Assembly (NCBI RefSeq): GCF_000531125.1
Contig: NZ_CBTK010000270.1
Location: forward strand, 1 to 47,746
Direction of reading: 5' to 3'
Source of the DNA: Candidatus Contendobacter odensis Run_B_J11
GTDB taxonomy: Bacteria; Pseudomonadota; Gammaproteobacteria; Competibacterales; Competibacteraceae
Length of the DNA: 47,746 nucleotides
Part shown: positions 1 to 47,746 of the stretch, one piece after another
Position numbering within the stretch: position 1 is the first letter of the stretch
How the letters are laid out: each line of letters opens with the position of its first letter
The notes under the pieces: generated by a model
What the model saw: the letters and a program-made list of their open reading frames with translations, nothing else
Told to the model about the DNA's origin: nothing
The model's database searches: none
Translations under genes and position numbers: made by a program

Positions 1-72
1 GGTCTGCGCTTCGCCATCCGCGAGGGCGGTCGTACCGTCGGCGCCGGCGTCGTCGCTAAAATTATTGAGTAA
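1..72 (+). CDS. tuf: Elongation factor Tu, C-terminal end (partial)
   Basis: The window opens inside a reading frame that ends at the TAA at 70-72. The 23 residues visible include FAIREGGRTVGAGVVAKII, the nearly invariant C-terminus of EF-Tu domain 3. EF-Tu delivers aminoacyl-tRNA to the ribosome as a GTP complex. Only the last strand of the beta-barrel is present; the gene is cut by the window edge, not broken. Its place just upstream of tRNA-Trp and secE matches the tufB position of many gammaproteobacteria. Confidence 0.95.
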   Translation, partial: GLRFAIREGGRTVGAGVVAKIIE

Positions 73-130
73 ATTCATAGTTCAACCGTGGGTGGAACCT
101 CATTACATGAATCCACCCTGCCCTTGTTAC

Positions 131-206
<76 letters not shown>

Positions 207-288
207 TCTTCCTGATGGCATGTCCTGATCGCGTCTACCCGTCCCGGTGGTGCGAACCCACGCCGGAGTGCGCAAAGCTAGAGTCCGC

Positions 289-666
289 ATGAATTCAACC
301 AAACCCGAAATGCAAGCCACCGAGCGTGCCGACACTTATAAGCTGTTGGCTGCCGGTCTTATCATCCTGAGTGCATTAGTAGCTTTCTACGTCTTCGCGA
401 ACCATTCACTGTTGGTGCGTGTCTTGGGGTTGTTGGCAGCGACCGGTGTAGCCGTATGGATCGTGACAAAGACTGAGTTCGGCGCGGAAACTCTTGATTT
501 CATGCAGGGTTCTCGTGCTGAATTACGCAAGGTAGTTTGGCCTACACGTGCCGAAACGACTCAGACTACCCTGATTGTGGTCGCTATGGTGGTGATTATG
601 GGCCTGTTACTTTGGTTGCTGGACGTGCTGTTGTTCTGGCTGGTTCGCTTGATCACCACCGGCTAA
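289..666 (+). CDS. secE: Preprotein translocase subunit SecE
   Basis: A 125-residue membrane protein of the SecYEG translocon, the channel for Sec-dependent secretion and membrane insertion. Three hydrophobic segments are visible (about residues 18-36, 41-60 and 93-120), as in the three-helix gammaproteobacterial SecE. The conserved amphipathic segment before the last helix contains [15 protein letters not shown], the SecE signature. The frame is open upstream to 247, but the ATG at 289 gives the usual SecE N-terminus (MNSTKPEMQ), so it was preferred. nusG follows 13 bases after the stop, the standard secE-nusG pair. Confidence 0.95.
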
Positions 667-679
667 TTGGAGCTACGGC

Positions 680-1219
680 ATGACGATGCGCTGGTATGTG
701 GTACAGGCTTATTCCGGTTTCGAGCAGCAGGTTAAGCGGGCATTGCTAGAGCGGATCAACCGTGAGAACCTGACTGATCGCTTCGGTCAGGTTCTAGTGC
801 CCACTGAGGAAGTGGTGGAGATGCGCGATGGGCAAAAGCGCAAGAGTGACCGTAAATTCTTCCCCGGCTACGTGTTGGTGCAGATGGCAATGGATAACGA
901 AACCTGGCACCTGGTTCGCAATACTCCCAAGGTGCTGGGTTTCATCGGCGGTACCAGCGACAAACCGGCACCGATTTCGGAAAAGGAAGCCCAGACTATC
1001 CTGCAACGAGTTCAGGAAGGCGTTGACAAGCCCCGGCCTAAAGTACTCTACGAACCCGGCGAGATGGTGCGGGTCACTGAAGGTCCCTTCAATGACTTCG
1101 AGGGTGTGGTTGAGGAAGTCAACTACGAGAAAAGCCGGCTGCGGGTGGGTGTAATGATCTTCGGTCGCACCACTCCGGTGGAACTGGAATTCAGTCAGGT
1201 CGAAAAAGTATCCCGGTGA
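680..1219 (+). CDS. nusG: Transcription termination/antitermination protein NusG
   Basis: 179 residues, the usual NusG length. The N-terminal NGN domain begins [16 protein letters not shown] and binds the RNA polymerase clamp; the C-terminal KOW domain contains [20 protein letters not shown] and contacts Rho or ribosomal protein S10. NusG suppresses pausing, helps Rho termination and couples transcription to translation. A TGGAG ribosome-binding sequence precedes the ATG. It is co-directional with secE 13 bases upstream, and rplK follows after an 89-base leader. Confidence 0.97.
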
Positions 1220-1270
1220 CCGGTTCTGCGGGTTACTGTTCTACTATCCGATTATTTCGATAGATCATCC

Positions 1271-1295
1271 GGGGAGCCGCAAGGCGTTCGCACCC
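1271..1295 (+). promoter_or_regulatory. L1-binding leader upstream of rplK
   Basis: The rplK leader contains a small structured element: GCC (1276-1278), a GCAA tetraloop, GGC (1283-1285), closed by outer GGG/CCC pairing (1271-1273 with 1293-1295), ending 13 bases before the rplK ATG. Position and sequence resemble the mRNA site where ribosomal protein L1 represses its own L11-L1 operon in enterobacteria by mimicking its 23S rRNA target. The structure is read directly; L1 binding is inferred. Confidence 0.6.
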
Positions 1296-1308
1296 GACAG
1301 GAGTAACA

Positions 1309-1740
1309 ATGGCAAAGAAAGTTACTGCATACGTCAAGTTGCAGGTCGCGGCCGCCAAGGCTAACCCCAGTCCTCCGGTGGGTCCTGCGCTAGGTCAGCA
1401 CGGCGTCAACATCATGGAATTCTGCAAGACCTTCAACGCTCAGACCCAGCATCTGGAGCCCGGACTGCCAATTCCGGTGGTGATTACGGTCTACAGCGAC
1501 CGCAGTTTCACCTTCATCATGAAAACTCCGCCTGCTTCGGTGCTACTGCGCAAGATGCTGGGTCTCGCCAAGGGTAGCGCTAATCCCAACACCAACAAGA
1601 TCGGCACCGTGACTCTCGCCCAACTGGAAGATGTGGCTAAGGCCAAGATGCCCGATTTGACCGCCGCCAGTCTCGATGCTGCAGTGCGGACTATCGCAGG
1701 TAGCGCCCGATCCATGGGCCTTAACGTGGAGGGTGTTTGA
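1309..1740 (+). CDS. rplK: 50S ribosomal protein L11
   Basis: 143 residues, typical for L11. The N-terminal segment [20 protein letters not shown] is the classic L11 start, with prolines that bind thiostrepton-type antibiotics in homologues. The C-terminal rRNA-binding domain carries KIGTVTLAQ and [14 protein letters not shown]11 forms the base of the ribosomal stalk and is needed for RelA activation. A GGAG sequence at 1299-1303 sits before the ATG. rplA follows after three bases, so translation is probably coupled. Confidence 0.98.
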
Positions 1741-1743
1741 GCC

Positions 1744-2439
1744 ATGGCTAAACTCTCCAAGCGCATGCAGGCGATCAGCGTCAAGCTAACACCTGGCAAG
1801 TTCTATCCGGTCGAGGAAGCCCTTGGCCTGCTCAAGGAGTTATCCGGCGTCAAGTTTCGGGAAGCAGTGGATGTGGCGGTGAATCTGGGTGTCGACCCCC
1901 GTAAATCTGACCAGGTTGTACGTAGTGCCACAGTGCTGCCTCATGGCACCGGCAAGACCGTAAGGGTAGCGGTGTTTGCTCAAGGCGCCAATGCAGAGGC
2001 CGCCTTGGCTGCCGGCGCCGATGTGGTCGGGTTTGAGGATCTGGCTGAATCGGTCAAGGCCGGTAATCTTGATTTCGACGTGGTAATTGCCTCACCCGAC
2101 GCGATGCGGGTGGTCGGTCAACTCGGCAAAATTCTCGGCCCGCGCGGTCTGATGCCGAACCCCAAGGTGGGCACCGTGACCCCGGATGTGGTCGGCGCGA
2201 TCCGCAACGCCAAGGCCGGTCAGGTTCGCTACCGCACTGACAAGGCCGGCATTATCCACTGCACCATCGGCAAGGTGGACTTTGCCCCCGATCAGTTGCG
2301 GGAAAATTTACAGGCGTTATTGCATGACTTGCAAAAGATCAAGCCTGCCACATCCAAGGGTGTGTATGTCCGTAGGGTCACCGTGTCTACCACGATGGGG
2401 CCAGGTTTGGCTGTGGATCAGGCCACGCTGTCGTTCTGA
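1744..2439 (+). CDS. rplA: 50S ribosomal protein L1
   Basis: 231 residues, standard length. The two-domain L1 fold is recognisable by [20 protein letters not shown] near the N-terminus and the signature [20 protein letters not shown] in domain II. L1 forms the mobile stalk that helps E-site tRNA leave, and in many bacteria represses its own operon by binding the L11 leader; a matching site lies at 1271-1295. The ATG is three bases after the rplK stop. A 222-base leader separates it from rplJ. Confidence 0.98.
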
Positions 2440-2504
2440 ACTCTGGCATCTCCGCTCGAACGTCGAGTAGGGGATGCTCAACCGACTTTGAGCCGACCGG
2501 AGTT

Positions 2505-2600
2505 TCCGGCCAGTGTCAAAGACCGCAGGTGTCGCAAGACTTAATCGCTCCCGGTCAACATCCGGGGTAGCCCGCGCAGACGGTAAGGCTCGTCCGAATA
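2505..2600 (+). promoter_or_regulatory. L10 leader of the rplJL operon
   Basis: The 222-base space before rplJ contains the conserved parts of the L10 leader: GCAGGTGT near 2525, TTAATC near 2541, and CGCGCAGACGGTAAG (2573-2587), in the order seen in the known leader family. In Escherichia coli this RNA binds the L10-(L7/L12) complex, which represses translation of the operon. The boundaries given are approximate. Recognition rests on motif order, not a covariance search. Confidence 0.7.
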
Positions 2601-2661
2601 ATTGGTGAAGCCGCCGTTTCCGTTCTCCACCCCGGTGGAGGAAAAATCACGAGGTAACTTA

Positions 2662-3198
2662 ATGAGTCTCAATCTGGCGGAAAAACAGGCTGTAGTAGCC
2701 GAAGTCGCCAAGGTGGCTGCCCGTGCGCACTCCGCGATTGCCGCCGAATACCGTGGGCTGAGTGTGACTCAGATCACGAACCTGCGCGTAAAAGCGCGGG
2801 AAACCGGCGTCTATCTGCGCGTTGTCAAGAATACCTTGGCGCGGCGTGCGTTGCAGGGAACCGAGTTCGAGTGCCTGCGAGCCAGCCTGGTGGGACCGCT
2901 GATTCTGGCGTTCTCCCAGGAAGATCCAGGTGCGGCAGCGCGGCTATTCAAGGAATTTCTCAAGGAAAAAGCCCATGACAAGCTGATCGTCAAAGCATTA
3001 GCGGTCGGTGGACAGTCTTTTCCAGCCAGTGAGCTGGATCGTCTGGCCAGCCTGCCGACGCGCAATGAAGCGATCAGTCTGCTGATGGCTACCCTGCGGG
3101 CGCCGCTCGACAAACTCGCGCAGACCCTCAACGAAATTCCAGGCAAACTGGTGCGTACTCTCGATGCGGTTCGCCAGCAACGAGAAGAAGCTGCCTGA
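2662..3198 (+). CDS. rplJ: 50S ribosomal protein L10
   Basis: 178 residues. L10 anchors the L7/L12 dimers to the ribosome. Family features are the N-terminal MSLNLAEKQAVVAEVAKVA, the segment TNLRVKARETGVYLRVVKNT, and a C-terminal helix (DKLAQTLNEIPGKLVRTLDA) that carries L7/L12 dimers. The frame extends upstream to 2602, but the ATG at 2662 has a GAGGTAA ribosome-binding site at 2651-2657 and gives the normal N-terminus. It sits below the L10 leader, so autoregulation is likely. rplL follows after 99 bases. Confidence 0.97.
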   Translation: MSLNLAEKQAVVAEVAKVAARAHSAIAAEYRGLSVTQITNLRVKARETGVYLRVVKNTLARRALQGTEFECLRASLVGPLILAFSQEDPGAAARLFKEFLKEKAHDKLIVKALAVGGQSFPASELDRLASLPTRNEAISLLMATLRAPLDKLAQTLNEIPGKLVRTLDAVRQQREEAA

Positions 3199-3297
3199 TT
3201 ATCTCGGCAAAACAGTCTCATGATCAAAATGTATTGATCAAGACTGGTCGATTAACACTGATTGAATGATAGCGTCCCTATCAGGAGTAAATGGGTA

Positions 3298-3669
3298 ATG
3301 GCCGTTTCGAAAGAAGACATTCTGGAAACCATCGCTGGCATGACCGTGATGGAAATCGTGGATTTGATTTCCGCGATGGAAGAGAAGTTTGGCGTCACTG
3401 CTGCTGTGGCTATGGCGGCGGCTCCGGCCGCTGCCGCAGCGGCGCCGGTTGAGGAGAAAACCGAGTTCGATGTGGTGATGAGCAGCTTCGGCGAGAAAAA
3501 GGTCGAGGTGATTAAAGTGGTGCGCGCTCTGACTGGTTTGGGACTGAAGGAAGCCAAGGATCTGGTGGAAGGTGTGCCTTCCATGATCAAGGAAGCGATT
3601 CCCAAAGCCGAGGCTGAGGACATCAAGAAGAAGCTGGAAGAAGCTGGCGCCAAAGTCGACGTCAAGTAA
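3298..3669 (+). CDS. rplL: 50S ribosomal protein L7/L12
   Basis: 123 residues. The N-terminal dimerisation domain ([20 protein letters not shown]) is followed by an alanine-rich hinge ([15 protein letters not shown]) and the C-terminal factor-binding domain with [21 protein letters not shown]7/L12 recruits translational GTPases to the ribosome. The start at 3298 gives MAVSKEDI, as in the family; an AGGAG at 3283-3287 lies ten bases upstream. An out-of-frame ATG at 3291 sits between them and is ignored. It ends 201 bases before rpoB. Confidence 0.97.
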
Positions 3670-3738
3670 GCGTTGTGTACCCACCCTCCCGTGGGATCGT
3701 GCTGCGCGACATTGTCTAGCTTGGACGGACTGGAACGG

Positions 3739-3772
3739 CTGGCGGCCTTGGGTCGCCGGCCTGTTTTCGTTT
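3739..3772 (+). terminator. Possible attenuator between rplL and rpoB
   Basis: CTGGCG (3739-3744) can pair with CGCCGG (3754-3759) around a nine-base loop, followed by the T-rich stretch CTGTTTTCGTTT. This resembles a weak intrinsic terminator. In Escherichia coli a partial terminator between rplL and rpoB sets the lower output of polymerase relative to ribosomal genes; the same role is inferred here. The stem is short and contains one G-T pair. Confidence 0.45.
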
Positions 3773-3824
3773 GAACCCGTCAGGGGGTTCAATCCACCCC
3801 GCCTGTCATCTTACAGGGTGGGTG
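3771..3824 (+). promoter_or_regulatory. Two hairpins in the rpoB leader
   Basis: Directly after the possible attenuator is a perfect eight-base stem, TTGAACCC (3771-3778) with GGGTTCAA (3785-3792). It is followed by a longer hairpin: CCTGT/ACAGG (3802-3806, 3813-3817) continued, across a two-by-two internal loop, by CACCC/GGGTG (3795-3799, 3820-3824). Such structures in this gap are RNase III processing sites in enterobacteria. The pairing is seen; processing is inferred. Confidence 0.5.
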
Positions 3825-3870
3825 CAGTTGGCTCCCGCCCCTGGCTGGTACTCCCGTGAGAGGAATTCCG

Positions 3871-8034
<4,164 letters not shown>

Positions 8035-8050
8035 GACCTGCGTGTATTTC

Positions 8051-8073
8051 ACCCGCTTATTAAAAAAGCGGGT
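8051..8073 (+). other. Hairpin between rpoB and rpoC
   Basis: ACCCGCTT (8051-8058) pairs perfectly with AAGCGGGT (8066-8073) around a seven-base A/T loop. No T run follows, so it is not a complete intrinsic terminator. It could protect or separate the rpoB and rpoC transcripts; function is unknown. Confidence 0.5.
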
Positions 8074-8097
8074 ATGGATTGAAACCCTGGGTGAGAG

Positions 8098-12483
<4,386 letters not shown>

Positions 12484-12516
12484 ATGCTTGAATTCGTAGC
12501 CGATGATGGTTGAAAG

Positions 12517-12551
12517 AAAGGCGGGGGACGCATGGCGTAACCCGCCTTTTT
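12517..12551 (+). terminator. Intrinsic terminator after rpoC
   Basis: AAAGGCGGG (12517-12525) pairs perfectly with CCCGCCTTT (12541-12549) around a 15-base loop, and the stem runs into a T tract (CCTTTTTC). It lies 34 bases after the rpoC stop and probably ends the operon. Confidence 0.88.
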
Positions 12552-12611
12552 CATATTCAGCCCCGATAATGTCGTCATAATCCTCATCCGCCCTTTCAAT
12601 GCGCCTATTCC

Positions 12612-13496
12612 ATGACTACCCTGCTCGAAACCCGCCATCTCATCAAACATTTTCGCGGGGTAAAGGCCGTGAACGGCATTGACCTCGATCTCCCAGCGGG
12701 CCGCTGTTTTGGTCTGCTCGGTCCCAATGGAGCCGGCAAAACGACTACGGTCGAGATCCTGGAGGGGATTCAGCAACCGACCAGCGGAACCATTCGCTAC
12801 CGGGGCGAAGCGCTCGGTTCGCGCTTCCGCCAGGACATCGGCATCATGTTTCAATCCACCGCGCTGCAAGATCATGTGACCGGGCGCGAAAACTTGCAGA
12901 TGTTCGCCAGCTTTTACCCGCGTAGCCTGCCGTTAGATGCACTGGTCGAAGCCTGCGCACTGGGCGAATTTCTCGACCGCGACACCCGCAAGCTGTCCGG
13001 CGGGCAGCGCCAGCGGCTGTTGCTGGCGATTGCCTTGGTGAACGATCCGGAGTTGATCTTCCTCGATGAACCGACCACCGGCCTTGATCCGCAAGCCCGC
13101 CGCAATTTCTGGGAACTGATCCACCGGATCAAGGCGCGTGGCAAAACCATCCTGCTGACCACGCATTACATGGAAGAGGCTTACCACCTGTGCGACGAGA
13201 TTGCCATTATGGATCATGGACGAATCATCGCCCAAGGGACGCCACGCCAACTGCTGGCCGCACATTTTGATGACGTGGTGCTACAACTGCCGTTGGCCGA
13301 TTTTCCCGACCCCGCCCCGTCATTGGCGCATCCCGTGGTGTACGGTCAGGATACCGTGGATATTCTTACCCAGGATGTCGGCGCCACCGTTCAGGAACTG
13401 CTGGCGTGCAATATCCCGCTGGCGCGGTTGCTGATCCGCCCGCGCACGCTGGAAGATCTGTTTCTGGAACTGACTGGACGGGAGTTGCGGACTTGA
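12612..13496 (+). CDS. ABC-2 type exporter, ATP-binding protein
   Basis: 294 residues. It is the ATPase of a heterodimeric-type ABC-2 exporter (NodI/DrrA/CcmA-like class). Walker A is GPNGAGKTT (37-45), the signature is LSGGQ (128-132), Walker B is LIFLDEP (148-154), and the switch histidine is H185. The C-terminal part holds the extension typical of DrrA-like subunits. It follows the rpoC terminator and so likely has its own promoter. The permease gene starts inside its stop codon region (TTGA overlap), so both are one translation-coupled unit. The cargo cannot be told from sequence. Confidence 0.9.
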   Translation: MTTLLETRHLIKHFRGVKAVNGIDLDLPAGRCFGLLGPNGAGKTTTVEILEGIQQPTSGTIRYRGEALGSRFRQDIGIMFQSTALQDHVTGRENLQMFASFYPRSLPLDALVEACALGEFLDRDTRKLSGGQRQRLLLAIALVNDPELIFLDEPTTGLDPQARRNFWELIHRIKARGKTILLTTHYMEEAYHLCDEIAIMDHGRIIAQGTPRQLLAAHFDDVVLQLPLADFPDPAPSLAHPVVYGQDTVDILTQDVGATVQELLACNIPLARLLIRPRTLEDLFLELTGRELRT

Positions 13497-14500
13497 ATTT
13501 TAAGCGTTTCTGGGCGGTCTTTCTCTGCCGCAACTGGGAATTTCTACGCGACCGATCCACATTGACCTGGAACCTGCTGTTCCCGATCGCGCTGATTGCC
13601 GGTTTCGCCGTCGCTTTCTCCGGGCCGGGGCTGAATCTCTATAAAGTGGGGGTGCTGGGCGCTACCGATGGCGGGGGCAATAGCGATTTTTTCCAAACCC
13701 GCTACGTCCAGTTCATCCCGGTCGCCGACCTGGCCGCGACCTTGTCCAAGATTGAGCGCCATCAACTCGACATGCTGGTGGATCCCGCCGGGCGACGTTA
13801 CTGGATCAACGAGGAATCGCCGAAGGGTTATGTGTTGGAACGGGTGCTGCGCGGCGCGGATGCCAAGACGAGCTTTAACAAACAAACCGTATCCGGGCCA
13901 GTCATCCGCTATGTGGATTGGGTAGTGCCGGGAATCATGGCGATGAACATGATGTTCAGTTGCCTGTTTGGAGTCGGCTATGTCATTGTTCGTTATCGAA
14001 AAAATGGAATGCTGAAACGCTTGAAAGCCACGCCGCTGACGCCGCTGGAATTTCTATCCGCTCAAGTCGTTTCGCGGTTATGGCTGATTCTGGCAACTAC
14101 GGTGCTGGTATTTATTGGCGCTGATCTATTCCTTGGGTTTCCCATGCACGGCTCTTATCTCAATCTGTTCATTGTGTTCGTGGTCGGGGCCATTAGCCTG
14201 ATCAGCCTGGGCTTAATCGTCGCTGCCCGCACCACCAGTGAAGAAGTGGCTGCCGGTTTGCTCAACGCGCTCAGTTGGCCGATGACGTTTTTGTCAGGAG
14301 TCTGGTTCTCGCTGGAGGGCGTCCATCCCGTTCTGCAACAGTGCGCACAGTTTGCGCCGCTGACTCACATTATTGATGCGGCGCGGGCGATTATGATTGA
14401 CGGCGCCGGCCTGGCGGCAATATCCGGGCATCTGTTGGCGCTGACCGCGATGAGTATTGGCTTTATGGCCGTAGGCGCCTGGATGTTTCGATGGGAGTGA
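13493..14500 (+). CDS. ABC-2 type exporter, permease
   Basis: 335 residues if started at the TTG at 13493, which overlaps the TGA stop of the ATPase gene and has GGAG at 13481-13484, eight bases upstream. The in-frame ATG at 13406 lies within the ATPase gene and gives an unlikely N-terminus. One N-terminal membrane segment (LLFPIALIAGFAVAF) is followed by a soluble, probably periplasmic region of about 110 residues, then five or so helices from MNMMFSCLFGVGYVIV onward. This is the ABC2_membrane topology, including the conserved GMLKRLKATPLTPLEFLSA loop. It exports an unknown substrate with the preceding ATPase and ends opposite tldD. Confidence 0.88.
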   Translation: MNFKRFWAVFLCRNWEFLRDRSTLTWNLLFPIALIAGFAVAFSGPGLNLYKVGVLGATDGGGNSDFFQTRYVQFIPVADLAATLSKIERHQLDMLVDPAGRRYWINEESPKGYVLERVLRGADAKTSFNKQTVSGPVIRYVDWVVPGIMAMNMMFSCLFGVGYVIVRYRKNGMLKRLKATPLTPLEFLSAQVVSRLWLILATTVLVFIGADLFLGFPMHGSYLNLFIVFVVGAISLISLGLIVAARTTSEEVAAGLLNALSWPMTFLSGVWFSLEGVHPVLQQCAQFAPLTHIIDAARAIMIDGAGLAAISGHLLALTAMSIGFMAVGAWMFRWE

Positions 14501-14587
14501 ACGGGAAGGGGAAAACAGGCGCATCGGGTTTAGGCCCCTCCGCTGACCGGTGGTGCTTCAGCATAAGTTGTGAGTCGCTATCCGCCT

Positions 14588-16033
14588 TCACGCCTGAGTC
14601 CCGCCCACGGTCAGTGCCTCGATCCGCAAGGTTGGCTGGCCGACGCCCACCGGCACACTCTGTCCCTCCTTGCCGCAGGTGCCAACGCCGGCATCCAGTT
14701 TCAGGTCGTTGCCGACCATGGAAACCTGGGTCAGCACTTCCGGGCCGTTGCCGATCAGGGTCGCGCCCTTAACCGGGCGGGTGACGCGACCGTTTTCGAT
14801 CAGATACGCCTCGCTGGCGGAGAACACGAACTTGCCGGAGGTAATGTCTACTTGGCCGCCACCGAAGTTTACCGCGTAGAGTCCCCGTTCCACCGAGGCG
14901 ATGATTTCCGCCGGATCGTGTTCACCGGGCAGCATATAGGTGTTGGTCATCCGTGGCAGCGGCAGATGCGCGTAGGACTCGCGGCGGCCGTTGCCGGTGG
15001 GCGCCGTTTTCATCAGCCGGGCGTTTAGTTTGTCTTGCAGGTAGCCTTTGAGGATGCCGCGCTCGATCAGCGTGGTGTACTGGGTGGGTGTTCCCTCGTC
15101 GTCAATGTTCAATGAACCGCGCCGACGGGACAGTGTGCCATCGTCCACTACCGTACACAGCGGCGATGCCACCCGTTCGCCCATCCGCCCGCTGAAAGCT
15201 GACGTACCCTTGCGGTTGAAATCGCCTTCCAGGCCGTGGCCGATGGCTTCGTGCAGCAAAATACCCGGCCAGCCTGGCCCCAGCACCACCGTCATCGTCC
15301 CTGCCGGCGCGGCGGTCGCTTCGAGATTGACCAGCGCCTGCCGCACTGCTTCCCGCGCATAGCCCAGGGCGCGATCTTGGTCGAGGAAATAGCCATAACC
15401 GACCCGGCCACCGCCACCGGAGCTGCCCTGTTCGCGGCGACCGTCATGCTCGACAATCACGCTCACATTCAATCGCACCAGTGGGCGCACATCACCAGCC
15501 AGAGTGCCGTTGCTGCCTACAATCAGCAGGGTGTCCTGGGTCGCGGCCAGACCGACCATGACCTGAGTCACCCGTGGGTCTTGGCGGCGGGCTTCGGCGT
15601 CCACCGCTTCCAGCAGGTGGACCTTGGCTTCGGCGGTCAAGGTCTCCAACGGATCGAGCGATTCGTACAAAACAGGATGCGGGACGGCATGCCAAACTTG
15701 AATGGCCCTGCCACCGTCGTGCTGGGCAATGGCACGGGCGGCGGTGGCAGCTTCCAGCAACGCTGGCAGCACCATCTCGTCGGAATAGGCAAAGCCGGTC
15801 TTTTCACCGCTCACCGCCCGCACTCCGACGCCCTGCTGAATTGCGTGGCTGGCGTTTTTAACCTGACCGTCTTCCAAGCCCCAGGATTCGGCGCGGCGGG
15901 CCTGAAAATACAGATCGCCATAATCAACAGCATGGCCCAGCAGGCAAGACAGGGCGCGGTGTAAATCGTCCTCGCCAAGACCGGCAGGAGACAGCAAGTG
16001 TTGGCGGGCAAGATCGAGGGTGTCGGTGGTCAT
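14588..16033 (-). CDS. tldD: Metalloprotease TldD
   Basis: 481 residues, full length for TldD. With its partner TldE/PmbA (not in this window) it forms a cytoplasmic zinc protease that degrades unfolded peptides and takes part in microcin B17 maturation and CcdA turnover in enterobacteria. The active site HEAIGH is at 261-266, and a downstream cysteine in GVGTCGKEG fits the third metal ligand. [13 protein letters not shown] is also characteristic. It faces the ABC permease end to end; argC lies 44 bases upstream on the same strand, so the two may be co-transcribed although unrelated in function. Confidence 0.95.
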
Positions 16034-16077
16034 GGCGTTCTCGAAAAGGGTACGGAAATTAACTGTGTACCCTCAAA

Positions 16078-17109
16078 TCAGGGTAGCAGGGCGATTTGTC
16101 CCAGTCCGGTCATTTCCGGCAGGTCGAACATCAGGTTCATGTTCTGTACCGCCTGTCCTGCGGCACCCTTGACCAGATTATCGATCACCGACAACACCAC
16201 CACCGTTTTGCCGTTTTGCGGACGATGCACCGCCATCCGGCACTGGTTGGCCCCGCGCACACTGCGAGTTTCGGGATGCGATTTTGGTGGCAGTACATCC
16301 ACGAATGGCTCAGTCGCGTAACGGTGCTCAAACAGCGTCTGCAAATCAGCATCGGGATGGGTCAAAGTGGCGTACAGCGTAGCGTGAATGCCGCGAATCA
16401 TCGGGGTCAGGTGCGGCACGAACACTAGATTGACTGCTGAGTCCGCTATTGCTGCTAGACCTTGGCGGATCTCCGGCAAATGGCGGTGTCCTGGAACGCC
16501 ATACGCCTTGAAGTTGTCGCCGGCCTCGCACAGCAGAATACCAACCTCGGCCTTGCGGCCGGCACCACTGACTCCCGACTTGACATCGGCGATCAACGAG
16601 CAGGGATCAACCACACCCGCTTGCAGCAGCGGCAGAAAACCGAGTTGCACCGCTGTCGGGTAGCAGCCGGGATTCGCCACCAGCCGGGCAGTGCGGATCG
16701 CTTCGCGGTTGACTTCGGGCAGGCCGTAGACCGCTTCCGCCAGCAACTCCGGGCAGGTGTGCGGCATCCCATACCACTGTTCCCAGTCCTCAACCCGTCG
16801 CAACCGGAAATCAGCCGCCAAGTCAATGACTTTGACGCCTGCCTCCAGTAGCATCGGCACACTTTTCATCGCGGTGCCATTGGGTGTGGCGAAAAACACC
16901 ACATCGCAGGTTTTCAGCACGGCATCGTCTGGTTCAACGAACGCTAAATCCACCCGACCGCGCAGATTGGGAAACAGTTGGCTGACCGGGAGACCCTTTT
17001 CGCCCCGCGAAGTGATGACCGCCAGATCCGCCGCTGGGTGCGCCGCCAGCAGCCGCAACAATTCAACTCCGGTGTAGCCGGTTCCTCCGACAATGCCTGT
17101 TTTAATCAT
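16078..17109 (-). CDS. argC: N-acetyl-gamma-glutamyl-phosphate reductase
   Basis: 343 residues. ArgC reduces N-acetylglutamyl phosphate to the semialdehyde with NADPH, the third step of arginine synthesis. The N-terminal nucleotide-binding motif is [17 protein letters not shown]. The catalytic cysteine is C149 in NPGCYPTA, and the later HRHLPEI and [10 protein letters not shown] segments are family typical. No other arginine genes are in the window. It is divergent from the TlpA-like gene; the 177-base gap should hold both promoters. No clear ribosome-binding site precedes the ATG. Confidence 0.95.
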
Positions 17110-17286
17110 GCGTTCAATCTACCTTGAAGCCGTTATGGGAAAACGTGAATCATAAGGCGTTCGCCCTGCCGCGCAAACCAGGACGGCTCTGGCATAATCA
17201 CCCCTGGCCACTTTCAGCGGTCGCTGCGGTCTGAGGGTGATGCAGGATTGTCCGCCGCTAACATCAGCCCTTAGGAGATCTAAGTT

Positions 17287-17787
17287 GTGAAGTTGAATAA
17301 AGAAACTGTGATTGCCAGCATCGCGTTGATCGTCGTTCTGGCTGTTGCCGCCGTCTGGCTGATGCCCGCCGGACTGCGCCAGGCGCCGCCACTGGTCGGC
17401 CAGACCCTCGACGGTCGTACTCTGACGCTGGAACAATTGCGTGGTAAACCGGTATTGGTGACCTTTTGGGCGACGACTTGTCCATCCTGCATCGAAGAAG
17501 TGCCGCATCTAATCAGTCTTTACCGGGAACTCCATCCGCAGGGACTGGAAATCATCGGGGTGGCGATGGCCTACGATCCGCCGGATCAGGTGCGGGCCAT
17601 GGCGATGCAGCGGCAAATCCCTTATCCCATCGTGATGGACAGCCAAGAGCGTATCGCCCAAGCCTACGACAATGTGCGGCTGACCCCGACCACAGTGCTG
17701 ATTTCGCCGGAAGGCCGGATCGTGCATTACCAGCTCGGATTACTGAATATGCCGAAACTGCGCGAAACCATTCGAGAGATGTTGTAG
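17287..17787 (+). CDS. TlpA-like membrane-anchored thioredoxin
   Basis: 166 residues starting at GTG 17287 with AGGAG nine bases upstream. An uncleaved signal-anchor (residues 9-26) places the domain in the periplasm. The thioredoxin fold has the redox motif CPSC (C65, C68) in VTFWATTCPSCIEEVP, and the cis-proline region is LTPTTVLIS. Family members reduce periplasmic disulfides, for example in cytochrome maturation; the substrate here is unknown. It stands alone, divergent from argC and convergent with the GH57 gene at 17888. Confidence 0.88.
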   Translation: MKLNKETVIASIALIVVLAVAAVWLMPAGLRQAPPLVGQTLDGRTLTLEQLRGKPVLVTFWATTCPSCIEEVPHLISLYRELHPQGLEIIGVAMAYDPPDQVRAMAMQRQIPYPIVMDSQERIAQAYDNVRLTPTTVLISPEGRIVHYQLGLLNMPKLRETIREML

Positions 17788-17887
17788 CTGCGGAACACCG
17801 ATGGGCGGTCAGGTCGCTGGCCGGCTGGGATCATCGGCTAAAGTGGATGACGCAACGCGACCTGGGTGTATTTCACACCTGCCCGGA

Positions 17888-19078
17888 TTAAATGAAACAG
17901 GCATTGGCTCGATCCAGACACTCGCACGCCTGATCGAGATCGGCATGACAGCGCATGACCCACGCATCGCCCCAGAAGAAATTGCAACTGGTTTCCGCCC
18001 GCAATACCCGCCAGTGTGCTTCCTCCAGCAAATTAAGTAGCTCCCGGTTTTGTGAGCCGATAGGGGTGGCATTGCCCAGCGCCGCCAGCACCGCCTGGCT
18101 GATCTCGTCCAACCGGATCAGGGCGTCTTTCTGCGCCGACGTACCCGACCATTGCACGAAATCACGACCATCGTGCCAGCCGGTATTCCATGCGCCCGGC
18201 CCGACCGTGACCTCGCCATGGGTGCCAAAGCGATTGAGATAGTCATGGATGAATGTCGGCTGGATCGCGGTTGCGTTGGCTCGCGCCTGATCCAACAGCG
18301 GTTTATAGAAGGCATCCCAGAAATTGCTGCCGGGTGCGGCGTTACGAAACCAGCCGCCATTTTCGCCATCGCTACAGGTTGTCACCAGCGCTGGGAAATC
18401 GCAGAACTGGGTACGCTCCCGGACTTCCCGGGTGAACCACTCCAGATCCATGCCTGACTCCTGGGCATTGGACAATTCACGGTCGCGCACAATCACAATG
18501 ATTTCCTCGCCGCCAAAGCGGGCGATATGCGGCCGGTAGCGCACTTCGTCCCAGCGCATCGGTGTCACCGGTTGCACATGCTCGCTATCTACCAGCACAA
18601 AGCGATAACCACGCCGCCGCAACAACGGGATCATCTCCATGCAAAACCCCATTTCCGGTGGCCAAAACCCCTGAAAATCGCTGTTAACGAACCAACGGTG
18701 GGCGATACCACGCCAGCGGTCGATGTGTGCATCCCAATCGGCTGGGGGAATCAGCGGGAACACCGGATGATAGTAACCTGTAGCTAAGTTATTAATAATT
18801 GAAGTATTTGTTAGGTTTCCCAGCAGTGCCGCACAGTCCACCATCCCACGGGCCCGGTCTTGAAAATCCGGGTCTGACAGAGTCTCCAACAGGGTTCCAG
18901 ACAGCGCCAGATGCACTCGCCCGACATCCTGATGCTCCCACAATGAGCGAGGAATACGGTCAATCGTAAACAGAATCTCCCTGGCCTCCGGCTTGTTATA
19001 GGCCAGCAGGTGATCCAGGTTGCCAGCCGGCTGGTGCAGGCTCAGCACGAGCGCATGATAAAGAGCGTTGTCCGCCAT
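17888..19078 (-). CDS. GH57 family glycoside hydrolase (short form)
   Basis: 396 residues. GH57 enzymes act on alpha-glucans as amylases, 4-alpha-glucanotransferases or branching enzymes through a retaining mechanism. The N-terminal region I is SLHQPAGN, without the first His of the usual HxHQP. The probable nucleophile is E142 in FWPPEMGF and the probable acid/base is D237 in SDGENGGWF. The length is well below that of typical branching enzymes, so a hydrolase or transferase is more likely, but activity cannot be assigned. AAAGGAGG precedes the ATG. It is the last gene of the glucan cluster, separated from the other GH57 gene by 138 bases that hold a tandem repeat. Confidence 0.85.
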   Translation of the reverse strand: MADNALYHALVLSLHQPAGNLDHLLAYNKPEAREILFTIDRIPRSLWEHQDVGRVHLALSGTLLETLSDPDFQDRARGMVDCAALLGNLTNTSIINNLATGYYHPVFPLIPPADWDAHIDRWRGIAHRWFVNSDFQGFWPPEMGFCMEMIPLLRRRGYRFVLVDSEHVQPVTPMRWDEVRYRPHIARFGGEEIIVIVRDRELSNAQESGMDLEWFTREVRERTQFCDFPALVTTCSDGENGGWFRNAAPGSNFWDAFYKPLLDQARANATAIQPTFIHDYLNRFGTHGEVTVGPGAWNTGWHDGRDFVQWSGTSAQKDALIRLDEISQAVLAALGNATPIGSQNRELLNLLEEAHWRVLRAETSCNFFWGDAWVMRCHADLDQACECLDRANACFI

Positions 19079-19148
19079 AATTCAGCCTCCTTTGTGGTCG
19101 GTAGTGGCAGCAGCGGGCGGAACCCTTGCCACCGCTTGCCACTACCAT

Positions 19149-19186
19149 GATTTTTTAATGACAAGCTAGATTTTTTAATGACAAGC
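19149..19186. repeat. Tandem 18-base direct repeat upstream of the short GH57 gene
   Basis: GATTTTTTAATGACAAGC occurs at 19149-19166 and again, identical, at 19169-19186, separated by TA (period 20, about two helical turns). On the minus strand each copy reads GCTTGTCATTAAAAAATC, containing TTGTCA, one mismatch from a -35 box. The repeat lies 71-108 bases before the GH57 start. It could be a regulator site or duplicated promoter element. Confidence 0.8.
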
Positions 19187-19216
19187 CAACGCGGACGCGG
19201 CCAGGTAATCCGAACC

Positions 19217-20680
19217 TTAAAAGTCGGTTTCGACAATGGCGCTGGCTCGTCGGCAGAGCTCACGCCCATAGTCGGTCCACAAGCCCTGTCCCCAATAGCG
19301 GTAGCAACTGGTCTGCGAACTCATCAGATTGAACAGGGCGTTGCGATAGCGTGGATCGTTGGACGACACCCCCGGCTTCAACACTTTTTCGTGGAATACC
19401 GAACTGGCTTTCTCCATCGGTCCGAGGACATTGTCGTAGCCGCGTACCCAGGAAATGTCATTGGTCCAACTGCCGCCTTCCATGTGGAAGCGCCCATCTT
19501 CCTTCTTCAGTTCGGCAATCACCTGCTCCAACTTTTCCGGCCCGGCGCCCGGGGTAAATCGCTCCCAGATCCGTTTCTGGAACGAGGGCTGGATCGTAGG
19601 CAAATCGGATTCCTTGATCCCCATCGCGAACAGGTGTTCCAGATATTCGGAACCATTCATGAACGACACATCCGAGCCGGACGACTCTCGCACCGAATCC
19701 ATGAACTTGCCGGGGAATTCATTCATCATTACCCCGCCGTTCTCCCCGTCAGCGATTTGGGTGACCAGCGGCGGCACCGATTTCCCGGCCAGTTCCCAGC
19801 GTGACAGACTCTTGGCTTCGTAATAGGGCTGCATCTGCGCCACCAGCTTGGTGTCGCTGCCCTGGGTCTTGATAATGGCGATGATGCTGACGGTTTCGCC
19901 CTTGGAGTTGGTGCAGACCAGCCGGTGCGGCAGGTGCTTTTTCTCCAGACCGTGGCCGTTTTCCGGTTGCTCTACGGTGTGTTCCTGCACCAGCAACCAC
20001 TGGTAGCCGCAGTCCACCAGGGTCTTGATATAGGCGTAGGCGGTGTCGGGATGATTCGGCAACGCCATTTCCGAGGGTGAAAACCCGCGTACCCGCGCCA
20101 GCGCTTCCAAACCGAAGATTGCAGCAAAATGGTGTTGCCAAGCCTTGACGTGCAGCCGGAAATCCTGCGCCGGGGTTGAGGGCGCCACCGCGTGACCCCA
20201 TGGACAGCCCAGCCATTCAATGCCGCGCCGATAGTCGGGATTGCAACTGGCGTTCTTCAGCGCATCGAACACGTCGTTCAAACCCATGGCGCGCATCCCG
20301 TGGAACAGGGTGCCGGAATACTCCAGCATCACCCGAGGTTCCTTGCCTTCATTGATCAGTTGTGGGACGAATTCGCCGATCCGTTTGTAGCACCAGTGAA
20401 AGGCGGGCGCATTGTAGTTATCGCCGATGTGCTGGTTATCCCACATGTACTTGAGATTGCTGATCACCGCCGCTGTGGACAGATCGCCACCACCGGCGGG
20501 AATCAGCGGCTGGTGCATGTGCAAGGCGATGGCGCAGGCGGCGCGAATATGATCGAAATCAATGCGGCTTTCCGGCAGGTACGCGGGCTTGGCGCGACCG
20601 GCGCGCAGGGTCTCTTCCACGAGCGGCTCCGAACCGCAGATATTCGGCAAACCGTCAACATACTCTGGAAGCTGGCTCAT
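19217..20680 (-). CDS. GH57 family glycoside hydrolase (long form)
   Basis: 487 residues from the ATG at 20680; a GTG three codons earlier (20689) is possible but sits almost on the GAGGAG ribosome-binding site. Region I is HMHQP (54-58). The probable nucleophile is E204 in FSPSEMAL and the probable acid/base is D311 in ADGENGGVM. The same DGENGG motif occurs in the neighbouring short GH57 gene, so the two are distant relatives, not recent copies. Likely substrates are alpha-1,4/1,6-glucans; whether it is an amylase, transferase or branching enzyme is not clear. It lies between glgA and the second GH57 gene in one orientation, consistent with shared glycogen metabolism. Confidence 0.87.
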   Translation of the reverse strand: MSQLPEYVDGLPNICGSEPLVEETLRAGRAKPAYLPESRIDFDHIRAACAIALHMHQPLIPAGGGDLSTAAVISNLKYMWDNQHIGDNYNAPAFHWCYKRIGEFVPQLINEGKEPRVMLEYSGTLFHGMRAMGLNDVFDALKNASCNPDYRRGIEWLGCPWGHAVAPSTPAQDFRLHVKAWQHHFAAIFGLEALARVRGFSPSEMALPNHPDTAYAYIKTLVDCGYQWLLVQEHTVEQPENGHGLEKKHLPHRLVCTNSKGETVSIIAIIKTQGSDTKLVAQMQPYYEAKSLSRWELAGKSVPPLVTQIADGENGGVMMNEFPGKFMDSVRESSGSDVSFMNGSEYLEHLFAMGIKESDLPTIQPSFQKRIWERFTPGAGPEKLEQVIAELKKEDGRFHMEGGSWTNDISWVRGYDNVLGPMEKASSVFHEKVLKPGVSSNDPRYRNALFNLMSSQTSCYRYWGQGLWTDYGRELCRRASAIVETDF

Positions 20681-20731
20681 GCGTGTCACTCTCCTCTACT
20701 GGCTGGGCTTGCTGGATGAGCAGAAATGGCC

Positions 20732-20753
20732 TTGGCCGCAAGATCGCGGCCAA
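20732..20753 (-). other. Perfect hairpin between glgA and GH57
   Basis: TTGGCCGC (20732-20739) pairs perfectly with GCGGCCAA (20746-20753) around a six-base loop. In the direction of transcription no T run follows, so it is not a standard terminator. It may be an mRNA-stabilising or processing stem lowering expression of the downstream GH57 genes relative to glgA, or a small dispersed repeat. Confidence 0.6.
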
Positions 20754-20815
20754 AACCGTTCCTGCGGGTACTGACGCTGACATCAGGGCGCTGGCTCGTG
20801 AGATCGCAGCCGCCC

Positions 20816-22288
20816 TTATTTACAGCGGATATGTTCGTAGATGTTCAAGTAATCCTGACCGGGCCGACACCACGAATAGTCGCAGCTCATCCCGTGGGTG
20901 ACCAACTGGCGGAAGTCATCGGGATAGGTGTACCACAGCGCAATGGCACGATGCATCGCCGACTCGACCCCTGCATTATCCGCCCCTTGAAAGACATAGC
21001 CATTGCGTTCTTCCCACGGCTTGTGGGAATAGTCTTTATCAAACACGGTGTCCTTGAGACCGCCCACTTCGCGCACAATCGGCACTGTGCCATATTTCAG
21101 GGCGATCATCTGGGTCAGCCCGCACGGCTCGAACAGGCTGGGCATGATGATCATGTCGGATCCGGCATAGATCAGGTGCGACAACTCTTCGTCAAAGCCC
21201 AATTCCAGATGGCAGTCCGGGCTGTCGTTGAGGTGGCGCTTGAGATTCCAGAAGTGCTGATTGATATGCGGATCCGGGCTGGAGCCGAGCAGCACAAACT
21301 GGGCATTGTTGCGCAAGGCGTAAAAGATAGCGTGGCTAATCAGGTTGACGCCTTTTTGACTATCCAGCCGACCGACGTAAGCAATGATCGGCTTGTAATC
21401 CTTTTTTAGCCACAGCCGGTCGCGCAGTGCCTCCTTGTTGACGTATTTGCTATCCAGCGTTTCGATGCCATAGCGTTCGGGAATATGCGGGTCGATCTCT
21501 GGGTTCCAGATATCGTAATCAATGCCATTGAGTACCCCGCCAAACTTGCCCTGATGCGTGTTCAGAACCGGACCCAAGCCGCTGCTCTGATCGGTGAAGC
21601 GAGCCTCGTGGGAGTGGGTCGGCGACACCGTGGTCACAAAGTTGGAGTAGACGACGCCGCCCTTCATCAGGTTGACAGCAGTGTGATTAAAGTTGTCACG
21701 CAGCCGGTCGTAATTGAAATAGTGGGCGATATTGGTCAGGCCGGTGGCCCACAGCGCGTATTCACCGGTCAACCCCTGATGTTTGAAGTTGTGGATGGTA
21801 TAGCAGGCCCGCGATCCCCCCATTCCGGCGTGGGCGTACTGCTCGAACAGCAGTACCGGCACCAGTCCGGTCTGCCAGTCGTGGCAATGAATGATATCGG
21901 GCCGACGATTGTCTTTCAGCATGAATTCCAGCGCCGCCTTGCTGAAAAAGGCGAAGCGGCTGACATCGTCCTGAAAGCCATAAAAATGACCCCGATTGAA
22001 GAAATTTTCCGGGGAATGCGGCTCAATGAAGAAGCACTTGCGACCCTGGACAAAACCGAACCAGACCGTGCAGTGGATGGCACTGTTATACCAAGGCACC
22101 CACAAATCTCTCATGCTGACTTGCAGGCCCCAGATCTGGTCATAGCGCATGCAGTCATACTTCGGCAGGATGATATGAACCTCATTGCCACGGATTTCCA
22201 GTTCCCGGCTCAGGCCAAAGATGACATCCGCCAACCCGCCGACTTTTGCCACGGGGGCACATTCGGGAGCAATCTGCACAATGTACAT
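20816..22288 (-). CDS. glgA: Glycogen synthase (ADP-glucose, GT5 family)
   Basis: 490 residues. GlgA transfers glucose from ADP-glucose to the end of an alpha-1,4-glucan. The N-terminal substrate loop is KVGGLADV, with valine where Escherichia coli has KTGGLADV; the Val form is common in starch synthase III/IV-like enzymes. GGVLNGIDYDIWNP and the C-terminal SLFEPCGLTQMIALKYG complete the GT5 pattern. AAGGA lies eight bases before the ATG. No glgC or glgB is present in the window, so ADP-glucose supply and branching must come from elsewhere or from the GH57 neighbours. It is transcribed with the GH13 gene 101 bases upstream. Confidence 0.93.
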   Translation of the reverse strand: MYIVQIAPECAPVAKVGGLADVIFGLSRELEIRGNEVHIILPKYDCMRYDQIWGLQVSMRDLWVPWYNSAIHCTVWFGFVQGRKCFFIEPHSPENFFNRGHFYGFQDDVSRFAFFSKAALEFMLKDNRRPDIIHCHDWQTGLVPVLLFEQYAHAGMGGSRACYTIHNFKHQGLTGEYALWATGLTNIAHYFNYDRLRDNFNHTAVNLMKGGVVYSNFVTTVSPTHSHEARFTDQSSGLGPVLNTHQGKFGGVLNGIDYDIWNPEIDPHIPERYGIETLDSKYVNKEALRDRLWLKKDYKPIIAYVGRLDSQKGVNLISHAIFYALRNNAQFVLLGSSPDPHINQHFWNLKRHLNDSPDCHLELGFDEELSHLIYAGSDMIIMPSLFEPCGLTQMIALKYGTVPIVREVGGLKDTVFDKDYSHKPWEERNGYVFQGADNAGVESAMHRAIALWYTYPDDFRQLVTHGMSCDYSWCRPGQDYLNIYEHIRCK

Positions 22289-22389
22289 AAGCTTTCATCC
22301 TTTTTTCGTATTCTGGGCGCGGGCCTTGCGACCCAAACCACTACCCTCACCACCGGTAAAACGGCTTGAACCGCAACTGAAACCCTCGT

Positions 22390-23670
22390 CTAGTGCGGCA
22401 GATGATCGCGGCTGGTGACCATCACGAAGGCCTGACCCGGACGTAAATCGTAGGAAAACGGCCGCGGAATGTATTCCATAGCGTATTCCGGCGACACATC
22501 CATCAGCGGTGCGCCAGCCTGAATGTAGGTTCCCAGGTTTTCGGCGTAAAAATACTGATGATTATGAGGGTCTTTGTTGAGAATGATCAGCGCTTCGTCG
22601 TGGGTCTTGGCCGAGGCTTTCCACATGACCAGGATATTCGGGTTCTGGTAGGGCAGCACCGTAGTGGGACACTCTTCCTGAAACACCGTGTACTGGCGCT
22701 TGATCGCGTTAACGGTGGTAATGAACTCGCACAGGTCGGCATTGGGCTGTTCCCAGTCACTGGGCCGGGTGTTAACCACATGCAGCCGATGGCGGAAGCC
22801 ATATTCGAAGCCCACCGGGATCATCACCCCGGCGGAAAACAGGGCGGAAAACAGGTAGTGCTGCTTCATCGCCGCCTCGTTGCCGTTGACCTCCTGGAAC
22901 AACCGCTCGGTATCGTGGCTTTCCGGGAAGCTGACCGACGGCGCGATTTCGCGCACCAACTGATATTGCTCCATTAGCCAGGCGCCGTTGAAGTCCCACC
23001 ACTTGGAACTGTTGAACACATAATCGAAGCCGGCTTGGGCGGTTTGTTTGGTCTGGTCGGCGGTGCAGCCCAAGGTTTCGGCCAGGAACGCGGTATCGGG
23101 GTATTTTTGCCGGATTTCGCGAATCAGCCGGCCCCAGATGTGGCCGGGAATCTGGTAAGCCGCATCGCAGCGAAAACCCTTAAAACCCAGTTCCAGCAGA
23201 TATTCGACGATCTGGTAGCAATATCGGTAAAGCCCTTCCTGATCGGAACTGTGCTGGTGGTTGAACAACGCCAGATCACCCCACACCACTTTATGACCGT
23301 CTTCCATGCAGAACGGATGGGCGGCGCTGCCGTTTTCCTGGACGAACCATGCTGGGTGTTGACGGGTCAGTTCGGAATCGAAGGCGCAGTGGTTGATCAC
23401 CAGATCAACCATCACTTTAAGCCCCAGCTTGTCGGCGGTGGCGAGCGCCGCCTTGATCTGCTGGTCAGGGGAGAGTTTGGAGTCCGGATCGACCAGCAGT
23501 GGATTGAGTTGAAAGTAATCAACAATCGAATAAAGGCTGCCGGAATAACCGGGCTTCTGGACGGGATTGATGAAGATCCAGTCGAAGCCCATATCAGCCG
23601 CCCGCTTAAAGTGCGGTTCCCACTTCCCGAAAGGGCCGGCCAGCAAAGGAAAAAGGTTATAGATGATCAT
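22390..23670 (-). CDS. GH13 alpha-amylase family enzyme
   Basis: 426 residues, a compact (beta/alpha)8 barrel without recognisable extra carbohydrate-binding domains. The four GH13 regions are visible: DLVINHC (89-95), GFRCDAA with nucleophile D169, FLAETLG with acid/base E198, and ESHDTER with D253. All catalytic residues are therefore present. No signal peptide is seen, so it acts in the cytoplasm, probably on glycogen or maltooligosaccharides together with GlgA and the GH57 enzymes. It is first in the minus-strand glucan cluster. It lacks the N-terminal domain of GlgE, so maltosyltransferase activity is not supported; exact specificity is unknown. Confidence 0.87.
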   Translation of the reverse strand: MIIYNLFPLLAGPFGKWEPHFKRAADMGFDWIFINPVQKPGYSGSLYSIVDYFQLNPLLVDPDSKLSPDQQIKAALATADKLGLKVMVDLVINHCAFDSELTRQHPAWFVQENGSAAHPFCMEDGHKVVWGDLALFNHQHSSDQEGLYRYCYQIVEYLLELGFKGFRCDAAYQIPGHIWGRLIREIRQKYPDTAFLAETLGCTADQTKQTAQAGFDYVFNSSKWWDFNGAWLMEQYQLVREIAPSVSFPESHDTERLFQEVNGNEAAMKQHYLFSALFSAGVMIPVGFEYGFRHRLHVVNTRPSDWEQPNADLCEFITTVNAIKRQYTVFQEECPTTVLPYQNPNILVMWKASAKTHDEALIILNKDPHNHQYFYAENLGTYIQAGAPLMDVSPEYAMEYIPRPFSYDLRPGQAFVMVTSRDHLPH

Positions 23671-23834
23671 CGACGACTCTCTGAGTTTTTCGTGCTGAAA
23701 CCTCGGTCACGAAGGAGCGACCGGTCGGTTAAGCCGGTTAATTTTGAAGTACGGCATTCACTAGCGAGGATCGTAACACGAAACCGCCGGGTAGTTCACC
23801 GCCCAGCGGGCGGGCGGTGCCGACGGGTGGATCG

Positions 23835-24299
23835 TTACAACTGGGTGGGCAGGTAAGCGGGCAGGCCAAGGCGGTTGATCAATCCCAACTGGGTTTCCAG
23901 CCAGCCGATGTGTTCTTCTTCGCTGGCGAGAATGGCCGCTAGCAGGTCGCGAGTAACGTAGTCACCACAACTTTCGCAATAACCGACTGCTTCCCGGTAG
24001 AGCGGGTGTGCCAGCAGTTCGAGTTTAAGATCTCCGCGCAGGATTTCTTCGACGTTCTCGCCGATATACAGCTTGCCGAGATCTTGCAGATTGGGCAAAC
24101 CCTCCAGTGCCAGAACCCGCTGAACCAGCCGGTCAGCGTGTTTCATCTCATCAATGGATTCCTCGTACTCGTGCTGACCGAGTTTAGCGAACCCCCAGTT
24201 TTCCAGCAGGCGGGCATGAAGGAAATATTGACTGATCGAGGTCAGTTCGTTCTTGAGTGCCTTATTCAGGTACTCGATTATCTTGGTATCGCCTTTCAT
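23835..24299 (-). CDS. bfr: Bacterioferritin
   Basis: 154 residues, standard length. Bfr forms a 24-subunit haem-containing shell that oxidises and stores iron. All ferroxidase ligands match the family: E18, E51, H54, E94, E127 and H130; M52 is the haem ligand. AGGAG lies upstream of the ATG. It follows bfd by 21 bases on the same strand, an iron storage and release pair, probably one transcript. The 164-base gap to the GH13 gene suggests that the glucan cluster has its own promoter. Confidence 0.96.
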
Positions 24300-24320
24300 C
24301 GGAGAGTACTCCTGGTAGAG

Positions 24321-24602
24321 TTACGGATCGAGAGTGAACCAGGCCGCCTGCGCTGGAGCAGGGGCTACGGAGACTGGCGGTGAGGAGGCGTTCACGGGGG
24401 GTGGCAGTGACGCGGAGTTTATGGGAACTGGCGGCTGCGTAGTCAAACAGAGGTCGAGCCACTCGTTAATGCTATCCAGGCATCTACCGCAATCGCGACC
24501 GATGCCCAACTGAACATTCAAATCGCCCACGGTACGCGCTCCCTGCTCGACCGCATGGCGGATTTGTTGGTCGGAAACCGATTTGCAGATGCACAGATAC
24601 AT
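24321..24602 (-). CDS. bfd: Bacterioferritin-associated ferredoxin
   Basis: 93 residues from the ATG at 24602, which has AAAGG eight or nine bases upstream and gives MYLCIC as in Escherichia coli Bfd; an ATG two codons earlier is also possible. The [2Fe-2S] ligands C4, C6, C38 and C41 have exactly the known spacing. Bfd donates electrons to the bacterioferritin haem to release stored iron. The Fer2_BFD domain ends near residue 55 and is followed by an unusual tail of about 40 residues rich in Pro, Ala and Ser (PPPVNASSPPVSVAPAPAQ), longer than the roughly 64-residue E. coli protein. Confidence 0.92.
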   Translation of the reverse strand: MYLCICKSVSDQQIRHAVEQGARTVGDLNVQLGIGRDCGRCLDSINEWLDLCLTTQPPVPINSASLPPPVNASSPPVSVAPAPAQAAWFTLDP

Positions 24603-24705
24603 AACCATAACCTTTTTGGCTGAAATTGTTAGCGGGATTCTGCCTAATCGCTAGTAGAGACTGTCCAGCAGCGGTTTAGTTGCGAAACCCGGTATTCGCC
24701 AGCAA

Positions 24706-24807
24706 TCAGGCGCTGGTGTAAAAGCCATCTCTTTCCACTTTATCATCGCGGGTTGGTACGACAATAGCCTGTGATTCTTCAATCTCTTCCGAGCTAATAC
24801 CTTCCAT
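24706..24807 (-). other. Short acidic open frame, 33 residues, unassigned
   Basis: ATG at 24807 to TGA at 24706. The product would be acidic (starts MEGISSEEIEESQAI and ends ERDGFYTSA). No clear ribosome-binding site precedes the ATG. It could be a small protein, the end of a decayed gene continuing from the open frame at 24849-25067, or chance. No family was recognised. Confidence 0.25.
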
Positions 24808-24848
24808 CCATGCTGGTTATAGGCTCAGTTTCTTTTCAAATCATTACC

Positions 24849-25067
24849 TCAGAAACTGTAGTATTCTTCATCCAATTCATTAAAACATTCCTTTTCAGAA
24901 TTTTCGCTAATGAACCTTATGTCGTCATATCGGTGAAAACAGGTATCTATTTTTTTCAATAGGTTACTGGATTTCTGCTGACGCAGGAATGGCAGATAGC
25001 GAAAGTCCCGTCTTTTATAAAGCTTTTCTTGGGACTCGACGGGGGTATTCAGCTCATATCGGCTAAG
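24849..25067 (-). pseudogene. Startless open frame, possible gene remnant
   Basis: A minus-strand frame of 72 codons runs from just after a TAA at 25068-25070 to the TGA at 24849-24851. It has protein-like content (for example SQEKLYKRRDFRYL and ECFNELDEEYYSF) but no ATG. Its middle overlaps the degenerate palindromic repeat, so part of the coding look comes from that repeat. A remnant of a broken gene is possible; no family was recognised. Confidence 0.25.
24967..24994. repeat. Degenerate copy of a palindromic dispersed repeat
   Basis: CTGGATTTCTGC...GCAGGAATGGCA resembles half of the element at 46964-47034 (CTGGATACCCGC...GCGGGTATGAC). The stem ATTTCTGC (24971-24978) with GCAGGAAT (24983-24990) keeps all eight pairs, one as a G-T, although several bases differ. 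Several changes are therefore compensatory. Confidence 0.5.
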
Positions 25068-25136
25068 TTACGGGAGTCAATCCTGGAGCGATCAATGATT
25101 AGAGCCTCAACCAACCAGATGCTTGTTCCAATCCAC

Positions 25137-26306
25137 TCATTCCTGCGCCAGCGGGAATGCAACCGGTTGGCATTCGAGCCGGTCGCGGCCGCTCCGTTTG
25201 GCTCGGTATAGCGCGTCATCAGCCTCGCGCAGCCATTGACTGGTGCTGGTGCGGGGATCGAACTCGGCCAATCCGATGGATGCGGTGATGCTCAGGATCG
25301 TTTGATCGTGAGTAATGCGCAGCGAGCGTATGGCTTTCAACAACCGTTCGCCGAGCGCGAGCGCTGTCTTTAGGGGAGTTTCCTGCAAGATGATGGCGAA
25401 TTCCTCGCCGCCGTAGCGGGCGACAAAATCGGACTTGCGCGGGAAAGTGTACAGGCAGCAACCTGACAGTTGCTTGAGTACCAGATCGCCTACCGGATGG
25501 CCAAAACTATCGTTGACGGCTTTGAAATGATCGACATCCAGCATCAGCAGACAAGCTGGCTGCCCAGACAGTCGGTGCAGTTCGCAAACACGGGCTAATT
25601 GTTCATCGAAAGCCTTGCGATTATAAAGCCGGGTCAGCGGATCCAGCTCCATTTCGTGCCGCGCTGCGTCCAGTTCACCGCGCAGGGTCTGAAGCCGGGT
25701 GGTCATCTCCTGGAATGCCTGCTGGTGCCGCTGGTTGCGCTCTTCGGCAATCCGGCTAATCAGATCGACAGCACGCATGGCTTCCCGCGACAGAATATCC
25801 AGCGGCGCATTGGTTTCAATGGTAGTTCTAAGCTGATTGATAACCACAGCGATCCGTGACTGCTCTTCCTGATCCTCGGCAAGAACTGCGCCCAGGGTTT
25901 GCACGAAATCACCGATGACCTGGCGCGTGTCTTTGAATTGATGGGTAACGTAAGCGCTTTCCTTGCGGCGCAGGTCAGCGGCAAACTGCCGCAGACCGTG
26001 CCAGTCGCGCAGTTGCGGATCGGCTGGCACTACTCCAGCGTCGGCGACCGGTTCCATACTATCCGGGGGCGGAGCGACTACTAAAACATGCCGCGCCCAT
26101 TGCTCGCACTGCTGACGGATGCTCTTGGCATTGAGTCCATCCAGGTCGAAAGCGTACTTGCCCCAGACGCGCAATACCGCGCCCAAGTTATCCAGTGCCA
26201 TTTTTTCCAGTTCCGACGCCACCGGTTCAGGTTCACCGTCCGCACGCACTACCGGATTTTCCGGTGGGGTCGGGGAATTCGTCTTTTTACTCCAGAAATT
26301 TGCCAT
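25137..26306 (-). CDS. Diguanylate cyclase (soluble, GGDEF)
   Basis: 389 residues, no membrane segment. The C-terminal GGDEF domain has active-site GGEEF at 299-303 and an inhibitory-site RxxD (RKSD, 290-293) exactly five residues before it, so it should make cyclic di-GMP from two GTP and be feedback-inhibited. The N-terminal 210 residues are helical with coiled-coil character (EMTTRLQTLRGELDAARHEM just before GGDEF) and probably sense or dimerise; no named domain was recognised there. It stands between the gene-poor gap and the hemA-prfA-prmC operon, 129 bases after the 3' end of prmC, on the same strand. Confidence 0.9.
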   Translation of the reverse strand: MANFWSKKTNSPTPPENPVVRADGEPEPVASELEKMALDNLGAVLRVWGKYAFDLDGLNAKSIRQQCEQWARHVLVVAPPPDSMEPVADAGVVPADPQLRDWHGLRQFAADLRRKESAYVTHQFKDTRQVIGDFVQTLGAVLAEDQEEQSRIAVVINQLRTTIETNAPLDILSREAMRAVDLISRIAEERNQRHQQAFQEMTTRLQTLRGELDAARHEMELDPLTRLYNRKAFDEQLARVCELHRLSGQPACLLMLDVDHFKAVNDSFGHPVGDLVLKQLSGCCLYTFPRKSDFVARYGGEEFAIILQETPLKTALALGERLLKAIRSLRITHDQTILSITASIGLAEFDPRTSTSQWLREADDALYRAKRSGRDRLECQPVAFPLAQE

Positions 26307-26435
26307 GGTTTTTCGGATCGCTGCGGATGATGTGGGGCGCGTAGGGTCCGTAGACTATAAAACTATAGACCAAGACCGGTTTCGATTTCTTTTTGACCAT
26401 GTTCACCGCAGGCGGGGTCAGCAGCAGCCCATCGT

Positions 26436-27284
26436 TCAAGCCCGCCAGCGCCCACAACTGATCCGGCTAATCCCAGCAGCATCCCGATGATCGCTCACGG
26501 CGACGAAACCCCGTTCCCACAACAACTTCGATACTGCCTCGCCTTGGTCGTAACCATGCTCCAGCAGCAGCCAGCCATTGGGTTTCAAATGATCCGGCGC
26601 TTGAGCAACGATGACCCGCAGCGCATCCAGTCCATCCAGGCCGGCCACCAGCGCCGCTGGCGGTTCAAACCGCAGTTCGCCGCGTTGCCAGTGTGGATCG
26701 GTGGCGGCGATATAGGGCGGATTGGACGCAATCAGATCGAAATGTTCGCCGGCCAGCGGTTCGTACCAGTCGCCTTCTCGAAATTCCACATTGCGAATCC
26801 CTAACTGCCGGGCATTACGGCGGGCGACGGTCAACACTGCCGGACTGCGGTCGGTGGCGACGATTCGCGCCCTTGGCCGTTCCACCGCCAGCGCCAGCGC
26901 GATTGCGCCGCTGCCGGTGCCGAGATCGGCTAACGCAGCAAGCCGATCTACGGGCAACTGCTCCAGTGCCAGTTCCACCAGCCGTTCGGTTTCCGGACGG
27001 GGAATCAGGGTGTCCGGGTTAACTTCCAGTTCCAGTGACCAGAACTCGCGCCGACCCAGGATATAAGCCACCGGTTCGCCGGTCAGCCGGCGTTCCAGCC
27101 AGGCACCGAAGCGGTCAGACGGTTCCTGTTCCGGTTGCCGTTCCGGCCAGGTGAACAGATAGCTGCGCGGACGATCCAGCGCCGCCGCCAGCAGCACTTC
27201 GGCATCCAGTCTGGGGGTAGCGCTGATTTCGGCCAATCGCCGGACGGCATCGGCCAGTAATTCGCGGAGAGTAGCGGCACTCAC
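26436..27284 (-). CDS. prmC: Peptide chain release factor N5-glutamine methyltransferase
   Basis: 282 residues. PrmC (HemK) methylates the glutamine of the GGQ motif in release factors 1 and 2. The SAM-binding motif is [10 protein letters not shown] (121-130), and the catalytic NPPY is at 188-191. The N-terminal helical domain includes [20 protein letters not shown], which recognises the release factor. The ATG overlaps the prfA stop by four bases, so its substrate gene and it are translationally coupled. Confidence 0.96.
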
Positions 27285-28363
27285 TCCGCCAGCGCCGCCA
27301 GCAGATCCGCCTGATATTCGTTAATCAGCGGTTCGACGATAGCATCGAGATTTCCGGCCAGCACATCGCCGAGTTTGTACAGGGTGAGATTGATCCGGTG
27401 ATCGGTGATCCGCCCCTGGGGAAAGTTGTAGGTGCGGATGCGCTCGGAGCGGTCGCCGCTGCCCACCTGCAATCGGCGACTCTGGGCTTGGGCAGACTGC
27501 TGCTTCTCCCGCTCCCCGGCCAGTAATTTGGCTTGCAGCAGCGACATCGCCCGTGACCGGTTTTTGTGCTGGGAGCGCTCGTCCTGACATTCCACCACAA
27601 TGCCGCTGGGCAAATGGGTAATGCGGATTGCCGAATCGGTCTTGTTGATGTGCTGACCGCCGGCTCCGGAGGCGCGATAGGTGTCCACGCGCAAATCGCC
27701 AGGATTGATGTCGATCTGTTCGATTTCCGCCAGTTCCGGCAACACCGCGACGGTCGCGGCAGAGGTGTGAATGCGGCCCTGCGCTTCGGTCACCGGCACC
27801 CGTTGCACCCGGTGCGCGCCGGACTCGAATTTCAGCCGCGAATACGCGCCCTGGCCGATGACGCGGGTGATGACTTCCTTATAGCCGCCGTGTTCGCCGA
27901 GACTTTCGCTGAGGATTTCCAGCGTCCAGCCGCGCAACTCGGCATAGCGCCCGTACATCCGCAGCAAATCGCCGGCGAACAGCGCCGCCTCATCGCCGCC
28001 GGTGCCGGCGCGGATTTCCAGAAACAGGTTGCCGGCATCGTGTGGATCGCGTGGCAGCAGCAGCAGTTGCAGCACCCGTTCCTGTTCGGCACGGCGGGCT
28101 TCGGCGTCCTGCAATTCGTCCTGAGCCAAGGCGCGCAGATCAGAATCAGTGTCAACGGCCATATCGCGGGCCGCATCCAAATCGTCCAGAGTGCGGCGAT
28201 AACCCCAAAACCCGGCGGCCACCGGTTCCAGTTGGGCGTATTCCACCGACAGGGTGCGGAAGCGGTCGTTATCATTGATGATTTCAGGCGTAGCCAGCAA
28301 TGCGCTGACTTCTTCATGCCGGGCTGCCAGTTGTTCCAGCTTGGCGAGCATCGAAGGATTCAT
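27281..28363 (-). CDS. prfA: Peptide chain release factor 1
   Basis: 360 residues, standard for RF1, which terminates translation at UAA and UAG. The codon-reading tripeptide is PVT (190-192), an RF1-type PxT rather than the RF2 SPF. The catalytic GGQ is at 235-237 in [16 protein letters not shown]; its glutamine is the target of PrmC. It overlaps hemA upstream by four bases and prmC downstream by four bases, giving a tight hemA-prfA-prmC operon. Confidence 0.98.
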
Positions 28364-29631
28364 CGGCAGGGATTTCCGGCGCGGTCCAACTGATACAGGG
28401 TTTTAATCAGATTCAGCATCTCGGCATCGCCTTGAGCGGCGGCTTCACGCAGACCGGCGCAGGGTGGGTGAATGAGCTTGTTGGTCAGGATGTTGGCAAG
28501 AATGTCCAGCACTGCGGCGGGATCTTTGCCGTGAGCCAGTTGCCGTCGGGCACGCGCCAGCGCCTCATCACGGATGGTTTCGGCCTGCTGGCGCAAGGCA
28601 CGAATACTGGCGACGCTGTCCTGGGTCCGCAACCAGGCCATGAAGTGTTCAACCTGGCTGTCAATAATTTCTTCGGCTTGATCGGCAGCGGCTCGGCGCG
28701 AGCGCAAATTGTCCTGAATGATGTCCTTGAGGTCGTCCACCGTGTACAGATACACGTCATCGAAATCAGCCACTGCCGGGTCAATATCCCGTGGCACCGC
28801 CAAATCCACCATCAACATCGGTCGGTGTCGCCGCTGTTTCAGACAATCGCGCACTTGGGCTAACCCCAGCATCAAGCCGGGACTGGTGGTGGACGAAATC
28901 ACCATATCGGCCTCGCCCAGATGGGCGGGAATTTCATCCAGAGCGATGGCATAGCCGTCGAATGGAGCGACCAGAGCGTGTGCCCGTTCCAAAGTACGGT
29001 TGGCCACGATTAGCCGACCGACGCCATTTTCATGCAGGTGGCGAGTGACCAGTTCAATGGTGTCGCCGGCGCCGATCAGCAGCGCGGTGCGCTTGGGCAG
29101 GTCGGCGAAAATCTGTTTGGCCAGCCCGACCGCAGCGAACGCCACCGATACCGGACTGGCGCCGATGCGGGTGTCGGTGCGTACCTGCTTGGCGACGGCG
29201 AAGGTATGCTGAAACAGCCGCTCCAGCCGGGATCCGAGGGTGCCGGCGCTGTTGGCGGTCTGATAGGCCGCCTTGACCTGACCAAGGATTTGTGGTTCAC
29301 CCAACACCAGTGAATCCAGCCCGGCGGCAACCCGTAAAATGTGGCGTACCGCCCGCTGTTCGGTGTGCTGATAGAGATAGGGTTGCAGATCAACGGTCCG
29401 TAGCGTGTGATAATCGCCCAGCCATTCCACCACCCGCTGACCGTCCTCGCCTTTTAGACCACAATACAGTTCGGTGCGATTGCAGGTCGATAGGATGGCC
29501 GCTTCATGGGCGCCGCCATGGTCAAGCAGATCCTGCAAGGCGTTGCTCACCCGGTCAGGCGCGAACGCCACTCGTTCACGAACGCTGACCGGGGCGGTTC
29601 GGTGATTGAGGCCAAGAGCCAGAAGAGACAT
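28360..29631 (-). CDS. hemA: Glutamyl-tRNA reductase
   Basis: 423 residues. HemA reduces glutamyl-tRNA to glutamate-1-semialdehyde with NADPH, the first committed step of C5-pathway tetrapyrrole synthesis. The nucleophile is C50 in [12 protein letters not shown]. The NADPH domain includes [15 protein letters not shown]. The C-terminal dimerisation helices follow. Its ATG has a weak ribosome-binding site. It heads the hemA-prfA-prmC operon and is divergent from the TPR lipoprotein gene, with 108 bases between the starts for both promoters. Confidence 0.97.
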
Positions 29632-29739
29632 GGATTGCGGTTGGATGAGGCCGAAAAATGATGGGATTCTGCTGAATAGAATGCGGGATAGAATAGGCGA
29701 ATGGCAAGGTCATACCGGTACCAAATAAGACGTTAAACC

Positions 29740-31446
29740 ATGAACAGACTTCTAAAAGCATTGGGTTTCAGTGGGCTGCTGTTGAGCGGTTGCGCTACGG
29801 TGGTGGACGCACAAGCGCCGGTTGAATCGGAATTCCCGATTCGTCCCGCTATCCAGCCCAGCTCCCGCTCCGAGTTGATCTATCAGGTGCTGGTAGCGGA
29901 AGTAGCGGGCAAGCGCGATCAATTGAATGTGGCGCTGGAGCATTACCGCAAGGTGGCCGCTGTCAGCAATGATCCACAAGTAGCTGAACGGGCGGCGCTG
30001 TTGGCGCTGCTGATGAAGGACAATGCCGCTGCGCTGGAACTGGCGCAGCGCTGGCACGCCTTGGCTCCCGCCAGTGACCAGTCCCGGCAGGCGCTGGCTT
30101 TGGCGCTGTTGCGCAACGGTCGGATTGACGAAGCTATCAATCATCTGGAGGCGGTGCGAAAAGCGGCCAGCAGCAAGGACAAGCAGCAGGGTTTTGCCAC
30201 CGTAGCCTCGCTATTAGGGCAGGTGGACGACAAGCAGATGGCGCTGCGGGTGATGCAACGGCTCAGCGACCGACCGCCGCGCTCAGCATTTGCCCAGTAT
30301 TATCAGGCGATGCTGGCGGCGGCGGCGGGCGACCGCGACCTGGCGTTGGCCAGTCTGGATCAGGCGTTGGATCAGGATCCCAAGCTGGTTTCAGCGTACC
30401 TGTTGCGTACCCGGATCTTGATGGATCGGGGTGACCGCGATACCGCTTTGGCGGGATTAACCAAAGCGGTCGCCGCGCTGCCACGCGACCGCAATCTGCG
30501 GATGAGTTACGCCCGGTTGCTGATTGATGCGGGTCAACTGGGCAAGGCCCGCCGTGAGTTTGCTACGCTGCTCAATCAGAATCCCAAGGACACCGACTCG
30601 CTGTATGCGCTGGGTTTATTAGCGGCTGAAACCCGTCAGTTCGATTTGGCCGAGGGCTATTTTCTGGATTTGATCAAGCGCAAGACCCGGCTGGAGGACG
30701 CCTATTTCGAACTGGGGCGAATTGAGGAGCAGCGCGGTAGTTACGCCAAGGCCAATGACTGGTATGGGCGGGTGTCCGGTGAAGATCGTTATTTGGTCGC
30801 CCAGTTACGTAAGGGAGTGGTGTTGGCGAAAGCCGGTGAAACTACCATCTTGACCCAGCATTTTGAAACGCTGCGCCGCAATCAGCCGCAGAACAGCATC
30901 ACCCTCTATCAGGCTGAAGCCGAGGCGCTGCGCGAGGCTGAACGCTATCAGGAGGCGTTTGATACGCTGGACCGAGGGTTGGCGCTGCATCCCAACGACA
31001 AGGATTTGCTGTACGCCCGCTCGTTGATTGCGGAGAAGCTGAATCGACTGGATGTGCTGGAGCGGGATTTACGCCTCATTATCGCCGCCGATCCCAAGAA
31101 TGGGCAGGCGCTGAATGCGCTGGGCTACACCCTGGCCGACCGCACCGACCGCTATCAGGAAGCGCTGGGGTATATCGAGCAGGCGCTGGCGCTATTGCCT
31201 GACGACGCCGCCGTGCTCGACAGCATGGGCTGGGTGCAGTACCGGCTGGGTAATAACGCCAAGGCGCTGGAGTATCTGCGCCGCGCCTATCAGGCCAATC
31301 CCGATGCCGAGATCGCCGCACACCTGAGTGAAGTGCTGTGGGTCAGCGGCCAGCGCGAAGAAGCCAAGCGCATCTGGCGGGAAGCGCAAACCAAGAATCC
31401 AACCAGCACTCATTTGCGCAAACTGCAACAACGGTTTGGTGGGTAG
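29740..31446 (+). CDS. TPR-repeat outer-membrane lipoprotein
   Basis: 568 residues. A lipoprotein signal ends in the lipobox LLSG-C18. The rest is made of tetratricopeptide-type helical repeats throughout, for example LNVALEHYRKVAAVSNDPQV and LDVLERDLRLIIAADPKNGQ, ending near residue 560. Such proteins are protein-binding scaffolds. Its position between hemA and lolB is the same as that of the TPR protein of Pseudomonas, so it is the conserved member of this block; the precise role is unknown. No good ribosome-binding site precedes the ATG. Confidence 0.88.
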   Translation: MNRLLKALGFSGLLLSGCATVVDAQAPVESEFPIRPAIQPSSRSELIYQVLVAEVAGKRDQLNVALEHYRKVAAVSNDPQVAERAALLALLMKDNAAALELAQRWHALAPASDQSRQALALALLRNGRIDEAINHLEAVRKAASSKDKQQGFATVASLLGQVDDKQMALRVMQRLSDRPPRSAFAQYYQAMLAAAAGDRDLALASLDQALDQDPKLVSAYLLRTRILMDRGDRDTALAGLTKAVAALPRDRNLRMSYARLLIDAGQLGKARREFATLLNQNPKDTDSLYALGLLAAETRQFDLAEGYFLDLIKRKTRLEDAYFELGRIEEQRGSYAKANDWYGRVSGEDRYLVAQLRKGVVLAKAGETTILTQHFETLRRNQPQNSITLYQAEAEALREAERYQEAFDTLDRGLALHPNDKDLLYARSLIAEKLNRLDVLERDLRLIIAADPKNGQALNALGYTLADRTDRYQEALGYIEQALALLPDDAAVLDSMGWVQYRLGNNAKALEYLRRAYQANPDAEIAAHLSEVLWVSGQREEAKRIWREAQTKNPTSTHLRKLQQRFGG

Positions 31447-31513
31447 GCGATGGATCAGCGACCCAAAACCCTTTCCCTTGGCTTCTGCTTAGCCCATGAG
31501 TTAATCCTTTCTT

Positions 31514-33352
31514 ATGAGTACGTTCGATAGCACCAAGCGCCTACTCCCCGAAATTCTCGCCGATATCGTCAAGGGCAAGATTCAACTACCCGACTTCCAG
31601 CGCGGTTGGGTGTGGGACGACGATCATGTCCGCAGCCTGCTGATTAGCGTGGCGCGGTCGTTCCCCGTGGGTGCGGTGATGCTACTGGAAGCGGGTGGCG
31701 AAGCGAACTTCCAGGTGCGTCCGGTGGAAAACGTGTCATTCGATGATTTGCCACCCAAAGCGGACATGTTGATTCTCGACGGCCAACAGCGGCTGACCAC
31801 ACTGACGCAGGTGTTGGCCCTGAAAGGCGCGGTAAAAACCTACAACGACAAGGGCAAGCATATTGAACGCTATTACTATTTCCATATACCCACCGCCCTG
31901 GAAAGCACTGAACGGCTAGAGGATGCGTTGCTGACACTGGAACCGGACCGTAAACAAAAAACCAACTTCGGCCGAGATGTGAAACTCGATTTGAGTACTG
32001 CTGAAGCGGAATACGCCAATCTCTATTTCCCTTGCAGTCAGATATTTAACTGGTCTGATTGGCTTCAGGGATTGAACAAGCATAATCCTTCCAAACTTCC
32101 CGTATTTCTCGATTTTCAAAGAATGGTTTTAAATGCTTTCAACAGCTACCAACTCCCCATCATCGCGCTAAAGAAGGAGACTTCTAAAGAGGCAGTCTGC
32201 CTCGTGTTTGAAAAGGTAAATACCGGCGGGGTAGCCCTTTCTGTCTTCGAGTTGATGACAGCCACCTATGCTGCTGATGGCTACAACCTGCGTGACGATT
32301 GGTTTGGTAGCAGCCTGCGTCATGTGGAATCGCGCCAGAAGCGCTTGTCCCATGAACCTTTGCTGAATAGCGTCGAAACCACGGATTTCTTGCAGGCTAT
32401 CGCCATGCTGCACACCTTGGATCGCCGTCGGGAAGATATTAAGGACGGAAAAACCGGTAAGCAGGTCACTCCGGTGAGCGCAAAACGCGCCACAATTCTT
32501 TTGCTGCCGCTGGTGGCCTACCAGAAATGGGCGGATCGGGTCGAGGTCGGCTTTCTGCTGGCAGCCAAGTTTCTGCGCAAGGAGTGTCTGATCAACCTCC
32601 GTGACCTGCCTTACCGAACCCAACTTGCACCGCTGGCCTCAGTATTAGGGCTATTAGGCGACCGCTGGCTGGAGCCGCGTATTCACGACAAGCTTGCACA
32701 GTGGTACTGGTGCGGTGTGTTGGGCGAACTGTACGGTGGCGCGGTGGAAACCCGCATTGCCAACGACGTAGAGGAACTACTCGGCTGGATCGAAAGGGAC
32801 GCCGAACCGCCACGCACCATCACCGATGCCGCCTTCCAGCCAGACCGGCTAGACCGCCTGACCTCCCGGCTCAGTGCCGCTTACAAAGGTCTCAATGTTC
32901 TGGTGCTACGCGAAGGCGCCAAGGATTTCTTTTGGAAAGCCAACATTCGGGAATTGGACGCTGAAGACGTTGCGCTGGACATCCACCACATCTTTCCCCA
33001 GGACTGGTGCGAGAAAAACGGTAGTATCCCTCGCAAGCTGTACAACACCGTCGTCAACAAGACACCGATTTCCTACAAGGCCAATCGAATGATTGGCGGC
33101 TCGGCACCCTCGCAATACCTACAAAAAATTCAGAAGCATTCACAAGTGCAGATCGGCGATGCAGATATGAATACCATTTTAGGCAGCCACTGCATCCCCG
33201 CTGACCATTTGCGCTCCGATGATTTCGCCGCTTTCTACCAAGCTCGTAAGCAGAATCTGTTGATACTGATCGAGAAGGCGATTGGCAAGCAAGCGATTGC
33301 GGTTGCCATGCCGGAAGAGGACGATACGGAAATGGAGGAGATGGAAGGTTGA
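31514..33352 (+). CDS. DUF262/DUF1524 protein, type IV restriction-like (GmrSD family)
   Basis: 612 residues. The N-terminal DUF262 domain shows QLPDFQRGWVW (24-34) and the nucleotide-binding DGQQR (89-93). The C-terminal DUF1524 nuclease domain has HHIFP (491-495) followed by NTVVNKTPISYKANRMIGG, an HNH-type arrangement. Fused GmrS-GmrD-type proteins of this kind cut modified phage DNA in a nucleotide-dependent way, so an anti-phage role is likely but inferred. No Shine-Dalgarno sequence precedes the ATG. The gene sits between the TPR lipoprotein and lolB, which normally adjoin, and its stop codon overlaps the lolB start. Its middle part is less GC-rich than its neighbours. Confidence 0.88.
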   Translation: MSTFDSTKRLLPEILADIVKGKIQLPDFQRGWVWDDDHVRSLLISVARSFPVGAVMLLEAGGEANFQVRPVENVSFDDLPPKADMLILDGQQRLTTLTQVLALKGAVKTYNDKGKHIERYYYFHIPTALESTERLEDALLTLEPDRKQKTNFGRDVKLDLSTAEAEYANLYFPCSQIFNWSDWLQGLNKHNPSKLPVFLDFQRMVLNAFNSYQLPIIALKKETSKEAVCLVFEKVNTGGVALSVFELMTATYAADGYNLRDDWFGSSLRHVESRQKRLSHEPLLNSVETTDFLQAIAMLHTLDRRREDIKDGKTGKQVTPVSAKRATILLLPLVAYQKWADRVEVGFLLAAKFLRKECLINLRDLPYRTQLAPLASVLGLLGDRWLEPRIHDKLAQWYWCGVLGELYGGAVETRIANDVEELLGWIERDAEPPRTITDAAFQPDRLDRLTSRLSAAYKGLNVLVLREGAKDFFWKANIRELDAEDVALDIHHIFPQDWCEKNGSIPRKLYNTVVNKTPISYKANRMIGGSAPSQYLQKIQKHSQVQIGDADMNTILGSHCIPADHLRSDDFAAFYQARKQNLLILIEKAIGKQAIAVAMPEEDDTEMEEMEG

Positions 33353-33984
33353 AAGCGGGATCGGGAGGTTTGACATCACCCGTTGCGAGATGCCAGCAAA
33401 AAACTGTTTGTGGAACCGTACTTGCCCTTGCTCTATTGTCCGGTTGCGCGACTCCACCCGTTTCCTCGCCTGCCGCTCAAAGCGCCTGGGCCGCTCGCCA
33501 GCCGATGTTGGCGAAACTGAGCCACTGGCGGGCCGTCGGGCGCATTGGCGTAATCAATGAGCAGGACGGCTGGCACGCCAACTTCCAGTGGGATCAGCAG
33601 GGTCCGACCTATCGGATTGATTTGATCGGGCCGCTGGGTCAGGGTCGGGTAGTGGTGCAGGGCGATGCAGAGAGGGTCAGCATTCAGACTCAGGACGGCC
33701 AGAACTGGACGGCGGCGGATGCCGATACCCTGCTGGAACAAAGTCTGGGGGTGCGATTGCCGGTGAAGGGATTACGCTACTGGGTGCGCGGGTTGCCGGA
33801 ACCGGGGGCAACACCGGTGCTTGAAATAGATGCTGAGGGTCGGCTGATTCGTTTGGAACAGAACGGCTGGATCATCGATTACCCAGCTTATACGCCCACA
33901 ACCGCGCTTGATCTGCCCGCCCGCATTGTCGCCCGCCGGTCGGATCTCAGCGTCAAACTGGTGATCGAGCAATGGAATTTGTAA
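33349..33984 (+). CDS. lolB: Outer-membrane lipoprotein LolB
   Basis: 211 residues from a TTG at 33349. LolB receives lipoproteins from LolA and inserts them into the outer membrane. The lipobox is LLSG-C33; the mature part shows WRAVGRIGVINEQDGWHANF and RVVVQGDAERVSIQT, typical of LolB's half-barrel. No ATG exists before the lipobox. The TTG overlaps the TGA of the DUF262 gene and is served by GGAGGAG at 33334-33340, inside that gene; a second TTG at 33370 is an alternative. The end overlaps ispE by 13 bases, as in other gammaproteobacteria. Confidence 0.92.
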   Translation: MKAGSGGLTSPVARCQQKTVCGTVLALALLSGCATPPVSSPAAQSAWAARQPMLAKLSHWRAVGRIGVINEQDGWHANFQWDQQGPTYRIDLIGPLGQGRVVVQGDAERVSIQTQDGQNWTAADADTLLEQSLGVRLPVKGLRYWVRGLPEPGATPVLEIDAEGRLIRLEQNGWIIDYPAYTPTTALDLPARIVARRSDLSVKLVIEQWNL

Positions 33985-34847
33985 GTCGTCCTGATCCTGC
34001 GGCCTGGCCGGCGCCGGCCAAGCTCAATCTCATGCTCCGCATCGTTGGCCGGCGAGCGGACGGCTACCATCGGTTACAGACCGTGTTCCAGTTTCTGGAT
34101 TGCGGCGATTGGCTGTGGTTCGAGCCGCGTCCTGATGGCGCGATCATCCGGGCCAGCGCGATTCCCGGTATACCGATGGACAACGATCTGACGCTGCGAG
34201 CTGCCCGACTGCTGCAACAGACCACTGGCATCTCCCAAGGCGCGACGATTCGTATCATCAAGCAATTGCCGCTCGGCAGCGGTTTGGGCGGCGGCAGTTC
34301 CGATGCGGCGACTACCCTCATCGCCCTGAATCACCGGTGGCAAACCGGACTGACGCTGACGGAACTGGCCGCGCTCGGTTTGGCCCTGGGCGCTGATGTA
34401 CCGGTGTTTGTCCACGGCCAAGCCGCCTGGGCCGAGGGAGTGGGTGAAAAATTAACCCCGGTGCAGCTCGACGAAGCCTGGTTTGTAGTGTTGACTCCGG
34501 CTTGTCAGGTCGCTACTGGCGCAGTGTTTAACGACCCGGAATTGACAAGAAATTCACCGATCATCACAATGGCCGACTTCGTAACAGGTGCAGGCGGTAA
34601 TGATTGCGAAGATGTAGTCTACCGCCGCTACCCGGAAGTAGCCGCAGCAGCGACCTGGTTGGCGCAGTTCGGCGCAGCGCGATTGACCGGTACTGGAGCT
34701 TGTGTATTTGCCGCATTCAAGGACGAAGCCAGCGCCAAGCAAGTGTTAGCGGAGTTGCCGTCGGGCTGGAAGGGATTTATGGCTCGCGGTTGCAACCGCT
34801 CACCGCTGCATGACTATCTGGCGCGGCAACCTGATGTAGTTTGTTGA
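33972..34847 (+). CDS. ispE: 4-diphosphocytidyl-2-C-methyl-D-erythritol kinase
   Basis: 291 residues. IspE phosphorylates the 2-hydroxyl of CDP-methylerythritol in the MEP isoprenoid pathway. The GHMP kinase ATP loop is LPLGSGLGGGSSDAATTL (99-116). PAPAKLNLMLRIVGRRADGYH at the N-terminus and LGADVPVFVHGQAAW are family hallmarks. It overlaps lolB by 13 bases and is followed by tRNA-Gln after 16 bases, so the tRNA must be processed from the same transcript or have its own promoter. Confidence 0.96.
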   Translation: MEFVSRPDPAAWPAPAKLNLMLRIVGRRADGYHRLQTVFQFLDCGDWLWFEPRPDGAIIRASAIPGIPMDNDLTLRAARLLQQTTGISQGATIRIIKQLPLGSGLGGGSSDAATTLIALNHRWQTGLTLTELAALGLALGADVPVFVHGQAAWAEGVGEKLTPVQLDEAWFVVLTPACQVATGAVFNDPELTRNSPIITMADFVTGAGGNDCEDVVYRRYPEVAAAATWLAQFGAARLTGTGACVFAAFKDEASAKQVLAELPSGWKGFMARGCNRSPLHDYLARQPDVVC

Positions 34848-34863
34848 AGCATCTCCGATTTTT

Positions 34864-34938
34864 TGGGCCGTAGCCAAGTGGTAAGGCACCGGATTTTGAT
34901 TCCGGCATTCCCAGGTTCGAACCCTGGCGGCCCAGCCA
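34864..34938 (+). tRNA. tRNA-Gln (anticodon TTG)
   Basis: Acceptor TGGGCCG (34864-34870) pairs with CGGCCCA (34928-34934). The D stem is GCC/GGC. The anticodon stem CCGGA/TCCGG encloses TTTTGAT with anticodon TTG at 34896-34898. The T stem CCAGG/CCTGG carries TTCGAAC. CCA is encoded at 34936-34938. The location between ispE and prs is the same as in Pseudomonas. Confidence 0.97.
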
Positions 34939-35002
34939 TCTTACCCAGGCAGCACAGTTGGATATTTCGATAGTGGGGGAACAGCGCGTGTACGAAGGTC
35001 GA

Positions 35003-35938
35003 ATGATGGTGTTCGCGGGTAACGCCCATCCGCGACTCGCCCGCGAGATCGTCAGCCACTTGCAACTGCCCCTCGGCCAAGCCGTCGTCGGTCGGTTCAG
35101 CGATGGCGAGGTCATGGTTGAACTGATGGAGAACGTGCGCGGCAGGGATGTGTTCATCGTGCAGCCCACCTGCTATCCCACCAACGACAACATCATGGAA
35201 TTGCTGGTGATCGCCGACGCACTGCGCCGTTCTTCGGCGGTGCGGGTTACGGCGGTGATCCCCTACTTTGGCTATTCACGGCAGGATCGCCGCCCCCGTT
35301 CGGCGCGGGTGCCGATTTCCGCCAAAGTAGTGGCCAACATGATCACCAGCGTTGGCGTAGATCGAGTGTTGACCGTTGATTTGCACGCCGACCAGATTCA
35401 GGGCTTTTTCGATATTCCGGTGGATAACATCTACGCCACCGCGATCATGCTCAATGACATCCGCACCCAGAATTTTGGCGAAATGATGGTGGTGTCGCCC
35501 GATGTCGGCGGTGTAGTCCGCGCCCGTGCCCTGGCCAAGCGGCTGGACGATTCCGATCTGGCGATTATTGATAAACGGCGGCCCGCGCCCAATCAGGCCA
35601 AAGTGATGCACGTCATTGGCGACGTGGAAGGTCAGCATTGCATCGTGGTGGACGACATGGTGGATACCGCCGGCACCCTCTGTCTGGCGGCCAAGGCGTT
35701 GAAGGAACAGGGCGCCGCTTCAGTGCGTGCTTACTGCACCCACGCGGTGTTGTCCGGTCCGGCGGTCAAAAATATCCAGGGCTCGGCGCTGGACGAACTG
35801 GTGGTTACCGACTCGATCCCGCTGCAACCCGAAGCCGCCGCCTGTCCGACGATTCGTCAAATCGGCGTGGCTGGGCTGCTGGCCGAGACCATGCGCCGCA
35901 TTCATATCGAAGAATCCGTCAGCACGCTGTTTATTTGA
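35003..35938 (+). CDS. prs: Ribose-phosphate pyrophosphokinase
   Basis: 311 residues. Prs makes PRPP from ribose 5-phosphate and ATP for nucleotide, histidine and tryptophan synthesis. The frame is open to a TTG at 34958, but ATG 35003 gives the family N-terminus [13 protein letters not shown] and has AAGG just upstream. Hallmarks are [37 protein letters not shown] (flexible ATP loop) and the PRPP loop [11 protein letters not shown]. It follows tRNA-Gln by 64 bases and precedes rplY by 98 bases. Confidence 0.97.
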
Positions 35939-35947
35939 TTGAAGCCC

Positions 35948-35962
35948 GCCCGCTTAGCGGGC
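35948..35962 (+). other. Hairpin between prs and rplY
   Basis: GCCCGC (35948-35953) pairs perfectly with GCGGGC (35957-35962) around a three-base loop, nine bases after the prs stop. There is no T tract directly after it, so complete termination is unlikely; a partial terminator or mRNA-stabilising stem is possible. Confidence 0.45.
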
Positions 35963-36036
35963 AGGCCGCTTCACCGAGCGATTCGCCTGGTCGCGGGCGC
36001 ATCGCATTTTTGTTGTCACCGTTTGGAGTGGAAGTC

Positions 36037-36660
36037 ATGAGCATAACTTTTGAATTAAAAGCTGAGCCGCGTAGCGATTTGGGCAAGGGTGCGAGCCGCC
36101 GCCTGCGCCGCGCCGGTCAGGTACCGGCCATTCTGTACGGGGGCGGCCAGGAGCCGCAGCCGCTGGTGCTGAATCATCTGGATGTCCTTAACCAGTTGAA
36201 GAATGACGCCGTTTATTCTCATGTGCTGACCCTGAAAGTAGGCGACCGGGTCGAAAGCGCGGTGTTGCGCGATTTGCAGCGCCATCCCTTTAAGCCAACG
36301 ATTTTGCATCTCGACTTCCTGCGGGTCAGCGCCGACCGCAAGCTGCGGGTGCATGTGCCGCTGCATTTTGTTAATGCGGAGACTGCGCCCGGCGTCAAGC
36401 AGCAGGGCGGGGTGGTCAGCCATGCGCTGATCGATATCGAAATTACCTGCCTGCCCAAGGATTTGCCGGAATTTATCGCAGTCGATCTGAATGGTCTGAG
36501 CCTGGGCGAAGCGATTCATCTGTCCGGGGTCAAGCTGCCGGATGGGGTGGAACTGGCAACCCACGTTGCTCCCGATTCCGAAAGCGATGTCATTGTGGTC
36601 AGCATCCATCACGCTCACGGCGGCGAAGAAGGGCCGAGCGTGGTCGCGCCGACGACCTGA
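36037..36660 (+). CDS. rplY: 50S ribosomal protein L25 (general stress protein Ctc type)
   Basis: 207 residues, the long Ctc form with a C-terminal domain, not the 94-residue Escherichia coli form. The N-terminal 5S rRNA-binding domain has LGKGASRRLRRAGQVPAILY; the C-terminal TL5-type domain includes VHVPLHFVNAETAPGVKQQG. The frame is open far upstream inside prs, but ATG 36037 has GGAG eight bases upstream and gives the standard N-terminus. It lies between prs and pth, as expected. Confidence 0.96.
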   Translation: MSITFELKAEPRSDLGKGASRRLRRAGQVPAILYGGGQEPQPLVLNHLDVLNQLKNDAVYSHVLTLKVGDRVESAVLRDLQRHPFKPTILHLDFLRVSADRKLRVHVPLHFVNAETAPGVKQQGGVVSHALIDIEITCLPKDLPEFIAVDLNGLSLGEAIHLSGVKLPDGVELATHVAPDSESDVIVVSIHHAHGGEEGPSVVAPTT

Positions 36661-36692
36661 GTCCGACCGGTTCACTGGGCGAAATCGTGGTG

Positions 36693-37325
36693 ATGTCGGC
36701 TCCAGTATCCTCCCTGCGGCTGATCGTAGGGCTGGGCAATCCCGGCCCTCAATACGCCCAGACCCGCCACAATGCCGGTTTCTGGCTGGCCGATGAACTG
36801 GCGCGTCAGCAGGGGGGTACGTTCCGCCCGGACGGCAAGGTTCATGGCGATCTATGCCGGATCATCGTCGCTGGGCAGGTACTCTGGTTGCTGAAGCCGA
36901 TGACCTTTATGAATCGTAGCGGTCTGGCGGTCGCGACGCTGGCGCGGTTCCATCGAATTCCGCTGCCGGAAATCCTGATCGTCCATGATGATCTGGATTT
37001 ACCGCCCGGCGCGGTGCGGCTGAAACGGGCGGGTGGGCATGGCGGTCACAACGGTTTGCGCGATCTGATGACGCAATTGGGCGGCAATGATTTTTTCCGC
37101 TTGCGGCTCGGCATCGGCCATCCCGGTGACAGCCGTGCGGTGCTGGATTATGTATTGGGCCGGGCGCCACAGTCGGAACAGGGGCTGATCGAGCAGGCCA
37201 TAACCGACGCGCTCCGCGAGTTGCCGCACATCATCGCCGGACAGTGGGATCAAGCCATGCAGACGTTGCACCGCCGGCGCGTCGCAACGGACAACCCGAC
37301 TTCAGATTCTCCCGCAACGTCCTAA
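36693..37325 (+). CDS. pth: Peptidyl-tRNA hydrolase
   Basis: 210 residues from ATG 36693; two in-frame GTG codons at 36687 and 36690 are alternatives. Pth releases peptides from prematurely dropped peptidyl-tRNA. The catalytic histidine is H26 in TRHNAGFWLADELA. LKPMTFMNRSG, VHDDLDLPPGAVRLK and GGHGGHNGLRD are all present. The last 25 or so residues are a variable tail. The downstream neighbour is a convergent patatin-like gene 14 bases away, in place of the usual ychF. Confidence 0.96.
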   Translation: MSAPVSSLRLIVGLGNPGPQYAQTRHNAGFWLADELARQQGGTFRPDGKVHGDLCRIIVAGQVLWLLKPMTFMNRSGLAVATLARFHRIPLPEILIVHDDLDLPPGAVRLKRAGGHGGHNGLRDLMTQLGGNDFFRLRLGIGHPGDSRAVLDYVLGRAPQSEQGLIEQAITDALRELPHIIAGQWDQAMQTLHRRRVATDNPTSDSPATS

Positions 37326-37339
37326 ATTCCGACCCCGGA

Positions 37340-38188
37340 TCAAGGAGCGGTGATCCGTCCGTGCGCCAGCTTCAGCGGCAAAATGTCGAGCGTGGTGCGG
37401 TAACCCAGTTCAAACAGGTGGCTTTTCTGTTCCGGCGTCATGTGGAACTCCAGCGGCGACAAGCCTTCGCACTCAATCAGCACCGTGTTGACCCAGAGCG
37501 CCTCGCTCAAAAACTCGCGTGACAGCGTACTCATAAAGGTGCGGATCAGCATCAACAGGTAGTCGGCCAGCGGGAGTATGTTGCGGTGGGCATGGGGATC
37601 GGGCGCCTGTTTGTCCCGTAGGCGGAAACAGACCACGGGGGTGCGATCCCCGGCCCAATCGCGAATCAAGCTGTCTTCAGACAGGATGCTGCCGTCCACC
37701 AGCACATGATCGTCATAATGGTGAAACGGGAACAGGAGAGGAATGGAAATCGAATAAAGGACCGCCTGCGCTACCCGCAAATCCGGCGTGGTGTCGCGGC
37801 TGAAGACGACGGGCTGACTAGAACGCACATCGGTGGCGACGATGGAAAGATGGGTTTCGAGATCAGCGAAACGTTTGCCCTGCAACTGCTCGTTCATCCA
37901 CTGCTCAAACTTGACGCCACTGGAAAGCCCGCCGCGCAACAGCAGATTGACCAGCGAATGACCGAGAAAGACGCTGAAATCAACATCCAGAAACAGGGTT
38001 CTCATCGTCTCGCAATCGGTTCCTGCTGCGGCCAGGGCGGCAATGATGCTGCCGCCTGATACCCCCACGATGTGCTGGTAGCTATAACCCAATTCCCCGA
38101 TAGCCTGGAGTACCCCGACATGAGCGGGTAATCGGGTACCGCCGCCGGCCAGTACCGGGACGATACATTGACGAACCGCTGGATCCAT
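37340..38188 (-). CDS. Patatin-like phospholipase
   Basis: 282 residues. Patatin enzymes are Ser-Asp acyl hydrolases. The oxyanion region LAGGGTRLPAHVGVL replaces the more usual GGGxRGxxHxGVL form. The nucleophile elbow is GVSGG with S44, and the probable partner aspartate is D165 in VDGSI, where DGG or DGA is commoner. No signal peptide is seen, so it resembles cytoplasmic RssA/YchK-type members. It is on the minus strand inside an otherwise plus-strand conserved block, between pth and ychF, which suggests later insertion. The substrate is unknown. Confidence 0.88.
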   Translation of the reverse strand: MDPAVRQCIVPVLAGGGTRLPAHVGVLQAIGELGYSYQHIVGVSGGSIIAALAAAGTDCETMRTLFLDVDFSVFLGHSLVNLLLRGGLSSGVKFEQWMNEQLQGKRFADLETHLSIVATDVRSSQPVVFSRDTTPDLRVAQAVLYSISIPLLFPFHHYDDHVLVDGSILSEDSLIRDWAGDRTPVVCFRLRDKQAPDPHAHRNILPLADYLLMLIRTFMSTLSREFLSEALWVNTVLIECEGLSPLEFHMTPEQKSHLFELGYRTTLDILPLKLAHGRITAP

Positions 38189-38365
38189 GCTGGTCTACTC
38201 TATCGTTTTGGTTAGTGTGCATAGTAGTGGCTCCCCTGATCGCTTGCATTCTCCATCATCGCCACTTGCGCCGTCGCTTGCGCCCGTCATCCCCAGCGGA
38301 TGCATGGCGTTCTCGAAGCGTTGGTGTGTCTGAACCAGTTACATCCTCACTACATAAAGGTTTCC

Positions 38366-39457
38366 ATGACTCTCAGATGCGGCATCGTCGGCCTGCCGAA
38401 CGTCGGCAAATCCACCCTGTTCAACGCCCTCACCAAAGCGGGCATTCAGGCCGAGAATTACCCCTTTTGCACCATCGACCCCAATGTTGGAGTGGTGCTG
38501 GTGCCCGATCCCCGGCTGGCGGCGCTGGCGGCTATCGTCAAGCCCAAGCAGATCATGCCGGCCACGGTCGAGTTTGTGGATATCGCCGGGCTGGTGGCGG
38601 GCGCTTCCAAAGGCGAGGGCTTGGGCAATCAGTTTCTGGCCCACATCCGCGAAACCGATGCCATCGCCCATGTGGTGCGCTGCTTCGTGAATGATGATGT
38701 CATTCACGTTTGCAACCGCGTCGATCCGCGTTCCGACATCGAAACCATCAGCACCGAGCTGGCGCTGGCTGATCTGGCGACGGTGGAGAAGGCGTTGCAG
38801 CGCGCCGAAAAGGCCGCCAAGACCGGGGGCAGGGAGGCGCTGGAGCGCAAGGCGGCCCTGGAGCGGGTGCAGGCGCATCTGGACACCGGTGCCCCGTTGC
38901 GGACGCTGTTGTTGACGGACGTAGAGCGCGAGGCGCTGCGGGATCTGTTTCTGTTAACCGGCAAGCCGGTGCTGTACATCGCCAATGTCGCCGAGGACGG
39001 TTTTAGCGCTAACCCGCTGCTGGATCAGGTGCAGGAAATTGCCGGTCAGGAAAACGCCGAGGTCGCGCCAGTCTGCGCCGCCATTGAAGCCGAATTGGCG
39101 GAACTGGAGGACGCCGACCGTGCTGAATTTCTGGCCGATTACGGCTTGTCCGAGCCGGGGCTGGATCGGGTGATCCACGCTGCTTATAAGCTGCTGGGAT
39201 TGCAGACCTATTTCACTGCCGGCCCCAAGGAGGTGCGGGCCTGGACAGTGCGGGCCGGCTCCACCGCGCCCCAGGCGGCGGGAGTGATTCACAGTGATTT
39301 CGAGCGGGGTTTCATCCGCGCCGAGGTGATCGCTTATGCCGATTATATGGCTTACGGCGGCGAGGCCGGTGCCCGTGAGGCGGGCAAATGGCGGCTGGAA
39401 GGTAAGGAGTACCTGGTCCAGGAAGGTGATGTTATTCACTTCCGCTTTAACGTGTAA
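38366..39457 (+). CDS. ychF: Ribosome-binding ATPase YchF
   Basis: 363 residues. YchF is an Obg-family P-loop protein that prefers ATP and binds ribosomes, with links to oxidative stress. The P loop is GLPNVGKST (9-17). The G4 motif reads NVAE in place of NKxD, as expected for ATP preference. [19 protein letters not shown] is the switch region, and a C-terminal TGS domain starts around [23 protein letters not shown] 38366 was chosen over 38300 because it gives the family start [12 protein letters not shown] and has AAGG upstream. The diguanylate cyclase gene follows after 37 bases. Confidence 0.97.
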
Positions 39458-39494
39458 GCACCAAGGATCAGCAAGCCAAAGAAAAAAATCTTTT

Positions 39495-41843
39495 ATGATC
39501 AAAGGAATCGCGGCGATGATTAAAAATTTCCTTGCGCTCTTTTTGTCATTAACGGTGCTGTTTCTGGGGGTGGTCGGCTATGTTAACAATGCCGCCGTCC
39601 ACAGCCAGCAACTTATCGTGGAAGCCGCCGAAGCCCGTACCGTCGCATTGCAGGCCCAGGCCATCGGGATCGCACTGAACGATATTGTGTCTGATTTGCG
39701 CATCTTGGCAGGCCAAGCGAAAACTCGTAACTATTTGCGGGATCGGGATACTGCGGTGCTGCGCGATATCGAGGTTGAATTTCTGAATTTCGCGCTCCAT
39801 AAGCAACACTACGACCAAGTGCGAATTCTGGATAGCGATGGCATGGAAATTGTGCGGATCAATGACGCAGATGGTCGCCCTACCGTGGTCCCGCAGCAGC
39901 GGTTGCAGTCCAAGGCCAACCGTTACTACTTCATCGAGACGCTCCGCCTCGGGCCAGGACAACTTTATGTCTCTCCTCTCGATCTCAATGTCGAAAACAA
40001 TGTTATTGAGCAACCCTTCAAGCCGATGATCCGCTTTGGAACGCCGATTTTCGATCAGGATGGGCAAAAACAGGGCATCGTCGTGCTGAATTATCTGGCG
40101 AAGGTCTTGATCGCCGAGCTAAAGCAGATTGGCGAAGGATTGCTGGGCGAATCGTTGCTGCTCAACGATGAAGGCTATTGGCTGATTGGTGCTAATCCCG
40201 ACCAGGAATGGGGCTTCATGTACCCTGACCGCCACGATCTGAGCTTCGCCAATGCCTTCCCGGAGGTATGGCAACGCATCATCGTGACCGATAGCGGTCA
40301 GTTCCATTCAGCGCAAGGGCTGTTCACTTTTACGACGGTGTTTCCCCGCGTACTTAGCCAGTCGCTCGCTGCATCCGACGACGCGACGATTGTCGCTGCT
40401 CGTCAGTACCCCTGGAAAATCGTATCCCGGGTCGCCCCGGAGATTTTGCGGGCGCGAACCCAGCCCACGTTACTCGTGCTATTAACCGTGATCATGGGTG
40501 GTCTCGGTCTGCTGGCGTTGGTGTCGTGGATGATCGCCAACAATCATGATCAGCGGCTACGGGCCATTGCCACCTTGCGCGACAGCGAGGCGCGTTTCCG
40601 CGATCTGTCGGCGATGGCTTCAGACTGGTTCTGGGAACAGGATGCGCAATTCCGGTTCAGCTACTTTTCCAGCACCTTGGCTCCGACCTATATTCCCCCG
40701 GCGGTGTCGCTCGGCAAGACCCGCTGGGAACTGCCTATCGAGCTGACCCCTGAACAATGGGCGGCTCATCGGGCGGTGCTGGAGGCGCATCAGCCGTTTC
40801 GGGAATTCGAGTATTGCATTCGCACTGACGCCGGTGAGGCGCACTGGTACAGCGTCAATGGCCAAGCGATGTTCGACGAAACCGGGGCTTTCATCGGCTA
40901 TCGCGGCACTGGCCGTGACATCACCGAGCGTAAGCAGGCCGAGGAAAAACTCCGCCGCAGCGAGGAACTGCTGCGCCGTACCGGCCGGTTGGCGAAGGTG
41001 GGCGGCTGGGAATTATTCGTCTGCGACAATATGCCGCGCTGGTCGGCGGAAGTTCGCCGGATTCACGAAGTCGCCCCGGAGTATCGGCCCACCTTCGAGG
41101 AGGCGTTGAACTTCTATCCGCTGGAAGCGCGGGAGCGAATCGCGAATGCCATGCGCCAACTGCGCGATCAGGGGCAGACCTACGATCTCGAATTACCCTT
41201 TGTGACCGCTAAAGGCCATGATTTATGGGTCCACGTTCAGGGCGACGCTGAAATCCAGGAAGGTCAGATCGTGCGCCTGTTCGGCACTTTTCAGGACATT
41301 ACCGAAAGCAAGCATCTGGAGCAGCAGATCAAGCACATGGCGCAGCATGATGTGCTGACCGGTCTGCCGAACCGCAATTTGCTCCAGGATCGCTACCGAC
41401 AAACGCTGCATCGGGCCGAGCGCGAACGGCAACGGTTCGCGGTGCTGATGCTGGATTTGGACGGTTTCAAGGTGGTGAACGACGTGCTGGGGCACCATCG
41501 CGGCGATCTGCTGTTGCAACAAGTGGCGGAGCGTCTGCTGCAATGCGTCCGCAAAACCGACACGGTGTGTCGCCAGGGCGGCGATGAGTTCGTGCTGCTG
41601 CTGGGCGAGCTGGGGCGCTGGGAAGATGCGGCGCGGGTGGCGGAAACGGTGCTGAAGACGATCAACCAACCTTTTGCGCTGGAACAGGATGAGGTGGCGC
41701 AGGTGGGCGTTTCCATTGGTATTGGCTGCTATCCCGACGATGGCACCACGCTGGATGCGTTGCTCAAGAATGCCGATATCGCCATGTACCGGGCCAAGGC
41801 CAAGGGTCGCAATCGCTATGAATATTTTGCGGTGCCCGGTTGA
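39495..41843 (+). CDS. Membrane sensor diguanylate cyclase (Cache-PAS-PAS-GGDEF)
   Basis: 782 residues. Two membrane helices (about 10-30 and 325-348) flank a periplasmic region of nearly 300 residues that looks like a Cache sensor (VRILDSDGMEIVRIN). Two PAS segments follow, each ending in a PAC-like DIT motif (GTGRDITERKQAEE and GTFQDITESKHLEQ). The GGDEF active site is at 695-699, with an RxxD inhibitory site (RKTD) at 686-689. No EAL domain is present, so it should only make cyclic di-GMP. The frame is open upstream into ychF; ATG 39495 was selected because it gives the membrane start; ATG 39516 is an alternative. It may be co-transcribed with ychF. Confidence 0.9.
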   Translation: MIKGIAAMIKNFLALFLSLTVLFLGVVGYVNNAAVHSQQLIVEAAEARTVALQAQAIGIALNDIVSDLRILAGQAKTRNYLRDRDTAVLRDIEVEFLNFALHKQHYDQVRILDSDGMEIVRINDADGRPTVVPQQRLQSKANRYYFIETLRLGPGQLYVSPLDLNVENNVIEQPFKPMIRFGTPIFDQDGQKQGIVVLNYLAKVLIAELKQIGEGLLGESLLLNDEGYWLIGANPDQEWGFMYPDRHDLSFANAFPEVWQRIIVTDSGQFHSAQGLFTFTTVFPRVLSQSLAASDDATIVAARQYPWKIVSRVAPEILRARTQPTLLVLLTVIMGGLGLLALVSWMIANNHDQRLRAIATLRDSEARFRDLSAMASDWFWEQDAQFRFSYFSSTLAPTYIPPAVSLGKTRWELPIELTPEQWAAHRAVLEAHQPFREFEYCIRTDAGEAHWYSVNGQAMFDETGAFIGYRGTGRDITERKQAEEKLRRSEELLRRTGRLAKVGGWELFVCDNMPRWSAEVRRIHEVAPEYRPTFEEALNFYPLEARERIANAMRQLRDQGQTYDLELPFVTAKGHDLWVHVQGDAEIQEGQIVRLFGTFQDITESKHLEQQIKHMAQHDVLTGLPNRNLLQDRYRQTLHRAERERQRFAVLMLDLDGFKVVNDVLGHHRGDLLLQQVAERLLQCVRKTDTVCRQGGDEFVLLLGELGRWEDAARVAETVLKTINQPFALEQDEVAQVGVSIGIGCYPDDGTTLDALLKNADIAMYRAKAKGRNRYEYFAVPG

Positions 41844-41858
41844 TCGCTCCTTATCACG

Positions 41859-44720
41859 TCAAGAACTCAAATCCGGCTCGCCACAATGACGCAAAATCGC
41901 CGCCCGCGCCGCATCGCGGAGCCGAACCGCCGCCGACCAGTCGTCACCGTCCGGGGTTATTGGCGACTCGATAATCACCTCCAACTGGCCTCGGCGCGGG
42001 AACCACGAACCCGCCCGCAGTATCGAGCGGGTGCCACAGATTGTGACCGGCACTACCGGCACTCCTGCCTGCGCCGCCGCCAGGAACGCTCCCATCCGAA
42101 ATTCCAGCAGGCCCGGCATCCGGGTGAAGGTGCCTTCCGGGAAGAAGCCCAGCGACTGGCCGGCGTGTGCCGCATCGATCAATCTGCCCGCCTCGTCTAC
42201 GCTGCGCTGCACGTCGAAGCGCTCGACGAACAGCGTCCCCAGGCGCAGCAGGGGTCGGGCTATCCAATGATTGTCCAGTAATTCCCGTTTGGCAACGTAG
42301 TGGAAATGGCGCGGAATGGCGGCCATCAGCACATAGGCGTCCAGAAAGCTGGAATGGTTGGCGACCAATACACAGGAACCGACCGGCAGATGTTGCTGGC
42401 CGCGCACCGTCAGCGGGGTAGCGGTCAGTTGTGCCAGCAACCAAGGCCCGGTTCGAGCCAGCGCCCAGCGCCATTCCAGTTTCGGCAAGGTCATGATTCC
42501 CAGCCATACCACCGGCGCCAGCACCCCGAATACGCTCCACCCATAAGCGGCATACAGCCATTCCGTCACCGTGCGCCCCAGCCGCCGCGCCTGTGCCCAG
42601 CCGCTGGCCAGGGCGATCCGGGTCAGTTGCAGCCACAGCGCTCGCCCGCCCTGGCCAATGGCGTTGCGTTGATACAACTCTCGCACCGCCCCACGGCGAA
42701 TCTTGCCGCTGGAGGTTTTTAGTACCGTGCGCGGCGGCGCCAGCACCACTTCATCCGGTGGCGTTCCCAGCAAATCCACCCCGACGCTCTGAATCTGCTG
42801 GCGCAGGCTGACCAGCGACTCCGGTTGCGTGGTTCGGGTTTCAGCAACGACCACCAGCCGCTCACTGCCGGTCGCGGGATCAGGGCTGGCGAACACGGCG
42901 ACGCAACCTTTGCGGATGCCTGGAATTTCCCCAACCGCCTGTTCCAGTTCGTAGGGATAGAGATTGCGCCCGCCGCGAATGATCAAATCCTTGACCCGCC
43001 CGGTGAGATAAATATCGCCACCGGCCAGATAGCCGCGATCCCCGGAATCCAGCCAGTCATCGCCATGGGGGAACAGCCGACGGGTCGCTTCCGGGTTGCG
43101 GTAGTAGCCGGTGGTGGCCGACGGCCCCTTGAACTCCACCCGCCCTTCCTGGCGATCCGGCAGTTCGCGACCCTGCTCGTCTACAACACGAATCTGGTGA
43201 TCGGGAAGCGGCTGGCCGCAGGCGGGGAACAACAGGGCGGCGCTATCACCGGGAGTGGTCGGTTCGGCCTGACCGGTGGCAATGAACCGCTCGCGCTGCA
43301 CTCGATCAATGACCGGTCCCCGTCCGGGTGGTGGCAAGGCCAGCCCAACCGAGCATTCGGCCAGTCCGTAGACCGGCGCCATGGCCTCAGCGTGGAAGCC
43401 ATAACGGCTGAACCGGGCGCTGAATCGTTCCAGGGTTGCTGGACTGACCGGCTCGGCGCCATTGAAACTCATCCGCCAGCAACGGAGGTCCAGCCCCTCG
43501 ATTTCATGATCCTGGATGACCCGGGCGCACAGTTCGTAGGCAAAGTTGGGTGCCGCTGACAAGGTGCCGCGATGGCGATGAATCGCCCACAGCCAGCGAG
43601 CGGGCCGCGCCAGGAAGCTTAATGGCGACATCACCACCAGCGGGAAAGCGTGGTACAGGCTGCCCAGGCAGGCGCCGATCAGGCCCATGTCGTGATACAA
43701 CGGCAACCAACTGACGAACACATCCTGAGAATTGGCCGCGACCCGTGGCCCCATCGCCCGCAAGTTGGCCAGCAGGTTGGCATGGCTGAGCATCACCCCT
43801 TTAGGATCGCCGGTGCTGCCGGAGGTGTATTGCAGGAACGCGAGATCGCGGGGGTGAACGGGAACCTTGCTCCAGGTGGCGGGCGTTTGCTGCAATTCCG
43901 TCACCGTAACCACATGACGCAGGTCTTCAACCTGGGCTTGCAGGAGCCGGGCGACCAGCTTGGCTTCGGGTACGGTGATCAGCGCCACGGTTTGGGCGTT
44001 GCTCAACAGTCGGGCGTGGCGGCGCAGATGCTCTTCGAGTTGAGAGGGCCGTACCGGCGGATAGATCGGCACCGGAACACCGCCGGCCAGCAAAATGCCA
44101 AAAAAGCTGAGAAAGTAATCGCTGCCGGTCGGTAGCATGATCGCCACCATCTGGCCGGGTTGCAGCCCGCGTTGTTGCAGCCCGGCCGCCACCGCCTGGG
44201 CACCCTGGCGCAGCCCGGCATAGCTGAACGTGGTATCAATGCGGTCGTCATTGCCGTAGATCTGGATCGCCAGCCGGTCGGGGTGGGCTGCAACATGCCA
44301 GTCGAGCGCTTCGAGCAGGGTTTCGGCGCGATCCGGGGTTCCCGTCGCCAGCGGTTCCAGTGCCGGCGCCTGCCAGTCGGCCGCCAGCACCGCCGGTTCC
44401 GGTTCACCGCTGGCTTGCAGGATCAGATCGACCAGATCACGCGGCGTTTCGGCCAGTAGAATCTGTTCACCCAGTTGCACCTGAAACTGCGCCTCAATCC
44501 GGCGCAGCAGTTCGGTGCGGGCCAGACTGTCCAGCGCCAAATCCCGATCCACATGGCTGTCCAGGGTCAGGGTTATCGCACCCCGCTCCGACGGGTGGAG
44601 TTCCCGCAGCAGTGCCCGCAGCAGTTCCAGGACATGGGCGGCGGTTTCCTCGGCGAGGCTGGGGCTGGGCGCAGACTCTGATTGAGCGCGAGCGGGTAAT
44701 CCATCGTGATCAAGAGACAT
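41859..44720 (-). CDS. Trifunctional fusion: acyl carrier protein, acyl-AMP ligase, PlsC acyltransferase
   Basis: 953 residues from ATG 44720 (GGAAA upstream); an ATG at 44780 adds 20 unconserved residues. Residues about 25-105 form an acyl carrier domain with the phosphopantetheine serine S65 in LALDSLAR. An AMP-forming ligase follows, with P loop YTSGSTGDPKGV (298-309), WLPLYHDMGLIG, and the C-terminal GRVKDLIIRGGRNLYP. It resembles fatty-acyl-AMP ligases. Then come membrane segments and a PlsC domain (about 770-950) with HSSFLD (the HX4D motif) and FFPEGTFTR. The protein could activate a fatty acid, load it on its own ACP and transfer it to a lyso-lipid. Escherichia coli Aas has the opposite order (PlsC first) and no ACP. 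Divergent from the FimV-like gene. Confidence 0.88.
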   Translation of the reverse strand: MSLDHDGLPARAQSESAPSPSLAEETAAHVLELLRALLRELHPSERGAITLTLDSHVDRDLALDSLARTELLRRIEAQFQVQLGEQILLAETPRDLVDLILQASGEPEPAVLAADWQAPALEPLATGTPDRAETLLEALDWHVAAHPDRLAIQIYGNDDRIDTTFSYAGLRQGAQAVAAGLQQRGLQPGQMVAIMLPTGSDYFLSFFGILLAGGVPVPIYPPVRPSQLEEHLRRHARLLSNAQTVALITVPEAKLVARLLQAQVEDLRHVVTVTELQQTPATWSKVPVHPRDLAFLQYTSGSTGDPKGVMLSHANLLANLRAMGPRVAANSQDVFVSWLPLYHDMGLIGACLGSLYHAFPLVVMSPLSFLARPARWLWAIHRHRGTLSAAPNFAYELCARVIQDHEIEGLDLRCWRMSFNGAEPVSPATLERFSARFSRYGFHAEAMAPVYGLAECSVGLALPPPGRGPVIDRVQRERFIATGQAEPTTPGDSAALLFPACGQPLPDHQIRVVDEQGRELPDRQEGRVEFKGPSATTGYYRNPEATRRLFPHGDDWLDSGDRGYLAGGDIYLTGRVKDLIIRGGRNLYPYELEQAVGEIPGIRKGCVAVFASPDPATGSERLVVVAETRTTQPESLVSLRQQIQSVGVDLLGTPPDEVVLAPPRTVLKTSSGKIRRGAVRELYQRNAIGQGGRALWLQLTRIALASGWAQARRLGRTVTEWLYAAYGWSVFGVLAPVVWLGIMTLPKLEWRWALARTGPWLLAQLTATPLTVRGQQHLPVGSCVLVANHSSFLDAYVLMAAIPRHFHYVAKRELLDNHWIARPLLRLGTLFVERFDVQRSVDEAGRLIDAAHAGQSLGFFPEGTFTRMPGLLEFRMGAFLAAAQAGVPVVPVTICGTRSILRAGSWFPRRGQLEVIIESPITPDGDDWSAAVRLRDAARAAILRHCGEPDLSS

Positions 44721-44881
44721 GGCAGATTTCCAGGTTTTGTCGCGAATTTTGGCGGGTGGCTGGACTCGGGTTACCCGCATCTCAAGCTACCCTTTTAGAA
44801 TACGACTATTGAAGCGTGCGGGTATCGGCGCAAATCCTACCCGGTTTCGCCACCGTGCTACCCGAATTTGAGGAACCCTCC

Positions 44882-46843
44882 ATGAATCGAAAAGGCTTCC
44901 GTTGCCAGTTGCTGGCGTTAGTGTTGCTCTTCGGGCCGATCAGCGCCCTGGCGCTGGAAATCGGTGAAATCCAGGTTCAGTCGGCGTTGAACCAGTTGTT
45001 CGACGCCCGGATTCCGTTACCGACGCTGACGCCAGAAGAACTGGCGAAGGTCTCCGTCAAACTGGCGCCGCCACCGATGTTCAACGAATTCGGTCTCGAA
45101 AGAGCGCCCACCCTGGCCAATCTGGTGTTTTCGATTGAGTACAACGCCGAAGGGCAGGTTTACGTCCGGGTGGTTTCGACCAAGCCGATTCGCGAGCCGT
45201 CGCTGGCGCTGCTGCTGGAGTTTGGTTGGCCGCGTGGCAGAACTTTCCGCGAATTCACGGTGTTTCTCGATCCGGTGCAACGCCTGGCCAAGCGGCCCGG
45301 TGATCGGAGCAAGACGGTGATGGAACCGCCGCCGCCGCCGCCCGTCGCTGCTGCGCCAGTACCGGCGGTTGTGGCCTCGATCCCTGAACCGGAGCGCAAC
45401 ACACCGCCGGATCAGGGTGCGGTGACCGAGCCGGCAGCGCTGAGGGTGGCCGCTGCGCCCGAACCCTCGCCGACTCCGGTTGCTTCGCCAGCCGATCCGG
45501 TGCGGATTTACCGGCCCGGCGATACCTACGGCCCAGTCGCGCCCGGTGAAGGGCTATGGGGCATCGCGCTCAAGGTGCGACCTGATCCGGGCATCACCCG
45601 TGAGCAGATGATGCAGGCGCTGTTTCAAGCCAATCCGCAGGCGTTCGGCAAGTTGGGGATTGGCGGATTGAAAATCGGCGCGGTGCTGCGGATTCCCACG
45701 CTGCGGGAGATTGCGGACTTCACCGATTCTCCGGTCGCCCGGCAACTGGCGGCGGCAGTACCCGCAGGGGTATCGGCGGGCACGGAGCCGAACGCGGCGC
45801 CTGTAGTCCCGGAACCGGAGCTGGCCGAGAAGGCTCCTCTTGATTCACCGCAGGTGTTCCCGCTGCCGCCGCCCGATCAGCTTGAGCCGATCGCAGTGGT
45901 TACTGTGGCTTCTGCGTCTCCACCGGAAGCGGCCTCGGCTATCGCCGAACCGGTGCCGCCCACCCCGGAGCCGGTGATGGCGATATCGCCGGCGCCTCCC
46001 ACTTCCAAACTGACCGTACTCGCGGTAACCGCCTCGTCAGAACCGGTTGCGCCTCTGCTGGAATCGGTATCGGTAACGCCGCTACTGTCGCTGGTGGTAG
46101 CGGAAATAATCGCGAAGGTCACTCCAGTTTCATCGGTGGCGCTGGCGTGGACAACCGTGGTTGGGCCGCCGGTGAGCGAAGCGGCGTTATCAGCACCGGC
46201 ATTGGCGATTGCCGCCGCGCCGTTGCCCATCGCCGAAGCGGTGACCGTGATTCCACCAGAACCGGCCATAGCCGATGCACTGAAACCCGCACTGGTCCCG
46301 ATGGACGTTTTTGGTTGGCTGGCCGAAATCGAGCAACGGATTCCGCCCTCCGTTTTTGAGTTACTGCCGCCGATTCAAAGACGTGATCCGTGGGTGGCTA
46401 CGACCACCGCGCTGACCGATCCAGCAGCGCCGGTGGATCATCCACCTGAGCCACCCCCGTTGGAGATACTGCCCATACCGCCAGTCGAACCCGCCGTGCT
46501 GGAGATACTGCCCACACCGCCGGTCGAACCCGCTGCGCGGGTCAGCCGTGAATATGGCCCGGTTATCGCCAACGAACGGCTGTGGGACATTGCTACCCGG
46601 ACTCGTCCTGATCCCGGCATCAGCAAGGATCAGATGATGCGGGCGTTGTTCAAGGTCAATCCGCAAGCATTTTCCAAACCCGACACTATGGATAGCCTGA
46701 AGGTGGGGGCGATGTTGCGGATACCGACCTTGCGAGAAATCGTGGATTACACTGATTCCAAGGTGGCGAAACAGTTGCTGGAGCAGCAGGCCGTTACCAC
46801 TCCAGCCACCCCGGAACCTGCTGCGTCGGAGCAACGCCAGTAG
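44882..46843 (+). CDS. FimV-like secreted protein with duplicated domain
   Basis: 653 residues. A signal peptide (1-25, cleaved after ALA) leads to the FimV N-terminal domain starting LEIGEIQVQSALNQLFDARI. In FimV and related proteins this part accompanies a LysM-like peptidoglycan-binding domain. Here that domain occurs twice: at 216-290 (YGPVAPGEGLWGIALK) and 558-632 (YGPVIANERLWDIATR), both ending LRIPTLREI, separated by about 270 residues of Pro/Ala/Val/Glu-rich linker. No membrane helix or C-terminal FimV TPR region is seen. ATG 44882 has GAGGA upstream. Likely periplasmic cell-wall or polar-assembly function. Confidence 0.85.
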   Translation: MNRKGFRCQLLALVLLFGPISALALEIGEIQVQSALNQLFDARIPLPTLTPEELAKVSVKLAPPPMFNEFGLERAPTLANLVFSIEYNAEGQVYVRVVSTKPIREPSLALLLEFGWPRGRTFREFTVFLDPVQRLAKRPGDRSKTVMEPPPPPPVAAAPVPAVVASIPEPERNTPPDQGAVTEPAALRVAAAPEPSPTPVASPADPVRIYRPGDTYGPVAPGEGLWGIALKVRPDPGITREQMMQALFQANPQAFGKLGIGGLKIGAVLRIPTLREIADFTDSPVARQLAAAVPAGVSAGTEPNAAPVVPEPELAEKAPLDSPQVFPLPPPDQLEPIAVVTVASASPPEAASAIAEPVPPTPEPVMAISPAPPTSKLTVLAVTASSEPVAPLLESVSVTPLLSLVVAEIIAKVTPVSSVALAWTTVVGPPVSEAALSAPALAIAAAPLPIAEAVTVIPPEPAIADALKPALVPMDVFGWLAEIEQRIPPSVFELLPPIQRRDPWVATTTALTDPAAPVDHPPEPPPLEILPIPPVEPAVLEILPTPPVEPAARVSREYGPVIANERLWDIATRTRPDPGISKDQMMRALFKVNPQAFSKPDTMDSLKVGAMLRIPTLREIVDYTDSKVAKQLLEQQAVTTPATPEPAASEQRQ

Positions 46844-46881
46844 AAATTTTGCCGTTGGATTGAGCCAAATGTAGAAGGTAG

Positions 46882-46910
46882 GGCGGATTAGGCGTCAGCC
46901 GTAATCCGCC
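46882..46910. repeat. Palindromic repeat 1, possible fimV-like terminator
   Basis: GGCGGATTA (46882-46890) pairs perfectly with TAATCCGCC (46902-46910), with an inner GGC/GCC stem. TTTC follows, so it could act as a terminator for the FimV-like gene 39 bases upstream. The sequence type GGCGGATTA...TAATCCGCC is a widespread dispersed palindrome in many bacteria. Confidence 0.7.
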
Positions 46911-46963
46911 TTTCAGGCAATCCCGGTTTCGGCGGGTTACTGGTATCAGGACTTTCGCTTTCC

Positions 46964-47034
46964 GTCATTCCCGCGTTAGGCGGGAATCCAGTAAGCCGCT
47001 GAAAAGCCTGGATACCCGCTTTCGCGGGTATGAC
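46964..47034. repeat. Palindromic repeat 2 (MITE-like, two nested hairpins)
   Basis: The ends GTCATTCCCGC (46964-46974) and GCGGGTATGAC (47024-47034) are inverted copies with one mismatch. Each half contains its own hairpin: ATTCCCGC/GCGGGAAT (46967-46974, 46980-46987) and ATACCCGC/GCGGGTAT (47012-47019, 47024-47031). The core GGAATCCAG...CTGGATACC also pairs. The whole 71-base element is thus one large imperfect palindrome, similar to proteobacterial CATTCCCGC repeats. A degenerate half-copy lies at 24967-24994. Confidence 0.75.
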
Positions 47035-47098
47035 AAATTTACGGGTTTAGCGAAAGCCCTGGTAATGTTGATAGCGCAATCCTAGACTGGTTGTGCAA

Positions 47099-47151
47099 GT
47101 AGCACGGGCCTCTTGCCCGCAATGAGTGGACAGGCTGGAAGCCGGTGCTAC
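47099..47151. repeat. Palindromic repeat 3 (cloverleaf-like)
   Basis: GTAGCAC (47099-47105) pairs perfectly with GTGCTAC (47145-47151). Inside are two further hairpins: CGGGC/GCCCG (47105-47109, 47115-47119) and GGCT/AGCC (47133-47136, 47140-47143). This gives a small three-way shape. Similar CGGGCxxxxxGCCCG / GGCTGGAAGCC units are known as dispersed repeats in diverse bacteria. Confidence 0.65.
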
Positions 47152-47186
47152 GACGAATTTCCAGCGGCAGGCAACAGGTGACGGCA

Positions 47187-47630
47187 ATGGCAGGTTTAGC
47201 AACGCTACATGATCGGGATTTTTACGCATGGACTCTCCAGCAGGCCGATCTGCTGAAACAGCGACGGTTAGCGGAGGTGGATATTGACTCTATCGTCGAG
47301 GAACTGGAATGCATGGGCGCCAGCGAGCGACGGGAGTTGATTAATCGGCTGGCAGTACTGATGGCCTATCTGTTGAGATGGCGGTTTCAGCCGGAACTGC
47401 GCGGCAACAGTTGGCGGAATACGATTGATGTGCAACGGTTCGATATTAAAGAATTGCTTGAGGATAATCCGAGTCTGGCCGCCGGGTTGAATGAGCGTAT
47501 GGAAAAAGCGTATCGAAAAAGCGTGATGCTGGCCGTGAGAGAAACGGGTTTGAGCAAAATGGCTTTTCCTGTTGCCTGTCCTTTTAGCGCGGATCAATTG
47601 CTCAGTGAAGAGTTTTGGCCGGAATGGTGA
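47187..47630 (+). CDS. DUF29 domain protein
   Basis: 147 residues from ATG 47187, preceded by AGGTGA; the frame is open to 47145 but the repeat lies there. It shows the DUF29 pattern: DFYAWTLQQADLLKQRRLAEV, then IDSIVEELECMGASERRELI, LLRWRFQPELRGNSWRNTI, and a C-terminal PVACPFSADQLLSEEFWPE. DUF29 proteins are small helical proteins of unknown function, often found in many copies in cyanobacteria and some proteobacteria, commonly near mobile DNA. Its stop overlaps the ATG of the following IscB-like fragment. Confidence 0.85.
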   Translation: MAGLATLHDRDFYAWTLQQADLLKQRRLAEVDIDSIVEELECMGASERRELINRLAVLMAYLLRWRFQPELRGNSWRNTIDVQRFDIKELLEDNPSLAAGLNERMEKAYRKSVMLAVRETGLSKMAFPVACPFSADQLLSEEFWPEW

Positions 47631-47746
47631 TGAACCGACTCCAAGTTGAAATTCCGGTGACGACGGGAAGCGGCGGGCGCACGACATTCAATCGAACCCG
47701 ACAAGGCTTTGCTAAAGACCACTGGATCGACGCGGCCTGCGTCGGG
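47630..47746 (+). pseudogene. IscB-like nuclease, C-terminal fragment (runs off window)
   Basis: A frame opens at the ATG at 47630, overlapping the DUF29 stop (TGATG), and continues to the window end. The 39 residues visible include TGSGGRTTFNRTRQGFAKDH and WIDAACVG. This matches the RuvC-III segment near the C-terminus of IscB-type RuvC/HNH proteins of the IS200/IS605 group, including the HxxDA motif. The upstream RuvC-I, bridge helix and HNH parts are absent because the DUF29 gene is there, so the piece is 5'-truncated. Family recognition is from memory of the motif. Confidence 0.55.

Follow-up and report, generated by a model that had tools for sequence, protein, structure and literature searches.

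In Escherichia coli, the glgBXCAP operon serves ADP-glucose-based glycogen synthesis with GlgC, GlgA and GlgB (PMC4301808). In plants, starch granules are initiated by starch synthase 4 (SS4), which elongates malto-oligosaccharide primers whose origin in plants is described as unknown (PMC11809589). A further precedent is archaeal: amyA and glgA of Sulfolobus acidocaldarius form one transcript, and the deletion of either gene stops glycogen accumulation (PMC8158581). The amylase of this mutant study is called a GH57 enzyme in a review (PMC11046441), and the authors of the study state that the GlgB gene of the organism is unknown to them (PMC8158581).

The gene cluster described here lies in a 47,746-nucleotide contig, the whole of which was analyzed and is referred to below as the window, of the 4.6 Mb, 99.5% complete genome of Candidatus Contendobacter odensis. 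The organism belongs to the Competibacteraceae, a lineage of known glycogen accumulators that cycle glycogen. Its genome, like that of E. coli, encodes GlgC, GlgA and GlgB for ADP-glucose-based synthesis; however, the cluster combines GlgA with GH57 enzymes and a small GH13 rather than with B, X, C and P, and its GlgA is of another type than that of E. coli (PMC4301808). With Sulfolobus it has in common a gene called GH57 beside a glycogen synthase gene (PMC8158581; PMC11046441), the archaeal AmyA being likened to our protein by family name and gene pairing.

Gene content and genomic setting

The four genes are co-directional on the minus strand and are separated by intergenic gaps of about 100–140 bases. 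The first encodes a small GH13 protein (positions 22390–23670, 426 aa) with matches to PF14701 and PF00128. It is followed by glgA (20816–22288), the 490-aa product of which is a GT5 glycogen synthase of SS3/SS4 type with the motif KVGGLADV and an NCBIfam score of 853 bits. Next come GH57a (19217–20680), a divergent member of family GH57, and GH57b (17888–19078), a short one of 396 aa that matches PF03065. The open reading frame called for GH57a (19217–20689, 490 aa) starts at a GTG at 20689; the true start is probably the ATG at 20680, which has a Shine-Dalgarno-like gaggag and would give a product of 487 aa. Residue numbers below are those of the 490-aa frame. The preliminary description of this DNA had reported four co-directional genes, namely one GH13, a Val-type (KVGGLADV) GlgA and two GH57 enzymes, as a compact glucan cluster; open reading frames, family matches and predicted folds confirm the genes, and the view of a compact, unusual alpha-glucan cluster is supported. 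Promoter and terminator scans gave signals no greater than in shuffled sequence.

The same four genes occur in the same order in 19 of 21 Competibacteraceae-like loci (L034–L053 and L057), some of which are cut by contig ends, and the remaining two contigs start inside or beside GH57a and hold GH57a and GH57b only. This arrangement is more than chance and marks the cluster as a conserved unit. A bacterioferritin gene (23835–24299, minus strand; Pfam/NCBIfam search and locus comparison) adjoins the cluster in many Competibacteraceae loci and stands outside the module that recurs across phyla.

Among the matches listed, the window contains no glgB, glgC or glgP. The usual glgBCAXP genes had been described as missing, which holds locally and not for the genome as a whole: three glgB lie outside the window (L164:5785-8046, L165:2494-4872 and L168:4317-7787; NCBIfam), as do two glgC (NCBIfam, one of them by a subfamily model just below the equivalog cut-off) and one phosphorylase gene, glgP. 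The same NCBIfam search assigned three glgX, malQ, TreS-maltokinase, TreY and TreZ outside the window, where GlgE is also encoded (Pfam). There is no canonical glgBXCAP operon, since glgB, glgX, glgC and glgP are on other contigs than glgA. The window GlgA is the one full-length GT5 synthase found in the genome; a second match to the GT5 model (C188:111-359) is weak and partial, in a 258-aa frame. Of a second glg operon, which the preliminary description had proposed to look for, glgB, glgC, glgP and glgX exist elsewhere, with no second glgA. Because no other full-length GT5 was found, the window GlgA is expected to act as the principal ADP-glucose synthase and route, and a separate storage or remodelling route, as suggested earlier, or a secondary one is rejected on the same ground. 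A GlgE-TreS route may coexist with the GlgA route.

Affinities of the synthase and of its neighbors

The closest solved relative of the window GlgA is Arabidopsis SS4 (AtSS4), which scores 467 bits, whereas E. coli GlgA reaches 251 and barley SSI 216. In a quick tree of 49 of the 62 rows, near-copies being left out, a branch with an SH-aLRT of 99 separates AtSS4 and 35 bacterial SS4-type rows from SSI, E. coli GlgA and the 11 remaining bacterial GlgA rows; several bacterial rows, like AtSS4 and SSI, have long branches, which leaves finer placement within this tree unsure. These sequence comparisons place the window GlgA with plant SS4 and set E. coli GlgA and SSI apart from both. To our knowledge, plant SS4 has partners, PTST2 among them, that do not belong to GH57. 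Among the plant SS4/SS3 enzymes (PDB 6gne; PMC6086201; PMC11809589), it is the catalytic domain of AtSS4 that groups with the window GlgA; the plant enzyme initiates starch granules, and the bacterial protein is likened to it by sequence.

The window GH57a matches no family in Pfam or NCBIfam and nothing in PHROGs, and PDB sequence searches with GH57a alone or with a 51-row profile gave nothing credible, while PF03065 is reached at E 0.01 or better by 30 of the 51 members of the alignment. This alignment consists of the window protein and 50 of 70 GH57a ORFs (one of the 15 with at least 80% identity and 49 of the 55 below). Identity of the window protein to the 50 other rows is 60–90%, or 60–78% without the single Competibacteraceae row; the alignment has 132 invariant columns. 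The best structural matches of the AlphaFold model of GH57a (pLDDT 86.9; VIA-align) are GH57 enzymes, including Aquifex amylopullulanase (Z 23.7, rmsd 3.2, 326 aligned) and GH57 branching enzymes (Z 19.5–20.9). Both this model and that of GH57b (pLDDT 84.0), the top VIA-align matches of which are likewise GH57 enzymes, display the incomplete TIM-barrel of solved members of the family, and GH57a, as modelled, has the GH57 fold.

The residues corresponding to the nucleophile (E207, in CSR-3) and the proton donor (D314, in CSR-4) are invariant in all 51 rows of GH57a. Profile comparison of GH57a with GH57b (hhalign) gave a probability of 99.3% and paired E207 with E142 and D314 with D237, the nucleophile and the acid/base residue of GH57b, and both proteins carry DGENGG at the acid/base site. 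The earlier claim of two different GH57 enzymes sharing this motif is borne out, and the two are homologous by profile comparison. The fold and the catalytic pair are also common to the 4-alpha-glucanotransferase of Thermococcus litoralis (PDB 1k1x), which aligns with the GH57a model at Z 22.7 and rmsd 3.1 (332 aligned) and with the GH57b model at Z 28.4 and rmsd 3.9 (299 aligned), with 16–20% identity in the structural alignments. The Thermococcus enzyme differs in length, having 659 aa against 490 aa for GH57a and 396 aa for GH57b, and in the residue at logo position 23, which is Lys in the archaeal enzyme and Asn in both of our proteins.

This position, the third past the proton donor, is part of the published GH57 specificity fingerprints: branching enzymes have Leu there, 4-alpha-glucanotransferases have Lys, and the alpha-amylase, non-specified and maltogenic amylase groups have Thr, Ser or Ala, and logo position 12 is aromatic in most specificities (PMC6037648). 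GH57a has Asn at position 23 in 51/51 rows and Ser at position 12 in 48/51, and GH57b has Asn and Trp, respectively, each in 18/19 rows. Neither protein fits the published fingerprint of the branching enzymes, the 4-alpha-glucanotransferases or the amylases. The preliminary description had considered that both might cluster with known simple amylases; the published amylase residue is absent from position 23 in both. GH57a could possibly act like a 4-alpha-glucanotransferase despite its Asn. The amylopullulanase mark of two Trp (logo positions 35–36) reads YW in GH57a and FW in GH57b, under a presumed mapping of CSR-5. The 'true' GH57 branching enzymes are characterized by a flexible loop with a Tyr and by two beta strands (PMC10346327).

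The GH57b alignment comprises 18 loci and the window, with near-copies and cross-hits left out. E142 aligns (hmmsearch) with the Glu of WLTERV in the T. litoralis glucanotransferase, which we take to be its catalytic nucleophile, E123. E142 and D237 are each present in 18 of the 19 rows; the nucleophile is lost in L049 and the proton donor in L037, both of Competibacteraceae type, and because these two rows each lack one catalytic residue, GH57b may be decaying in Competibacteraceae. Within the family, identity to the window is 69–79% for GH57b against 83–90% for GH57a (leaving aside L052, the GH57b copy of which looks broken and the GH57a of which is 78% identical), and GH57b is, as judged from these values, less constrained than GH57a.

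In the small GH13, residues D89, H94, R167, D169, E198, H252 and D253 are invariant in all eight aligned relatives. The Asp-Glu-Asp triad of the family is present, its positions by the known GH13 motifs presumably being D169, E198 and D253, with His and Arg. In eukaryote-type glycogen debranching enzymes, the glucanotransferase domain precedes a second domain, an amylo-1,6-glucosidase. The PF14701 match of the bacterial protein is limited to residues 10–107, no second, amylo-1,6-glucosidase, domain was detected by Pfam in its 426 aa, and the protein does not fit the two-domain make-up of such a debranching enzyme.

Co-occurrence of the synthase and GH57a across genomes

The distribution of the two genes was compared in a sample of 398 Pseudomonadota genomes, that of the window included, in which SS4-type GlgA was defined by an identity of 57% or more. 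GH57a (at E 1e-30) is present in 13 of them, and SS4-type GlgA in all 13 (in G254 counted from a 205-residue piece); SS4-type GlgA is also found in two of the 385 genomes without GH57a (G113 and G121), 15 in total. Fisher's test gives p 1.3e-22, uncorrected for kinship, and as the 13 genomes fall in four families the independent events are fewer than 13. Another 205 Pseudomonadota genomes have weaker GlgA matches only, among the matches listed; the type of the weakest GlgA matches was set by best E-value, with none below 1e-84. In 10 of the 13 genomes, GlgA and GH57a are adjacent on one strand, and in the other three they are divergent neighbors (G110), about 8 kb apart on the same contig (G117) or on separate contigs (G163). 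By eye, the ORF next to the SS4-type GlgA of G113 looks GlgB-like.

Within Competibacteraceae, 24 of 37 genomes (G000–G023) were surveyed for GlgA; among those left out, G024–G036, two (G024 and G029) have no GH57a match. SS4-type GlgA was confirmed by tblastn in 15 of the 24, and with G001 (a GlgA fragment) and G019 (SS4-type by score and place only) the total is 17, all of which have GH57a, in some cases as fragments. Neither gene was found in G002 (75% complete), G010, G014, G016, G020 and G023; in G013, GH57a is absent and SS4-type GlgA is in two ORFs.

Outside the family, 50 of 59 loci were used as a distant set; L059, L061, L062, L067, L068, L086, L087, L107 and L111, which were short or looked like near-copies, were excluded. 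SS4-type GlgA is present in 44 of these 50 GH57a genomes. The six without it are G073, G083, G084, G086, G090 and G093, three of which (G083, G086 and G093) have E. coli-type GlgA only. Many of the distant genomes hold both kinds, with identities to the window GlgA of 52–71% for the SS4-type and 33–37% for the other. GH57b is found in 24 of the 50 at E below 1e-60, plus one broken remnant, and GH13 in 20 at E below 1e-80, with 58–63% identity in 14 of these. From these counts, GlgA and GH57a form the core, and GH57b and GH13 are optional.

Many of the 59 non-Competibacteraceae contigs are short, and 19 of them have SS4-type GlgA and GH57a in the same stretch. The two are found together, with changed neighbors, in loci of Chloroflexota, Verrucomicrobiota, Fibrobacterota and Thermodesulfobacteriota. 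Three Verrucomicrobiota loci and one Syntrophobacteraceae locus have a second GH57a (60–62%). SS4-type GlgA is present in 12 of 288 Verrucomicrobiota genomes, and lies beside GH57a in three of 11 stretches, several of them cut by contig ends, and beside GH57b and GH13 in two further ones. A GlgB-type gene shares the locus with GH57a in five loci of other lineages, one member being confirmed by Pfam. Apart from GH57a, GlgA, GH57b and the GlgB-type genes, none of the 25 largest clusters of neighboring ORFs occurs in more than four loci. Our literature search, with subscription papers mostly outside its scope, found no GH57 enzyme paired with an SS4-type bacterial GlgA, a pairing that may be published. 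One paper reportedly concerns glgA1 and glgA2 mutants of a methanotroph.

Possible roles of GH57a in glycogen metabolism

The position of GlgA beside a strongly conserved GH57a, which is often found with it in other bacteria too, suggests that both work together in building storage sugar, and that an SS4-type synthase is paired specifically with the unassigned GH57a subfamily is a more interesting point than a replacement of GlgB. On balance, with somewhat better than even confidence, we read the cluster as a glycogen-synthesis module in which the predicted GH57a serves the SS4-type GlgA and branching falls to GlgB. GlgC, encoded elsewhere, would make ADP-glucose, and the SS4-type GlgA, the only GT5 synthase found for this cell, would elongate alpha-1,4-glucans. 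GH57a, the usual partner of this GlgA, would be a retaining enzyme acting on short linear alpha-1,4 chains, either by making them, by transferring them or by trimming them, and its activity would yield suitable primers or chain ends for GlgA. GH57b and the small GH13 would be optional accessory enzymes, and an ordinary GlgB encoded elsewhere would do the branching. By analogy with the described systems, among which Sulfolobus offers the closest experimental precedent, we infer both the action of GH57a on alpha-1,4-glucan during synthesis and its role in priming or chain trimming.

A bolder and rather doubtful extension is that GH57a represents an unrecognized GH57 subfamily that makes or matures malto-oligosaccharide primers for synthases of the SS3/SS4 type. 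If this were true, bacteria of several phyla would initiate glycogen particles with GlgA and GH57a as a dedicated system, and a primer-making GH57a would be a lead on the origin of the primers of plant SS4. In the comparison, the very conserved GH57a emerges as the protein that usually accompanies the SS3/SS4-type synthase, and the carriers of the pair are important in sludge treatment, in the oxidation of methane and in the sulfur cycle.

The main alternative to a synthesis module, which we consider unlikely, is that GH57a, GH57b and GH13, although encoded with glgA, serve breakdown and mobilize glycogen when needed. The PF14701 match of the GH13, which makes it resemble the glucanotransferase part of glycogen debranching enzyme, the many hydrolases among GH57 and GH13 and the cycling of glycogen by Competibacteraceae all fit such a role; however, GlgP, three GlgX and MalQ already serve breakdown, and GH57a tracks one synthase type, not any glgA. 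The Sulfolobus precedent, moreover, is a defect of synthesis (PMC8158581).

It is less probable still that GH57a or GH57b is an extra branching enzyme that sets a particular branch pattern of the glycogen. The joint presence of GH13 and GH57 branching enzymes in a bacterium has been reported (PMC6629080), and the model of GH57a does match GH57 branching enzymes in fold, at the Z scores given above, but position 23 is Asn and not Leu in every GH57a row and in all but one of GH57b, and GlgB-type genes accompany GH57a in other lineages as well as being present in three copies in this genome. The preliminary description had gone further, with one GH57 enzyme possibly replacing GlgB; the three GlgB genes, the five loci with a GlgB-type gene and the CSR-4 fingerprint lead us to reject this substitution as the leading idea.

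We regard as very unlikely a GH57a that is mainly a glucan-binding scaffold recruiting or priming GlgA, with catalysis secondary. Conservation along the entire protein, with its 132 invariant columns, would agree with this, as would the Lys/Ala/Pro-rich extensions that precede GlgA in methanotroph genomes and GH57a in L083, but E207 and D314 are retained in 51/51 rows. That the clustering reflects shared ancestry only, with no functional meaning, is highly improbable: the 13 Pseudomonadota cases do lie in four families, but the pair also occurs with changed neighbors in four other phyla, and within Competibacteraceae the absence of one gene accompanies the absence of the other.

All four genes are present in the cultured methanotrophs Methylococcus capsulatus (G081) and Methylotuvimicrobium buryatense (G106), so that the role of the partner in starting or shaping alpha-glucan particles is directly testable. 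In M. capsulatus and Methylotuvimicrobium the module is split, with GlgA followed directly by GH13 at one place (L185, L193) and GH57b and GH57a together at another (L082, L110).

Further glucan genes in the Contendobacter odensis genome

Elsewhere in this genome, GlgE, a second GlgC and a GlgX are encoded by adjacent genes on contig C262 (locus L166, 4105-9862), and a GlgE-type route may therefore exist in parallel. A second GH57b-like gene, with 56% identity to GH57b of the window, is located on contig C315 (L001, 1030-2340, minus strand) with a mechanosensitive channel gene nearby, and a third further GH57-type protein, of 745 amino acids and with only a partial match to PF03065, is encoded on contig C77 (L171, 3753-5990, minus strand).

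The gap between GH57a and GH57b contains an A/T-rich 18-base repeat in two perfect head-to-tail copies (19149-19186); chance would give none in the whole window. Among the 276 loci searched, exact copies were found in only two, both from this genome.

GH57b copies with losses and a Phycisphaerales-titled contig

In two Competibacteraceae-type loci, GH57b has lost a catalytic residue, the proton donor being replaced by proline in one (L037, 7389-8576) and the nucleophile by aspartate in the other (L049, 9587-10771); the adjoining GH57a retains the conservation seen across the family in both. A GH57b remnant, broken and with several stops, adjoins the GlgA-GH57a pair of L109 (remnant at 9555-10113, minus strand).

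A contig titled Phycisphaerales (L044) carries the complete Competibacteraceae cluster together with the bacterioferritin gene bfr, at 76-87% identity, and a bfd at 48%; this contig is probably misplaced.

Extended and split glgA frames

In seven loci of methanotroph-type genomes (L179-L182, L185, L192 and L193), the frame of the SS4-type GlgA stays open for a further 205-354 codons upstream. The sequence that these codons would encode is rich in Lys, Ala, Pro and Glu and probably disordered. In L083, GH57a too is preceded by sequence of this kind. In genome G013, which has no GH57a, the SS4-type glgA is spread over two overlapping ORFs (L275, 6425-8607), the first covering residues 1-289 and the second, which begins with a Lys/Ala/Pro-rich stretch, residues 263-490.
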